Of a stretch of DNA of 64,000 nucleotides, positions 1-64,000 are shown one piece after another (position 1 is the stretch's first letter; every line of letters begins with the position of its first letter). Source of the stretch: Cyclobacteriaceae bacterium. GTDB lineage: Bacteria > Bacteroidota > Bacteroidia > Cytophagales > Cyclobacteriaceae. The notes under the pieces were generated by a model. The model did no database searches. It was given only the letters and a program-made list of their open reading frames with translations, and was not told the DNA's origin. The position numbers and the translations under genes are program-made. The DNA is taken from positions 1-64,000 of the forward strand of contig CANGYY010000006.1 in the NCBI GenBank assembly GCA_947458585.1. Reading direction: 5' to 3'.

Positions 1-1
1 T

Positions 2-298
2 AAGACTAGAGAATTGTTTGGAAAAGTAATTCTTGAATCCAAAACCATCCTATGGAATGGCCCGATGGGTGTATTTGAAATGGAGTCTTTCAACAAAGGA
101 ACCAAAGCCATTGCAGAATATGTGGCGGAAGCGACGCGTCATGGAGCCTTCTCGCTTATCGGTGGAGGTGATTCTGCCGCAGCAGTAAATAAGTTTGGCT
201 ACACCGACCAGGTATCTTACGTATCTACGGGTGGTGGGGCCCTCTTGGAGCACATGGAAGGAAAAGTACTTCCAGGAGTGGCTGCCTTGGCGCAGTAA
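2..298 (+). CDS. pgk: Phosphoglycerate kinase, C-terminal part (5' end outside window)
   Basis: Frame open to the left edge; WNGPMGVFE and [17 protein letters not shown] motifs typical of the PGK C-terminus. Confidence 0.96.
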
Positions 299-316
299 TA
301 CGCACCCAATTCAATC

Positions 317-352
317 AAAAAAGGCTGCTTCGCAAACGAGGCAGCCTTTTTT
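317..352 (+). terminator. Intrinsic terminator after pgk
   Basis: aaggctgcttcgcaaacgaggcagcctttttt: hairpin plus T-run. Confidence 0.85.
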
Positions 353-373
353 ATGCATTTGACAAAATGGGCA

Positions 374-1228
374 TCAACGGAGAAACCTGATCTCCGCTAG
401 TACGGGAAAGTGGTCAGAGGGGTATTTTTTGCCGTAGTTGTCTGTCAAAATTCCATGGCGCAGCACTTCGATCTTTCCCTGTACAAAAATATGGTCAATG
501 ATACCATCCGGCATTCGATCCCATTCGAAGGCGGTAAAGGTGCCTTTCGGGCCGTAGGAGGGAAGTTTAGAAATCAATCGAGCATCCTTCCAACTTTCTT
601 GGGCGAGGATCACCTGATAGGCTGGATTGTCAGGAGTCACATTGAAGTCACCCATCCAGACTACTGGGAGATTTTCCCGATTCAGTTCTTTAATTTTTGC
701 CTGCACGAGTTTGCTGCTTTCTTCTCTGGCCTGCTGCCCGATATGGTCGTAGTGTACATTGAATACATAAAATCGCTCCCCTTCTGCTGAAACAAATTTT
801 CCCCAGGTACAGACCCGATTTAAGGCAGCATCCCATCCCTTGCTGGGTTGGTCAGGTGTCGGCGAAAGCCAAAAAGTCCCCGATTCTTCTAATCGGTAGC
901 GGCTGGGATCGTAGTGGATAGGCGAAAATTCCCCTTTGGCTTTCCCATCATCTCTCCCAACACCAACAGATGCATAGCCCAGGCCTTCATTGAGTTCCTT
1001 CAACTGATGCGCAAGCACCTCTTGAGTGCCTACGATACCGATTTGATGAAATTGAATCAACTGGATGACTTGAGTGGCCCGATCTTTCCAGAGGTTTCCT
1101 ACATCGTTGGGATTATCCCACCGGATATTGAAGCTGGCGAGTCGGTGGGTTTGGGCGGAAATTTGATTTGGCTGTAATCCGAAAAAGGAAAATATAGCAA
1201 GGAAGAAAAGGATACGGGTAACTGACAT
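374..1228 (-). CDS. Endonuclease/exonuclease/phosphatase family protein, secreted
   Basis: SFNIRWDN, GTQEV, GDFNVTPDNPAY, DHIFV, SDHFPV motifs; signal peptide; start chosen at the internal Met (MSVTRILFF). Confidence 0.9.
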   Translation of the reverse strand: MSVTRILFFLAIFSFFGLQPNQISAQTHRLASFNIRWDNPNDVGNLWKDRATQVIQLIQFHQIGIVGTQEVLAHQLKELNEGLGYASVGVGRDDGKAKGEFSPIHYDPSRYRLEESGTFWLSPTPDQPSKGWDAALNRVCTWGKFVSAEGERFYVFNVHYDHIGQQAREESSKLVQAKIKELNRENLPVVWMGDFNVTPDNPAYQVILAQESWKDARLISKLPSYGPKGTFTAFEWDRMPDGIIDHIFVQGKIEVLRHGILTDNYGKKYPSDHFPVLAEIRFLR

Positions 1229-1290
1229 AATTTGGAAACAAATTCGTGAATTGATGGCTTTCACTTAAAATTGCCTATTAATTTCATGAA

Positions 1291-2181
1291 ATGAAAACGA
1301 TTCAACCCAAAGACCTATCGACCCCTGAGTTGCAAGCTCTTTTGCAGGGTGCCGTGGCTCCTCGGCCCATTGCTTTTGTGAGCAGTATCAATGGGGCTGG
1401 AGCCGTTAATTTAAGCCCTTTTTCTTTTTTTAACCTGTTTAGTGCCAATCCTCCCATCCTGGTTTTCTCTCCTTCCCGGAGGGTGCGCGATAAGAGTACC
1501 AAGCATACCTTGGAAAACGTGCTTGAGGTGCCCGAAGTAGTCATTCATGTGGTGGGCCATAGTTTGGTGGAACAAATGTCCCTTGCCAGTACAGAATATG
1601 GGAAAGGGGTCAATGAATTTGTCAAGGCAGGATTGACCGAAGTTCCCTCCAATCTAGTATCTCCACCTCGGGTGAAAGAAGCCCCCTTGGCTTTTGAGTG
1701 CCGTGTGAATCAGGTGATTTCCCTAGGAGAAGAAGGTGGCGCAGGCAACTTGGTTATCTGTGAGGTCCTTCAAATTCACTTGGATGAGCGAATTTTGGAT
1801 GCTTCAGGAGCCATTGCGCCGCTAAAATTGAATCCTGTAGCGCGTTTGGGTGGAAATTGGTATACCAAAATCACAGCAGAATCCTTGTTTCAAATCCCCA
1901 AGCCCTTGACAACCCTAGGAATAGGGGTAGATCAGATTCCGGAGGAAATTCGCTTCAGCCCTGTGCTTACGGGGAATAATCTAGGCCGATTGGGTAATGT
2001 GGAGCAACTTCCAAGTCCAGAAGAGGTAGCCGCTTTTGGGAGTACACCAGAAATGCTGGAACTAAAAAAGCGGTTTCAACTCGATCCAGAATCTTGGATG
2101 GATCACCTGCATTCCTGGGCCAAAGAGGAATTGGAATCCGGTGATGTGGATCTCGCTTGGAAAATACTTTTACAAAAATAA
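1291..2181 (+). CDS. Flavin reductase family protein (FMN-binding split barrel)
   Basis: APRPIAFVSSINGAGAVNLSPFSFFN typical of the family. Confidence 0.9.
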   Translation: MKTIQPKDLSTPELQALLQGAVAPRPIAFVSSINGAGAVNLSPFSFFNLFSANPPILVFSPSRRVRDKSTKHTLENVLEVPEVVIHVVGHSLVEQMSLASTEYGKGVNEFVKAGLTEVPSNLVSPPRVKEAPLAFECRVNQVISLGEEGGAGNLVICEVLQIHLDERILDASGAIAPLKLNPVARLGGNWYTKITAESLFQIPKPLTTLGIGVDQIPEEIRFSPVLTGNNLGRLGNVEQLPSPEEVAAFGSTPEMLELKKRFQLDPESWMDHLHSWAKEELESGDVDLAWKILLQK

Positions 2182-2185
2182 GGAC

Positions 2186-2217
2186 AAAAAAAACTCAGCC
2201 CGAAAGCTGAGTTTTTC
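2186..2217. terminator. Bidirectional terminator between convergent genes
   Basis: aaaaaaaactcagcccgaaagctgagttttt. Confidence 0.85.
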
Positions 2218-2219
2218 AA

Positions 2220-3986
2220 TTACTTGATTACCAGATCTTGAGGCATCCGTACCTGCACGCCCTGGTAGTTTTTGAGTTGCTGAATTTTTTGGTAGAGAGG
2301 GTATTGCTCTCCCAATTGAGATTGAAGAATTCGAACCTGTACTTGATCGGAGAAATTGAGCATCAATTCTTCAAACCATGGTTTTTTCTCTGGGTAGTAC
2401 ACCACTCGGTAATCCTCTCCAGCATTGATCTTTGCAGCGGCGATGCCAACGGCTGTATCCAATCCCCCTAATACATCCACCAATCCACGCGCTTTGGCTT
2501 GCGTTCCTGTCCAAACTCTTCCAGAAGCTACTTTGCGAACTGAATCGGGGTGCATCCCTCTACCCTCAGCTACTCGAGAAATGAAGGTCTCGTAGCCATC
2601 TTCAACACTGGATTGGATGATAGTTCGTTCTACCTCAGTCAAAGGTCTGGCCATATTTCCAAAATCAGAGAGTTCTCCTGTGGAAACCACATCTGTTGTC
2701 ACTCCCAACTTGTCATTGACCAGTTCCTGGACATTGAACAAAATTCCAAAGATGCCAATGGAACCAGTGATCGTGTTGGGCTGGGCCACAATCGTATCTG
2801 CTGGTGCGGAAATGTAATAGCCTCCTGAGGCGGCTACTTCACCCATGGAAACAATGAGGGGCTTGGCCTTTTTGGCCTCCGACATTTCTCTCCAAATTAC
2901 GTCTGAAGCAAGAATAGATCCTCCTGGAGAGTTCACACGCAAGACTATGGCCTTGATGTTTTCGTCTTTCCGTGCCTTGCGGATTTCTTTGGCAAATTTT
3001 TCCGAGCTGATCGCTCCTTCAGCATTTCCATCCACAATCTCTCCTTCGGCAAGGATTACTGCAATTCGGTTGGCTGAGGAAATATTTTTGCTTTTTGCTT
3101 GACTTCCTAGTTCGGTGGCATTGATGGTGGAGATCTGGTCCTCCTCCTTCAATCCTAGTTTTTCTTTGAGAATGCTGTGCACCTCATCTTCATATTTGAG
3201 GGACGTGGCAAGCTTGTAGGTCACTGCATCTTTTGGCTTACGAACGAGCATCTGCTTGTTGATCAGGACCAAGCTGTCTTTGGCGATTTTTCGCGAAGTA
3301 GCAATCAAGTCAATTGCATGATTATTGATGTCATCCAAAAAATACTGGGTTTGTAGTCGGTTTTCATCACTCATTTTATCTAAAATGAAGGGTTCTACCG
3401 CACTTTTAAATTCACCTACACGGAAAACCTCGGGCTTGATCCCTACTTTTTCAAAAAATCCCTTGAGGAAAATTCCTTCAGAGGAGAAGCCGTTGAAGTC
3501 AATGCCCCCCAATGGATTTAAGTAAACTTCATCCGCCACTGAGGCTAAAAAATACCCCCCTTCGGAATAGGCTTCATCGTATGCGACAATAAACTTGCCT
3601 GATTCTTTAAAGTCCTGTAAGGCTTCACGAAGCTCTAGTAGTCCGGCTTGTCCTGCGCCAAAAAGGCCTGCATTTAAGTAGATTCCTTTGATTTTCTCAT
3701 TGGTTTTTGCCTCTGCTATTGCTTTTTTCAGGTTGACCAAACCTGCTGAATTATCCCCTCCAAAGGGATCTAGAAAAGATCCAAATACCAAATCCTCCTC
3801 AGAAGTACGCTCCACCAAGGTGCGCCCATTTAAATCAAGGTGAAGAATGGAATTTTCTTCCAAGGTAACTTCTTCCTCTGAAGATGAGGCTGCCATCCCC
3901 AAAAGGGCAAAAATAATAACCAAAGCGACAATGCTAAAAGCGAATAGGCCGACAATAACAGCCAAAACATTACCTAGAAACTTCAT
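2220..3986 (-). CDS. sppA: Signal peptide peptidase SppA, 67K type
   Basis: Two-domain S49 peptidase; RVNSPGGS, GEVAASGGYYIS, NTITGSIGIFG. Confidence 0.95.
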   Translation of the reverse strand: MKFLGNVLAVIVGLFAFSIVALVIIFALLGMAASSSEEEVTLEENSILHLDLNGRTLVERTSEEDLVFGSFLDPFGGDNSAGLVNLKKAIAEAKTNEKIKGIYLNAGLFGAGQAGLLELREALQDFKESGKFIVAYDEAYSEGGYFLASVADEVYLNPLGGIDFNGFSSEGIFLKGFFEKVGIKPEVFRVGEFKSAVEPFILDKMSDENRLQTQYFLDDINNHAIDLIATSRKIAKDSLVLINKQMLVRKPKDAVTYKLATSLKYEDEVHSILKEKLGLKEEDQISTINATELGSQAKSKNISSANRIAVILAEGEIVDGNAEGAISSEKFAKEIRKARKDENIKAIVLRVNSPGGSILASDVIWREMSEAKKAKPLIVSMGEVAASGGYYISAPADTIVAQPNTITGSIGIFGILFNVQELVNDKLGVTTDVVSTGELSDFGNMARPLTEVERTIIQSSVEDGYETFISRVAEGRGMHPDSVRKVASGRVWTGTQAKARGLVDVLGGLDTAVGIAAAKINAGEDYRVVYYPEKKPWFEELMLNFSDQVQVRILQSQLGEQYPLYQKIQQLKNYQGVQVRMPQDLVIK

Positions 3987-4055
3987 AGTAGTTTAATTTA
4001 GACTGTAAATTTAGCCTAATTTGGGCCAGTTTTACAAGAATTATGCAAACGAGAA

Positions 4056-4550
4056 ATGGAAACAAAGGTTGTCCTTGGAATAGGCGGAAATAAAGGAGAT
4101 CGTGCCAGCTATTTAGCCAAGGCTAGAGAGGCCTTATCCCGGGAGCTAATCCTAATTTCTAGTTCCCAAGTCTATGAATCAGAAGCCTGGGGAGGTGTGG
4201 CTACCAATGGAAATTTCCTGAATCAAGTGCTCCTCATCCAAACTAGCATGGAGCCTTTATCCTTGTTGCAACTGACACAGAAGATTGAACATGCGCTGGG
4301 AAGAACTCGGGAACAGCATTGGGGAGACCGGACCATCGATATTGATATCCTTTATTTTGGTGACCTTGTCAGTAACGATTCCCAACTCATGCTACCACAT
4401 CCTTACCTTTCAGAGCGCAGATTTGTACTTCAACCCTTGGCGGAAATTCTCCCATTTAAAAAACATCCTGTTTCTGGTAAGACTTCCTTAGAACTTTTGG
4501 CAGCGTGTTCAGATTTTGGGAAGGTTTCCATTTGGAAAATGGAAGAATAA
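4056..4550 (+). CDS. folK: 2-amino-4-hydroxy-6-hydroxymethyldihydropteridine diphosphokinase
   Basis: GIGGNKGDR..., WGDRTIDIDILYFGD, LPHPYLSERRFVLQPL. Confidence 0.95.
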   Translation: METKVVLGIGGNKGDRASYLAKAREALSRELILISSSQVYESEAWGGVATNGNFLNQVLLIQTSMEPLSLLQLTQKIEHALGRTREQHWGDRTIDIDILYFGDLVSNDSQLMLPHPYLSERRFVLQPLAEILPFKKHPVSGKTSLELLAACSDFGKVSIWKMEE

Positions 4551-4580
4551 AAAAATCCCACCTGCAAAAGGTGGGATTTT
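4549..4580. terminator. Bidirectional terminator folK/fabD
   Basis: aaaaaaatcccacctgcaaaaggtgggatttt. Confidence 0.85.
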
Positions 4581-4584
4581 GTAC

Positions 4585-5460
4585 TTAAAGACCTGAGACA
4601 AGAGCCTCAGGATGTATTTTTTTGACCAATCCTTGGAGTACTTTTCCTGGGCCACATTCTACAAATTCTGTTGCTCCATCGGCTACCATTTGCTGCACGG
4701 ATTGGGTCCATTTTACAGGGGCAGTCAGTTGGGCGATTAGGTTGGCTTTGATGGCTGCCACATCCGTTACTGCCGTCGTACTCACGTTTTGGTAAATAGG
4801 GCAGATCGGCGTGTGAAACTGAGTTTCTTCGATGGCTTTTTGAAGTTTCTCCCGAGCGGGCTCCATCAATGGAGAGTGGAAGGCACCTCCCACAGGTAGG
4901 GGAAGGGCTCTTTTTGCTCCCGCAGCCTTAAGTAGTTCACAGGCGATTTCAATGCCTTTGGTGGATCCGGAGATAACGAGTTGACCCGGACAGTTGTAAT
5001 TGGCGGCTACCACGACCTCTTCAGTGATTCCAGCACAGATTTCTTCAACGACCTGGTCTTCTAATCCCAAGATCGCCGCCATGGAGGATGGGTTAATCTC
5101 ACAGGCTTCCTGCATGGCTTGCGCACGCTGAAATACCAAGGAAAGCCCATCTTCAAAGCTCAAAACGCCGTTGGCCACAAGTGCGGAAAATTCACCCAAG
5201 GAATGACCCGCAACCATGTCAGGAGCAAAATCAGGTGTAGTTTTTGCCAAGATCACGGAGTGCAAAAAGATAGCAGGCTGCGTTACTTTAGTTTGCTTGA
5301 GTTCTTCTTCTGTGCCTTCAAAAAGGATGTCTGTAATTCGAAACCTCAAGATCTCATTTGCTTTTTCAAACAAGGCTTTGGCCTCTGAATTTTCTTCGTA
5401 AAGGGACTTGCCCATTCCTGGGAATTGGGCTCCCTGGCCCGGAAATACAATCGCTTTCAT
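4585..5460 (-). CDS. fabD: ACP S-malonyltransferase
   Basis: FPGQGAQFPGMGK, GHSLGEFSALVA, GGAFHSPLM, ECGPGKVL. Confidence 0.96.
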   Translation of the reverse strand: MKAIVFPGQGAQFPGMGKSLYEENSEAKALFEKANEILRFRITDILFEGTEEELKQTKVTQPAIFLHSVILAKTTPDFAPDMVAGHSLGEFSALVANGVLSFEDGLSLVFQRAQAMQEACEINPSSMAAILGLEDQVVEEICAGITEEVVVAANYNCPGQLVISGSTKGIEIACELLKAAGAKRALPLPVGGAFHSPLMEPAREKLQKAIEETQFHTPICPIYQNVSTTAVTDVAAIKANLIAQLTAPVKWTQSVQQMVADGATEFVECGPGKVLQGLVKKIHPEALVSGL

Positions 5461-5523
5461 TTCTTAAGATGAGGATTTTGAAGCCTCAAATATAGCGTTT
5501 TTTGCTCTCCAAAGGGAAAGAGA

Positions 5524-6450
5524 TTAAAAGCTATCGAGGGTGGGGAAGTGGGTAGAAAGGACCTTTTTTCGATTCTCTGATAGCCAGCGAATAAATGCTT
5601 TGACTGCAGGAGAGTGCTTTTTTTGTTTCAGCCAGATGAGTTTCCAATCTGCTTTTAGTGGAAGTCCGGGTAATTCTAGCAGTGAAATTCGTCCCTCCTT
5701 GAGTTCTTGTGCCATGGAAAAATTGGAAAGCAAAGAAGCGCCCAAACCTGCCATGACCGCCTGCTTTACCGCTTCGTTAGTGGCGAGTTCTAGGTTGCTT
5801 TCTACGTGTATATCGCGTTCCTGAAAAAATTTCTCCATCATGGTACGGGTGCCAGAGCCTTTTTCCCGAACAAGGAAGGGTACCTTTTCCCATTTTCCTT
5901 CTTTAATGGCGGCAGCATAGGCCTCCTTTTTTTCCGGGGAACAAGCCAAATACCATTTATTTTCTGCTAGTTGGATGCTTTCCAAATCCAATTCATCGGG
6001 CCATAGGGACACCAAAGCCAGATCTGTGGAATTTTCCTGTAAGTGAGCCAATACTTTGTAACGATTGGAAACTTCCAGGCTGATTTCTACATGGGGGTGG
6101 ATTTTCATGAAATCTGCCATCAGGTAGGGGATGATGTATTTCCCTGTGGAAACAGCAGAGATTCGAATTTTTCCTCCAAGCAGCCCCTTCAGTTCCAACA
6201 TTTTTTCCTCGATCTGCCCAAGTTCTCCAAAAATCCGGTCTGCCGTATCCACCAACTCCTGTCCAAACTCGGTGATGTGGATTCGCTTTCCAATGATTTC
6301 CGTGAGGGGCACTTCAAACTGTTCCTGTAAGTTTTTCAATTGGATTGAGACCGCGGGTTGGGTCATGCTCATTGCTTCTGCTGCTTTGGTGATGCTTTGG
6401 AACTTGGCAATGGCTTGAAAAGCCTTCAATTGATGTAGGGTGATATTCAT
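5524..6450 (-). CDS. LysR family transcriptional regulator (CbbR/CmpR-like)
   Basis: N-terminal LysR HTH (LHQLKAFQAIAKFQSITKAAEAMSMTQPAVSIQLKNLQ); start chosen at the internal Met (MNITLHQLKAF). Confidence 0.92.
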   Translation of the reverse strand: MNITLHQLKAFQAIAKFQSITKAAEAMSMTQPAVSIQLKNLQEQFEVPLTEIIGKRIHITEFGQELVDTADRIFGELGQIEEKMLELKGLLGGKIRISAVSTGKYIIPYLMADFMKIHPHVEISLEVSNRYKVLAHLQENSTDLALVSLWPDELDLESIQLAENKWYLACSPEKKEAYAAAIKEGKWEKVPFLVREKGSGTRTMMEKFFQERDIHVESNLELATNEAVKQAVMAGLGASLLSNFSMAQELKEGRISLLELPGLPLKADWKLIWLKQKKHSPAVKAFIRWLSENRKKVLSTHFPTLDSF

Positions 6451-6471
6451 AAAGTAAATTAATTTAAAAAC

Positions 6472-6495
6472 CATAACGAATAAAAAATTATTATG
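6472..6495. promoter_or_regulatory. Possible LysR operator in the divergent lysR-sbtA intergenic region
   Basis: Dyad CATAA-N14-TTATG, with an outer dyad aaagtaaa (6451-6458) / tttacttt (6497-6504). Confidence 0.35.
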
Positions 6496-6536
6496 TTTTA
6501 CTTTTTTTGAAAAGTAGCAAGGGTGATATTTGCGCC

Positions 6537-7496
6537 ATGGATTTTCAAATTCTTCTGAATAACCTTACCAACCCAAGTTTGCTCTTTTTTGTATTGGGCA
6601 TCTTGGCAGTCAAGTTGAAAAGTGATTTAGAGATTCCTGCCACGAGTGCCAAGTTCATCGCGCTCTACTTGATGATCTCCATTGGCTTTAAAGGTGGACA
6701 AGAATTGTCCCACAGCGCCTTCAGTACCACCATCCTTTGGTCGCTAGGTTTTGGGGTTTTTCTTTCTGCGGCTATTCCTTTCTACACCTTCTTTCTCTTA
6801 AAACGAAAACTGGGAGTTCCCAATGCAGCTGCAATCTCGGCCGCTTATGGCTCCATTTCAGCAGTGACCTTTGTGGCTGCTGCAGCTTTTTTGGAGGTTC
6901 AAGGAGTTACTTTTGGCGGCTATATGGTAGCCGTAATGGCTTTGATGGAAGCCCCTGCCATTATTTCAGGGATGATTTTGCTCCGCAAATTTACTCCCTC
7001 GAAAACTGAAGGCGGGTTCAAGCAAATGATCATACATGCCTTTACCAACGGTTCTGTACTATTGATTTTGGGAAGTTTGGTGATTGGCTTGATTGCCGAT
7101 GAAAAGCAAGCCGAAGGAATCAAACCCTTTGTAACGGATATTTTCAAAGGGTTTTTGGCGGTTTTCTTACTGGACATGGGAATCAGCAGTGGTAGGAAAC
7201 TGAAGGCTTTTTTCAAGACGGGCTATTTTTCTTCCCTGTTTGCGATTCTGGTACCACTAGTCAATGGGGTGGTCGTCGCTTATGTCAGCCAATGGATTAG
7301 TCCCGAAGTTGGGGATCGATTAATTTTTGCTATTCTGGCTGCTTCTGCCTCCTACATTGCCGTTCCTGCAGCGATGAAGTTATCCAATCCAGAGGCGGAC
7401 GAAGGGTTGTACGTACCCATGGCTTTGGCAGTCACTTTTCCGTTCAACCTGACTCTCGGAATGCCGATCTATTGGATGATTATCCAGGCAACCTAA
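6537..7496 (+). CDS. Sodium-dependent bicarbonate transport family permease (SbtA-like)
   Basis: MDFQILLNNLTNPSLLFFVLGILAVKLKSDLEIP..., GFKGGQEL, DMGISSGRKL, about 10 TM segments. Confidence 0.9.
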   Translation: MDFQILLNNLTNPSLLFFVLGILAVKLKSDLEIPATSAKFIALYLMISIGFKGGQELSHSAFSTTILWSLGFGVFLSAAIPFYTFFLLKRKLGVPNAAAISAAYGSISAVTFVAAAAFLEVQGVTFGGYMVAVMALMEAPAIISGMILLRKFTPSKTEGGFKQMIIHAFTNGSVLLILGSLVIGLIADEKQAEGIKPFVTDIFKGFLAVFLLDMGISSGRKLKAFFKTGYFSSLFAILVPLVNGVVVAYVSQWISPEVGDRLIFAILAASASYIAVPAAMKLSNPEADEGLYVPMALAVTFPFNLTLGMPIYWMIIQAT

Positions 7497-7909
7497 AGGG
7501 GGTAATCCAGAGGTAAAAATCGTGCTCTTTCTGAAGGAGTAGGCATTCTGCAACTTTCTCTTCTGCCAAACCAAGCATAGCGATTAGCTCCAATCCATTG
7601 GTAGATACTGTCCCGAAAACCTTTTGGAAGAATTATCAAGGGATAAAGTAACGGCCAGCCTCTACGAAGCTGTCGCGCTACCCGTAAGGCTGCTGTACTC
7701 CCAAGGTAGACCTTCCCTTTTTCCACCAAAATTAGGCTGTCCAAGTAAGTGGAAGGGTAGTCGAAGTGCTTCAGTACGCGCTGCCCCGCAGGACTTTGCA
7801 TGGCTGCAAAGCGTAGGTTTTTCTTGGTATCCCGCTTCAATACAAAATCCACTGAGGCATTGCAAAGGCTACAGTGTCCATCAAAAAGCAGGATGGAAGG
7901 AGCCTCCAT
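7493..7909 (-). CDS. DCC family thiol-disulfide oxidoreductase
   Basis: LFDGHCSLCNASVDFVLKRD motif; TAATG overlap with the upstream gene. Confidence 0.92.
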   Translation of the reverse strand: MEAPSILLFDGHCSLCNASVDFVLKRDTKKNLRFAAMQSPAGQRVLKHFDYPSTYLDSLILVEKGKVYLGSTAALRVARQLRRGWPLLYPLIILPKGFRDSIYQWIGANRYAWFGRRESCRMPTPSERARFLPLDYPL

Positions 7910-10689
7910 TAGCGAAGGAGTTGAATGGTTCCTTTCAGCGTTTGCTGTTTTTTGCTTGGGTCGACCACATCGAAATACACTGTTCCTGAATAGTAGTAGG
8001 TGCCTGCTGGAAGTTCATTTCCACTTTTGTCTTTGCCATCCCATCGAATAAAAGGATCATTCTCGGTAGCACTTTGACTTGCATAGCTGTATACCTCAGC
8101 TCCCCAGCGATTGACGATAAAGAGCTCTACCTTAGTTACAAATCTTGGGCATTTTGAAAAAGGATTGTCAAAAGCCATGAAGGTGTCGTTGAGCCCATCG
8201 CTATTGGGGGAAAATGCATTCGGCAGGAGGTAATTGGGGCAGTTGTCTACGCACACCACATTGCTCTTTGGACTTTCATTGCCTGACCGGTCTACGGCTG
8301 TCAGGTAGTAGCAGCCCTTGTAGTTTGGCAGGTTTTGAAGTGTGGTACGGAGTTGCTGGGCAGTAAATTGGCCTATTCGGGTAAAGGTTCCGTCTGGAGT
8401 GCCTTCTGGATTAAAATACAATCGATATCCGCTCAACTCATCGTCGCAATTGCCACTGAAATTAGGCTTCCAACTCAATTCATGTACGTAGGTAATGGTA
8501 CCGCAGGCTTCTTCTGAAACATATTCCGTGCATTCTGGGCCATCGAAGGTCAACACCGGTGCACATGGGAGGCGATTGTCATCTGGCTTGGCACAGATGA
8601 TTTGAGATCGGTTTTCTAAAGGATACACTAACCCGGGTACATTGTAGGCCCCTTTGGTAATGACGTAGTAGCAATACTCCAGGTCCTTCTTCAATTTGAC
8701 CCCATTGAAGCTTCCATTATCCAGGAAAAGAAATCCTTTTTGGGTTACATCAACCTCGGCAATTTTAACAAAATTGGCCGCATCCGATGCTGCAGCATCT
8801 GTGCGATTGCGGTAGACCTCGTGTTTGTATTGGGCAATGGAATTGTTCCATGGAACAGTAAATGCCCATTTCAATTCGATGGCTTCATTGATGATTGTAG
8901 GTTCAAGCCGAACAGACGAAGCCTTTGAGGAGGTGTCTACCTTGGTGTTTCCATCCCAGAGCACCACTTTGTAATTGTACACCAGGTTTTTGGTATTCAA
9001 CTTTTTATCGGTGAATAAGGTGTCCGCCGTTTTTCCAAGAGAAATTCGGTTTTGGGATCCCGTGAATCCTTCACTTCGGATCAATTCGTAGGAATATGGG
9101 CCCGGAAATTGGGTTTTATCCAGATCGTAGGGAGGTGTCCATTTGACAAAGATTTCCCCATTTTGATCATCTGTAGCGGTGATGCTCACGTTGGTCAATA
9201 GGGGTACATCCACATCAATGGTGATGCAAATTTCTTCGGATACAATACTTTCTCCGAGTCTAGGTGTGGGGAATGCCGCCACGAGTCGGTAACAGTAGGT
9301 ATTGCCTGGGGCCAATCCCACACCACCATTGGTGTCTGTGAAGGAAAACGTGGTCATGTTGGTGGTGCCGACCAATTCATAGCCTGCTCTGATTCCTGTT
9401 TCACAAGAGTCCGGTTCGTAAGGATCCGAATTGATTCTTCGCCATACCTGCATTTCTTGTGCGGAATTAGCGCAGGCATAAGGTTCCCAGCTTACTTTCA
9501 CGGTCCTACCCGGTAGTTGCTCCAGTTCATCCCAAACGGGAGGAGGACCAATTACTTTGATTTTCCAGGTTTGAATATCGACTAATTTGGGCCCTGAGCG
9601 GGGTTGATCGGTGATGCGCACGCGAACCTCATATTCTCGCTCCCGTACATGGTTGCAGACCGTTTGCCAGTTAAAGTTCACAATTCCCGGCTGAGGCTGG
9701 AACCTGTTTTCTGGCCTGTAGGTGGCAGGAGAAACATTGATTTCCATGGGCTCACCAAAAACTTCAATCTTGATGGGGTCACCATCTGCATCTTCGCCTT
9801 GGATGATCTCCTGGATCCGCGTTCCTGCCACCACGCAGAGGTCAGGGGGGAGGATCAATTTGGGACGTTTGTTGTTGGAATTTTCGATGATGATCTGCAT
9901 GTCCCGGACCACGTAGCCGATTTCCACAAATTTTCCCTCGATTTTTCGCCATTCCGTGATACGCAAGGCTACGTTGAACTGGCCTGCAGTGCCAGGAGCG
10001 TCCCAGACTAGGTCTCCAAAAAGTGGATCTACTCGTAAAAAAGCGGGCACGGAACCATCTTCACGTCTCTTGCTAAACTCTGCGATAGATGGATCTCTGT
10101 AATTATTGACTACCCGCTCAAATCCCTGCTTTGGGATGTCCAATCGGTAGGAAAGGCTATCTCCATCGGGGTCGTAAGCCCCTGGATTGTGAATGTACCG
10201 AATATTGACCGCTCCATTGTCCACCGGAGGAATGGTCAGTACGGGTGAATTGTTGACTCCGATAAAGGGGTCAATTGTGATTTCGGTCTCCACATAAAAG
10301 GGGGTGTCCACCGAATTATCCATGTTGAGCGTCAGGTCGTTTCGGTTGAATTCCAGAAATCGAATCTTGTACTTGCCCGGACCTTGAAAGGTATGGGTGA
10401 TGACAAAGGTGTTTTTCTCGATCATATCCCCTAGATCTTCAACCAGCGAAAAATCACTTTTTGTATTGAGCTGCTCTTCTCGACCATCTCCAAAATTGAT
10501 CCGTCCAGGACCAAAGACTACTGAGGAGCGGGTATCTGTATAACCTACTACGGTGATTCGGTAGGTGAGCGTCTGCACCGATATCCGTTCTGCGATGATT
10601 TCCCCTGCACGGATGTGGGTAGCCCATGCATTGGTAAAGGCTGAAAAAAACGAGATGCAAAAAAGGATAAAATAAATTCTAAGCTTCAT
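7909..10689 (-). CDS. Large secreted protein with fibronectin-III/Ig-like domains and T9SS type-B (gliding motility-associated, CHU_C) C-terminal domain
   Basis: C-terminus NAFSPNSDGLNDTF...NRWGAEVYSY...WDGKDKSGNELPAGTYYYSG; signal peptide; start chosen at MKLRIYFILF. Confidence 0.92.
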   Translation of the reverse strand: MKLRIYFILFCISFFSAFTNAWATHIRAGEIIAERISVQTLTYRITVVGYTDTRSSVVFGPGRINFGDGREEQLNTKSDFSLVEDLGDMIEKNTFVITHTFQGPGKYKIRFLEFNRNDLTLNMDNSVDTPFYVETEITIDPFIGVNNSPVLTIPPVDNGAVNIRYIHNPGAYDPDGDSLSYRLDIPKQGFERVVNNYRDPSIAEFSKRREDGSVPAFLRVDPLFGDLVWDAPGTAGQFNVALRITEWRKIEGKFVEIGYVVRDMQIIIENSNNKRPKLILPPDLCVVAGTRIQEIIQGEDADGDPIKIEVFGEPMEINVSPATYRPENRFQPQPGIVNFNWQTVCNHVREREYEVRVRITDQPRSGPKLVDIQTWKIKVIGPPPVWDELEQLPGRTVKVSWEPYACANSAQEMQVWRRINSDPYEPDSCETGIRAGYELVGTTNMTTFSFTDTNGGVGLAPGNTYCYRLVAAFPTPRLGESIVSEEICITIDVDVPLLTNVSITATDDQNGEIFVKWTPPYDLDKTQFPGPYSYELIRSEGFTGSQNRISLGKTADTLFTDKKLNTKNLVYNYKVVLWDGNTKVDTSSKASSVRLEPTIINEAIELKWAFTVPWNNSIAQYKHEVYRNRTDAAASDAANFVKIAEVDVTQKGFLFLDNGSFNGVKLKKDLEYCYYVITKGAYNVPGLVYPLENRSQIICAKPDDNRLPCAPVLTFDGPECTEYVSEEACGTITYVHELSWKPNFSGNCDDELSGYRLYFNPEGTPDGTFTRIGQFTAQQLRTTLQNLPNYKGCYYLTAVDRSGNESPKSNVVCVDNCPNYLLPNAFSPNSDGLNDTFMAFDNPFSKCPRFVTKVELFIVNRWGAEVYSYASQSATENDPFIRWDGKDKSGNELPAGTYYYSGTVYFDVVDPSKKQQTLKGTIQLLR

Positions 10690-10929
10690 ATCGGTCAAGG
10701 TGACTAATCTATTCGTTAAAAACGCAAGTTGAGGCATGCTGTTGACTTGGCGAATTCCCTCAAATTAATCTATGTATACGAAGTAAATGGAAGTAAGGAG
10801 AAAAACCGTCAAAAATTAAAACAATAAAATTGAACAGACTGTTGGAGCCGAAGAAAAATTAAGTTTGATACCTAGTTTGGTTTACCTTATTTAGAATCAT
10901 TTAAAATAATAAAGTGGGTCTTGCATACA

Positions 10930-10960
10930 TTGGATACTAGTCTTCTCAGATGTAAATTTG
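10930..10960 (+). promoter_or_regulatory. Bacteroidota-type promoter upstream of sdhC
   Basis: TTG (10930-10932), 20-bp spacer, TAAATTTG (10953-10960) matching TAnnTTTG; 50 bp from the sdhC start. Confidence 0.45.
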
Positions 10961-11009
10961 GCCACCTGAATAGCAAAACCACTTCGTTTTAAACTAATCT
11001 TTACCATTT

Positions 11010-11699
11010 ATGACTTGGGTTACCAAAACCTTGAATAGCACCCTAGGAAGAAAATTGATCATGGCCCTTACTGGCCTCTTCCTAATCCTGTTTTTGACAG
11101 GTCACGTGTCCGGAAATTTGCTTCTATTTAAAGGAGACGGAGGTCAGGCATTTAACATGTATGCCAAGTTTATGACCACCAACCCAGCGGTGAAACTCTT
11201 GTCCTACCTGACTTATATTTCGGTGATTGGACACATCGTCTATTCCATTTTCTTGACTCAGCACAACAAGTCTGCAAGACCAGTGTCTTACTCTACTTCC
11301 AATGGCAGTAGCAATAGCGCTTGGTCTTCACGCAACATGGGGGTATTGGGAACTATCATTCTAATTTTCTTGGTAGTTCACCTACAAGGATTCTGGGCAA
11401 AAATGCACTGGGGAGAAATTCCCATGGTGACCTATGAAGGAGAAGAATACAAAAACTTGTACCTCATTGTCAGTGAAGCCTTCAAGCAAGTATGGCTGGT
11501 AGCCTTATACGTGGTTTCCATGATCTTTTTAGGATTTCACCTTTCCCATGGTTTTGCTTCTGCATTCCAAACCTTAGGTCTTAACCATAAAAAATATTCA
11601 CCAGCCATCAAGGCAGTGGGAATGGTTTACTGCATTCTGGTACCTGCATTGTTTGCAGCCATGCCTCTCTACATTCACTTCACTAGCTATACTAAATAG
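11010..11699 (+). CDS. sdhC: Succinate dehydrogenase cytochrome b subunit
   Basis: TLNSTLGRKLIMALTGLFLILFLTGHVSGNL; adjacent to sdhA/sdhB. Confidence 0.96.
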   Translation: MTWVTKTLNSTLGRKLIMALTGLFLILFLTGHVSGNLLLFKGDGGQAFNMYAKFMTTNPAVKLLSYLTYISVIGHIVYSIFLTQHNKSARPVSYSTSNGSSNSAWSSRNMGVLGTIILIFLVVHLQGFWAKMHWGEIPMVTYEGEEYKNLYLIVSEAFKQVWLVALYVVSMIFLGFHLSHGFASAFQTLGLNHKKYSPAIKAVGMVYCILVPALFAAMPLYIHFTSYTK

Positions 11700-11705
11700 T
11701 CCCCT

Positions 11706-13640
11706 ATGATACTAGATTCCAAAATACCTGCTGGTCCTTTGGCAGAAAAATGGACTAAGCATAAGTTTTCAAGCAAGCTCGTCAATCCAGCCAACAAGCG
11801 TAAGTACGACGTCATTGTCGTAGGAACTGGTTTGGCAGGGGCATCTGCAGCAGCTTCCCTAGCGGAATTGGGTTACAATGTGAAGGCATTTTGCTTTCAG
11901 GATAGCCCAAGAAGAGCGCACTCCATTGCAGCTCAAGGAGGGATCAATGCAGCCAAGAACTATCAAAACGACGGGGACTCCATTTACAGACTTTTCTACG
12001 ACACCATCAAGGGTGGAGATTACCGCGCTCGTGAGGGTAACGTGTACCGCTTGGCAGAGGTGTCTGTCAAAATCATTGATCAATGCGTGGCACAAGGGGT
12101 TCCTTTCGCTCGAGAATATGGAGGACTTTTGGCCAACCGTTCATTCGGGGGTGCTCAAGTGTCTCGTACCTTCTACGCCCGTGGTCAAACAGGACAGCAA
12201 CTCTTATTGGGTGCCTATTCCGCTTTGAGCCGTCAGGTAGCCAATGGAAAAGTGAAATTATTTCCACGTACAGAGATGATGGACGTGGTGGTCATTGATG
12301 GCCAAGCCAAAGGAATTGTGACCCGTAACTTGATCACTGGAGCAGTGGAAACCCATGCAGCACATGCTGTGCTCTTGTGTACTGGTGGTTATGGCAACGT
12401 ATTTTTCCTTTCGACCAATGCCATGGGATCCAACGTGACTGCGGCATGGAGAGCACACAAGCGCGGGGCATTTTTTGCCAACCCTTGCTTTACACAGATT
12501 CACCCAACTTGTATCCCAGTATCGGGAGATCATCAGTCCAAGTTGACCTTGATGTCTGAATCTCTTCGTAACGATGGACGCGTGTGGGTGCCTGCTACGC
12601 AAGAGATAGCGGAGAAACTTAGAAAAGGACAAATCAAAGCAAACGATATCAAAGAAGAGGACCGCGACTATTTCTTGGAGCGCAAGTATCCTTCTTTCGG
12701 TAACCTAGTGCCTCGTGACGTGGCTTCTCGTAATGCCAAATACGTGTGTGATGAAGGTCGTGGCGTAAACGAAACAGGAGAAGCAGTATTCCTAGACTTC
12801 CGCGATGCGATCAAGCGAGATACGCGTAAGATTATTGAACAGAAGTATGGCAACCTCTTCGATATGTACAAGCAGATCACTGGAGAGGATCCTTACGAAA
12901 TGCCAATGATGATCTATCCAGCGGTGCACTACACCATGGGTGGACTTTGGGTGGATTACAATTTGATGACTACCGTTCCTGGCTTGTATGCCTTGGGTGA
13001 AGCCAACTTCTCCGAGCACGGAGCCAACCGTCTGGGTGCCTCAGCTTTGATGCAAGGTCTTGCAGATGGGTATTTTGTAATTCCTTACACCGTAGGGGAT
13101 TATTTGGCTCAGCTTGCCCCAACCAAAGTGGACGAAAATCATCCTGAATTTGCTCGTGCAAAAGAAGAAGTGAAGCAAGGAATTGAGCGTCTTTTGAAAA
13201 TCAATGGCAACAAGCCAGTGGATTACTTCCACAAAAGATTGGGTAAGATTATGTGGGATAAGTGCGGTATGGCCCGAACAGAGGTTGGATTGAAGGAAGC
13301 CAAAGCAGACATTCAAGCCTTGAAAAAGGAGTTTTGGTCGAATGTGAAGGTGTTGGGCACCAATGAGGAGCTCAACCAAACCCTCGAGAAAGCAAACCGT
13401 GTGGCGGATTTCTTAGAGCTTGGTGAATTGATGGTAGATGATGCCTTGAACAGAAACGAATCCTGTGGAGGTCACTTCCGTGAAGAATACCAAACTCCTG
13501 ATGGAGAAGCCTTACGTGACGATGAGAATTTCGCTTACGTGGCTGCATGGAAATACCTCGGTGAAGGAAAAGAGGAAGAGTTAGTCAAAGAAGAATTGGT
13601 CTTTGAAAATGTGAAACTCACCCAGCGTTCCTATAAATAA
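11706..13640 (+). CDS. sdhA: Succinate dehydrogenase/fumarate reductase flavoprotein subunit
   Basis: [60 protein letters not shown]. Confidence 0.98.
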
Positions 13641-13742
13641 GTTGTAGACAATCACTTCAAGTTGAGTGGCTTTGGGCTTTTTTCTTTCGTAGAAACTAGA
13701 AAATCCAAAGTTCTTGACCCAAAATAAAACTAGCGTAGACAG

Positions 13743-14492
13743 ATGAAATTGACTTTAAAAATCTGGAGACAGAAAAATGCGGCAGACAAAGGGGGATTCG
13801 CTACCTACGTAGCAGACCATGTGTCTAAGGACATGTCTTTTTTGGAAATGTTGGACGTCTTGAATGACCAACTGACCGAAAAAGGAGAAGATCCGGTCCA
13901 TTTTGATCACGACTGCCGCGAGGGAATCTGCGGAATGTGCTCTTTGTACATCAATGGTAAACCACATGGTCCGCAACAGACTACTACTTGTCAGTTGCAC
14001 ATGCGTTCCTTCTCAGATGGGGAGACCATTACCATCGAACCTTGGAGAGCAAAAGCCTTCCCTGTAGTAAAGGACTTGGTAGTCAATCGCTCTGCCTTTG
14101 ATCGCATCATTCAGGCTGGAGGCTATGTGTCTGTAAACACCGGCGGGGTACCTGATGCCAACGAGATTCCAATCCCAAAAACTGTGGCAGATCTTGCCAT
14201 GGATGCAGCCCAGTGTATCGGTTGCGGTGCCTGCGTGGCAGCTTGTAAAAATGCTTCGGCCATGCTATTCACTTCTGCCAAAGTTTCCCAGTTGGCCCTA
14301 TTGCCACAAGGACAGGTAGAGCGCAAGACAAGAGCGGAAAAAATGGTGGCTCAGATGGATGCAGAAGGTTTCGGAGCTTGTACCAATACGGGTGCTTGTG
14401 AGGCAGAATGTCCAAAAGGTATTTCCATCACCAATATCGCACGCATGAATCGTGAATACTTCTCTGCGGTAGCGAGCAGCGATAACATGTAA
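13743..14492 (+). CDS. sdhB: Succinate dehydrogenase/fumarate reductase iron-sulfur subunit
   Basis: [45 protein letters not shown]. Confidence 0.98.
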
Positions 14493-14509
14493 TCTTCTGA
14501 TGACAATTG

Positions 14510-14540
14510 AAAAGGGCAGGTGTAAACCTGCCCTTTTTTA
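14510..14540. terminator. Bidirectional terminator after sdhB
   Basis: aaaagggcaggtgtaaacctgccctttttt. Confidence 0.85.
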
Positions 14541-15638
14541 TTTCTTCTCCATCTGATTGATCCACTCTCGGATGAGGGCCACTCCCTCCGCGTGGATGCT
14601 GGTTCTCCCTAGTTCAGGCATGGCTACACCGATTTCGGTAGAATTCATGCGATGCAAAAGAATGGAAGCATCTCCATCACCAGGGACAATGTCGTAGGTA
14701 TGTGAACCAGAACCCTTTCCAGCGGCTACGGGGGTTTTATACACCCCTAGCTTCAAGGGGTCTTTTTGTCCATAGGTAAGAAATAGTCCGGATGTACTTG
14801 CAGGACCCTCTGCGCGATGGCAATGGGAGCAGTTGATATCTAGGTAGGCCATGGCCCGATCGTCTAAGGCTTGACTTTGGTCCTCGTAGTTAACGAGTGC
14901 TGGATGTGCCGATTGGCCTTCAAAACCGATCAATTTCCCTTGCTTGGTCCAATGCGCCAACTGGTTTTCAGTTCCGCTTTCGTAGCCATAATCATGGTTG
15001 AGGTGCCTGGTTTGTACGCCTAGAGGAGCAAGGGATTCATTTTTATTGTGGCAACTTTTGCATTGATTTTTGTTGGGAACGAGGTAGTTGATGACCTGCT
15101 CTTCGCCCGCTTGGTTGATGAAGCGAACTTCTTTTTCTGCGCCCACTACTTTCAGGACTGCATCTGTTTGCGATTCATTCCAAAGGTAAGGATAGGCTTC
15201 CCAGCCGCCTTCCTCATGAATCATCAAACGGGTTTCGATAATTCTTCGCTCTCCTTCTGGCTTTCTAAAATCTGCAGGGTAGTAGAAATTCTTGATCAAG
15301 ATTGTTCCCTGAGGCAAATTCAGTTCTTCACCGGCTAGACTAGCTTGTGATCCCACAGGAAGAGATACGAATCGACTTTTTAAAGCATAATCTGTAAATA
15401 AAGAGGACGCAGGTTGGTAGGGGAGAATGTGATCGTTCGGACTAAGAGATGCCATTTCTCCGGTAAAAAAGCCATAGGTGGATAGTCTACGATAGGGAAA
15501 TTTTCCATTTGCTTCCTCGGGAGCTAGGACCTCTTCCACCGATGCTGAGTTTACCTCCTCGCTCGCTTGTGGAGCACAAGAAGCCATCAGACCTAGCAAG
15601 AGAAAGAAAGTAAAAATTCGTTCAGCCGACCCACTCAT
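14538..15638 (-). CDS. SO2930-family diheme c-type cytochrome (HNE_0200-like)
   Basis: Lipoprotein signal; two heme motifs CKSCH and CSHCH; paired with a beta-helix gene. Confidence 0.85.
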   Translation of the reverse strand: MSGSAERIFTFFLLLGLMASCAPQASEEVNSASVEEVLAPEEANGKFPYRRLSTYGFFTGEMASLSPNDHILPYQPASSLFTDYALKSRFVSLPVGSQASLAGEELNLPQGTILIKNFYYPADFRKPEGERRIIETRLMIHEEGGWEAYPYLWNESQTDAVLKVVGAEKEVRFINQAGEEQVINYLVPNKNQCKSCHNKNESLAPLGVQTRHLNHDYGYESGTENQLAHWTKQGKLIGFEGQSAHPALVNYEDQSQALDDRAMAYLDINCSHCHRAEGPASTSGLFLTYGQKDPLKLGVYKTPVAAGKGSGSHTYDIVPGDGDASILLHRMNSTEIGVAMPELGRTSIHAEGVALIREWINQMEKK

Positions 15639-15639
15639 A

Positions 15640-16941
15640 TTAATTGGTTCTCTTGGGTAAAGTTAGCGAAAGTTTGTCCCCTGAAGGACCATTGCATTTT
15701 TGGAAGGGGCTGGAATCGCTAAAGGAGTCAATGTTATCCTCGCCTTCCATCAGGTAGAAGCGGGTAAAGCGAAGAGACTCCATATTGGGCTCCTGGATGC
15801 AGATCCGCATGGGATTGCTATCAATGGAGGCGCTTACGGACTCATCCCAGATACCGTCGTAGATGATGTCTTGGGTTTTTAGCCATCCATGTGCATTGTA
15901 CAAACTCACCAGTTGACCGAGTTCTCGACTCAGGTCAGGAAGGCTAAACAAGGATCCCCTGTCGTAGCTATTGTCGTGCAGGTTGATGTCTGAGGTATAG
16001 GGAGACCAGTTGGGTGCTTCCGCTGGAAAGCCAGTCACTTGGTAGCTGGCAATCGCTACCCCGTAGGTCTTGTTGCGAAGGATGCGGTTGTTGAAAATCT
16101 CCACCTCTTTGGCTGCCAACAAGACAATTCCTGATCCAGGAGGGATCATGGTGACAGTATTGCCGTTAGGTCCATCCCCCAATGGGGTAGCAAAATTCTC
16201 GTGGTTGTTGTCCACAATGTCGTTGTCGTAGATGCGGGTTTGCCGACCATCTCCTTTGGGCAGACCTGGGAGGTTGAATACCAAAATTCCTCCCGCATTG
16301 TCTCGGGCTGTATTTCCATAGACTTCGGCGCGGTCACAGTTTTCGATTTCAATTCCTGCCACATTGCCAAAGGCTAGGGAGTTTTTGACCACAATGTCTT
16401 CAGATTGACCTACATAGATGCCGGCATCTTTGGAATGGGAGGCAATGCAGCTATCGATGACTACATTTTTGCACTGCACGGGATAGATGGCGTAGGTTCC
16501 GTTTTTGGATTTGTCTCCATTCGTCCATGTCACGTTGATTTTTCGAAAGGTGATTCCATCGGTATGTTGGGCTTTGATGCCATCTCCTGGTGCATCCTCA
16601 ATGCTCAGTTCTTCAATGGTAATGTCCTTGCCCACGATTTTCACCCCTTCTCCACCGGATTTCAACTCCCGAAATGAAAGCACTGTTTTGTCCATCCCAT
16701 CACCTTGGATTCGAATGGCCGTTTTGTTGTCTAGAATAAGTTGGGTTTTGAGTTCATAAAATCCTTCGGGAATTCGGATGGTGCTGGAGTCTTCTGCAAG
16801 AATAAAGGCTTCTACCAAGGCTTCTACTTCCTCCGGCGTGGCACGGCGCAACCCGGAACTGTCATAAGTTTGTTCGTCGGACTGGGTGCTGCAGCTAAAA
16901 AATAGGAGTGCAAAAGAAAAAAGAAGGAGGGGTCGAATCAT
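15640..16941 (-). CDS. Parallel beta-helix repeat lipoprotein (SO2929-like)
   Basis: Repeated right-handed beta-helix pattern (DITIEELSIEDAPGDGIKAQHTDGITFRKINVTW...); lipobox LFFSC; start chosen at MIRPLLLF. Confidence 0.85.
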   Translation of the reverse strand: MIRPLLLFSFALLFFSCSTQSDEQTYDSSGLRRATPEEVEALVEAFILAEDSSTIRIPEGFYELKTQLILDNKTAIRIQGDGMDKTVLSFRELKSGGEGVKIVGKDITIEELSIEDAPGDGIKAQHTDGITFRKINVTWTNGDKSKNGTYAIYPVQCKNVVIDSCIASHSKDAGIYVGQSEDIVVKNSLAFGNVAGIEIENCDRAEVYGNTARDNAGGILVFNLPGLPKGDGRQTRIYDNDIVDNNHENFATPLGDGPNGNTVTMIPPGSGIVLLAAKEVEIFNNRILRNKTYGVAIASYQVTGFPAEAPNWSPYTSDINLHDNSYDRGSLFSLPDLSRELGQLVSLYNAHGWLKTQDIIYDGIWDESVSASIDSNPMRICIQEPNMESLRFTRFYLMEGEDNIDSFSDSSPFQKCNGPSGDKLSLTLPKRTN

Positions 16942-17236
16942 TTCGAATGAGGGGTGAGGGTGAATTCGCTTGATTGCCATCAATTGAAGACTTCAATGAA
17001 AATTCATTTCTGGAGTCTCAGCCTTTTCAGGTCGATCAAGGTGGGTTTGGGTTTTTAGTTAAGGAAGGAAATTTGAGAAAAATTGGGTGGGAATCCAAAT
17101 GGAAGCCCCATAGCTGAGGCGTTGAATGGTTAATTGTTTAGCCTGTGATCTTAAAATTCATAGAATAAAAAGGTGCTTCCACTTCGGATTTTACATTTCT
17201 TGTTTTAGTTTTAAGAAACTATTTATCGCCCCTGTT

Positions 17237-17827
17237 ATGAAAAAAGGACTTTTGATATTCGCATTTTTAACTTTTGCTGCTGCGGCTCAAGCCCAACTTG
17301 GTGTTCGTGCTGGTATTGGCTCCTCAAACTTCTCCAATGGAGATTCCCAACGTGCATTAACCTCCATTACGCGGTTTCATTTAGGAGCTTATTATGGATT
17401 AAAGGTAACCGAAAAGGTAACTATTGAGCCTGGGGCATTTTATTCAGGTAAAGGATACAAGACAATTCCATTAGGCACAACGGAAAATATTAAGGAGAGC
17501 CTTTCCTATTTGGATATCCCGGTTTTGGCTCGGTATGCTGTCACAAATGAATTCAATGTGTTTGCAGGTCCTCAGGCAGGTTTTTTACTTTCTCGAACCC
17601 GAACAGATAAAAATGGGAAGAATACGAATTCCGAACCGATTGGGGGGTATGAAGTAGGTGCTGTTTTTGGAGCAGGTTACCAATTGAATTCTGACCTGAA
17701 TCTTCAGCTAAGTTACGATTTTGGATTGTCCCCTTTCAACTATTACGATGTAGAGGTCAATAACACCGTATTCAAACTTTCGGTAGGGTATACTATCCCA
17801 TCCAAAATGAAAATTCTTCCGGAATAA
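17237..17827 (+). CDS. Outer-membrane beta-barrel (porin/PorT-like) protein
   Basis: Signal peptide, LGVRAGIGSSNFS..., alternating beta pattern ending FKLSVGYTI. Confidence 0.85.
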   Translation: MKKGLLIFAFLTFAAAAQAQLGVRAGIGSSNFSNGDSQRALTSITRFHLGAYYGLKVTEKVTIEPGAFYSGKGYKTIPLGTTENIKESLSYLDIPVLARYAVTNEFNVFAGPQAGFLLSRTRTDKNGKNTNSEPIGGYEVGAVFGAGYQLNSDLNLQLSYDFGLSPFNYYDVEVNNTVFKLSVGYTIPSKMKILPE

Positions 17828-17834
17828 GGGGGTC

Positions 17835-18410
17835 CTATTTCTTTAGACGGCTGGGATTGTCTTCTATGAAGGACTTCCAGCCCTCATTTCTTCCTCGCGT
17901 TTGCATCCGCCCTTCGTGAAAGTGGTGGCATAGGGCTACGGCTAATGCATCTGTAGCATCCAACAGTTTGGGGAGTTCTTCAATGCCTAGTAAGGTTTGC
18001 AACATCGCAGCAACCTGCTCTTTGGAGGCGTTTCCATTGCCAGTCACGGACTGCTTAACTTTTTTGGGAGAGTATTCGGTAATGGGTATTTCTTTGGATA
18101 GTGCTGCTGCCATGGCTACTCCCTGCGCACGTCCTAATTTGAGCATGGATTGTACGTTGACGCCAAAAAATGGTGCCTCCAAGGCAACCGAGTCAGGAGC
18201 AAACTCATCCAAAATTCCACTGATCCGTTCAAAAATCTTCTTTAATTTCAACTCGTGAGTCTCGTACTTCTTCAGGTGAATGACCCCGTACTGCAAGATT
18301 TTGTATTTTTTCCCTTCTGTTAAAATCAAGCCATAACCCATTACAGTCGTACCTGGGTCAATACCTAAAATGATTTTTTCTGTCGGGAGTTTCTTTTCAG
18401 TGTCTTTCAC
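17835..18410 (-). CDS. ruvC: Crossover junction endodeoxyribonuclease RuvC
   Basis: ILGIDPGTTVMGYGLI, ALEAPFFGVNVQSMLKLGRAQGVAMAAA, DATDALAVALCH. Confidence 0.96.
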   Translation of the reverse strand: MKDTEKKLPTEKIILGIDPGTTVMGYGLILTEGKKYKILQYGVIHLKKYETHELKLKKIFERISGILDEFAPDSVALEAPFFGVNVQSMLKLGRAQGVAMAAALSKEIPITEYSPKKVKQSVTGNGNASKEQVAAMLQTLLGIEELPKLLDATDALAVALCHHFHEGRMQTRGRNEGWKSFIEDNPSRLKK

Positions 18411-18561
18411 GAACCCAAGTTACAAGATTTAAGGGGGAAATACATGCTTGTAATGGGTAATCAGATGAAGGGTTGACCAAAATAGATGTACAGGTACACC
18501 TTGAATTTTCAGCCTACATTTACAAGAAGATTCCTTAATTTTAGGGATTAGCGCAGGAATT

Positions 18562-18813
18562 ATGAGTGACGAAGAATTTGATGTTTTAGACGAATTGTAT
18601 TTTGTTCAGACCTATGCCTTCCTTCAGGAGACCTTGGCATGGGAGGATAAGCGTTTGCTGGATGCCCTCACGTCTCTTGTAGAAAAGGGTTGGGTCAAAT
18701 GCTTTACAGAACCGGATCAAGAATGCTTTGAAACAATCAATTTGCAGGAAGTAGGGAAGGAACTCCTTTATTTAGCTACAAAAAAGGGTTTAATGGCCCA
18801 CACTACACTTTAA
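18562..18813 (+). CDS. Small hypothetical protein, possibly winged-helix-like
   Basis: Intact 83-aa ORF ending 1 bp before the phosphatase start. Confidence 0.7.
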   Translation: MSDEEFDVLDELYFVQTYAFLQETLAWEDKRLLDALTSLVEKGWVKCFTEPDQECFETINLQEVGKELLYLATKKGLMAHTTL

Positions 18814-18814
18814 G

Positions 18815-20038
18815 GTGCAATCGGAAACCTACAAATACCAACGGAAAGAATTGGAGTTGAAGGCCTTGTTGGAAATCACACAGGCGATCAATGAAAACCA
18901 ATCCGAAGAGGTGCTGCTCACCATCTTCAAGTTTACCTGTTTGGTTCATTTGGAAATCAAGTCCCTCATCCTCTATGTCGCCAAAGAAGAAGACTTTGAG
19001 CAGCGTATTATTCATGGGGTAAAGTCAAAAACTCCGCTTTTCCTATCACAGAAATTCATTCAAGAAGATAAAAAGACGGGAAGCCTATCCATTCAATTGG
19101 AAGAAGGCTATTCCTTTGGGGAACTCGAAACCTACCTGCCAGTCTATCACAAGGAAAAACTGCTCGCGATTTTGTTTTTGAAGCGCAAAAACAAAGACCT
19201 GGAAATCGACCTAGACTTCACCCAAGCCTTGGCAAATATCTTGGTGGTGGCTTTGGAAAATAAGCGCTTTGCAAGAAGGCAACTCGAGCAAGAAGTCATG
19301 AAGCGAGAGATGGAGATTGCCTCGCAGGTACAGCAATTGTTATTCCCTTCAACCTTACCCAATACGGATCACCTCAAGGCAGAAGTAACCTATGTGCCAC
19401 ACAGCCGAGTAGGAGGAGATTATTACGATTTGATTGCAAGCGGTTCAGAGAAAATCTACTTCTGTATTGCGGATGTGTCTGGAAAAGGAATGGCTGCAGC
19501 CTTGTTGATGTCCAACTTTCAAGCGGCCCTACGCACCTTGTTGCGTAGCAATGCGGACTTAGAGACTTTGATCCACCAACTCAACTTCACACTCTTTGAC
19601 CTAACGAAGGGAGAGCGATTCATCACTTTTTTTCTGGGAGAATATGAGTTTGCAAGCGGCAACCTGCGCTACGTAAATGCTGGGCATAATCCTCCATTCC
19701 TATGCAGTCCGGAAGCCGAGGCAACTGAATTCTTGGAGGCTGGCACCACCATTCTAGGGGCTTTTGAATCCTTGCCTTTTTTAGAAGTGGGGAAGAGAGA
19801 CGGATTGAAGGAATTTACCTTACATCTGTTTACCGATGGCTTGACAGAAGCCATGAATCCCGAAGAGGAAGAGTATGGAGAACAACGCTTCAAGGAGTTG
19901 GCGGAGAAAAATAAAGAGCAAAATCCAGCTGAATTTCATCAAGAATTCCGCCTAGCAATCGACCATTTTGCGAAAAAAACGCCTTTTCACGATGATTTAA
20001 CGCTATTGAGTCTTCGATTTTCGAGAACATGCCCCTAA
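18815..20038 (+). CDS. PP2C family protein-serine/threonine phosphatase (SpoIIE/RsbU type) with N-terminal GAF-like domain
   Basis: EIASQVQQLLFPSTLP, GGDYYDLI, CIADVSGKGMAAALLMSNFQAALR, YVNAGHNPP, FTDGLTEAMN; GTG start. Confidence 0.9.
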   Translation: MQSETYKYQRKELELKALLEITQAINENQSEEVLLTIFKFTCLVHLEIKSLILYVAKEEDFEQRIIHGVKSKTPLFLSQKFIQEDKKTGSLSIQLEEGYSFGELETYLPVYHKEKLLAILFLKRKNKDLEIDLDFTQALANILVVALENKRFARRQLEQEVMKREMEIASQVQQLLFPSTLPNTDHLKAEVTYVPHSRVGGDYYDLIASGSEKIYFCIADVSGKGMAAALLMSNFQAALRTLLRSNADLETLIHQLNFTLFDLTKGERFITFFLGEYEFASGNLRYVNAGHNPPFLCSPEAEATEFLEAGTTILGAFESLPFLEVGKRDGLKEFTLHLFTDGLTEAMNPEEEEYGEQRFKELAEKNKEQNPAEFHQEFRLAIDHFAKKTPFHDDLTLLSLRFSRTCP

Positions 20039-20661
20039 TTCAACTCCCTTCTAGTCTGGCCTTGCTCTACCCCAACCGCCTTTGGAAGGGTGTAGAACTG
20101 GGCCGTAAGGTTAGCCTGACTTTTGACGATGGCCCTGTGCCTGGAGTGACGGATTGGGTTTTGGAAGAATTGGCAAAAAGAGAGTTGAACGCTACTTTTT
20201 TTATGGTTGGCGACAATGTGCGAAAGCATCCTTCCTTGGCCCAAGAAGTGCTAAGCGCTGGACATCAGTTGGGTAACCATACGTACCACCATCTTTCGGG
20301 TTGGAAAACAAGTACGGATACCTATTTGAAGGATGTGGCTGCCTGCGATGCAATTTTGGAGGATACCTTGGGCGTCCAAACCAGTTTGTTTCGGCCGCCC
20401 TATGGTTGGATGAAGCGGCGTCAGGCTCGAGAAGTAGCCAAGGACAAAAAGATAGTCATGTGGAGTCTCCTTAGCTATGATTTTGATTCGCGTTTAGCCC
20501 CAGAGAAAATAATTCAAGTTTGCACTTCCCGAACCTCATCCGGCAGCATCGTCGTCTTTCATGATCAGGAAAAAACTAAGGAGCAATTGAAAAAGGTGTT
20601 GCCCAATTACCTGGATTTTTTGGTTGGGGAAGGATATTCCACGCAACCGCTCCAAGGCTAA
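20029..20661 (+). CDS. Polysaccharide deacetylase family protein (NodB homology)
   Basis: SLTFDDGPVPGVT, GNHTYHHL, FRPPYGW, VFHDQEKT. Confidence 0.93.
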   Translation: MPLIQLPSSLALLYPNRLWKGVELGRKVSLTFDDGPVPGVTDWVLEELAKRELNATFFMVGDNVRKHPSLAQEVLSAGHQLGNHTYHHLSGWKTSTDTYLKDVAACDAILEDTLGVQTSLFRPPYGWMKRRQAREVAKDKKIVMWSLLSYDFDSRLAPEKIIQVCTSRTSSGSIVVFHDQEKTKEQLKKVLPNYLDFLVGEGYSTQPLQG

Positions 20662-20777
20662 GTTCCAACTTGAATTTTGTCTACTAATTTTTAAATCGAG
20701 GCTTTCACTTCAGGGGAATGCATCGATAGTTTCTTATTTTTGGGAAAGAATTTCAATACAAACCCAGGTAGGCTTTC

Positions 20778-21554
20778 ATGCAGTTAATCGATACCCACGC
20801 CCATATTTATTCCAGCAAGTTTGATTCGGATCGGGATCAGGTAATCGAAGAAATCCGCGCCGCTGGGATCAGCAAGGTATTTATGCCCAACGTGGATGTG
20901 CATACCATTGATGCCATGCTGGACTGTGAGAGCCGCTATGGAGACCTCTGTGTGCCCATGATGGGCTTGCATCCTTGTGATGTAGGAGATGACTTTGAAG
21001 ACCAACTCCAAGTGATGGAGCATTGGCTGAATATGCGACCTTTTGCAGCCGTTGGAGAGATTGGGACAGATCTCTATTGGGATAAGACCAGCTTGGACCG
21101 TCAACTGGCAGCTTTGGAGATTCAAGTGGGCTGGGCCAAGGAGCGCGAATTGCCCATAGTCTTGCACTGCAGAGAATCCATAGATCTGACGATTGACTTT
21201 ATTGAGAAAATGCACGATGGCCAATTGAGAGGGATATTTCATTGCTTTACGGGCAACCTGGACCAAGCCAAGCGAATTACAGAGATGGGTTTTTTGCTTG
21301 GAATTGGTGGAGTAGTTACCTTTAAAAATGGAGGTTTGGACCAAGTGATTCCGTATATTGGTCTAGAGCATTTGGTGTTGGAAACAGACGCTCCTTATTT
21401 GGCACCTGTTCCACATCGCGGGAAGCGGAACTCTCCTGCCTACTTGCCCTTTGTGGCGGAGCGAGTGGGAGACCTCCTTCAAGTACCAGCTGCTGTGGTT
21501 GCGGAAGCCACCAGTGCACAAGCACTTCAACTGTTTACAAAGACTGAAAAATGA
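20778..21554 (+). CDS. tatD: TatD family hydrolase
   Basis: LIDTHAHIYSSKFDSDR, GEIGTDLYWD, FHCFTGN, LETDAPYLAP. Confidence 0.95.
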   Translation: MQLIDTHAHIYSSKFDSDRDQVIEEIRAAGISKVFMPNVDVHTIDAMLDCESRYGDLCVPMMGLHPCDVGDDFEDQLQVMEHWLNMRPFAAVGEIGTDLYWDKTSLDRQLAALEIQVGWAKERELPIVLHCRESIDLTIDFIEKMHDGQLRGIFHCFTGNLDQAKRITEMGFLLGIGGVVTFKNGGLDQVIPYIGLEHLVLETDAPYLAPVPHRGKRNSPAYLPFVAERVGDLLQVPAAVVAEATSAQALQLFTKTEK

Positions 21555-22618
21555 ATTACAAGATCGTTCGTCTCAATACCGGAATCAAAACAAGTAAGGC
21601 TTCCTCAGTCCTGATTATCTACACAGGAGGTACCTTGGGGATGTCCTATGATGAGTCCGGCGCCTTGGTACCCTTCAATTTTGGACAGATTTTGGAAAAG
21701 ATTCCCATCCTTTCCAATATGAACATTGCGATTACGGTGATCTCCTTTCCCGAGCCCATTGACTCTTCCAATGTGACTATGGACCATTGGAAAGACATGG
21801 CCTACATCATTACCGAAAATTACGACAGTTACGATGGCTTCGTGGTACTGCATGGCACCGATACCATGGCCTATTCCGCATCTATGCTCAGTTACATGCT
21901 GGAAGGCTTGAATAAGCCTGTGATTTTTACAGGAGCCCAATTGCCCATCTCGGCCATGCGCTCTGATGCGCGGGAAAACTTGATGACCTCTTTGGAGATT
22001 GCCACGGCCAAATCCAAAGGGAGACCGATAGTACCCGAAGTGTGTATTTTCTTCAACCACATGCTGCTGCGTGGCAACCGTTCCAAAAAGGTGCAGAGCG
22101 TGCACTTCGATGCCTTTGAATCCGAGAATTACCCCATTTTGGCGGAGGCAGGTATCGTGATCGACTACAATACCACAGCGATCCGACCTTATGAGGCCAA
22201 TCGAAAGTTGGTCAATCGCAACAACCTGGACAACGGCGTGATGATTGTAAAGTTGTTTCCAGGAATTACTGACAAGATTTTGGATGCCTGTTTTGCCATT
22301 CCTGGCCTTCGAGGTGTGGTTTTGGAAACTTATGGATCTGGGAATAGTCCCTCCTTGGATTGGTTTATGAAATCCCTAGAGGGTGCGATCAAAAAAGGAT
22401 TGATCTTATTGAATGTGTCTCAATGCAACGGGGGCCGTGTCATACAAGGTCGCTACGAAACCAGCAAGGAGTTGCTAGCGGTAGGGGTGGTCAGTGGGGC
22501 AGACATGACTACCGAAGCAGCGGTCACCAAGTTGATGTTCTTGTTGGGACAGAAGTTGAGCCGGGAAGAGATTTGTCTGCAGTTGACCCAGTCCATTGCA
22601 GGCGAGATTAGCACCTAA
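21551..22618 (+). CDS. ansA: Type I asparaginase
   Basis: IIYTGGTLGM, VVLHGTDTMAYSASMLS, TGAQLP, RSDARENL. Confidence 0.95.
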   Translation: MNYKIVRLNTGIKTSKASSVLIIYTGGTLGMSYDESGALVPFNFGQILEKIPILSNMNIAITVISFPEPIDSSNVTMDHWKDMAYIITENYDSYDGFVVLHGTDTMAYSASMLSYMLEGLNKPVIFTGAQLPISAMRSDARENLMTSLEIATAKSKGRPIVPEVCIFFNHMLLRGNRSKKVQSVHFDAFESENYPILAEAGIVIDYNTTAIRPYEANRKLVNRNNLDNGVMIVKLFPGITDKILDACFAIPGLRGVVLETYGSGNSPSLDWFMKSLEGAIKKGLILLNVSQCNGGRVIQGRYETSKELLAVGVVSGADMTTEAAVTKLMFLLGQKLSREEICLQLTQSIAGEIST

Positions 22619-22707
22619 TTTTCGTTTATTTCAGAAAGGGGTTTGGAATCGGCGGGAATAATTTTTTTCTTTGCACTCCGATTCGGCTACCGAGTCAAAC
22701 CACAAAC

Positions 22708-22795
22708 AGAGAGGTGTCCGAGTGGTTGAAGGAGCACGCCTGGAAAGTGTGTATACTCCAAAAGGGTATCGAGGGTTCGAATCCCTTCCTCTCTG
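22708..22795 (+). tRNA. tRNA-Ser (anticodon GGA)
   Basis: AGAGAGG...CCTCTCT acceptor stem, loop CTGGAAA, long variable arm, GGTTCGAATCC T-arm. Confidence 0.95.
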
Positions 22796-22803
22796 CAGCA
22801 TAA

Positions 22804-22843
22804 CAAAGCCCTTAATTCATTGAATTAAGGGCTTTGTTTTTTT
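22804..22843 (+). terminator. Terminator downstream of tRNA-Ser
   Basis: caaagcccttaattcattgaattaagggctttgttttttt. Confidence 0.85.
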
Positions 22844-22897
22844 CTGCTTAAGCTGCAAGTTCTTCTAATCAATTGTAGTGGATTCTAGAACATTTTT

Positions 22898-23323
22898 TTA
22901 CCTCACCACCGGCAATCCCTCTTGGCTCCAGCCTTGAATCCCGCCTTGCAGGTGGTAGACCTTGGTATAGCCTTGCTGAATTAGCATCCACGCGGCTTCT
23001 TCGCTTCGAGCCCCTACGGCACAGTACACATAGACTTCCTGGTCTTTCGAGATTTGGTTGACCTGATCTAGAAAATCAGGACTGTAAAAATCAATTTCCA
23101 CCGCACCTTCAATTTTTCCTTGGTCGATCTCGTCCGCAGTACGCACGTCTAGCACAGTACCTGCCGTACTCTTGGTTGCAAACTCTTGTGCATTTAAGGT
23201 AAGGACCGAAGCCGCATTCGTCTGGCTTGTACCTTCGGTGGTGGTGGATTGGGTAGTGGAACTCGGTTGACAAGCATATAGGCCTGTGAGAATAAGTAAG
23301 CCGCTTAGGAAGGTAGTTTTCAT
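22898..23323 (-). CDS. Rhodanese-like domain lipoprotein
   Basis: VLDVRTADEIDQGKIEGAVEIDFYSPDF...VYVYCAVGARSEEAAWML...LQGGIQGW; lipobox LYAC. Confidence 0.92.
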   Translation of the reverse strand: MKTTFLSGLLILTGLYACQPSSTTQSTTTEGTSQTNAASVLTLNAQEFATKSTAGTVLDVRTADEIDQGKIEGAVEIDFYSPDFLDQVNQISKDQEVYVYCAVGARSEEAAWMLIQQGYTKVYHLQGGIQGWSQEGLPVVR

Positions 23324-23386
23324 ACGTTCAATTTTTTACAAAATTAACCAATTCGAGACGGACTCTTTGTGAGTAAAGGCACAGGA

Positions 23387-23416
23387 GACTGTCGTCAGTG
23401 GACTATGGACCGTTAG
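23387..23416. repeat. Intergenic repeat-like segment sharing words with 43301-43353
   Basis: gactgtcgtcagtggactatggaccgttag; shares gactgtcgtc and cagtggact with the reverse complement of the 43.3-kb site. Confidence 0.45.
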
Positions 23417-23421
23417 CAAAA

Positions 23422-24279
23422 TTATAAAAAAGCCATACTCAAGGTTCCGATACCCATGATCACTTTAGCCAGGGTACTCAGCTTGGCAAATTGCTCCTTT
23501 TGATCTGCACGATGAATTTTCCACATAAACCAGCAGAATAGTACCCCAAGTCCCCCGAAATAATAATACAGTTGCGGCAGGTTCAATTGGAAAGTCACCG
23601 TAAAGATCGAGCCGACAAAGGTGATCGCAATGATGTAGATTACCTGCTTGGTCTTGCGGAAACCAAGCACTATCGGCAAGGTCTTGGACCCGTGAAGGCG
23701 GTCGCCTTGTCGATCTTCAATGTCCTTGAGCAGCTCTCGAATTAAGGTTAAGAAAAAAGCAAAAAGGGCATAGGTGAAGACAAGCAATTCATTTTTCTGG
23801 AAGTAATAGGCCACCAAGTAAATGGAAAGACTGGTTAAAAAGGCCACCGCTACGTTGCCAATGAATGGCTTTCGCTTGAGTCCATTGCAGTACCACCAGA
23901 GCATTACGCCAGCAAAAATAATGAGTGCTGCAATCCGAGGGGCCACCACCCAACCCATGCCGATGGCAGCGAAGTTGAATACGCTATGGAGCATCAAAAT
24001 GACTCGTCTCTTGATGCCTTTACCCACCACCACTGCCTTGGGGCGATTGATGTAGTCAATTTTGACATCGTAGTAATCGTTGATCATGTAGCCTGCAGCC
24101 GTAACCAGCAAGGTGGCCAGGATCAAAAGGTAGAGGCGAAAATCCTGCAAGGCAGGAAGGCCTTGTGCATTGGTTTCAATCAGAAAATGCGCCGTCATCA
24201 CTTGGGCAAAAGCAATCAGCAGCAAGTTGATGGGTCTGCTGATTCTAAAAAGGCTTCGAAGTGATAAAGTTCTTTCCAT
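23422..24279 (-). CDS. UbiA-family prenyltransferase (geranylgeranylglycerol-phosphate geranylgeranyltransferase-like)
   Basis: NDYYDVKIDYINRPKAVVVG and DIEDRQGDRLHGSKTLPI motifs; multi-TM. Confidence 0.9.
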   Translation of the reverse strand: MERTLSLRSLFRISRPINLLLIAFAQVMTAHFLIETNAQGLPALQDFRLYLLILATLLVTAAGYMINDYYDVKIDYINRPKAVVVGKGIKRRVILMLHSVFNFAAIGMGWVVAPRIAALIIFAGVMLWWYCNGLKRKPFIGNVAVAFLTSLSIYLVAYYFQKNELLVFTYALFAFFLTLIRELLKDIEDRQGDRLHGSKTLPIVLGFRKTKQVIYIIAITFVGSIFTVTFQLNLPQLYYYFGGLGVLFCWFMWKIHRADQKEQFAKLSTLAKVIMGIGTLSMAFL

Positions 24280-24420
24280 GAGTTACTATTCCCATAAAAA
24301 TAAGAGAATAAAAGGATGATTTGGGGATTATTTTTAGGTGACCCATCGAAATTCTAGTTCCTGATTTTGGCGAATTCAATGCTCCTTTTTCTTAACTTGA
24401 CTATTCAGATTGATGCTACT

Positions 24421-25791
24421 ATGAATACATTCACTAACTCCTCAAGAAGAAACTTTATCAAACGCTCAGGCACTGCACTTGCAGGTTCCTTTTTGGTGCA
24501 TCCCCTGGCTCAAGCCTTAAGTTTGTTTCCTGGCTTGGACCGCAAAATGAAATTGGTCTTGGTAGGTACTGGCATACGTGGGCTTAGCATGTGGGGACGG
24601 GACGTGGTGAAGGCCTACAGCGACCGAGTTGAGTTTGTGGGTTTGTCCGACAAAAACGAAGGACGCATGCAACTAGGGAAGGCTTATTTGGAAGTGGATT
24701 GTCCGCTGTATCTAGATTTTGATCAAATGCTTCGCGAAACTTCCCCAGATGTGGTAATCGTGACTACGATGGATAGCACCCATCACGAATTCATCATCAA
24801 AGGCTTGAATGCAGGCATGCATGTCATCACGGAAAAGCCGATGACTACCGATGAACAAAAGGTGCAAGCCATTTTGGATGCGGAGCGACTCTCTGGCAAG
24901 CAGGTTCTGGTGACTTTCAACTACCGCTACTCTCCCCACCGTCAAAAACTCTATGAACTCCTGCAGGAAGGAGCCATTGGCAAGGTGACCTCGGTGGATT
25001 TCCATTGGTACCTAGACACCTCCCATGGAGCAGATTATTTTCGGCGTTGGCATGGCATCCAGGCACACAGTGGAAGCCTTTTGGTACACAAAGCTTCTCA
25101 CCATTTTGACCTACTCAACTGGTGGCTAAACTCAGACCCGGAAGAGGTTTTTGCTTACGGCTCCCTTGAATTTTATGGGAAAAATGGTCCTTTTCGATCC
25201 AAATCCTGCCGAGGTTGTCCCCATGCTTCTTCCTGTGATTTTTACTGGGACATTACAAAGAATGAATACCTCACCAAGTTGTATGTGGACAACGAAAAGT
25301 ACGACGGCTACTTACGGGATGGATGCGTATTTCGCGAAGAAATAGACAGCTTTGATAAAATGGCTGTTCAGATCCGCTACAAAAACAAGGTGCAGGTGAG
25401 CTATTCACTGACGACCTATTCTCCCTACGAGGGTTATCGAATTGCCTTCAATGGAACCGAAGGAAGGCTAGAGGCATGGATCAAAGAAAGTCAGCCCTGG
25501 GAGGAAAAGAACGAGGATGAATTGGTGTTGGTGAAGAATTTTGGGGAGCGATCCATCATCCCAGTTCCCCATGGATTGGGAGGGCATGGTGGAGGAGATA
25601 CACGACTCAAGGACAAACTTTTTCTTGACCCCAACCAAGCCGACCCTTGGCGGCAGTCTGCAGGGAGCCGAGATGGAGCCATGTCCTGCCTTATTGGAAT
25701 TGCTGCGAGGCACTCCATTGAGCAAGGCAAACCCATACAGATTCAAGACCTGACTACAATTCCGCTACAGGTGTCAGGTAGGGGAGTCTAA
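24421..25791 (+). CDS. Gfo/Idh/MocA family oxidoreductase with Tat-type signal
   Basis: SSRRNFIKRSGTALAGSF; LVGTGIRGLSMWGRDV; HVITEKPMTTD; CRGCPHASSC cysteine motif. Confidence 0.9.
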   Translation: MNTFTNSSRRNFIKRSGTALAGSFLVHPLAQALSLFPGLDRKMKLVLVGTGIRGLSMWGRDVVKAYSDRVEFVGLSDKNEGRMQLGKAYLEVDCPLYLDFDQMLRETSPDVVIVTTMDSTHHEFIIKGLNAGMHVITEKPMTTDEQKVQAILDAERLSGKQVLVTFNYRYSPHRQKLYELLQEGAIGKVTSVDFHWYLDTSHGADYFRRWHGIQAHSGSLLVHKASHHFDLLNWWLNSDPEEVFAYGSLEFYGKNGPFRSKSCRGCPHASSCDFYWDITKNEYLTKLYVDNEKYDGYLRDGCVFREEIDSFDKMAVQIRYKNKVQVSYSLTTYSPYEGYRIAFNGTEGRLEAWIKESQPWEEKNEDELVLVKNFGERSIIPVPHGLGGHGGGDTRLKDKLFLDPNQADPWRQSAGSRDGAMSCLIGIAARHSIEQGKPIQIQDLTTIPLQVSGRGV

Positions 25792-25804
25792 GCTGGATAT
25801 TTTT

Positions 25805-26680
25805 TTAGGCATTGCCCATTCCCGCGGATACAGCCTTAGGTTGAAGATCCACCAGGGCTACTGCGCCATGGATGGCTGTTTCATCTAGATCAGATACGAG
25901 CACCTGAAGTTTGGCCAAGACAGATGTATAGGGGAAAGTCTGCAAAGTGGCCCGCATGGACTTTTCAAACAAAGGGTAGGTCTTCCGGATGGAACCACCC
26001 AAGACGATGGCTTCGGGAGCAAGGGAAAAAAGAATCACTTTGAGCAGTTCCCCCACATGGGTTCCAAATTCATCAAAGGACTTCAAGGCTACCGAATCTC
26101 CTTCCTGTGCTAGTTTGGCCAAGGCCTTGGGACGGCTTTGGTACTCGCGGTTGAAGAATTTGCCGCTGCAATAATCTTCGAAGGTGAGGCCCCTATAGGA
26201 AGCGCCACACCATTCTCCGGCCGCAGAATTGACTCCAGAGTACAGTTTGCCGTGGATGATGATCCCGCCACCTACTCCTGTACCTAGGGTGATGCCCACG
26301 AGATTTTGGAATCCTTTGCCAACCCCAAATTTGTGTACTCCCAGTGCAAAGCAATTCGCGTCATTGTTGATGAAAACAGGTTTCCCAAAGCGAGCCGTCA
26401 AAAACTTCCGCAATTCTACATGCTGAAAGGAAGGAATATTAGCCAATCCCAAAACAATGCCTTCCTTCGGGTCCACCAATCCAGGAATCCCGATTCCGAT
26501 TCCTTCAAAGGAGAAGGGAAGGTAGCTTTCAATAAAAGTAGCCAAGGCTTCCAAAATAACTTCCTGCCTTTCTAGTGCAGGCGTGGGTATGCTTCGGATG
26601 TCTTGGAGATGACCCGATACCAGCACCCCAGCCTTGATGCTGGTGCCGCCAATGTCGATGCCTAGAATTACGTGTTCCAT
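25805..26680 (-). CDS. ROK family protein (sugar kinase/regulator)
   Basis: LGIDIGGTSIKAGVL, NDANCFALG, GITLGTGVGGGIIIHGKLYSGVNSAAGEW. Confidence 0.94.
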   Translation of the reverse strand: MEHVILGIDIGGTSIKAGVLVSGHLQDIRSIPTPALERQEVILEALATFIESYLPFSFEGIGIGIPGLVDPKEGIVLGLANIPSFQHVELRKFLTARFGKPVFINNDANCFALGVHKFGVGKGFQNLVGITLGTGVGGGIIIHGKLYSGVNSAAGEWCGASYRGLTFEDYCSGKFFNREYQSRPKALAKLAQEGDSVALKSFDEFGTHVGELLKVILFSLAPEAIVLGGSIRKTYPLFEKSMRATLQTFPYTSVLAKLQVLVSDLDETAIHGAVALVDLQPKAVSAGMGNA

Positions 26681-26772
26681 TCGAAAAAAAGATTAAAGGG
26701 AGTAAAAATACCAGACTTTCTAGCAGAAGCTTTGAAAATCAGGAAGTCAAATTGGATAAGTAGAACTGCTAA

Positions 26773-29100
26773 TTACAGCATGCCTTCAATGGATTTTTCC
26801 AGTTCTCGGGCCGTAGCCAAAAACTCATCCACATTCATGTCGCGGAAGAAAATCAAACCATGACTTGCACGGACCTTGGCGTGCTCGTGCTGGTAAAAGA
26901 AATTTTTACCGAGTAGCAATTGGATGTCATTGAGTTGACCTACCCAGGTACGCTTGGCGACTGTGCTAAACTTACCATTGTGGGAATAGCTCGGAAAGGA
27001 GGCTTTGACCTGGCTGAGGTAGCAGTTGGCAAAGGAGTCTTCCATTACGGCCATGTCACCTAGGGAAACAGGCACGATGACATTTGCTTCATGGGGTTCA
27101 AACTTGAACCATACATTTCGGTATCCGATGATGCGAAGTTTGCTGGTGTCGGTTTCTTCTGACCATTTTTTAACTGCAGCGGCAGTGGCTTGCAGCACCT
27201 TGTAATGCGTATCGGGTCCGGATCCCTCAGGATCTAGCGTGAGACTCAATTTGGTCGGTTTGATCTTTCGAAGCATGTCCACGATGGGTTCCACATCGCG
27301 GGTTTTGTCTGGCTGCTCGGTGAAAATATCCCCTGTATAAAAGCCAAGTCGGAGGTGGTGGACATTTTTCACTTGCACGCCAAAGTGTGCCCAAACCAAT
27401 TCTTCCTCAAACTCGCGAATCATCCCCTTCAACTTTTGAATTTTTGGCGGATTTTTTTCGCCATCGTAGGAATTCTTCAGGATACTGAGCACCTCGTTGA
27501 TGGTTTCGCGCAATTGCTCCTTGTCCTTGATTTCCCAAACGATACAGAGCGCCCGCACTACCCGGTGACAAAGTCCTCTGGATCGGGCAGCGGCATTTTC
27601 CGAAGCCACATTGGTCAAGAAATGGTACACATCCTTGTCCGTTTTGAGGCTATAGCCTACCTCAAAAAAGTCCTCGTAATTGGTCATCTGGATTTTTCCC
27701 TCGTCCAATAGTTTTTTGGTAAGGAGCAAGGTATCGATGACAAATCGGTTGGTCACTGCCGTAAAACCTGATGTAAGCACTGAGAAGTGCGCTTCGTTGC
27801 TTGGGTCGTGCAGTTGGTTGGTGATGTGGGGTAGGATCCCCAAGGAAATGTCGTCGTGGTGCGGTCCTGTGTGGAGGAGTACTTCATTTTGCTCCTGTTC
27901 CAGACCTTTGGATATTTTGGAGGAGATGCTTTGGATCACCTGATTGACGGTATCCTCGGATAGGCCGGGGATTTGCTTACAATAGGGGTCTGCCTTCAAA
28001 TCTTCCAGCTTGAGTCGGTGCCCATAGGTGTTCTTTTTCTTGCACAATTCAATGACCGCACGCTCTGTTTTTTCAAAGGTCCAGGTGCCTGTTGAATAAT
28101 AGGCATCGATGGAGTCGGTGAGTTTAACTGCTGCACCTCTAGTCAAGTAAAATCGACCTTGGGTAAGTTTTTGTAGAATGGTGGCGGGGTATTGGGTGCT
28201 TGGACTTGATTCCAAGGAGTCCCGAACAATCCCTGCTTTGGCTTCACCTGCAGCGATGACGATACCCACCGCATTGGGATTGTAGACGATGGTGTCCAAA
28301 CCAATAGTGATCACCAGACGGTTGGCGGAAATTTCAATTCCGCCCAGGTCTCCCGCTGCCACGGCTTGGGTTTCAAAGTTGGTTTCGGTAAGTCGAGTCA
28401 CCGAGTAGGGGTGGGATCCACGGGTATTGAAAGCGATGTGTCCATCGGGTCCGATTCCTCCCAGAAAAAATCCAATTCCTCCCTTTGCGCGGATGCGTTG
28501 CTCGTATTCTCCACACCACTGGTCAATGAGGTAAATGGAGGTTTGCTGGAGTTGCTCCAATTCATTCACTGGATCTCTGAAGCGAAGGCTGAGGTCAACT
28601 TTTAGGTCAGGGAAAATCTTATTGAAGCGTTTTCCTTCTGCCAAAGGGATTTCATCCGAATTGATTAGGATGGCTTTTTCCTTGGATAGCCCAAATCCGC
28701 TGAGGTAAAACTTGTTAACGTAATCGTAGAAACTGTTGTGCTGCTTGGAAGAAATGGGGTAAAATTCGTCGATTTGTACGAAGGTGAGTTCCTGGAGGCT
28801 TGGTTTTTTGGTGTTGCCCAAGCCGTATTTTTCGCGAACCTCCTTACCCTTTTTGGTGTCCCAGTTTTCAAGTAGAAATTGGGTCCATTTGATAAAGTAT
28901 TCCGGTGTCTTACCCGTGGGTAGGCTGACCACGCCTTCGGGATTAGCGGCTACCCACTCTAGAAAGCGGCAAGCGGTGAGTAGGCCTAGCTTGGGGAAGT
29001 TGTCCACTAAGAGGTAGGGGAGCTTGGTAGTCATTTTGCTGACACCGGATTCGGTAAAGAAAGCCTTTTCTACTTCTGAAAACTGAGGGGTTGCGTGCAT
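26773..29100 (-). CDS. Glucosamine-6-phosphate deaminase (NagB-like) fused to C-terminal PIG-L/LmbE-like domain
   Basis: N-half: VVSLPTGKTPEYFIKW, GGIGPDGHIAFN; C-half: LLHTGPHHDDISLGILPHI resembling the PIG-L HPDD motif. Confidence 0.9.
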   Translation of the reverse strand: MHATPQFSEVEKAFFTESGVSKMTTKLPYLLVDNFPKLGLLTACRFLEWVAANPEGVVSLPTGKTPEYFIKWTQFLLENWDTKKGKEVREKYGLGNTKKPSLQELTFVQIDEFYPISSKQHNSFYDYVNKFYLSGFGLSKEKAILINSDEIPLAEGKRFNKIFPDLKVDLSLRFRDPVNELEQLQQTSIYLIDQWCGEYEQRIRAKGGIGFFLGGIGPDGHIAFNTRGSHPYSVTRLTETNFETQAVAAGDLGGIEISANRLVITIGLDTIVYNPNAVGIVIAAGEAKAGIVRDSLESSPSTQYPATILQKLTQGRFYLTRGAAVKLTDSIDAYYSTGTWTFEKTERAVIELCKKKNTYGHRLKLEDLKADPYCKQIPGLSEDTVNQVIQSISSKISKGLEQEQNEVLLHTGPHHDDISLGILPHITNQLHDPSNEAHFSVLTSGFTAVTNRFVIDTLLLTKKLLDEGKIQMTNYEDFFEVGYSLKTDKDVYHFLTNVASENAAARSRGLCHRVVRALCIVWEIKDKEQLRETINEVLSILKNSYDGEKNPPKIQKLKGMIREFEEELVWAHFGVQVKNVHHLRLGFYTGDIFTEQPDKTRDVEPIVDMLRKIKPTKLSLTLDPEGSGPDTHYKVLQATAAAVKKWSEETDTSKLRIIGYRNVWFKFEPHEANVIVPVSLGDMAVMEDSFANCYLSQVKASFPSYSHNGKFSTVAKRTWVGQLNDIQLLLGKNFFYQHEHAKVRASHGLIFFRDMNVDEFLATARELEKSIEGML

Positions 29101-29294
29101 GAGTACAGTCGTTGAAGGGTAAATCGAGAATGTCCCATAATAGGTCTCTTTTAAGAAAAGAGAGCGGAGTATGGGTTAATCAAATCTAAAAAACTTTGGG
29201 AATAAAATCGAATACTTTAATAAAAAAATTAAAGAAGTTTAATTTAAAAACAAAAAATATGAATTATTGAAAACATCGCTTTTTGAGAGGATAC

Positions 29295-29328
29295 AAAAAA
29301 AATGCCTCAGGGGAATCCCTGAGGCATT
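29295..29328 (-). terminator. Terminator downstream of sucD
   Basis: Minus-strand read: aatgcctcagggattcccctgaggcatttttttt. Confidence 0.85.
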
Positions 29329-29359
29329 GAGAAGGGCTTGTGACCCGAAGAAGTCTAAC

Positions 29360-30241
29360 TTAAGCGGTTACGCCAAGGGCTTTGGCCATGGTTGCTCCAA
29401 TCTCAGCAGGTGATTCAGCCACCAAGATTCCATTTTCGCGCATGATACGCATTTTTGCTGCTGCGGTATCGTCAGCACCACCGATGATGGCGCCTGCGTG
29501 ACCCATTCTACGGCCTGGAGGGGCTGTTTGTCCAGCAATAAAGCCTACTACCGGCTTCTTATTGCCTGTTTCACGGATCCAACGCGCTGCTTCCGCTTCG
29601 TAATTTCCTCCAATCTCACCGATCATGATGATGGCATCCGTTTCTGGATCGTTCATCAAAAGTTCTACTGCCTGCTTGGTAGAGGTACCAATGATCGGGT
29701 CACCACCGATACCGATGGCAGTAGATACACCAAGACCAGCCTTAGCCACTTGGTCAGCCGCTTCGTAGGTCAAGGTTCCTGATTTGGATACAATACCGAT
29801 TCTTCCTGGCTTGAAGACAAAACCTGGCATGATGCCCACTTTCGCTTCACCTGGAGTGATTACACCTGGACAGTTAGGACCAATTAATACGCATCCTCTT
29901 TCTTTCATGTAAGGCTTGGCACGCATCATGTCTGCCACTGGAATTCCTTCCGTGATGGCGATGATCACTTTGATGCCTGCATCCGCTGCTTCCATGATGG
30001 CATCCGCTGCAAATGCAGGGGGCACAAAAATAATGGAAGTATCTGCACCAGTCTTTTGTACGGCATCTTCTACCGAATCAAACACGGGTCTTTCCAAATG
30101 CAGCGTTCCGCCTTTGCCTGGAGTGACGCCCCCAACAACTTGGGTGCCGTACTCAATCATTTGCTGGGCGTGAAAAGAGCCTTCAGTTCCTGTGAAGCCC
30201 TGAACGATAACTTTTGAATTTTTATTGACTAGTACACTCAT
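29360..30241 (-). CDS. sucD: Succinate--CoA ligase subunit alpha
   Basis: [53 protein letters not shown]; start chosen at [10 protein letters not shown]. Confidence 0.97.
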
Positions 30242-30535
30242 GATGCGCTGATTATTGTTTCGCACAAAAATAGAAGAAAGCACCCCCCCTTCAAAAGAAA
30301 ATGGTAACATTCTATTCGAATTTTAAGCCTATCCACGAATCCTGAATCTGCATCCCTTCTTTTCCCCAAAAAGGGGAGGACTTCTTCTTCTAGTTAGGGT
30401 CAAGAATGGATCAAAAATCAAAAAACTTCGTTTCTATTGAAAAAGGTCAGCAATTTGTGGACCTAAAAAATTAACTTTGGGATGGCCGATTGGATGTATT
30501 TGGAAAACATTCTACTGCCTAAGAATTTGAATTTC

Positions 30536-31168
30536 ATGTTGCTACAAACCACTTCACTGACCTTCGCCTACCCCGGACAAGCTCCCATTTCCTTTCCGGA
30601 TATTTCTCTTGCAGGAGGGGAGGCACTCCTACTCCTAGGACAATCTGGATCTGGGAAAACGACTCTGCTCAACCTACTCTCAGGACTACTTACCCCGAGT
30701 CAAGGGTCTGTGATGCTGGATGGGGTCAACCTATCCGCACTCAAAGGGCATCGATTGGATCTGTTTCGAGGGCAGCATATCGGAATTGTATTCCAAAAGC
30801 CGCATTTGATTACGGCCCTTTCGGTGAAGCAAAATTTAGAATTGGCGCAATTTTTTGGCAAGAAAAAAGGGCTCTCTCCATCGGATTTGCTTCAAGATTT
30901 GGGCTTGGCGGTCAAAGCAACTGCTGCCGTAGGCACACTCAGCGAAGGGGAGGCACAGCGGGTATCCATCGCACGCGCCTTAGTCAACTCACCCAAACTG
31001 ATCCTAGCCGATGAGCCTACCTCCAGTTTGGATGACCTGCATGCCCAGCGAGTGGTGCAACTCCTAAAAGCGCAAGCGGCCAAAATAGGAGCAGCCTTGG
31101 TAATCGTCACGCACGATCAGCGTGTCAAATCAGAAGTGTCTCAGGTCCTAGAAGTGAAAAGCGCATGA
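30536..31168 (+). CDS. ABC transporter ATP-binding protein (LolD/MacB-type)
   Basis: LLLGQSGSGKTTLL Walker A, LSEGEAQRVSIARAL signature, LILADEPTSSLD Walker B. Confidence 0.95.
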   Translation: MLLQTTSLTFAYPGQAPISFPDISLAGGEALLLLGQSGSGKTTLLNLLSGLLTPSQGSVMLDGVNLSALKGHRLDLFRGQHIGIVFQKPHLITALSVKQNLELAQFFGKKKGLSPSDLLQDLGLAVKATAAVGTLSEGEAQRVSIARALVNSPKLILADEPTSSLDDLHAQRVVQLLKAQAAKIGAALVIVTHDQRVKSEVSQVLEVKSA

Positions 31169-32475
31169 ATCTCCTCACGCTCAGTTGGAAATACCTCAGT
31201 TTTCGGCCACTTTCTACCGGCCTGAATGCAATTTTATTGGCTTTTGGTCTGGCCATCATTACCGTTTTGCTTCTGGTACAGCACCAGTTTGAGCAGAAGA
31301 TGACCCGAGATGCTGCAGGCATTGACCTCGTGGTCGGCGCAAAGGGAAGTCCCTTGCAATTGATTTTGGCTTCAGTCTACCACATTGATTTCCCCACGGG
31401 AAATATCAAGATGGAAGAAGCACAGCGCATCTCTCGAAATCGACTGGTCAAGCAGGTGATTCCGCTTGCCATGGGAGACAATATGCAAGGGTTTCGCATC
31501 GTAGGCACCAACCACGACTACCTTTCCTTGTATGAAGTATCTTTTGCTGCGGGCAAGGCCTGGGAATTCCCTTTTGAAGTCACCCTTGGAGCTACCGCTG
31601 CACAGGCCCTTGGCTTGAAATTGGGAGATTCCTTTATTGGAAGTCATGGAATTAGTGTGGGGAGCCATGATCACGACCAACAGCAATTTAAAGTGACTGG
31701 CATCCTGGCACCTACCGGTAAGGTGGTCGATCGCTTGGTGCTGACCAGCATCGAGTCCGTTTGGTATACCCACGATGAGCAAGGGGAGGAATCGATCGCT
31801 ACTGAGGAAGTGGAACTGCCACTAGAAGAAGGCACTTCCCTTGAAGAAGAAGCCCATGATGCGCATGCAGAAGCCATGGACCCGCTCAAAGTGCCTGTTG
31901 CTGCGCAAGGTTTCCCTTCCACTAACCAAGAGCGAGAAGTCACTTCCTTGTTGGTTCGCTACCGCAATCCCATGGCAGCGATCCAGTTGCCCCGAATGAT
32001 CAATTCGGCTACCTCCATGCAGGCAGCCTCCCCCGCATTTGAAATGTCTCGACTCTTTGAACTGCTTGGTGTGGGCATTAGTCTCTTGCAGGGCTTGGCC
32101 ATAGCCTTAGTGGTCATCGCAGGATTGAGCATTTTTATCGCCCTCTACAATTCCCTGAAAGAGCGGAAATACGACCTGGCGATTCTACGCACCTTGGGTG
32201 CTTCTCGTTTACAATTGGTGACTTTGGTATTTCTGGAAGGGATTTCGCTCACCACTTTGGGAGCACTTTTGGGGATTGCTCTAGGTCATGGCTTTTTGGC
32301 AATAATCGTGGAATTGACTGCCCAAGAAGTAGTTTCCATGGTGGATCCTTGGATATTCTTACCCGAAGAAGGATTGATTTTCGGCTATGCCTTGGCCGTG
32401 GGAATGCTGGCTTCCTTGATCCCCGCCTGGTCAGCTTATCAAACGAGTATTGCAAAGCAACTTACAAAGACGTAA
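31165..32475 (+). CDS. ABC transporter permease (FtsX/MacB-like) with His/acid-rich periplasmic insert
   Basis: VGAKGSPLQLILASVYHIDFPTGN; C-terminal KERKYDLAILRTLGASRLQL; insert LEEEAHDAHAEAMD and SHDHDQQQ. Confidence 0.92.
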   Translation: MNLLTLSWKYLSFRPLSTGLNAILLAFGLAIITVLLLVQHQFEQKMTRDAAGIDLVVGAKGSPLQLILASVYHIDFPTGNIKMEEAQRISRNRLVKQVIPLAMGDNMQGFRIVGTNHDYLSLYEVSFAAGKAWEFPFEVTLGATAAQALGLKLGDSFIGSHGISVGSHDHDQQQFKVTGILAPTGKVVDRLVLTSIESVWYTHDEQGEESIATEEVELPLEEGTSLEEEAHDAHAEAMDPLKVPVAAQGFPSTNQEREVTSLLVRYRNPMAAIQLPRMINSATSMQAASPAFEMSRLFELLGVGISLLQGLAIALVVIAGLSIFIALYNSLKERKYDLAILRTLGASRLQLVTLVFLEGISLTTLGALLGIALGHGFLAIIVELTAQEVVSMVDPWIFLPEEGLIFGYALAVGMLASLIPAWSAYQTSIAKQLTKT

Positions 32476-32497
32476 TTAGCATAAAATTTAAAGCAAG

Positions 32498-32935
32498 ATG
32501 AAAAAAGGAGCATTCCTGATCGGTTTACTTTTGGCTTTAGCCACTTTTTCCCAGCAAACGTATGCTCAAGGGGTATGGAAAAGTTTGTCTGAGGTGACTT
32601 ATAAAATCAGCAAGGATAATTTTGGAGAACTCTATGTACCTGTTTTTTCCGAAAATATTAAAAAAATAGAAGGCAAGGTGGTAGAGGCGGATGGATACAT
32701 CATCCCTTTTGAAGGCATGTTTAAGCCCAATCACATCATTCTTTCCAGTCTTCCGCTTGCAGAATGCTTCTTCTGCGGCTCTGGAGGGCCAGAAACAGTC
32801 ATGGAAGCGATGCTCACCAAGCCCATCAAGTACACCTCCAAGCGGGTGAAGATTCGCGGCAAACTTACCCTCAATGCGAATGACCCCGAAAAGTTGATGT
32901 ACATCCTCAAAGAGGCTGTACTGGTTGAAAACTAA
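32498..32935 (+). CDS. DUF3299-like exported protein
   Basis: Signal peptide; KVVEADGYIIPFEG...LAECFFCGSGGPETVMEAML...VKIRGKLTL resembles DUF3299. Confidence 0.65.
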   Translation: MKKGAFLIGLLLALATFSQQTYAQGVWKSLSEVTYKISKDNFGELYVPVFSENIKKIEGKVVEADGYIIPFEGMFKPNHIILSSLPLAECFFCGSGGPETVMEAMLTKPIKYTSKRVKIRGKLTLNANDPEKLMYILKEAVLVEN

Positions 32936-32947
32936 ATTGACTGGTTT

Positions 32948-33775
32948 TTATTTGCTGTTGAGGTAGGCTTTTTCGCGCTCGCGGAACTTTGCCATTACCT
33001 CCAAACTGACCTTACCCACTTTTCCTGAGCCTACTTTTCGATCGTCAATCTGTGTGACGGGCAATAAAATCTTCGTGGTCGCAGAGATAAAGGCTTCATC
33101 TGCTTCCCAAACTTCTTCCAATGAAATAGGTCGGATCTGTACGTCCCCTGCCACTGCCAGCAAATTTTTTCGAGTAATGCCCATCAGAATGTGTTTATCT
33201 GGCGTATGGATGACTCCATCTTTGACGATGAAGAAATTGCTTCGCGAACTCTCACTCACCCAACCATCCCAGTGGTACAAGACGTCTTCTGCCCCTTGTT
33301 CCTTCCACCGCATGCTATGCCATACGGGTAAGGTGTAGTTGGTGGTTTTGATGTCTGCTATCGCACGTACATGTTCCACAGTCAGTAATTTGACGCCCTG
33401 CTGGTATTTTTCTTCGGATGGGAAACTTAGTTCCTCTCCAAACATAAACAGGGTGCCGGTTGCAGGAGAAAAGTGATTTTCGGAGACGCCCCCAGTCAAG
33501 ACCATGCGAATTCCGCCTTGCTTCAAGTCGTTTTTGGCAATCAATTCGGTAATGATGGCACGTAATTCTTCACGTGAATAAGGCAAAGGCAAAAAGGTTT
33601 TCGCCGCGGATGCTGTAAATCGATCCAAATAATCTTCTAAAAACACAGGTTGATACTGCTCGGTTCGGAAAAAATCAAAAATCCCGTAGCCACGAATAAC
33701 GGCCAAATCAGCGGGATGAAGGCGAGCATCTTGAGTTGGGATAATATTCCCATCGGCAAAACAGAATGGTTTCAT
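32948..33775 (-). CDS. Aminotransferase class IV (BCAT/D-amino-acid aminotransferase-like)
   Basis: VIRGYGIFDFFRT, EDVLYHWDGWVSESSRSNFFIV, GITRKNLL, DEAFISATTKILLPVTQID. Confidence 0.92.
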   Translation of the reverse strand: MKPFCFADGNIIPTQDARLHPADLAVIRGYGIFDFFRTEQYQPVFLEDYLDRFTASAAKTFLPLPYSREELRAIITELIAKNDLKQGGIRMVLTGGVSENHFSPATGTLFMFGEELSFPSEEKYQQGVKLLTVEHVRAIADIKTTNYTLPVWHSMRWKEQGAEDVLYHWDGWVSESSRSNFFIVKDGVIHTPDKHILMGITRKNLLAVAGDVQIRPISLEEVWEADEAFISATTKILLPVTQIDDRKVGSGKVGKVSLEVMAKFREREKAYLNSK

Positions 33776-33883
33776 AGTATCAAAGTGAGTAATCAAAATT
33801 AGGACTAAAATTCACATGGGCTTCGCCGAAGGCTGTTGTTTCTTTTTTAATTTTAAAAAATTATTTACCCCAAACTAATTCCC

Positions 33884-34306
33884 ATGAAATTATTCGCCTC
33901 TGCCTTGACCCTTTTGATCTCTTTTCTAGTCCTTGCTTGTGCCAATCCTTTGATTGAAGCAAATAAAGAAATGCGTGCGCAGATTATCGGAGTGCACGAT
34001 GAGGTGATGCCCAAGATGGGAGAATTGATGTCTTTGCAAAAGAAGGCCTTGGCCCAAGCGGATAGTTTGTATGCGCAAGACAGCACGGCCACTACTCAAA
34101 TTGAATCCATGCGCACGCTTGCTGGGCAACTTGACCAGGCCTACGAGGGGATGTTTGTTTGGATGCGGCAGTATTCCTTAGAAGAGGAGGGAAAAACTCC
34201 CGAGGAAATCAAAACCTACCTGGATGATCAATTGCTGAAAGTCAATCAAGTGAACACGGAAATCAAAGCAGCCTTGGACCAAGCAGCGACCCAAATGAAA
34301 GACTAA
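33884..34306 (+). CDS. Small hypothetical lipoprotein, helical
   Basis: Lipobox-like FLVLAC; heptad-rich helical sequence. Confidence 0.75.
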   Translation: MKLFASALTLLISFLVLACANPLIEANKEMRAQIIGVHDEVMPKMGELMSLQKKALAQADSLYAQDSTATTQIESMRTLAGQLDQAYEGMFVWMRQYSLEEEGKTPEEIKTYLDDQLLKVNQVNTEIKAALDQAATQMKD

Positions 34307-34755
34307 TTTCCTGCTGGTGGGTTTTTCAAATAACCCTCGACCTGAGGCGCATCGATGACGCCTTCGCTCATGCCCCAACTGTTATACAAGTAGGTAGCAA
34401 TCTGGGCTAGGTCCAGTGGACTCAAGTTGGGATTGGCAGGCATGGCTTGGTTGTAAACTTGTCCATTGACCACAATCTCTCCTTCTTTTCCATGCTTCAT
34501 GATCCAGATTGTTCGATGAATGTCGGCCTTGAAGTAATCTGCATCTCGAAGTGGAGGAATGAGTTTTCCTAAGCCTGTTCCATCTTTCTGGTGGCAGTTG
34601 GCACAATAATTTTCATACAGTTCCTTTCCAGGAATCGCGAATTTTAGGACTTCAGGATCTGAAATTTGGGCAAGGGTATTGGCTTCGCTACTTGCTTTGG
34701 GGGCACAGGAAACGGCAAAAAGACCAATAATTAGTAGGGGCGCCAGTAGTCTCAC
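34303..34755 (-). CDS. c-type cytochrome lipoprotein
   Basis: YENYCANCHQKDGTGLGKLIPPL...QAMPANPNLSPLDLAQIATYLYN. Confidence 0.93.
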   Translation of the reverse strand: MRLLAPLLIIGLFAVSCAPKASSEANTLAQISDPEVLKFAIPGKELYENYCANCHQKDGTGLGKLIPPLRDADYFKADIHRTIWIMKHGKEGEIVVNGQVYNQAMPANPNLSPLDLAQIATYLYNSWGMSEGVIDAPQVEGYLKNPPAGN

Positions 34756-35396
34756 GGTTTGAGCAGTTTGGGGATATCGGCAAGCAAACGGTCCACTTGT
34801 TCGGCTTTGGTTCCGTCATACACCCCACGGATTCTTCCCTGCTGGTCTACGAGTAGAAATGCCCCACTATGAAGAAATCCCCCAGGCTCTAGTTCATCTG
34901 CCATGGTGGTAGTCAGGTAACTGGTTTGGCCAATTTCAAAGATTTTTTCTTGGTCTCCTGTCAAGAAATTCCAAGTAGCCGCATCCGGTACGCCTAGTTT
35001 GTCTGCATAATCCTGAAGCACGGCCTGGGTATCGTGGGTCGGGTCGATGGTATGACTTAGGATTCGGAAATTGGGGTCTCCCTTAAACTGCTCGTATACC
35101 CGAAGCATTTCCTTTTTCATGACTGGGCAGATGGTAGGGCAGGTGGTAAAAAAGAAATCGGCTACATACACCTTACCTGCCATATCTTCCTTACGGATGG
35201 TGTCTCCAAGTTGGTTGACGAAGGCAAATTCTGCAATGCTGTGGTACACCGTATCTTGATTGTCATCCACGTAGCGCTCGCCAAGTATGGGTAATTCCGA
35301 AAGGGTGGCCTCCTCTTTTTTAGAAGGACTGCAGGCCAGTGCAAATGCCATCAGTGCTAACAGGAAGGTAGTTTGTACCGCAGATTTCATATTCAT
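34752..35396 (-). CDS. SCO family protein (copper chaperone/thioredoxin-like)
   Basis: VADFFFTTCPTICPVMKKEM, LSHTIDPTHDT, HSGAFLLVDQQGRIRGVYDG. Confidence 0.95.
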   Translation of the reverse strand: MNMKSAVQTTFLLALMAFALACSPSKKEEATLSELPILGERYVDDNQDTVYHSIAEFAFVNQLGDTIRKEDMAGKVYVADFFFTTCPTICPVMKKEMLRVYEQFKGDPNFRILSHTIDPTHDTQAVLQDYADKLGVPDAATWNFLTGDQEKIFEIGQTSYLTTTMADELEPGGFLHSGAFLLVDQQGRIRGVYDGTKAEQVDRLLADIPKLLKP

Positions 35397-35932
35397 TTCG
35401 TTCTGTAATTTTTATAAACCTTGATGGCGACTAAAAGTACCACGAAAAGTCCCACTAGTCCCAACATGCCCCAAAGCATGCTGAGCGTATTTTTCAAGAC
35501 AATCAGGAACACAATGGCAAAGAGCAGTAGGGTGGAAACTTCATTCCAAAGGCGCAACTGGGTAGAGGTCCAGCGGGCTTCTCCGCGTTGCAGCCTAGAA
35601 AATAGTACCTGGCTGTAGCCCTGGTATACGTATAGCAAGCCCACAAAGATCAGTTTGGCCTGCATAAATTCCTGTTGGAGGTAGCCCCAGCGGTAGGTCA
35701 GCACCCAAAACCCAAAAATTAGCGTCAGGATGGCCGAGGGCCAAGTAATGATGTACCACAACCTGCGCGCCATCAAGTCGAGTTGCGGCTTCAGGATGAG
35801 GCGTTCGTGTTCGGGTTTTTCGAGGGCTTCGGTTTGGTAAATAAATAGGCGCACAATGTAAAAAAGGCCTGCAAACCAGGTGACAATAAAAATCAGGTGC
35901 AGCGCCTTGACGTATTCGAATCCCATTGTCAA
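35393..35932 (-). CDS. CopD/HemJ family membrane protein (protoporphyrinogen oxidase HemJ-like)
   Basis: KALHLIFIVTWFAGLFYIVRLFIYQ; four-plus TM segments; overlaps the SCO gene by 4 bp. Confidence 0.85.
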   Translation of the reverse strand: MTMGFEYVKALHLIFIVTWFAGLFYIVRLFIYQTEALEKPEHERLILKPQLDLMARRLWYIITWPSAILTLIFGFWVLTYRWGYLQQEFMQAKLIFVGLLYVYQGYSQVLFSRLQRGEARWTSTQLRLWNEVSTLLLFAIVFLIVLKNTLSMLWGMLGLVGLFVVLLVAIKVYKNYRTK

Positions 35933-35981
35933 AATTTTAGGCTAAATTAAGGGCTTCAGCCTACAAACCCGCGATAAATTT

Positions 35982-36386
35982 TTGAAAAGACCATCGACCC
36001 TCGTTATAATTCTTGGCATCGCCGTACTTTTAGTTGTGGGGCTGATTGTGACCGAAAGTTTTTCCGAACAGGGAATCGCTGCCTACCAAGACCAGTTTGA
36101 GGAAGTAGGTTACTACAGAAATGAAAATAATACTGGTCCTGTGCTGCGGATCTATGCCTACCAAACCCAAGTGGAGGATCCAGAAGTATTGAAATCCTTT
36201 GCCGACCTACTTCCACACACCAAGTACGGTCGAACGCTGGTATTTTTTGTGAATGAACCGGTGAAGGCTCCAGTGGTACTCTCTCCAGAAAGTCCGTATT
36301 TTCCTGCATCCTTGAGCCCTTCCATTTTTGCGAAGTATGAAAAAACTCCTATGGGGGAACAACAACTTGAATTGGTCAAGCCATGA
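35982..36386 (+). CDS. Hypothetical membrane-anchored protein coupled to meaB
   Basis: N-terminal TM segment; TTG start; 4-bp ATGA overlap with meaB. Confidence 0.65.
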   Translation: MKRPSTLVIILGIAVLLVVGLIVTESFSEQGIAAYQDQFEEVGYYRNENNTGPVLRIYAYQTQVEDPEVLKSFADLLPHTKYGRTLVFFVNEPVKAPVVLSPESPYFPASLSPSIFAKYEKTPMGEQQLELVKP

Positions 36387-37372
36387 GAAAGAGACGATCG
36401 CTAGCAGAATTCAAAGCCGGTATTTTGGCCGGAGATCGGGTGGTACTTGCCCAGGCCATTACCCTGGTAGAAAGCGAATTGCCTGAAGATCAAATCTTGG
36501 CTACGGACCTGATCCAAGAAATCTTGCCTTTTACGGGAAACTCTTTTCGGATCGGAATTACCGGCGTGCCCGGCGTGGGCAAAAGTAGTTTCATTGAAGT
36601 TTTTGGAATCCGCCAATTGGATGCAGGCAAGAAAGTGGCAGTCTTGGCGGTAGATCCCAGCAGTTCCCTGTCCAAGGGGAGCATTCTTGGAGACAAGACC
36701 CGCATGGAACGATTGGCCTTGGATAAGCGCGCTTTTATCCGTCCCAGTCCCTCTCGAAGTACCTTGGGAGGTGTGGCAGGAAAAACCCGGGAGGCCATTC
36801 TCCTTTGTGAGGCAGCAGGTTTTGACTTGATTCTAGTGGAGACGGTAGGCGTGGGACAAAGTGAAACCGCTGTGAAAAGCATGGTTGACTTTTTTCTTTT
36901 ACTGCTCCTTGCTGGTGCTGGGGATGAATTGCAGGGGATTAAAAAAGGAATTGTAGAGATGGCCGATGGCTTTTTGATCCATAAGGCCGATGGGGACAAC
37001 CTGGATTTGGCAGCGCAAGCCAAGGTGTCTTATCAAAACGCGGTGCACCTTCTGCCTCCAAGCGAAAAGGGCTGGGCTCCCAAGTTGCTGCTTGGATCTT
37101 CCCTTACAGGCTTGGGGATGTCGGAATTGGAAGCGATTTTAACTTCTTACCAAGAACAGATGAAGGGGTCCGGATTTTGGGATGCTACTCGCGGCTTGCA
37201 GCGACTGACTTGGTTGGACGATCAGATCCAGGAAGTCTTGGGTCGGGCATTTGTAAATCATCCCGGAGTGAAGGAAATCTTGGAGCGGGAAAAGTCGGCG
37301 GTTCAATCTGGATTGCTTAGTCCAAGTTTGCTCGCGCAACAGGCGGTGGACCTGTTTTTATCCAAAAAATAG
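36383..37372 (+). CDS. meaB: Methylmalonyl-CoA mutase-associated GTPase MeaB
   Basis: GITGVPGVGKSSFIEVFG, VLAVDPSSSLSKGSILGDKTRM, ETVGVGQSE. Confidence 0.95.
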   Translation: MRKRRSLAEFKAGILAGDRVVLAQAITLVESELPEDQILATDLIQEILPFTGNSFRIGITGVPGVGKSSFIEVFGIRQLDAGKKVAVLAVDPSSSLSKGSILGDKTRMERLALDKRAFIRPSPSRSTLGGVAGKTREAILLCEAAGFDLILVETVGVGQSETAVKSMVDFFLLLLLAGAGDELQGIKKGIVEMADGFLIHKADGDNLDLAAQAKVSYQNAVHLLPPSEKGWAPKLLLGSSLTGLGMSELEAILTSYQEQMKGSGFWDATRGLQRLTWLDDQIQEVLGRAFVNHPGVKEILEREKSAVQSGLLSPSLLAQQAVDLFLSKK

Positions 37373-37400
37373 TAGGGGTTAAGAAAGGAAAAGTTACAAC

Positions 37401-38819
37401 TCAATACGAGCGCATCTTGAATTTCTTTTTCAATTCATTGACCGCATTGCGGAAGGAAGTATCCGTTTCCATGATGTCATTGACCGTTTGGATGGCATGA
37501 ATCACCGTGCTGTGGTCTCGACCTCCAAAGTGGTAGCCAATGGATTTCAAGGAATGGTTGGTGAAATCTTTGCAAAAATACATGGCCACTTGACGGGCGA
37601 TCACGATTTCCTTTTTTCTCGTTTTATCCTTCAGTTCCTCAACTTGGATGCCGTAGTAATCGGCAACAGCCTTTTGGATAAAATCAATCCCCACTTCCGT
37701 TTCAATATCCTTGATGAAATTCTTGATGATGGACTTGGCCAATTCTAGACTCACTTCCACCCGGTTGAGGGAAGCATGGGCAATGAGTGAGATGAGAATG
37801 CCTTCCAATTCACGCACATTGGTATCCACGGTGTAGGCCAGGTATTCGATGACACTATCGGGAATGTTGATGCCCTCGGATTCCATCTTACGACGGATAA
37901 TGGCCACTCTCGTTTCAAAATCAGGCATCTGCAGATCTGCAGTCAATCCCCATTTGAATCGGGAGAGCAATCGCTCTTCTAGACCCTTCAAGTCCCGAGG
38001 AGGACAGTCGGAGGTCATGATGATCTGCTTTTTGTTTTGGTGGAGGTGGTTGAAAATATGGAAGAACATCTCCTGCGTTCGGTCCTTGCCCGCCAAAAAC
38101 TGGATGTCGTCGATGATCAACACATCCACCTGCATGTAAAAATTGGTGAAGTTCTTCACGTTACCATCCTTGATGGAATCCATGAATTGGTTCACAAACT
38201 TTTCGGAAGACACGTAGAGTACAAATTTCTCTCCAGGTCCATTTTTTATTTCGTTGCCAATGGCTTGCACCAGGTGGGTTTTGCCCAAACCAACTCCTCC
38301 ATATACCATCAAGGGATTGAAGGAAGTGATACCCGGCTTGCTGGCTACCGCAAATCCAGCCGATCTGGCTAGGCGATTGCAATCGCCTTCGATGTAACTG
38401 ATAAAGGTATAGTTCGGATTCAGGTTACTCTGAGTAAGGAGACCTGCATCCAAGGATTGCATTTCGAAAGGAGTCTTTACCTCTTGGGGATTTGTTCCAG
38501 GCTTTTTGTTGCTGGCGTTGCCCTGCGGAAAAGAAACCACATAAGGCTGATTGCTTGGGTTGCCTTTGTCCACCACCACGGCATATTCGAGTCGGCCTGA
38601 AGCACCCAGGGTATTTTTGATGGCCAACTTCAGTTCTTCCACGTAATTGTCCTCCAGCCATTCGTAGAAAAATTGGCTAGGAACCTGTATAGTGAGGGTA
38701 GATCCTTCCAGTTTTACGGGCACAATGGGCTTAAACCAGGTGGAATAGCTCTGCTCATTGACGTGTTGTTCGATCACACGCAAGCATTCACTCCATACAG
38801 CATTGGCTTCTGAACTCAT
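37401..38819 (-). CDS. dnaA: Chromosomal replication initiator protein DnaA
   Basis: NPLMVYGGVGLGKTHLVQAIGNEI, IDDIQFLAGKDRTQEMFFHIFN, GGRDHSTVIHA. Confidence 0.98.
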   Translation of the reverse strand: MSSEANAVWSECLRVIEQHVNEQSYSTWFKPIVPVKLEGSTLTIQVPSQFFYEWLEDNYVEELKLAIKNTLGASGRLEYAVVVDKGNPSNQPYVVSFPQGNASNKKPGTNPQEVKTPFEMQSLDAGLLTQSNLNPNYTFISYIEGDCNRLARSAGFAVASKPGITSFNPLMVYGGVGLGKTHLVQAIGNEIKNGPGEKFVLYVSSEKFVNQFMDSIKDGNVKNFTNFYMQVDVLIIDDIQFLAGKDRTQEMFFHIFNHLHQNKKQIIMTSDCPPRDLKGLEERLLSRFKWGLTADLQMPDFETRVAIIRRKMESEGINIPDSVIEYLAYTVDTNVRELEGILISLIAHASLNRVEVSLELAKSIIKNFIKDIETEVGIDFIQKAVADYYGIQVEELKDKTRKKEIVIARQVAMYFCKDFTNHSLKSIGYHFGGRDHSTVIHAIQTVNDIMETDTSFRNAVNELKKKFKMRSY

Positions 38820-38877
38820 TCGAAATGGATAGGATTCACACTCCTGTCATTACGTTGACAAAGGGGGTATCAAAATT

Positions 38878-38886
38878 GTGGAAAAT
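38878..38886 (-). promoter_or_regulatory. Single DnaA-box-like site upstream of dnaA
   Basis: tgtggaaaa = TTTTCCACA on the minus strand (TTWTNCACA). Confidence 0.35.
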
Positions 38887-39167
38887 TAACTTAAATAAAA
38901 AATCCAAGAGGGAAGGATTCCTATTTTTTAAACAATTTTATTGATTTAGAATTTGGTCATTCGACTCAATAGCAAAAAAATGAAATTTAAAATCACAAAT
39001 AAAGGTGATATAAAGATTGAGTATTTGGATAAATACCAATGAAAATTCTGTAAAACGACCCTTGGAGATCAATTGGGTTGCCTTTTCTGTATTTGTTTTC
39101 CTTCCTTCCCTACATTTTGGTTAGGAATGGTTAATTTTGATTTCTGGCTTTTTGCACAATCATTTTT

Positions 39168-40556
39168 ATGGAGCAGGATTTATTTTCGGGATTTCCCAAT
39201 GCAACTAAGGAAGACTGGTTGCGCCAAGTCACTCAAGATCTTAAAGGAAAAGGACAGCCGGAAAGCCTAGGAACTAGCCTTTGGGATACCCTCCCGTTAC
39301 AGCCCATGTATGCGCTGGAAGATGTGCAGCATGCGGTAAAGCAGCGTCGTTTTCATGCCCCTTCCGAATTTCCGGGGATGCCCCCGCGCAACTGGTCCAA
39401 TGTAGTCACCGTGTTGCCTAGTGATACCAATGCAGAAGTCCTTGCTGCACTCGAGAATGGAGCAGAGGGATTGGTCTTGCCGCTTCAGGGAACCGAAGAA
39501 TTGCCAGAACTTTTGCAAGGGGTACTCCCTCAATACATTTCCATCTACTTGCTTCCTTTGGGAAATCCTGTTTCTGCCTTCCAACTTTTTCAAGACTGGG
39601 TAGAAAGTACAGGAGTAGACGGATCTGCCCTTCATGGCGGGATGCTCTGGAGTCCTGCAGACCAAGTCTTCGATCAGCAGCAGGACCTAGGTCTGGGAGT
39701 CGAACTTTTGGAGGAACTCCTTGAACTAACCGAAGGCTATCCCAATTTTAAGGCATTTTGCATCAAAACTTCTCGCTACAGCGAATCAGGAGCCCATCCG
39801 GTGGATGCGCTCACCTTTGGATTGGGAGAGTTGGTCGAGATTTTAGATCGGGTGTCTTGTGCACCTCGTACCATATTTGAAAAGTTGTTTTTGGAAACTG
39901 CAGTAGGGGAGCACCATTTCGGTGAGGTGGGGCGTCAACTAGCTTTCAGGCAGTTGGTTCAGAATTTAGCCTTGCTCTATCAGGTAGAGGTCGAGGAGCA
40001 GGAACTACTCCTTTTTTGCCAAACTGCTCACTGGTCCCAATCCGTATTGGATGCCCATACCAACACGATACGCCAAACCTATCAAGCGCTTTCAGCTGTT
40101 TTGGGTGGGGCCAATGTGCTTTGGGTAAGGCCTTTGGAGGAAGAGAATGCCAGTACCCAAGAGCGTCGCATCGCAAGAAATGTGTCTGCCATATTGAAGG
40201 AAGAAGCCTACCTGGATAAGGTTCAGGACCCTAGCGCAGGGGCTTACTTTTTGGAAAATTTGGTGGCTGACCTCGTTCAAGAAACGCAAACCGCCTTGAC
40301 ACTGCTCGAGCAGGAAGGAGGCTGGTGGAAAACCTGCAAAACAGGAACGCTTCAGAATCGAGTCAAAGCGAATCGTGCCAAGATTCAAGGAGCACTCTTG
40401 GATAAAACTCAGATGAAAGTAGGGGCAAATGCCTATGCTGCACCTGTATCTTTAAGTTACAACAAACCCCTACCTCCTTTTGAGGAAGCGGCACAGGAAC
40501 TAAAGCCCACTCGTGCGGCCTATTTGGTGGAAAGTTTAACCCTCGACGCCCAATGA
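39168..40556 (+). CDS. mutA: Methylmalonyl-CoA mutase small (beta) subunit
   Basis: Mutase-like sequence lacking the B12-binding domain, 4-bp overlap with mut[18 protein letters not shown]. Confidence 0.93.
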
Positions 40557-42676
40557 GACCAGATTTTAAGCAGTGGAATTCAAAAAGTGTTAGCAATACA
40601 GCGAAGGTACCTACCAGTATTTGGGAGTCACCCGAGCAGGTCCTTGTTCCTGACCAGTTTGATGCTGCAGCCATCGCTCAATTGCGCGGTTTGCATTTTT
40701 CCGCAGGAATTGCCCCTTTTCTTCGCGGCCCTTATGCGACCATGTATTTGCAGCGACCTTGGACGATTCGTCAATATGCTGGATTTTCTACCGCGGAGGA
40801 GTCCAATGCCTTTTACAGAAGGAATTTGGCAGGAGGTCAAAAGGGCTTATCCGTTGCTTTTGACTTGGCTACTCACCGAGGCTATGATTCAGATCACCCT
40901 CGGGTCCAAGGAGATGTAGGCAAGGCAGGGGTAGCCATCGATACGGTGGAGGACATGAAGGTCTTGTTTGACCAGATTCCTTTGGATCAACTATCGGTTT
41001 CCATGACCATGAATGGGGCGGTCATTCCCATTTTGGCATTTTTTATCGTTGCTGCAGAAGAGCAAGGAGTGGAGCGATCGGCACTTTCGGGCACTATCCA
41101 AAATGACATTCTCAAGGAATTCATGGTGCGGAACACCTACATCTATCCCCCACAGGCCAGTATGCGACTGATTGGGGATATTTTCGAATTTACTTCCAAG
41201 GAGATGCCCAAATTTAACTCCATTTCCATCTCCGGTTACCACATGCAGGAGGCCGGGGCTACTGCGGATTTGGAATTGGCCTACACCCTGGCCGATGGGT
41301 TAGAATACCTGCGCACAGGCTTGAAATCCGGCTTGGCGATTGATGACTTTGCTCCTCGGCTTTCCTTTTTCTGGGGGGTAGGGATGAACTATTTTATGGA
41401 AGTAGCCAAGTTGCGGGCGGGGCGTTTGCTTTGGTCCAAGTTGGTGGCTCAGTTTGGGCCTAAGGATCCCAAATCTTTGGCTTTGCGCGCTCACTGTCAA
41501 ACTTCCGGTTGGTCACTCACCGAGCAGGATCCCTTCAACAACGTGACCCGAACAGCCATGGAGGCCTTGGCGGCGGTGATGGGGCATACCCAGTCGCTGC
41601 ATACCAATTCTTTGGATGAAGCCATCGCGCTGCCTACTGATTTTTCTGCACGCATCGCTCGGAATACCCAGTTGGTGCTGCAGCAGGAGACAGGGGTTAC
41701 CGAGGTGGTCGACCCTTGGGGTGGATCCTACTACGTGGAGTACCTCACGGATCAGTTGGCGAAGAGAGCCTGGAGTCTGATTGAAGAAGTGGAGAAATTG
41801 GGTGGGATGGCTAAGGCCATTGAAACAGGACTTCCCAAGCTACGAATTGAAGAAGCCGCTGCAAAAAAGCAAGCGAGAATCGATGGGGGGAAAGATATTA
41901 TTGTGGGGGTCAATCGTTACCGAGTGGCTGAAAAGACAGAACTAGAACTTCTGGAAGTAGACAACCACACGGTACGGGATTCCCAAATTTTGCGTTTGAA
42001 GCAGGTGAAAAGCCAGCGAAATCAAGAAGAGGTAACTGCCATTTTGGAGCAAATTCGTGCTGCTGCTGCATCTGGGGAAGGAAATTTACTGGCCTTGGCC
42101 ATCGTTGCAGCAAGAAAAAGAGCTACTTTAGGAGAAATCTCCTATGCGATGGAGCAGGCCTTTGGGCGTCACAAAGCCCAAACCCAATCCATCTCAGGAG
42201 TTTATGCAGCAGAAGTGAAACAGCAGAAATCATTTGTAGAAGCCCAGCGCCTTTCGGATCGATTTGCCCAAGTGGAGGGCAGAAGACCTCGTATTTTGGT
42301 TGCAAAAATGGGGCAAGATGGTCACGATAGAGGAGCCAAAGTGATTGCTTCGGGATTCTCTGATCTCGGCTTTGATGTGGATATAGGTCCGCTGTTTCAA
42401 ACACCCCAAGAGGTGGCAGAACAGGCTGTAGAAAATGACGTCCATCTCGTGGGTGTGTCTTCCTTGGCTGCTGGACACAAAACACTGATTCCAGAATTGA
42501 TCTCCTGTTTGCGGCAAATGGGCCGCCCAGATATCCGCGTAGTGGCTGGAGGAGTCATTCCTGCCAAAGACTATGATTTTTTGAAAAAAGAAGGGGTGGT
42601 AGCCATTTTTGGTCCTGGAACCATTCTATCGGAGGCTGCTTGTGAACTACTTTCTGGCTTGCTTGAAGAGGAATAA
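40553..42676 (+). CDS. mutB: Methylmalonyl-CoA mutase large (alpha) subunit
   Basis: [51 protein letters not shown]12 motif [26 protein letters not shown]. Confidence 0.98.
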
Positions 42677-42719
42677 TTGAAAAGCGAAATTTTCCAGAGG
42701 AAAAGGGAATGTCGTTCCT

Positions 42720-42752
42720 TAAAACAAAATTGGTCGGCCATTTGGCCGACCA
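42720..42752 (-). terminator. Hairpin terminator, best read on the minus strand
   Basis: ttggtcggccatttggccgaccaa; minus-strand read is followed by ttttgtttt. Confidence 0.55.
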
Positions 42753-42803
42753 AAAAAAAATTGGGTGCCTGACAAAAAATGGATATCAGGAGACATTAAA
42801 AAA

Positions 42804-43178
42804 TCAATACACTAGAACGGCTTTGTTGGCTTCGCATTGAATGGTTCTTGGGGGGCCTACCAGCAAGCAATCCGAGAGGACATTATTTGTTTCGTTGTAG
42901 GCTTTTTGTGCTGTAGTAAAGCGCTCCACCAAATCTAAAAGTTCACGTTCCACACTCTGATGGTAGGCAAGGTATCGGGCAGGTCCTCCGCAGGCTTTGC
43001 TTCCCATGGGTGTAAATTTCCATTCCGAAGCATTGGTGCAGGGCACAGACTCCGCAAGTCGGATAATTTCCGCCTGAGAGGCTAGTAATTCCTCTGCAGT
43101 AATGATTAGCGGTTCGTTCGTCGCAAGTTCACAAGAGACGACCATAAGGGAGATCAAAAAAATACCGATGCGTTTCAT
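42804..43178 (-). CDS. Small Cys-containing hypothetical lipoprotein
   Basis: Lipobox MVVSC; SEWKFTPMGSKACGGPARYLAYH pattern. Confidence 0.75.
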   Translation of the reverse strand: MKRIGIFLISLMVVSCELATNEPLIITAEELLASQAEIIRLAESVPCTNASEWKFTPMGSKACGGPARYLAYHQSVERELLDLVERFTTAQKAYNETNNVLSDCLLVGPPRTIQCEANKAVLVY

Positions 43179-43300
43179 AGTTTTTATTGTTTTTTTCTCA
43201 GAACGAAAAGACTGGTGTTTTCGCTACACAAATTTTAAAAAATAGTTGATTATCCGCAATCTTACTAGTTCCTGAATTGGAGTCTGAATCAGGCGGATAA

Positions 43301-43353
43301 TCGTCCACAGACCAGAGTCTGCAGGCAGACGACAGTCCACTGTTCACAGCCCC
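43301..43353. repeat. Intergenic repeat with perfect gtctgcaggcagac palindrome (43317-43330)
   Basis: tcgtccacagaccagagtctgcaggcagacgacagtccactgttcacagcccc; related words at 23387-23416. Confidence 0.5.
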
Positions 43354-43410
43354 CTTAACTGAACTTCAAACCTTATTTCCGTTAATTACTTTTTGTTGTG
43401 TGTGTAATCA

Positions 43411-43440
43411 TAAAAAAAAGCCCGATGTTTTCATCGGGCT
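43411..43440 (-). terminator. Terminator downstream of the ferredoxin gene
   Basis: Minus-strand read: agcccgatgaaaacatcgggcttttttt. Confidence 0.85.
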
Positions 43441-43482
43441 AAATTAGGTTGGTTTTTAACTTTCTAAAGCTGGTAAATCGGC

Positions 43483-43812
43483 TTAGACCACGTCTTCTCC
43501 TCGGAGTTTGATCACCGCGCCTTCGAGTTGGTCTCCAATACGGATCTGGCAAGCCAAACGGGAGGTAGGGAAGTACTCGGGTAGGTTTTCCAACTGGTCC
43601 AATTCGGTGTCCGTAGCATCTCCCAAGCCGGCTTGGCCTTCTAGGATTTCGACATGGCAAGTAGCGCAAAGGGCCATGCCACCACAGGTAGCCAAGATGG
43701 GGTATTCGGAAGCTTTGAGAATTTCCATCAGACTAAGTCCCATGTCAGCAGGCGCTTCGACTTCTTGCCGCTCCCCTTGCTGGTCTTCTACGGTAAATTT
43801 GATCAATTCCAT
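43483..43812 (-). CDS. 2Fe-2S ferredoxin
   Basis: CGGMALCATCHVEI plus SRLACQIRI adrenodoxin-type cluster motif. Confidence 0.94.
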   Translation of the reverse strand: MELIKFTVEDQQGERQEVEAPADMGLSLMEILKASEYPILATCGGMALCATCHVEILEGQAGLGDATDTELDQLENLPEYFPTSRLACQIRIGDQLEGAVIKLRGEDVV

Positions 43813-43820
43813 AATTCGAT

Positions 43821-44837
43821 TTAGAATGCATTCACCCCGTTTACCGTGGTGTATTTGAAACTTAGTTTTTGGTCTGGGTACACGTACTTGAAGGCAGAGT
43901 GCATCATGATGGCAGCCTCATGAAATCCGCAGAGGATGAGTTTAAGTTTGCCTGGATAGGTATTGATATCTCCAATGGCATAGATTCGGTCCACTCCGGT
44001 GGAGTAATCACGGGTGTCTACCTCGATTGCATTTTTGTCAATACTCAAACCCCAATCGGCAATAGGACCCAATTTTGGGGATAAACCAAACAAGGGGATC
44101 AAGTAGTCGGCATCGAGGGTAATTTCTTGGTTTTCTTTGTCTTCTAAAATCACTTTCTCTAGGCGGTCGTTTCCGCTCGCTTCCTTCAAGTTTGCAGAAA
44201 GGATCAAGTCGATCTTTCCTTCTTGTGCGAGATCAAATACTTTCGAAGCGGAATCGGGTGCACCTCGGAAGGTTTCGTTTCGGTGGACCAAGGTTACTCG
44301 CTCTGCTACATTGGCTAGGAAAATGGTCCAGTCCAAGGCGGAGTCACCGCCACCAGCGATCACCACTTTTTTGTTCCGGAAGGTCTCTGGGTTCTTTACC
44401 ATGTAATGAATTCCTTTGCCCTCAAAGGCTTCCAGGTTGTTTAAAACGGGTTTTCTCGGTTCAAAACATCCCAGACCACCTGCAATGATGATGACCTTGG
44501 CGTGCACTGTGGTCTTGTCGCTGGTTGTTACAATAAAACTCCCATCCTCCTGTCGGTCGAGCAGGTCTACTCGTTCGCCCAAGGTAAAGGTGGGATTGAA
44601 TGGTTTGGCCTGCTCCATCAGGTTGTCTACCAAATCCTGTGCTTTGATTTCAGGGTATCCAGGGATGTCGTAAATCGGTTTCTGAGGATAGATTTCTGAA
44701 AGTTGGCCTCCAATCTGTGGCAAAGCATCAATCAAATGGCATCTCATTTTGAGTAATCCTGCCTCAAAAACTGCAAAAAGTCCTACCGGGCCTGCGCCGA
44801 TGATGCATAGATCTGTGTGGATGGTGGGGGTGTTCAT
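43821..44837 (-). CDS. NAD(P)/FAD-dependent oxidoreductase (ferredoxin--NADP reductase type)
   Basis: IIGAGPVGLFAVFEAGLLKMRCHLIDALPQIGGQLSEIYPQKPIYDIPGYPEI; VIAGGGDSALDW. Confidence 0.95.
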   Translation of the reverse strand: MNTPTIHTDLCIIGAGPVGLFAVFEAGLLKMRCHLIDALPQIGGQLSEIYPQKPIYDIPGYPEIKAQDLVDNLMEQAKPFNPTFTLGERVDLLDRQEDGSFIVTTSDKTTVHAKVIIIAGGLGCFEPRKPVLNNLEAFEGKGIHYMVKNPETFRNKKVVIAGGGDSALDWTIFLANVAERVTLVHRNETFRGAPDSASKVFDLAQEGKIDLILSANLKEASGNDRLEKVILEDKENQEITLDADYLIPLFGLSPKLGPIADWGLSIDKNAIEVDTRDYSTGVDRIYAIGDINTYPGKLKLILCGFHEAAIMMHSAFKYVYPDQKLSFKYTTVNGVNAF

Positions 44838-44891
44838 GGAGTAGTTTAATGCGTTTGGTTAGGGACTGAAATTCAGTTGCTGAATTCCAAA

Positions 44892-45347
44892 CTAGCTGTT
44901 GGTATCTTTGTTTGACTCGTCCAAATTTTGGTAGATGGTATTCAGGATGCGCTTGAATTCTAAGAAGTCCTTTTCAGTCAGATTTTCCCAAGCCTTCTCG
45001 CGAAATTGAAGGACTTTGGGTCTCAATTCAGCCACTTTGGTAACGCCTGCTTCGGTCAAGTGCAATTGAAAACTTCTGCGATCCTGTGGGTGCTGTACCC
45101 GAATGATGTACCCTTTTTTATGCAATAAATCCAAAATCCGGGTGAGTGTGGGGTGATCCTTGAATACTAGGTTTGCCAACTCGGTTTGGCTCAATTCAGG
45201 GTTCTCTGCCAGGTTTTTTAAGACCAACCATTGGTCTACTGTCACGTCAAAGCCTCCTCGCTTAAATTGCTGTTGCGCATATTGCTTTACCTTGCGGGCC
45301 GTTCGGTCCAACAAAAAGGAATAGCTCGCGAAGAGTTCTTGTGTCAT
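44892..45347 (-). CDS. MarR family transcriptional regulator
   Basis: VTVDQWLVLKNLAENPELSQTELANLVFKDHPTLTRILDLLHKKGYI. Confidence 0.93.
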   Translation of the reverse strand: MTQELFASYSFLLDRTARKVKQYAQQQFKRGGFDVTVDQWLVLKNLAENPELSQTELANLVFKDHPTLTRILDLLHKKGYIIRVQHPQDRRSFQLHLTEAGVTKVAELRPKVLQFREKAWENLTEKDFLEFKRILNTIYQNLDESNKDTNS

Positions 45348-45534
45348 AGCAATTGTTAGTGTGACAAATATATAAATTTATTTTTACAACAAGTCTGTTG
45401 CCAATTGATTTGCCCCCCATTTTCTTTTTCGAAACAGCAAAAATTGCATGAAAAACCGCGAATTGAATTCATTTGGAGTCCTACACCACTGAGCCCATTG
45501 CATACCTCTCTGACTTTTTCTTACTTTACCCCCT

Positions 45535-47268
45535 ATGCGATACCTCCTTGTACTCCTTTTTTTGGTCCAGTTTGGAATTTCATCCAATGCTCAGCAGCAG
45601 ACCTATTGCAATCCCATCAACCTGGACTATGGCTACACGCCCATCCCCAATTTTTCGGAATGGGGCAGGCACCGGGCCACTGCAGACCCTGTCATCGTCA
45701 ACTACCAGGGGAGTTACATCCTGTTCTCCACCAACCAATGGGGATATTGGACTAGTGACAATCTATTGAACTGGGACTTTCATTCCAGACGCTTTCTTCA
45801 GCCTTGGAACAAAGTGTACGATGAGTTGTGTGCCCCGGCAGTAGGAATTGTAGGCGATACGGTGCTGGTCATGGGCTCTACTTATGAGAAAGATTTCACC
45901 ATTTGGATGAGTACCAATCCCAAGGCAAACGAATGGAAACCTTTGGTAGAAAAATTTGAAATTGGAGGTTGGGACCCCGACTTCTTCACCGATGACGATG
46001 GCCGATTGTACATGTACAATGGAAGTTCCAACCGCTACCCACTCTACGGAGTGGAGTTGAATCGAAAAACGATGGCGCCCATTGGCACGCGAAAGGAACT
46101 CTACCTCCTAGAACCGGACAAGTACGGCTGGCAGCGATTTGGGGAGCACATGGACAATACCTTCCTGGATCCCTTTATGGAAGGCGCCCATGTCACCAAG
46201 CACAACGGGAAATACTATTTACAATACGGAGCCCCAGGGACCGAATTCTCCGGCTATGCCGATGGGGTAGTGGTAGGGCCAACGCCTTTGGGACCATTTA
46301 CTCCTCAGTCGGATCCCTTGAGCATCAAACTTGGTGGCTTTGCTCGAGGCGCGGGTCACGGCAGCACTTTCCAGGACAACCAAGGTAAGTACTGGCACAT
46401 CAGCACCATCATGATTTCAGTCAAAAACACCTTCGAACGGCGCCTGGGAATCTGGCCAGCAGGCTTTGACAAAGACGATGTGATGTGGTCCAGTACCGCA
46501 TTTGGAGACTATCCGCATTACCTTCCGGATACCGAAAAGGCAGGGAAGTTTACGGGATGGATGCTACTCAACTACGACAAACCCCTGCAGGTGTCCTCCA
46601 CTTTGGGGGGATTTTCGGCCAACAAAGCCAATGACGAGGACCTCAAAACCTACTGGAGTGCGCAATCGGGTGCCAAGGGAGAGTGGATCCAAACCGACCT
46701 AGGTCAGTTGAGCACAGTGAATGCGGTGCAGATCAACTATGCCGATCAGGATGTGGACCAAGATCGCCTTGGTAAGCGAACTGACCAGTACCACCAATAC
46801 TTGCTCTACCATTCGGTGGACGGGAAAAAGTGGGAGGTCTTGGTGGACAAAAGCAAAAACACCACGGACATTCCACACGAGTACGTGGAACTGAAGCAGC
46901 CTGTAAAAACCCGTTTTCTCAAGTTGGTCAACGTGTGGATGCCTACCGGCAAATTTGCCCTCTCTGGATTCCGAGTTTTTGGAAATGGAGGAGGAGCAGT
47001 GCCTAAGCAGGTTTCCCAGTTTATGGTCTTCCGTACGGAAAAGGACAAGCGCAGTGCCTTCATCAAATGGGCTCCATCTTCTGATGCCTATGCCTACAAC
47101 CTGTATTACGGTACCGCACCGGACAAGCTATACACTTCGATCATGGTGCTGGGCAACAATGAATATTGGCTTAAAACCTTGGATCGTACCAAGCCCTACT
47201 ACTTCAGCATCGAGGCCATCAATGAGAATGGGGTAAGTACCTGGTATCCTGTCCAAAAGGTGGAGTAA
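45535..47268 (+). CDS. Family 43 glycoside hydrolase with C-terminal discoidin (F5/8 C) and Fn3-like domains, secreted
   Basis: YCNPINLDYGY..., ADPVIVNYQGSYILFSTN, WDPDFFTDDDGRLYMYNG, EGAHVTKHNGKYYLQYG; coagulation-factor-like C-terminal domain. Confidence 0.9.
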   Translation: MRYLLVLLFLVQFGISSNAQQQTYCNPINLDYGYTPIPNFSEWGRHRATADPVIVNYQGSYILFSTNQWGYWTSDNLLNWDFHSRRFLQPWNKVYDELCAPAVGIVGDTVLVMGSTYEKDFTIWMSTNPKANEWKPLVEKFEIGGWDPDFFTDDDGRLYMYNGSSNRYPLYGVELNRKTMAPIGTRKELYLLEPDKYGWQRFGEHMDNTFLDPFMEGAHVTKHNGKYYLQYGAPGTEFSGYADGVVVGPTPLGPFTPQSDPLSIKLGGFARGAGHGSTFQDNQGKYWHISTIMISVKNTFERRLGIWPAGFDKDDVMWSSTAFGDYPHYLPDTEKAGKFTGWMLLNYDKPLQVSSTLGGFSANKANDEDLKTYWSAQSGAKGEWIQTDLGQLSTVNAVQINYADQDVDQDRLGKRTDQYHQYLLYHSVDGKKWEVLVDKSKNTTDIPHEYVELKQPVKTRFLKLVNVWMPTGKFALSGFRVFGNGGGAVPKQVSQFMVFRTEKDKRSAFIKWAPSSDAYAYNLYYGTAPDKLYTSIMVLGNNEYWLKTLDRTKPYYFSIEAINENGVSTWYPVQKVE

Positions 47269-47294
47269 AAACTAGGCTTTTGCGCCTAGTTTTT
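47267..47294. terminator. Bidirectional terminator; stem includes the stop codon of the minus-strand gene
   Basis: aaaaactaggcttttgcgcctagttttt. Confidence 0.8.
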
Positions 47295-50200
47295 CTCCAA
47301 AGGATGTGCTTTCAGTAATTCTTGTGGACTCCAGAACCCTTTCTTGTCTTTCACCTCTTCTCGTACCTTTTTCACCATATCAGGAGAAATAGGAGTCGCT
47401 TTGTTGCCGAAAGAATTGCGCACATAGGTAAGCACAGCAGCCACTTCGGAATCGTTGAGTATGCCTTCGTGCGGCGTCATGGGAACCTGTCCCGAATAAC
47501 TTCTTCCTGCCACTTCCATGGGGCCCATCAGGCCTTTTAGTACCAATTTGATGAGTCGTTCTGGGCTTCCAGTGACCCAGGGAGTACCTCGTAGTGGAGG
47601 AAATTCTGAGGCAGTCAAGCCTCCTCCATCGGGTTGATGGCAGGTGCTACACAATCCTTCTCGCGCATAGATTTCCTTCCCTAGCACGAAGAGTTCTCGA
47701 TCCGATCCAGTCAGCGAGGATTTGACATCTTCCTCCTTTTTCTGGGCTACGGATAGCCCATTGAGGTGGGCGATGGCTGTTTCCAAAGTGCCTGGAATCC
47801 AGGTAGCATCCTTGGCTTGTTTTTGGGCCTGGGCAAGAATCGGTACCCCTTGCGCAGGTGGAAGCCACGAAGCTGCCGCAATGCCTTCCATTCGGACACG
47901 CCCATGAGGATCTTGGACCGCCTTGGTCAGCAATTGGGCTTGATCAGGAATCTGGTGACCCGAATAGCGCAGTACTCGGGTGGCAGCAGCGCGAACCTTG
48001 TAGTTGGTCGATCCAAGCAATTCCTTCAGCAGGGTAGCATTGACGCGATTGGCTCCCCAGGTGACCCAGAGGGCTTCCAAGCGCTGGTGTTCGTAATCCG
48101 GATGATTTTTGTCTAAGGTCTTCAACCATTTTTCAACAGCCGTGGATACCTCTGCAGCATCCCTGCCTCTCAGTTCGCGACGGGTACGGTAGCGGCTTCG
48201 GTATTCGGGAAGTTTCAAGTTTTCCAATAGGACAGGGATGGATTCACCATGGATTTTGGCAGGCGTAACCAAGGGCCTAGAAGGATAGGTCAACCGGTAA
48301 ATGCGTCCATGGACATGGTCACGCAGAGGATCTCTTGCATTGTGCTGCATGTGTCCAATCAGGATATTGTGCCAATCCACAATGTAGAGGGAACCATCTG
48401 GGGCAGTTTCCATATCTACGGGTCTAAAATTCCGATCTGAGGAAACGACCAAATCTTGCCGCCACTTGCTAGTAAAGCCGACGGTGTCATCCAGCATTTG
48501 GTGCTGCTTGGTACCCAAAAATCCGATGGTATTGTTGATGATCAAATCGCCCTGAACATCCTCTGGAAAATGGCGGCTAGAAATAAACTCCATGCCGGAG
48601 GTTGGGCGCACCATGTGGTCTTTTTCGATGAGGTTGGGCCCTTTGAAGTTTCCATTTCCATAGCGTGGTAGCGTGGAGCCAGGCAGCATCCAGTTGACAT
48701 TTGGGCCGGAAGTTTCTGCATAGAAGTTTTGGCCCCAAGCATCAAAAGCGATGCCCCAAGGGTTGGGAATGCTGACTTGATTGACTCGCTCCAACTTGTG
48801 TCGCTTGGGTTCGTAGCGGTAAAACCCTCCATTGGTAGCCCGAACAGGACCGTAGGAGGTTTCGACATTGGTATGTAAAAACACCCCTTCCGCCATGTAG
48901 ATCGCTCCACTTTCGTCTGCCGCAAAGGCGGAGATCGCATGGTGGGTATCGTGGTCGTCAAATCCGGAAAGCAGGACGGTTTTCTTGTCTGCCTTATCGT
49001 CTCCATTGGTGTCTTCAAGCAAAATCAAATTTGTCCCTTGGGACACATACACGCCTTCTGCAGCAATTTCAAAGCCTACTGGGATGTGGAGGTTCTCCGC
49101 AAAGACTGTTTGCTTATCGGCCTTCCCATCTCCATTGGTGTCTTCTAGGATGAGTAGTTTGTCTGAAGGGCGCGGATCTCCGGGTTTGTAATGCGGGTAA
49201 CTTGGCATGGTCGCCACCCAAAGCCTCCCCTTGTTGTCAAAGGAGAGTTGCACCGGATTGGCGAGGTCAGGAAATTCTTTTTCAGAGGCAAAAAGTTCGA
49301 TTTTGTATCCTTCCGGCACCTTCATGGACTTGAGGGCATCTTCTCCATACAAATAGGTTAGGTTGCCATTGGCTTCTGGGTTGTAGTTGGTGGTCACCTC
49401 TGGCAAGGATTTGGTTTTTGCATCCGCAGCCTGGAGGTCTTTAATTTTTCCCTGACTAGCTTCCCAGATTGCCGAGTCGCGAATGGCAGTCATTTGTCGA
49501 ATTTTCTCCAATTCAAAAGGATAGTTGTCCGGTCCAAAAGGATCGTAGCGTCTTCCAAACACATGCACTCCATTGGGGATTTTGTAGTCGTTGTGCCAAA
49601 ACCAGTTTTTCTCCAGCACTGCTTGTTCGATCAACTGTTTGTTGGCTTCTGCCTTGGTCGATTCTTTTCCGAAAATTTTGTCTGCGAGAAGCACCGACAG
49701 TTTTTCATAGCCTTGTTCAGTAAGTTGGCTTCCATCGATAGTAAGCGGTTCTTCACTGTCTTGGTACCAACTTTGACTTGGGGTAAATGCATCCACAAAG
49801 ACGATTTGGTGCTTTTTGGCTACCTCCTCCATGGCTTCGGTGTAGCGCTTTAAGTTTTCGTTTTCCAGTTTCCCATTCGGGACATCCTTGATTTCGGATA
49901 AGTCTTCAAATGCAATGGGAGACACGAGGGCAAGTTGTGGAGCGGCCTTTCCATTGTAGCGCTGTGCCTTGGAATGAACAACCCAGGCTTCCAGTTCGTC
50001 CTTGAAATTTTGAAGTTTGGCCTCTCCCTGAAAAGATTCATTGAAGCCAAAAAATCCAATGACCACATCGGCTTGTAGTCGCGTCAGCCACTGATCTGGT
50101 TTTTCTAAAAATCCTTCTGAAGCGGAAGGAGTAGCATATTCGTCTTGAAATTGTTCAGCCCCAGGAAAAGCCCAGGGATCGTTGGTGCCTGAGCGAGGTC

Positions 50201-50444
50201 GGAAGCCTGGAGTATCTCCAGGATCAGAGAGGTTGCGGATGAAGAGGGTGCTATCGGGGTATCGGAGGTGTAGTTCTGTTTCCAGCCCACCAAATTCCAT
50301 CATGCGAGAACCCAAGTTATTGCCTACTAGGGCAATTCGAGTACCCTTTCGTAGTTCCAAGGTAGGTTCGGAAGTACAGCTAAAAAGTAGGAATGAGGCA
50401 AATAGGAGTATTAGAAGAAAGTTGAGCGCGCGCATGTGGATCAT
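47286..50444 (-). CDS. PVC-type heme-binding (CxxCH) protein with N-terminal SGNH/GDSL-like domain
   Basis: SGNH-like N-terminus, beta-propeller (PEGYKIELFASEKEFPDLANPVQLSFDNKGRLWVATMPSYPHY), HEAT-like segment, heme motif LCSTCHQPDGGG. Confidence 0.9.
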   Translation of the reverse strand: MIHMRALNFLLILLFASFLLFSCTSEPTLELRKGTRIALVGNNLGSRMMEFGGLETELHLRYPDSTLFIRNLSDPGDTPGFRPRSGTNDPWAFPGAEQFQDEYATPSASEGFLEKPDQWLTRLQADVVIGFFGFNESFQGEAKLQNFKDELEAWVVHSKAQRYNGKAAPQLALVSPIAFEDLSEIKDVPNGKLENENLKRYTEAMEEVAKKHQIVFVDAFTPSQSWYQDSEEPLTIDGSQLTEQGYEKLSVLLADKIFGKESTKAEANKQLIEQAVLEKNWFWHNDYKIPNGVHVFGRRYDPFGPDNYPFELEKIRQMTAIRDSAIWEASQGKIKDLQAADAKTKSLPEVTTNYNPEANGNLTYLYGEDALKSMKVPEGYKIELFASEKEFPDLANPVQLSFDNKGRLWVATMPSYPHYKPGDPRPSDKLLILEDTNGDGKADKQTVFAENLHIPVGFEIAAEGVYVSQGTNLILLEDTNGDDKADKKTVLLSGFDDHDTHHAISAFAADESGAIYMAEGVFLHTNVETSYGPVRATNGGFYRYEPKRHKLERVNQVSIPNPWGIAFDAWGQNFYAETSGPNVNWMLPGSTLPRYGNGNFKGPNLIEKDHMVRPTSGMEFISSRHFPEDVQGDLIINNTIGFLGTKQHQMLDDTVGFTSKWRQDLVVSSDRNFRPVDMETAPDGSLYIVDWHNILIGHMQHNARDPLRDHVHGRIYRLTYPSRPLVTPAKIHGESIPVLLENLKLPEYRSRYRTRRELRGRDAAEVSTAVEKWLKTLDKNHPDYEHQRLEALWVTWGANRVNATLLKELLGSTNYKVRAAATRVLRYSGHQIPDQAQLLTKAVQDPHGRVRMEGIAAASWLPPAQGVPILAQAQKQAKDATWIPGTLETAIAHLNGLSVAQKKEEDVKSSLTGSDRELFVLGKEIYAREGLCSTCHQPDGGGLTASEFPPLRGTPWVTGSPERLIKLVLKGLMGPMEVAGRSYSGQVPMTPHEGILNDSEVAAVLTYVRNSFGNKATPISPDMVKKVREEVKDKKGFWSPQELLKAHPLEKN

Positions 50445-50647
50445 TCTGGGCTTGATATTTTACTTAATACTAAGCAGAATGATTTCTATTGTCAATGGCT
50501 TTTTTACCAATTGTGCAAAAAATTCGGATACCCATCACGCCAATTGACCAAATAAAAATCTTACTAAAACTACTTTTAAACTCATAAAATTTTTCTCATC
50601 TTGATTCAGCGATCTAGAAATTTCACCTAGCAATACACCCAAAATCT

Positions 50648-53329
50648 ATGCTTCAGCGACCTCAACTCAGTTTTCTTTATTTGCTCAGTGCAATGCTCCT
50701 TTTTGGATTTGGTTGTAACCAAAAGGAAGGGGAACGGCAGCTCACTGGAAATCCTAAACTTGATAAGCTCAAGTTGCCGGATGGCTTTGTAGCCGAATTG
50801 CTCTACAGCCCCGGGGAAAATGAGCAGGGCTCTTGGGTAGCCATGACCTTCGATGACAAGGGTCGCATGATCACTTCCGATCAGTATGGATTTTTGTACC
50901 GCCTGGAACTGCCTCCCATTGGATCGGATTCCACGGTAAAGCCAAAGGTGGAGCAACTTCAGATTGGCAATGTGGCCGATTCCCTGGTCGGGATGGGTTA
51001 TGCCCAAGGCTTGCTGTATGCCTTCAACTCCCTGTATGTGGTGGTGAATAATGATCCCAATGAATCGTTCGGATTGCCTACCGGACTCTACCGAATTCAG
51101 GATTTGGATGGAAACGATCAATTTGAGACCGTTACCCAACTCAAAGAACTCAAGGGGGAGCAGGGAGAGCATGGACCACATTCTTTGAAGCTTACCCCTG
51201 ATGGAAAGGGGATCTACCTCATAGCCGGCAACCATGTGGATGTGCCCGAAATGAATCATTACCGATTGCCCAGGGTATGGCAGGAGGACAATCTTTTTCC
51301 ATTAATCAAAGATCCTCGGGGCCATGCAAATGACCGTAAAGCGCCAGGAGGCTGGCTTGCACGAATAGACCCTGAAGGAAAAGATTGGGAGTTGATTTCT
51401 GCGGGTTACCGAAATACGTTTGACTTTGACTACAATGAAGTGGGGGATATTTTCGGATACGATTCGGATATGGAATGGGATTTTGGAATGCCTTGGTACC
51501 GACCTACCCGCATTGCTCACCTGACCAGTGGATCCGAGTACGGATGGCGAACAGGCAACTCCAAATGGTCTCCCAACTACCCAGACAATCTTCCGGCTAC
51601 GCTCAATATTGGGCAGGGATCCCCAACCAATGTGATGTTTGGAGCCAAGGCCAATTTTCCGAGTAAATACAAAAAGGCCTTGTATGCATTTGATTGGAGT
51701 TTTGGAATCATCTATGCCATCCATTTGACTCCAAAAGGAGCGACTTATGAGGCCTCTGCAGAAGAATTTATTTCAGGGGCGCCACTACCGCTTACAGATG
51801 GCACGATTGGACCGGATGGGGCCCTGTATTTTGCCACAGGCGGACGAAGATTGGAATCAGACCTCTACCGGGTGTACTATAAAGGAGAATTGGATACCCA
51901 TACGCCGCTCAAGGAAGCGGATCTCCCTCAAGAGGCGAAGTTGAGAAGAGAGTTGGAGCAGTACCATGCCAAAGGGGCTCCCGCAGCAGGATTGGAAAAA
52001 GCCTGGAGCAACCTAAATCATCCAGATCGATTTGTGCAGTATGCTGCCCGTGTAGCCGTGGAACATCAGCCGGTAGCCACTTGGAAGGCAAAAGCCGTGG
52101 CGGAAACAAATCCTACCTCGAAAATTCAAGCCATTTTGGCCTTGGCTCACCAGGGCACGAATGCGGATGCAGCCGGCATGCTATCTAGCCTGATGCAAGT
52201 GGATTATGCTGGGCTTTCTCCGACGGACAAGCAAAATATTCTTCGAACCATTGAAGTCATCTTGGCGCGCTACGATCAAGGAGCTACTGCTAGCAAGGCC
52301 CAGTTGGTGACCTATTTAGATCCCCATTACCCTGCGGATGACAACCTGCTCAACCGGTCCCTTTCCATCTTGCTCGTGCACCTGGATGCACCTTCTGCGG
52401 TTGGGAAGACCCTTGCGTTACTCAAGGATGCCAAAGACGACCCCAACTACCAAAAGACATTTACAGCCTCTTCCGATTTGATTTTCCGAAACCCACAATA
52501 CGGTTTGGATATCGCCAACATGCTGGCCAACGTTCCCCCTGCTCAAGCTACCTTTTATGCAACCGTTTTGGGCGGTGCCGATAAAGGCTGGACTGCGGCT
52601 CAGCGGGAGGAATATTTTGGATGGATCAAAAATGCACTGACTGCCTACAAAGGAGGACGTAGCTATGTGGGATTCCTGGATCGTGCTCGAAAAATGGCCT
52701 TGGCCTCCGTGGATAAGGCTGATTTTGAAAAATACGACGAGCTGTCGGGAGGAAAATTATTGACCGAGAGCGGCAATGACTTAATGGACCAGTCCGTACA
52801 ACCTGAAGGTCCTGGAAGACGCTGGACAGTGGAGGAGGCAGAGCCCTTGATAGCCAATCTGGTAGGTCGGGACTTGGTAAAAGGTAAAGCCATGTATGCC
52901 GCCAGCCTTTGCCAATCCTGCCATACCATGCAAGGTGCAGGAGGAGCGATTGGCCCGGATTTGAGTCAGTTGGGAACACGCTTTTCTGCCAAGGACATTC
53001 TAGTAGCCACGCTGGACCCGAATGCCACCATCTCCGATCAATACCATGCTACTGTTCTTGAACTCAAGGCTGGAGGATCTTTGGTAGGAAAAATCACCGA
53101 TGAGGATGCACAAAACTACTACCTCTCTCAGAACCCATTTGCTCCAGCAGATATCAAAAAGGTGCCAAAAAATACCGTTTCGCTCAAGAAAAATTCAGAC
53201 GTATCTATCATGATGCCGGGTCTTGTCAATCGACTGAATGAGGAAGAATTGAAGGATCTGATGGCCTATTTGATTTCGGGAGGTAATGCGAACCATGCGG
53301 TGTACAAACAACCCCTTACACAAAAATGA
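50648..53329 (+). CDS. PVC-type c-type cytochrome: beta-propeller + HEAT + cytochrome c
   Basis: LPDGFVAELLYSPGENEQGSWVAMTFDDKGRMI...; LCQSCHTMQGAGGAIGPDLSQLG; lipobox FGFGC. Confidence 0.9.
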   Translation: MLQRPQLSFLYLLSAMLLFGFGCNQKEGERQLTGNPKLDKLKLPDGFVAELLYSPGENEQGSWVAMTFDDKGRMITSDQYGFLYRLELPPIGSDSTVKPKVEQLQIGNVADSLVGMGYAQGLLYAFNSLYVVVNNDPNESFGLPTGLYRIQDLDGNDQFETVTQLKELKGEQGEHGPHSLKLTPDGKGIYLIAGNHVDVPEMNHYRLPRVWQEDNLFPLIKDPRGHANDRKAPGGWLARIDPEGKDWELISAGYRNTFDFDYNEVGDIFGYDSDMEWDFGMPWYRPTRIAHLTSGSEYGWRTGNSKWSPNYPDNLPATLNIGQGSPTNVMFGAKANFPSKYKKALYAFDWSFGIIYAIHLTPKGATYEASAEEFISGAPLPLTDGTIGPDGALYFATGGRRLESDLYRVYYKGELDTHTPLKEADLPQEAKLRRELEQYHAKGAPAAGLEKAWSNLNHPDRFVQYAARVAVEHQPVATWKAKAVAETNPTSKIQAILALAHQGTNADAAGMLSSLMQVDYAGLSPTDKQNILRTIEVILARYDQGATASKAQLVTYLDPHYPADDNLLNRSLSILLVHLDAPSAVGKTLALLKDAKDDPNYQKTFTASSDLIFRNPQYGLDIANMLANVPPAQATFYATVLGGADKGWTAAQREEYFGWIKNALTAYKGGRSYVGFLDRARKMALASVDKADFEKYDELSGGKLLTESGNDLMDQSVQPEGPGRRWTVEEAEPLIANLVGRDLVKGKAMYAASLCQSCHTMQGAGGAIGPDLSQLGTRFSAKDILVATLDPNATISDQYHATVLELKAGGSLVGKITDEDAQNYYLSQNPFAPADIKKVPKNTVSLKKNSDVSIMMPGLVNRLNEEELKDLMAYLISGGNANHAVYKQPLTQK

Positions 53330-54117
53330 TTCGCTCCATGACACTCAAAATTTGGGGGATCCTTGGCTTGCTGATGCTCGCCTCTTGGATATCCTGGACC
53401 TTGTCCTTAGACTCCAGCAGTTCAGCACAGGCATCTGAGCAGCAGGCTGACTTCATCTCTCTTTTTGACGGGAAAAGTCTCGACGGATGGGAATTTGATC
53501 CAGTCTACTGGTCGGTAAAAGACGAGGCGATCGTGGGAGAAATCACCGCTGCAACGCTTCTTAAGCATAATACCTTTATCATCTGGAAGGGGGGAGAACT
53601 CGGAGATTTTGAGTTGAAGGTGGATTTTTGGATTTCAGAAAAAGGAAACTCCGGGGTGCAATACCGAAGCGATCGCTTTACGGAGTTACCCTATGCCCTA
53701 CGAGGCTACCAGGCAGATATCGATGGAGGCAATCTCTACACAGGCCAAAACTACGAAGAGCGAAAGCGGACCACTTTGGCTTATCGAGGTCAGAAGACTC
53801 AAATAGCTGCGGCACCAGATTCCATTTCCTCGATAGGTGGATATGTGCGCAACAATGCCTGGAAAGGATTGGTCCTTGTGGAAGAGTTGGGCGATCGCAC
53901 TGCCTTGGGAGACCTGATCAAAAAAGGGGAATGGAACACGATTCATATCGTAGCTAAGGGGAATCTGATGAAGCATTATGTCAACGGCACGCTGATGAGC
54001 GAGGTACTGGACGAGGATTCAAAAAATAGAAAATCGAGCGGTTTATTTGGTTTTCAAGTCCATGTTGGCCCTCCCATGAAGGTGATGTTTAAGAATATTC
54101 TCCTAAAAAAGGGATAG
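53326..54117 (+). CDS. DUF1080 (3-keto-disaccharide hydrolase-like) protein
   Basis: FISLFDGKSLDGWE...GNSGVQYRSDRF...YQADIDGGNLYTGQNYEE...EWNTIHIVAKGN. Confidence 0.92.
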   Translation: MIRSMTLKIWGILGLLMLASWISWTLSLDSSSSAQASEQQADFISLFDGKSLDGWEFDPVYWSVKDEAIVGEITAATLLKHNTFIIWKGGELGDFELKVDFWISEKGNSGVQYRSDRFTELPYALRGYQADIDGGNLYTGQNYEERKRTTLAYRGQKTQIAAAPDSISSIGGYVRNNAWKGLVLVEELGDRTALGDLIKKGEWNTIHIVAKGNLMKHYVNGTLMSEVLDEDSKNRKSSGLFGFQVHVGPPMKVMFKNILLKKG

Positions 54118-54156
54118 GGCGACTAGCCCAATCATGGGTTTTACGGTAAAAAAAAA

Positions 54157-55212
54157 ATGAAGCATAAAGACTCCCAAAATTGGAAGCATACCCTCTCCAA
54201 CTCCCAGCAACTGGGAGGTATTGAAACTTCCGTTTTGGACAATGGAGCAGGTCGCGGAGTTCGTATCGCTTGGATCAATACAGGTACCGGGCTTCGCTAC
54301 AAGGTGGTGCTTGACCGTGGAATGGATATTTTGGATGCCTTTCACAATGAACATAGCCTGGCCTGGATTTCTCATGCTGGCTTGACCGCTCCGCAACCAT
54401 TTTCGAACCAAGGTATCGATTGGCTGCGCACCTTTGGTGGAGGCTTATTGACTACTTGCGGATTATCCAATGCCGGTCCTCCCAATTCCGATGCGAATGG
54501 ATCAAGAGGATTACATGGCAATTATTCAAACCTATCCGCCGAAATCATTTCCATCAAGCAGCCCGATATTTTCTCTGGAGACTTGGGGTTTGAGTTGGTT
54601 GGGAAAGTTACCGAAAGCAGCACTTTTGGTCCCAGTTTGGAACTCGTTCGACGGATCTCCGGAACAATCGGATCGGCAGAAATTAAGATCCAAGACCTAG
54701 TCACAAATCGAGGAAATGCAAAAGCTCCTCACATGCTTTTGTACCATATCAATTGTGGATGGCCTTTGATTGATGAAGGAACGCGGATTGTCTGGCAGGG
54801 TGAGTTGCAACCGAGACCTGGAGAGTCTGACATTCGTCAAAATTCCAGAAAAGATGGATTCAGACACTGTCCAGCTCCCATGGATAGCCATGCTGGCTTT
54901 GGGGAAGAGGTAGCCTTTATTGACCCGCAGGGAGATAAGGAGCAACACGTTATTTGCGGCTATGTCAACGATCAATTGGGATTGGGACTGAAGATTTCCT
55001 TTTCCAAAACCCAATTGCCTTGGCTTATCCATTGGCAGCATTGGGGAAAAAATGAATACGTAACAGCGCTTGAGCCGGCTACAAATCCACCGATTGGACA
55101 GGCTGCTGCGCGAGCGAATCAGAGTTTGGTGGAGCTAGAGCCAGGCGAAAGCCGAAGTTATGACCTCCACCTCAGCGTCTTGATAGGTGAGGCCGCTCGG
55201 GAATTTTCTTGA
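54157..55212 (+). CDS. Aldose 1-epimerase family protein (DUF4432-like)
   Basis: VVLDRGMDILDAFHNEHSLAWIS, GGLLTTCGLSNAGPPN, GLHGNYSN, LLYHINCGWPLIDEG. Confidence 0.85.
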   Translation: MKHKDSQNWKHTLSNSQQLGGIETSVLDNGAGRGVRIAWINTGTGLRYKVVLDRGMDILDAFHNEHSLAWISHAGLTAPQPFSNQGIDWLRTFGGGLLTTCGLSNAGPPNSDANGSRGLHGNYSNLSAEIISIKQPDIFSGDLGFELVGKVTESSTFGPSLELVRRISGTIGSAEIKIQDLVTNRGNAKAPHMLLYHINCGWPLIDEGTRIVWQGELQPRPGESDIRQNSRKDGFRHCPAPMDSHAGFGEEVAFIDPQGDKEQHVICGYVNDQLGLGLKISFSKTQLPWLIHWQHWGKNEYVTALEPATNPPIGQAAARANQSLVELEPGESRSYDLHLSVLIGEAAREFS

Positions 55213-55290
55213 CCCAGTTTGAAATGACCTGCCGCTTATTGAATGATTTAAAAGAAAAAAATAGACTACCAAAACCCAAAATACAGACCT

Positions 55291-56499
55291 ATGAGTTTTG
55301 CCAAAAAAGCGCTCGAACAGGGCGAAGGAATTGTACGATTGACCCCTACTTGGGTGCCCCGGTCTTTTTGTGTGCCGGGACGAAGAATTAAACTGCATCC
55401 CGACGATTATTATGCCTTTGGAGGCATGCGTGGAGGGATCGATGAACGCTGGTTTGCCTCTACCACTGCTGCCCAAAACGGACCATTGACTTCAAAAAAT
55501 GAAGGATTGAGTCACATTGCCCTGGAGGATGGCGGAAAAGTAACGCTTGGGCTGCTCAAGGATGCAGTGGAAGAACTGGGAGCTGACCTGATCGGCTCTC
55601 GCCTATGGAATGAGTTCAAGTCCTGGCCCATGTACTCCAAATTTTTTGACAACATGGGGCCTTTGCCGCACCACATTCACCCTTCGGATGAGTTTGGCAA
55701 ATTGACTGGTCAAAATGGAAAGCCAGAGGCCTACTATTTTCCCCCACAAGTGAATAACCACGGAGGAGATTTTCCTTACACCTTCTTTGGCATTGCGCCG
55801 GGAACGAGCAAGGAGACGATTCTGGACTGCTTGAAAAATTTCAACAAAGGGGACAACAAGATCACCAATTACTCCCAAGCCTTTCGCTTACAGCCGGGCA
55901 CGGGTTGGGATGTGCCTCCCGGGATGCTCCATGCGCCTGGAAGTATGTGTACCTACGAACCCCAAAAAGCCTCCGACATTTTTGCCATGTACCAATCCTT
56001 GGTGAACGAAGCCATTATTCCGGATGAATTGCTCTGGAATGCTTGTCCAAAAAACCGTTGGGGAGACTACGAACTCTTGTTGGAAATGATCGACTGGGAT
56101 CTCAACGTTAATCCCAACCTGATGGAAAACCACTACATGGAGCCCAAGCCGGTAGCTGACCCTGCTCAGATGCAGGCTGCAGGCTACCAGGAAACCTGGA
56201 TTTGCTACCGATCTTATGACTACAGTGCCAAGGAACTTACCGTACTACCTGGGCAGACTGTCGTGATTCGAGATGCAGCAGCCTATGGCATGATCATGAT
56301 GCAAGGGCATGGAAAAATGGGTGCTTGGGATATTGAAACTCCTTCGCTGATCCGTTTTGGCCAATTGACCCAGGATGAATATTTCGTTTCCGAAGCCGCT
56401 GCGAAGGCAGGAGTAAAAATCACCAACAGTTCCAAATCAGATCCTATCGTGATGCTCAAGCACTTTGGGCCCAAGAATCCTGATTTGACGGTATTGTGA
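55291..56499 (+). CDS. Large two-lobed cupin-like protein (uncharacterised, possible sugar isomerase)
   Basis: PLPHHIHPSDEFGKL...EAYYFPP; second lobe LTVLPGQTVVIRDAAAYGMIMMQGHG. Confidence 0.7.
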   Translation: MSFAKKALEQGEGIVRLTPTWVPRSFCVPGRRIKLHPDDYYAFGGMRGGIDERWFASTTAAQNGPLTSKNEGLSHIALEDGGKVTLGLLKDAVEELGADLIGSRLWNEFKSWPMYSKFFDNMGPLPHHIHPSDEFGKLTGQNGKPEAYYFPPQVNNHGGDFPYTFFGIAPGTSKETILDCLKNFNKGDNKITNYSQAFRLQPGTGWDVPPGMLHAPGSMCTYEPQKASDIFAMYQSLVNEAIIPDELLWNACPKNRWGDYELLLEMIDWDLNVNPNLMENHYMEPKPVADPAQMQAAGYQETWICYRSYDYSAKELTVLPGQTVVIRDAAAYGMIMMQGHGKMGAWDIETPSLIRFGQLTQDEYFVSEAAAKAGVKITNSSKSDPIVMLKHFGPKNPDLTVL

Positions 56500-56552
56500 T
56501 TAAATAATTAGAGGATTTTGTTTTTACACTACGTTACTAACCCAAAATAGCA

Positions 56553-57569
56553 ATGAATACATTACCCAAACTGCACAATGCCACTTGGCCTGGATTGGTT
56601 GGAAAAGGTCCAGACTCAGAGCCAGTAATCGCCTTTGATCAGTTACTCGAAATGACCGCTGCAGCTGAAGTGGGCGGAGTCAAATTTGATGGAATTGATG
56701 TGGGCTTACTCGAACCACATATTTACCTAGATCAGGCGGAAGAAGCTAAAAAGCTAGCGGACAAAGTTTCCAAACATGGCCTTAAAGTAGGTTCCCTCGT
56801 AGCTCCAATCTGGGCAGGATCCGCCATGGGTACAGCCGATCAGCGCAAAACTTTTGTGGAGATGGTTCGCAAGTCTTGTGAATTTGGCCAGCAGCTGAAG
56901 GCGCTTGGCGTCAGGGATTATGGAATCGTCCGGATTGATTCCGCTGCAGGCGTATCCGACTGGGCCAAGGATCCACTCGGTAATTCCAAATTGATTGCCA
57001 AGACCTTTCAAGAAGCCGCTGATATCGCAGCTAGCTATGGAGAAAAGTTGGCAGCAGAAGGAGAAATCTGCTGGGGAGGCATGCACAGCTGGAAGCACAT
57101 GGTCGAATTGTTAGAAATGACCGATCGAAAGAATGTGGGTTTTCAGGCCGACATGTCGCATACCTTCCTGTACACCCTAGGCTACAATGCCCCGGAGCAT
57201 CGCATTCTGCCAGTAGACGCAGATTTGAAGGATAGAGAAGTGATCAAAGCTGCTATTAAAACAGTTTCAGATGCACTGCGTCCTTGGACCATCGACTTCC
57301 ACGTGGCCCAGAATGACGGTTCGGTATTTGGTTCTGGATCACACGATAAAACTGGCCGTCACTGCCAGGCTACCGATCCGAATGGCCTGCTCGATATCGC
57401 CCATGATGCTGGTTATTGGATGCGAGATGCTGCTGGGAATTACAACCAAGCTTTGACCCACATTTGCTGGGATGGCTGCATGTTCCCCAATGCCGTCATG
57501 GAAAAGCAGCAAACCTGGAACGACATCCTGGCTGCGATGATTGCAGTTCGTACTGCACAGGGGCATTGA
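56553..57569 (+). CDS. Sugar phosphate isomerase/epimerase family protein (TIM barrel)
   Basis: [18 protein letters not shown]..., [40 protein letters not shown]. Confidence 0.85.
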
Positions 57570-57683
57570 GTGTGAGGGCTTTGAATTTGTTCTTGGGGCT
57601 GCTTTAGCCCAATAAAATTCACTGTCACTTACCCAAAAATTGAATACTAGAGATCTTTCTTTTACATCATTCTTACTAGAAAA

Positions 57684-58850
57684 ATGAGCAACAAAAAATT
57701 AATTCGTGTAGGCCTCATCGGCACAGGGCTGATGGGTAGAATTCACACCAATGGCTACAAGCGCTTGGCAGACTTTTTTCCAGAATACGAATACCGCCCT
57801 GTATTGCAAGCCTGCTGCTCCCGAAGAGAAGCCAATGCCAAAGCTTTTATGGAGCGCTGGGATTATGCTTCCTACGAAACAGACTGGCGCAAGCTACTCG
57901 CACGGGAGGATATTGACGCAGTGGATATCTGTACGCCAAACGACATGCACGCAGAAATTGCCATTGCTGCAGCGAAGGCTGGCAAAATGATCCTCTGTGA
58001 GAAGCCCCTTGCCCGAACTGTTGCCGAAGCCAAAGGCATGCTGGAGGCAGTGGAAAAAGCAGGTGTGAAAAACACAGTCTGGTACAATTACCGCCGAGTA
58101 CCGGCAGTGACCCTAGCCAAAAACATTGTTGCTTCTGGGAAGCTGGGCAAAATTTTCCATTACCGAGCCAACTTCCTTCAAGATTGGACCATCAACCCGG
58201 ACTTGCCACAAGGTGGAGATGGAACCTGGAGACTGGATGTAGAATCAGCGGGCTCCGGAGTAACGGGCGATTTGCTGGCGCACTGCATCGATACGGCCAT
58301 GTGGATCAATGGAGGAATCAAGGATGTTTCCGCCATGACCGAGACCTTTGTAAAGGAACGTGTGCATTCGGACACGGGCAAAAAGCAGGCAGTAGGAATC
58401 GACGACGCCTGTATTTTTCATTGCCACTTTGACAATGGTTCCCTTGGCCTTTTTGAAGCCACGCGCTATGCGCGTGGGCACAAGGCCTTATACACCCTCG
58501 AGATCAATGGGGAGCATGCCTCCATCCGTTGGGATTTACATGATTTGACCCGTTTGGAATATTTTGACCACAGCGACGAAGGCAAGGTGCGCGGCTGGCG
58601 ATCCATTCACGTAACAGATGGAGATCACCCTTACATGCACCGCTGGTGGATTCCGGGAACTTCCATTGGCTACGAGCACTCCTTTATCCACCAAGTGGCT
58701 GATTTCTTCCACAGTTTGGAAACTGGTGAATCTTGTCACCCTACCTTCCGCGATGCTTTTGAAACGCAGAAAGTGTGTGAGGCAGTACTCGACTCAGCAC
58801 GCGATCGTGCTTGGAAAGACACCGGGGTGGAGTGGGTAGAGAAGGTGTGA
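57684..58850 (+). CDS. Gfo/Idh/MocA family oxidoreductase
   Basis: [62 protein letters not shown]. Confidence 0.95.
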
Positions 58851-59001
58851 ATGGAATAGTATAATAAAGGGAAGTAGTAAGTACTCTAGATACAAGATGC
58901 AAGAAACAAGAGATTAGACTCAGTTCTGTTGATATAAAAATTCTGCCTAAGGAGCAGGATTCAATTCATCTTGCTTCTTGTGTCTCAGCTCTTGCTTCTC
59001 C

Positions 59002-59081
59002 CTAATGTCGAACGCTGAACGCCCAGTGCAGAATGTCGAATTGGGGAAACTAGTTTCTAGTGTCATTAGGCATCCTAGTCT
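59002..59081 (+). repeat. Repeat unit A (80 bp)
   Basis: ctaatgtcgaacgctgaacgcccagtgcagaatgtcgaattggggaaactagtttctagtgtcattaggcatcctagtct. Confidence 0.95.
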
Positions 59082-59144
59082 CGTTTCTTGCTTCTCGGCT
59101 CTTGCTTCTAGAAACATCTTGATACTAGTTACTTGCTACTTTTT

Positions 59145-59223
59145 CTAATGTCGAACGCTGAACGCCCAGTGCAGAATGTCGAATTGGGGAAACTAGTTTC
59201 AGTGTCATTAGGCATCCTAGTCT
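59145..59223 (+). repeat. Repeat unit B (79 bp), identical to unit A except for one single-base indel
   Basis: ctaatgtcgaacgctgaacgcccagtgcagaatgtcgaattggggaaactagtttcagtgtcattaggcatcctagtct. Confidence 0.95.
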
Positions 59224-59307
59224 TGTTTCTTGCCTGCCTGTCGGCAGATAGGTATCTCGTTTCTTGCCTCTCGAAGCGTCTTGATACTTGATACTTGCTA
59301 CTATTAT

Positions 59308-59868
59308 CTAAACCAAAACCACCCTTAAACTCTTTGCTCCCTGCGCTCCAATAACCAAAGACTGCTCAATGTCTGCGGTTTTGGAGGGGCCAGCAAGAAA
59401 TAGTCCAAACCCGGATTGGGCTGCTGCTATTTTATCATACCCTTGATGCATGGTGTCTTCAAGTCGGTTGCGATCGAGAACAATCACCAAATGCTCTGTT
59501 GCAAAGGGGAGTGCACGAAGTCCAAGCTGGGTGTCCTCAAGCCAAATGGCACCGTTTTCTGCTACCCCAAATTGCCCGTCTAGGATCGCCACTTCCAAGG
59601 TCTCCAAGGCATGCGGATCCTCCGGCAAAGAAAGGGTTGCCAGCTCGGAGAACTGGGGGGAAAGGGAAATCACTTTTGAAAAGCCAGAAGTTGATAACCA
59701 CTCTTCGAACTCGCTTTTGGATAGTACTTCGCCCTTATTGCAGGAGATGGACTGCGTAAATCGTTCCTCCAAGTTTCCTGGGTTGGAGAAATGAGGAATA
59801 TCGGGCAGCGCTTTGGGTTCGAGGGTTAGGCTCCGAATCGCGCTTAAGATTTTTTCTCTGCTGCTCAT
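59308..59868 (-). CDS. lutC: LUD domain protein LutC
   Basis: Last gene of a lutABC order; VAILDGQFGVAENGAIWLEDTQLGLRALPFATEHLVIVL; start chosen at MSSREK, 4-bp overlap with lutB. Confidence 0.9.
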   Translation of the reverse strand: MSSREKILSAIRSLTLEPKALPDIPHFSNPGNLEERFTQSISCNKGEVLSKSEFEEWLSTSGFSKVISLSPQFSELATLSLPEDPHALETLEVAILDGQFGVAENGAIWLEDTQLGLRALPFATEHLVIVLDRNRLEDTMHQGYDKIAAAQSGFGLFLAGPSKTADIEQSLVIGAQGAKSLRVVLV

Positions 59869-61223
59869 GACCTGTTTTTTCGATACCACTGTTGAAAAGA
59901 TTCCTTAGGAGGGTCTGGGAGGTTTCTATTTTTCCCCCAGATATTCAAAGGATGATAAATTAGGCTATTCGGAAGGGATTTTAGCGCATTCCGCATCAGG
60001 CTTCCAGAAATTTTGTAGGCTAGAGGACTCTTGAATATTCCGTTTGCCAACTTCATGGATAGCCCTTTGGCGAATTCGCCCTGCGTTTTGGTGACCTCCT
60101 GCCTCCATTCGTACAGTTGCTCGTGAATGTTGATTTTCACTGGGCATACATCCGTGCAACTTCCGCAAAGTGTGGAGGCAAAGGGAAGGCTGCTGTGCTT
60201 CTTCAAATCTAGCCCTGGAGATAATATGGACCCAATCGGTCCTGGAACAGTGCTGTTGTAACTGAATCCCCCACTTCTGCGGTAGATGGGACAGGTGTTC
60301 ATGCAAGCCCCACAGCGGATGCATTTGAGGGAGTTTCTAAATTTCTCTCGTGCCAGTTGAGCCGTACGGCCGTTGTCTACGAGGATGATGTGAATTTCTT
60401 TTTCGGGCGATGGACTTCTGAAATGAGAGTTGTAGTTGGTGATGGGCTGCCCGGTGGCCGATCTAGCCAGCAAGCGAAGAAATACCCCCAGGTCTTTCCG
60501 TCTGGGGAGGATTTTTTCGATGCCCATACAAGCTATGTGTACTTTGGCCAGGTGAACACCCATGTCGGCGTTGCCCTCGTTGGTGCACACGACAAATTCC
60601 CCCGTCTCCGCAATTCCAAAGTTGACCCCAGTGATGGCTACCTTGGCGGCAAAGAATTTTTCCCGCAGGTGAACTCGTGCGGCCTGCGTGAGGTAGGCAG
60701 GATCTTCATTGCCTTTTTCGGTGTGGAGCTTCTCGTGAAAAAGTTCGGAAATCTCTCCTTTTTTCAAGTGAATAGCAGGCAAGACAATATGACTTGGGGG
60801 CTGGTTGAGAAACTGGACGATGCGCTCCCCTAGGTCTGTGTCTACCACTTCGACGCCGTGCTTTTCCAAGTAGGGATTGAGGTGGCACTCCTCCGTGAGG
60901 ATGGACTTACTTTTGACTACGGCAGTGCAGTTTTGCTGTTGGAGGATTTCCAGTACCAGCCGGTTGTGTGCTTCACTGTCTGCTGCCCAATGGACAATGA
61001 TTCCATTTTTTGTGGCATTGCGCTCAAATTCTTCCAAGTAGTCGGCAAGATTTGCAAGGACATTATCCTTGATGCCAGAGGCCAAGTCCCGTAATTGCTC
61101 CCATTCGGGGATGCCTTTGCTGACTTTGTCTCGCTTATCGCGAACAAACCAGAGCGTTTCATCATGCCATTTTGCTTTTTGGCTATCCTTCAAAAATTCA
61201 GTTGCATTCTCCGGATGTGTCAT
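59865..61223 (-). CDS. lutB: Lactate utilization iron-sulfur protein LutB
   Basis: ITGVNFGIAETGEFVVCTNEGNADM, CIRCGACMNTCPIYRRSGG, CGSCTDVCPVKINIHEQLYEWR. Confidence 0.96.
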   Translation of the reverse strand: MTHPENATEFLKDSQKAKWHDETLWFVRDKRDKVSKGIPEWEQLRDLASGIKDNVLANLADYLEEFERNATKNGIIVHWAADSEAHNRLVLEILQQQNCTAVVKSKSILTEECHLNPYLEKHGVEVVDTDLGERIVQFLNQPPSHIVLPAIHLKKGEISELFHEKLHTEKGNEDPAYLTQAARVHLREKFFAAKVAITGVNFGIAETGEFVVCTNEGNADMGVHLAKVHIACMGIEKILPRRKDLGVFLRLLARSATGQPITNYNSHFRSPSPEKEIHIILVDNGRTAQLAREKFRNSLKCIRCGACMNTCPIYRRSGGFSYNSTVPGPIGSILSPGLDLKKHSSLPFASTLCGSCTDVCPVKINIHEQLYEWRQEVTKTQGEFAKGLSMKLANGIFKSPLAYKISGSLMRNALKSLPNSLIYHPLNIWGKNRNLPDPPKESFQQWYRKNRS

Positions 61224-61978
61224 GACAGGGCCTGGTTTAGGATTTCCGCAAGGTGAAGAAACTTTAGCTCCTGCTTGGATCGGGAAGCAATGCCTTGCAA
61301 GTGCATGATGCAGGACATGTCGCCACCGGTGAGGATTTCGGTTTTGTGCTGTAGGTGATCTGCTAGTCTATCTTTTCCCATTTGTATGGAAAGCGCCTCT
61401 TCGGTGACGGCAAAAGTTCCTCCAAAGCCACAGCATTCGTCTGTTCTGCTGAGTTCCACCCATTCCAATCCGGCTAGATTTTCCAGGAGTTTGCGGGCCT
61501 TATTGTAAGGAGGTTGGTTGAGTTCCGATCCAGAGGAGAGGTGCAGCCCTCGCTGCCCATGGCAGGAGGAGTGAAACCCTACCCGGTGGGGAAATTTCCC
61601 TTCCAGCTTTTCTATTTTGAGTACGTCGGTGATGAATTCGATGAGTTCATAGATTTTATGCTCCAGGGCCTCCTGTTCTATTTCTAAGCCGGCAATCGCA
61701 GGAAAGTGCTCTTTTACGTGCAGGGTGCAGCTTCCAGAAGGACAAACCACATAGTCAAAGTCATTGAAGGTTTCTATAAAATGCCTTGCCGTGCCTACTG
61801 TATCCCGTGCATACCCAGCATTGGCTAGGGGCTGTCCACAGCAGGTTTGACCTGAGGGATAGGTCACCTGGCAACCTAATTTTTCCAACAACTCCAAAGT
61901 TGCAATGCCTACTTGCGGGTAGAACTGGTCTACGTAGCAGGGGATAAACAAGGCAACGGATGGGGACTTGGTTTTCAT
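61220..61978 (-). CDS. lutA: (Fe-S)-binding lactate utilization protein LutA
   Basis: LFIPCYVDQFYPQVGIATLELLEKLGCQVTYPSGQTCCGQPLANAGY; ECCGFGGTFAV. Confidence 0.96.
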   Translation of the reverse strand: MKTKSPSVALFIPCYVDQFYPQVGIATLELLEKLGCQVTYPSGQTCCGQPLANAGYARDTVGTARHFIETFNDFDYVVCPSGSCTLHVKEHFPAIAGLEIEQEALEHKIYELIEFITDVLKIEKLEGKFPHRVGFHSSCHGQRGLHLSSGSELNQPPYNKARKLLENLAGLEWVELSRTDECCGFGGTFAVTEEALSIQMGKDRLADHLQHKTEILTGGDMSCIMHLQGIASRSKQELKFLHLAEILNQALS

Positions 61979-61987
61979 TGAGGTAAG

Positions 61988-63322
61988 TTAAGCGCTAGGG
62001 TTCATATTCACGAGCATTGCTGCCCCTAAAGCAGAGCCATTTGGAAAATCACTCGGGATAAGTTCGATTCCGGGAAGTTTTTTGCGCAGCAGTTCCAGAA
62101 AAATCGGGTTGGCATTGAATCCTCCATCTACAAAAAGCCGCTTTACGGGCGCCCCCTCCAAAACTAGGTTGATGGAGGCAGCCTGAATGCTGGTTAGCTC
62201 ATGTAGAAAAGTGTAATAGGCTTCTGTAAATTCAGAGAAACTGCCCCAATCTCTAGAATCCCCATTTTCTATTCCAAAATTTTCTGGCTGGATGTAGTGG
62301 AATCGGATTCTTTTTGTAGGCTGGCTGCTGACTTTTTGGTACCAGGATTCTTCGAATTGAAGTTTCTTGTAGGTGCCTAAGGGTAGGTTCCAATGGGCAT
62401 ACATTTCTTCCACTTGGTACTTGTGCTCCTCACCGATAAAGAGGCGTGAGATCTTGATGGGTTGTCCTGAAATGCTCAGAAACTGCAGGCAATCTTTTGT
62501 CAGCTCTGATTCTGTAAGCGGGGTCTTGTTGAACGGATTGATGCTGATCGCCCAGGTACCCGTAGACAGCAGGGCGAAGGGTTGTGTTTCCTGTTTCAGG
62601 TAGGGTAGAAGGGCTGCCGAAGAGTCATGTACGCCGATTCCACAGGGAATTCCACCTAGCTCAGGCTTGGTTTTCAAAAGTGTATCTCCGGGTAGTATGG
62701 CTGCCTGTAGCCGGTCTATTCCTTCTCGTTTCACCCAATCGTGGTAGTCCATCTTTCCAAAATCCCACAAAGCAGTGTGGCAACCGATGCTGCTGTAGTC
62801 AGAGACAAATTGACCAGTAAAAATCAAACTTAGGTATTGTGGAAGATGGAGGCTTTGTTGGATCTTTCGGAATACTTCTGGCTTGGCATACTTGAGAAAA
62901 TAGAGTTGCAGGCCTGAATTCAGCATGGCTAGCGAAGGGGAAGAAGTCTCCTTGCAGAAGTTCAATTTTCCCCCATTTTCGGAATAAAATCGCTCCAATA
63001 GTTCCTCCGGAAAAGGCTTCAGGTAATCGTACAATGGAGCTACTGGCTCTCCTTTGAGGTCAGTATGAACAAAGGATGCCCCATGTCCAGAAAAATTAAG
63101 CCGTGTAATTTCAAACTCAGTCGAATTTAACGCGGCATGAAATGTCTCCAACATCCACTCCCGAAGTGGCAGTACTGGTTCGCTCGGAAAGCCATCCTCG
63201 TCAGGAATGGGTTCCAGACGGGTATAGGTATGAAAGACCTCTCTAAGATTTTGGTCAAAGAGAAAGAATTTCTTGTTGGTTTTCCCGATGTCGAATACGG
63301 CTGTTACTGGGACTTTTGGCAT
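61988..63322 (-). CDS. FGGY family carbohydrate kinase (rhamnulokinase-like)
   Basis: VFDIGKTNKKFFLFDQ, GIGVHDSSAALLPYL, LLSTGTWAISINPF, LFVDGGFNANPIFLELL. Confidence 0.88.
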   Translation of the reverse strand: MPKVPVTAVFDIGKTNKKFFLFDQNLREVFHTYTRLEPIPDEDGFPSEPVLPLREWMLETFHAALNSTEFEITRLNFSGHGASFVHTDLKGEPVAPLYDYLKPFPEELLERFYSENGGKLNFCKETSSPSLAMLNSGLQLYFLKYAKPEVFRKIQQSLHLPQYLSLIFTGQFVSDYSSIGCHTALWDFGKMDYHDWVKREGIDRLQAAILPGDTLLKTKPELGGIPCGIGVHDSSAALLPYLKQETQPFALLSTGTWAISINPFNKTPLTESELTKDCLQFLSISGQPIKISRLFIGEEHKYQVEEMYAHWNLPLGTYKKLQFEESWYQKVSSQPTKRIRFHYIQPENFGIENGDSRDWGSFSEFTEAYYTFLHELTSIQAASINLVLEGAPVKRLFVDGGFNANPIFLELLRKKLPGIELIPSDFPNGSALGAAMLVNMNPSA

Positions 63323-63346
63323 TGGAATTACAGGAACTATTCGGGT

Positions 63347-64000
63347 TTATCTTGGGAAAGCTGCAGCAAGACCGCCATCCACATTGAGCATATTTCCTGT
63401 GGATTTGTTGAGCAGTCCACCTACAAAGGCAAAGGCTGCATCTGCGATGTCACTGACCTTGACGCTTTCCTTGAGTAGGGTACGGTTGGCGTAGTATTGC
63501 GGGAGATCGGCCACTTCGATGCCGTAGGCTTTGGCGCGATTTTCTGCCCAGCCTCCTTCCCAGATGTTCGAATTTTCGATGACCGCATCTGGGTTGACCA
63601 CATTTACTCGGATTTTATCATCCGCAAGTTCGGCAGCCATCAGTCTAGACATGTGCAATTGTGCTGCCTTGGCTGTGCCGTAAGCCACATTTTTTGGACC
63701 TGCTACCAGGGCGTTTTTACTTACAATATTCACAATGTCTCCCCCTAGTCCTTGCTGCTTCATCAGGCCAACTCCCAGTTTGGAAATGCGGAATTGCCCC
63801 ATCACCAAGAGGTCGTTGAGTTTATCCCAATCCTGATCGTTATGGTCTTCAAAGGACTTGGAAATGGAAATCCCGGCGTTGTTGACCACAATATCCAAGC
63901 CTCCAAATTGAAGTGCTATGGCCTGGGAAGCGCTGGCGATGCTGTCGGAATTGGTCACATCGAGCTGGAGGCCGAAGACATTGTCTTTGCCGTATTTTTT
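63347..64000 (-). CDS. Bifunctional rhamnulose-1-phosphate aldolase/short-chain dehydrogenase, C-terminal SDR part (runs off the window)
   Basis: LDIVVNNAGIS, NIVSKNALVAGPKNVAYGTAKAA, VNPDAVIENSNIWEGGWAENRAKAYGIEVADLPQYYANRTLLKESV; frame open to the edge. Confidence 0.85.
   Translation of the reverse strand, partial: KKYGKDNVFGLQLDVTNSDSIASASQAIALQFGGLDIVVNNAGISISKSFEDHNDQDWDKLNDLLVMGQFRISKLGVGLMKQQGLGGDIVNIVSKNALVAGPKNVAYGTAKAAQLHMSRLMAAELADDKIRVNVVNPDAVIENSNIWEGGWAENRAKAYGIEVADLPQYYANRTLLKESVKVSDIADAAFAFVGGLLNKSTGNMLNVDGGLAAAFPR

Follow-up and report, generated by a model that had tools for sequence, protein, structure and literature searches.

The window, the whole stretch of 64,000 nucleotides analysed here from a Cyclobacteriaceae bacterium, carries a non-coding block of repeats at 58882-59303 between two convergent operons. 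The last gene of the left operon encodes a Gfo/Idh/MocA-family oxidoreductase (57684..58850, plus strand; PF01408, PF22725, PF02894), and the last gene of the right operon encodes a LUD-domain (LutC-like) protein (59308..59889, minus strand; PF02589), the two genes ending at 58850 and 59308, respectively. Gene calls were simple (ORF and codon score), with exact stop codons and approximate start codons. The flanking ORFs and their domain matches confirmed the convergent setting proposed in an earlier, sequence-only reading of the locus.

The block is organized in a register of 7 bp, with a lag-7 self-match of 0.443 (shuffles 0.258, sd 0.022). The heptads are degenerate and fall into several themes rather than repeating a single heptamer almost perfectly: theme I (CTTGATA, CTTGCTA; theme I' is its reverse complement), theme II (TCTTGCT, TCTCGGC) and theme III (GTCGAAC, GCTGAAC), with further themes at other sites, for instance, TTTCGTA and ACTTGGT. 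The left edge at 58882..58911 (plus strand) consists of theme I'/II' heptads (..AGATACA AGATGCA AGAAACA AGAG) reading inward from the stop codon, which are 79-100% complementary to heptads on the right side (three inverted pairs, I1-I3). It is followed at 58912..59001 (plus strand) by the core1 module (GATTAGACTCAGTTCTGTTGATATAAAAATTCTGCCTAAGGAGCAGGATTC..) with right-hand theme-II heptads (CTTGCTTCTTGTGTCTCAGCTCTTGCTTCT), and then by two units in tandem. Unit A (59002..59144, plus strand) is composed of a theme-III heptad head (CTAATGTCGAACGCTGAACG..), the alpha core, theme-II heptads, AGAAACAT, theme-I heptads and TTTTT; unit B (59145..59303, plus strand) has the same layout with a 20-bp insert inside.

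Self-comparison of the window detected identity of 59002-59057 and 59145-59200 over 56 bp at a spacing of 143, and a second stretch (59059-59091 and 59201-59233, 33 bp) matching at 97% at a spacing of 142. The A and B heads are 97.8% identical over 89 bp (2 differences in 89), far beyond chance. The match described by the sequence-only reading between 59002-59081 and 59145-59223, with one single-base indel, was borne out, and one C/T difference was found in addition. The ~80-bp unit of that reading is real and recurs at the 143-bp spacing, but its frame was too small: the look-alike parts are the heads of a full unit of ~143 bp within the period-7 block. The tails of A and B are only ~77% identical (~12 differences in 52), while the tail of B differs from the orthologous unit of the relative G021 at 2 of ~52 positions. 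The orthologue of unit A is present in another relative, G085, with heads 98.9% identical.

Dispersal and turnover of the arrays

In the 0.86 Mb of the source genome covered by the period statistics, we counted 23 arrays of period 7 and 0-9 for each other period, and in 0.4 Mb of the relative G022, 79 period-7 arrays, where no period outside the multiples of 7 exceeded 9. The arrays are almost all intergenic in both sampled genomes, and 35 of 43 steps from theme I' to theme II' are in phase. In the complete genome of G022 (L118-L127), heptad arrays are very numerous; they lie in long intergenic regions and include the extra themes GGTGTCC, GAAGACC, GGAAGTG and GTTAAAG.

The search of the host genome and its relatives proposed by the sequence-only reading found dispersed copies, and the unit is not confined to this locus: the A and B block has 26 matches in the source genome, the head has nine strong ones, and the head is present in 14 of the 76 genomes of the genus, all of them small drafts of 2.2-2.8 Mb. 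The wider block has matches in 22 of 24 same-genus relatives and in 0 of 14 genomes of other families. When 84,980 species genomes were scanned for the exact pattern, all 17 stretches found lay in MAGs carrying the labels Algoriphagus, Cyclobacteriaceae, Bacteroidetes or Spirosoma fluviale; this last name is probably wrong for several of these MAGs. The repeat is a recurring intergenic feature of a freshwater Algoriphagus-like lineage. Heptad arrays of the same themes are present between genes in other genera of the family and are family-wide. A phage or plasmid origin of the unit was rejected, as none of 50,697 phage and 72,556 plasmid records matched. In another family of the phylum, pattern counts gave CTTGATA/CTTGCTA heptads in 98 places in G439 and 11 in G358; the reversed control pattern also matches a few other genomes, and heptad arrays of several sequences seem to be present in the phylum.

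The same intergenic sites differ between relatives. At the site of the block in the window, the relatives G085 and G014 carry core1 with a single unit and share the left junction of A; G082 and G012 have other modules followed by a unit with the left junction of B; G021 and G007 have one B-like unit; and G008 has theme-V modules only. At the ffh-clpC site, each array-bearing species has a different mosaic, starting 0-4 bp past the ffh stop codon, and G078, G002 and G006 have short regions without arrays. The core1 region (58899-58975) recurs at 84-99% identity in the orthologous site of two relatives, in the ffh-clpC site of other species and in two further sites, and core1 is found at four unrelated sites. 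The different mosaics at orthologous sites, together with core1 at unrelated ones, show that modules are copied from one site to another and overwritten. A module family whose arms have an 11-bp period alternates with heptad modules at two further sites. This second intergenic family (L204, L205, L207, L210, L211) has its arms (GTAGAAATACA..) around GAGCAAGCTC, and the same site carries heptad modules in other species. A hairpin and T-run were observed 3' of ffh in G002 and G006 and are unseen where arrays sit (L247, L248 vs L244), as if the arrays had replaced the terminator. Empty sites had also been suggested as a check; array-free orthologous sites do exist, but their edges cannot be defined, and neither a precise empty site nor a target duplication was recognised for the units.

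The arrays have a polarity. Where gene pairs of the genus run in tandem, all 16 arrays carry theme I' on the sense strand, and the six arrays sampled from other genera all carry it on the opposite strand. Of 21 arrays in the genus, 20 put theme I' ahead of theme II', but the count outside the genus is 4 to 5. In the source genome, theme I' is found at a median of 16 bp from the stop codon. Theme I' thus appears to be directed inward, away from the closest gene boundary, whichever side the array occupies. A simple purine/pyrimidine gradient was rejected as the form of this boundary rule (the gradient is present but modest, and is absent in divergent pairs of G022).

Origin and maintenance of the arrays

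We consider it probable that the block is non-coding, selfish-like composite repeat DNA in a 7-bp register, expanded by slippage and spread by recombination, and not an autonomous mobile element. Short intergenic heptad arrays would grow and shrink in steps of 7 by replication slippage, and array blocks, including the ~80-bp head, would be copied between sites by recombination among arrays with shared sequence (ectopic gene conversion and unequal crossover), and intergenic regions would be overwritten and re-mosaicked in the process. The heads of A and B may have been homogenised or re-duplicated within the locus, the tail of B retaining older orthologous sequence. We infer slippage and gene conversion as the motors, and likewise the absence of a cellular function.

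The close heads, the diverged tails and the match of the B tail to its orthologue point to patchy gene conversion or unequal crossover. The sequence-only reading had offered recent duplication or gene conversion, and local duplication with homogenisation is in agreement with the A/B pattern. No conversion tract was caught with both donor and recipient. At six head sites B equals A against G021, and all six are private changes of G021, G007 agreeing with both A and B; the Fisher test on the A/B/G021 sites was discounted for this reason, and the argument for head conversion draws on the contrast between head and tail divergence. If one 143-bp unit had simply been duplicated in tandem recently in this lineage, the constant spacing and the 98% identity of the heads would be explained, but this is unlikely, with tails that differ by ~23% and a B tail closer to the G021 orthologue; the left junction of B in G082 and G012, and that of A in G085 and G014, make both positions look older than the lineage. 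The A/B mosaic agrees better with conversion or unequal crossover between the two positions than with a single fresh duplication.

We also regard as quite unlikely a non-autonomous MITE-like element, in which the heptad arms would serve as imperfect terminal inverted repeats flanking a short core, with the unit moved by a transposase encoded elsewhere. Such an element would be in line with compact modules with inverted heptad arms at unrelated sites, with the order I'-II'-core-II-I, which resembles nested ends, with nested modules (G013 at the L007 site) and with Y1-type transposase genes in the source genome, but the copies lack constant termini, no target duplication or precise empty site was recognised for the units, and arms of the same locus resemble each other no more closely than those of different loci (permutation p = 0.36). 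CTAATG and CATTAG are present at the positions given by the sequence-only reading; as conserved ends of an element they were rejected. TAATG..CATTA is kept in most alpha-type copies, but the source-genome copies C63, C3 and C69 are without it, and a 6-bp inverted pair at least 40 bp apart occurs by chance in 11.7% of unit shuffles. Three Y1_Tnp (TnpA_REP-like) genes were detected in the source genome, so that candidates for the TnpA_REP-type helper suggested earlier do exist, but the unit is absent from the 450 bp read on either side of each. A Y1_Tnp gene at L260 has several different palindromes around it, for instance, CCCGCCACGGCGGG and CCTGCCGCGGCAGG.

The REP-like palindrome CCTGCCTGTCGGCAGATAGG (59233..59252, no strand assigned) is the 20-bp insert of unit B and is absent at the orthologous site of G021 (TTTCTTG|TATCTCG). 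Inserts of the form CCTGCC..GGCAGG (19-20 bp) interrupt arrays precisely at this position and elsewhere (e.g., L007 ~1430-1450, L226, L253), and their empty sites are seen in the window against G021, in L007 against G082 and in G082 against L003. Insertion strictly after CTTG was rejected, since 6 of 16 units show it and the others do not. In B, the palindrome is a separate insertion, distinct from the unit. A dispersed repeat family, as the sequence-only reading had considered, was supported; neither fixed ends nor a REP-like hairpin of the unit was.

A functional 3' element, either transcribed repeats past the stop codons that terminate transcripts or make them more stable, or a terminator acting in both directions between the convergent operons, is rather improbable in our assessment. 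The arrays often start near a stop codon (the 16-bp median in the source genome, 0-4 bp at ffh), and the whole region folds well (z -4.43), in agreement with the inverted heptads on both sides; source-genome arrays average z -3.3 vs -0.9 for controls, and the ffh hairpin and T-run of G002 and G006 are unseen at array-bearing sites. However, the arrays of G022 average only z -1.2, a canonical terminator precedes the array at the L007 site, and arrays in other genera abut start codons. The unit alone folds no better than shuffles (z -0.29 to -1.02), covariation among copies was not convincing (a two-sided change was seen at one of eight pairs, and there in a single sequence), and Rfam gave no match to the unit near the gathering score. 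A conserved RNA hairpin for the unit was rejected on these three grounds, and the fold and covariation results likewise spoke against a REP-like hairpin. Hairpin-driven co-evolution of the two arms of a locus was also rejected (permutation p = 0.36, the orthologous copies making the test conservative).

The order and orientation of the themes are non-random, and plain slippage does not predict such polarity. Upkeep of family-wide, boundary-oriented, ordered, degenerate heptad arrays in one register could need a dedicated activity, either a protein binding every 7 bp or templated heptad addition, and not slippage alone; we hold this to be improbable. An assembly artefact as the source of the second copy, a worry of the sequence-only reading, is very improbable: although the draft of the source genome is fragmented, at 113 contigs and 82.6% completeness, A and B differ by an indel, a substitution, ~23% of the tail, the 20-bp insert and their flanks, and tandem heads are found in other independently assembled MAGs (156 bp apart in L295 and 190 bp apart in L296).

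Significance of the heptad arrays in this lineage

Closely related genomes show the same intergenic sites in many states, from which the individual events of array growth, copying and loss can be reconstructed; this lineage makes the puzzle of a kept register and boundary orientation testable. Caution is needed with intergenic motifs in these genomes, which may be repeat vocabulary and not promoters or terminators.

Comparison with known repeat systems

Heterocystous cyanobacteria have heptameric intergenic repeats, the STRR. Arrays of the heptamer TAACTGA are described in PMC4679880 for Beggiatoaceae, Cyanobacteria and some Bacteroidetes, and for heptanucleotide repeats in general the same source cites Mrazek et al. 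2007, who proposed slippage aided by a 7-nt polymerase contact; LTRR repeats of heterocystous cyanobacteria are cited in PMC2408588. The arrays studied here resemble the heptameric intergenic repeats of PMC4679880 in the 7-bp unit with periodicity above chance, the mostly intergenic location, often beside gene boundaries, the patchy spread and the lack of a known mechanism. In contrast to TAACTGA arrays, they have no near-perfect single heptamer: the heptads differ in sequence, are degenerate and form several related themes in one ordered register, and non-repeated cores of 40-50 bp are interspersed. With REP/REPIN and their RAYT transposases (PMC3733652) they share the character of short dispersed extragenic repeats, and REP-like palindromes and Y1-type genes are present, but the unit is ~80-143 bp long, not a palindrome of 20-40 bp, has no conserved hairpin (z -0.29 to -1.02) and does not flank the three Y1_Tnp genes within 450 bp.

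The unit showed neither the constant terminal inverted repeats of MITEs nor the family match or covarying pairs of a structured RNA element. BOX elements of Streptococcus pneumoniae are modular intergenic units with a variable internal repeat number. The likeness to BOX is in this modular build; unlike BOX, the repeats described here have no fixed outer modules and no conserved stem-loop, their modules vary between orthologous sites, and the sequences are unrelated as far as known. No description of this ordered, degenerate, composite heptad system was found in the literature searched. We file the system as a degenerate, composite form of heptameric intergenic repeats, with ordered themes and interspersed cores.
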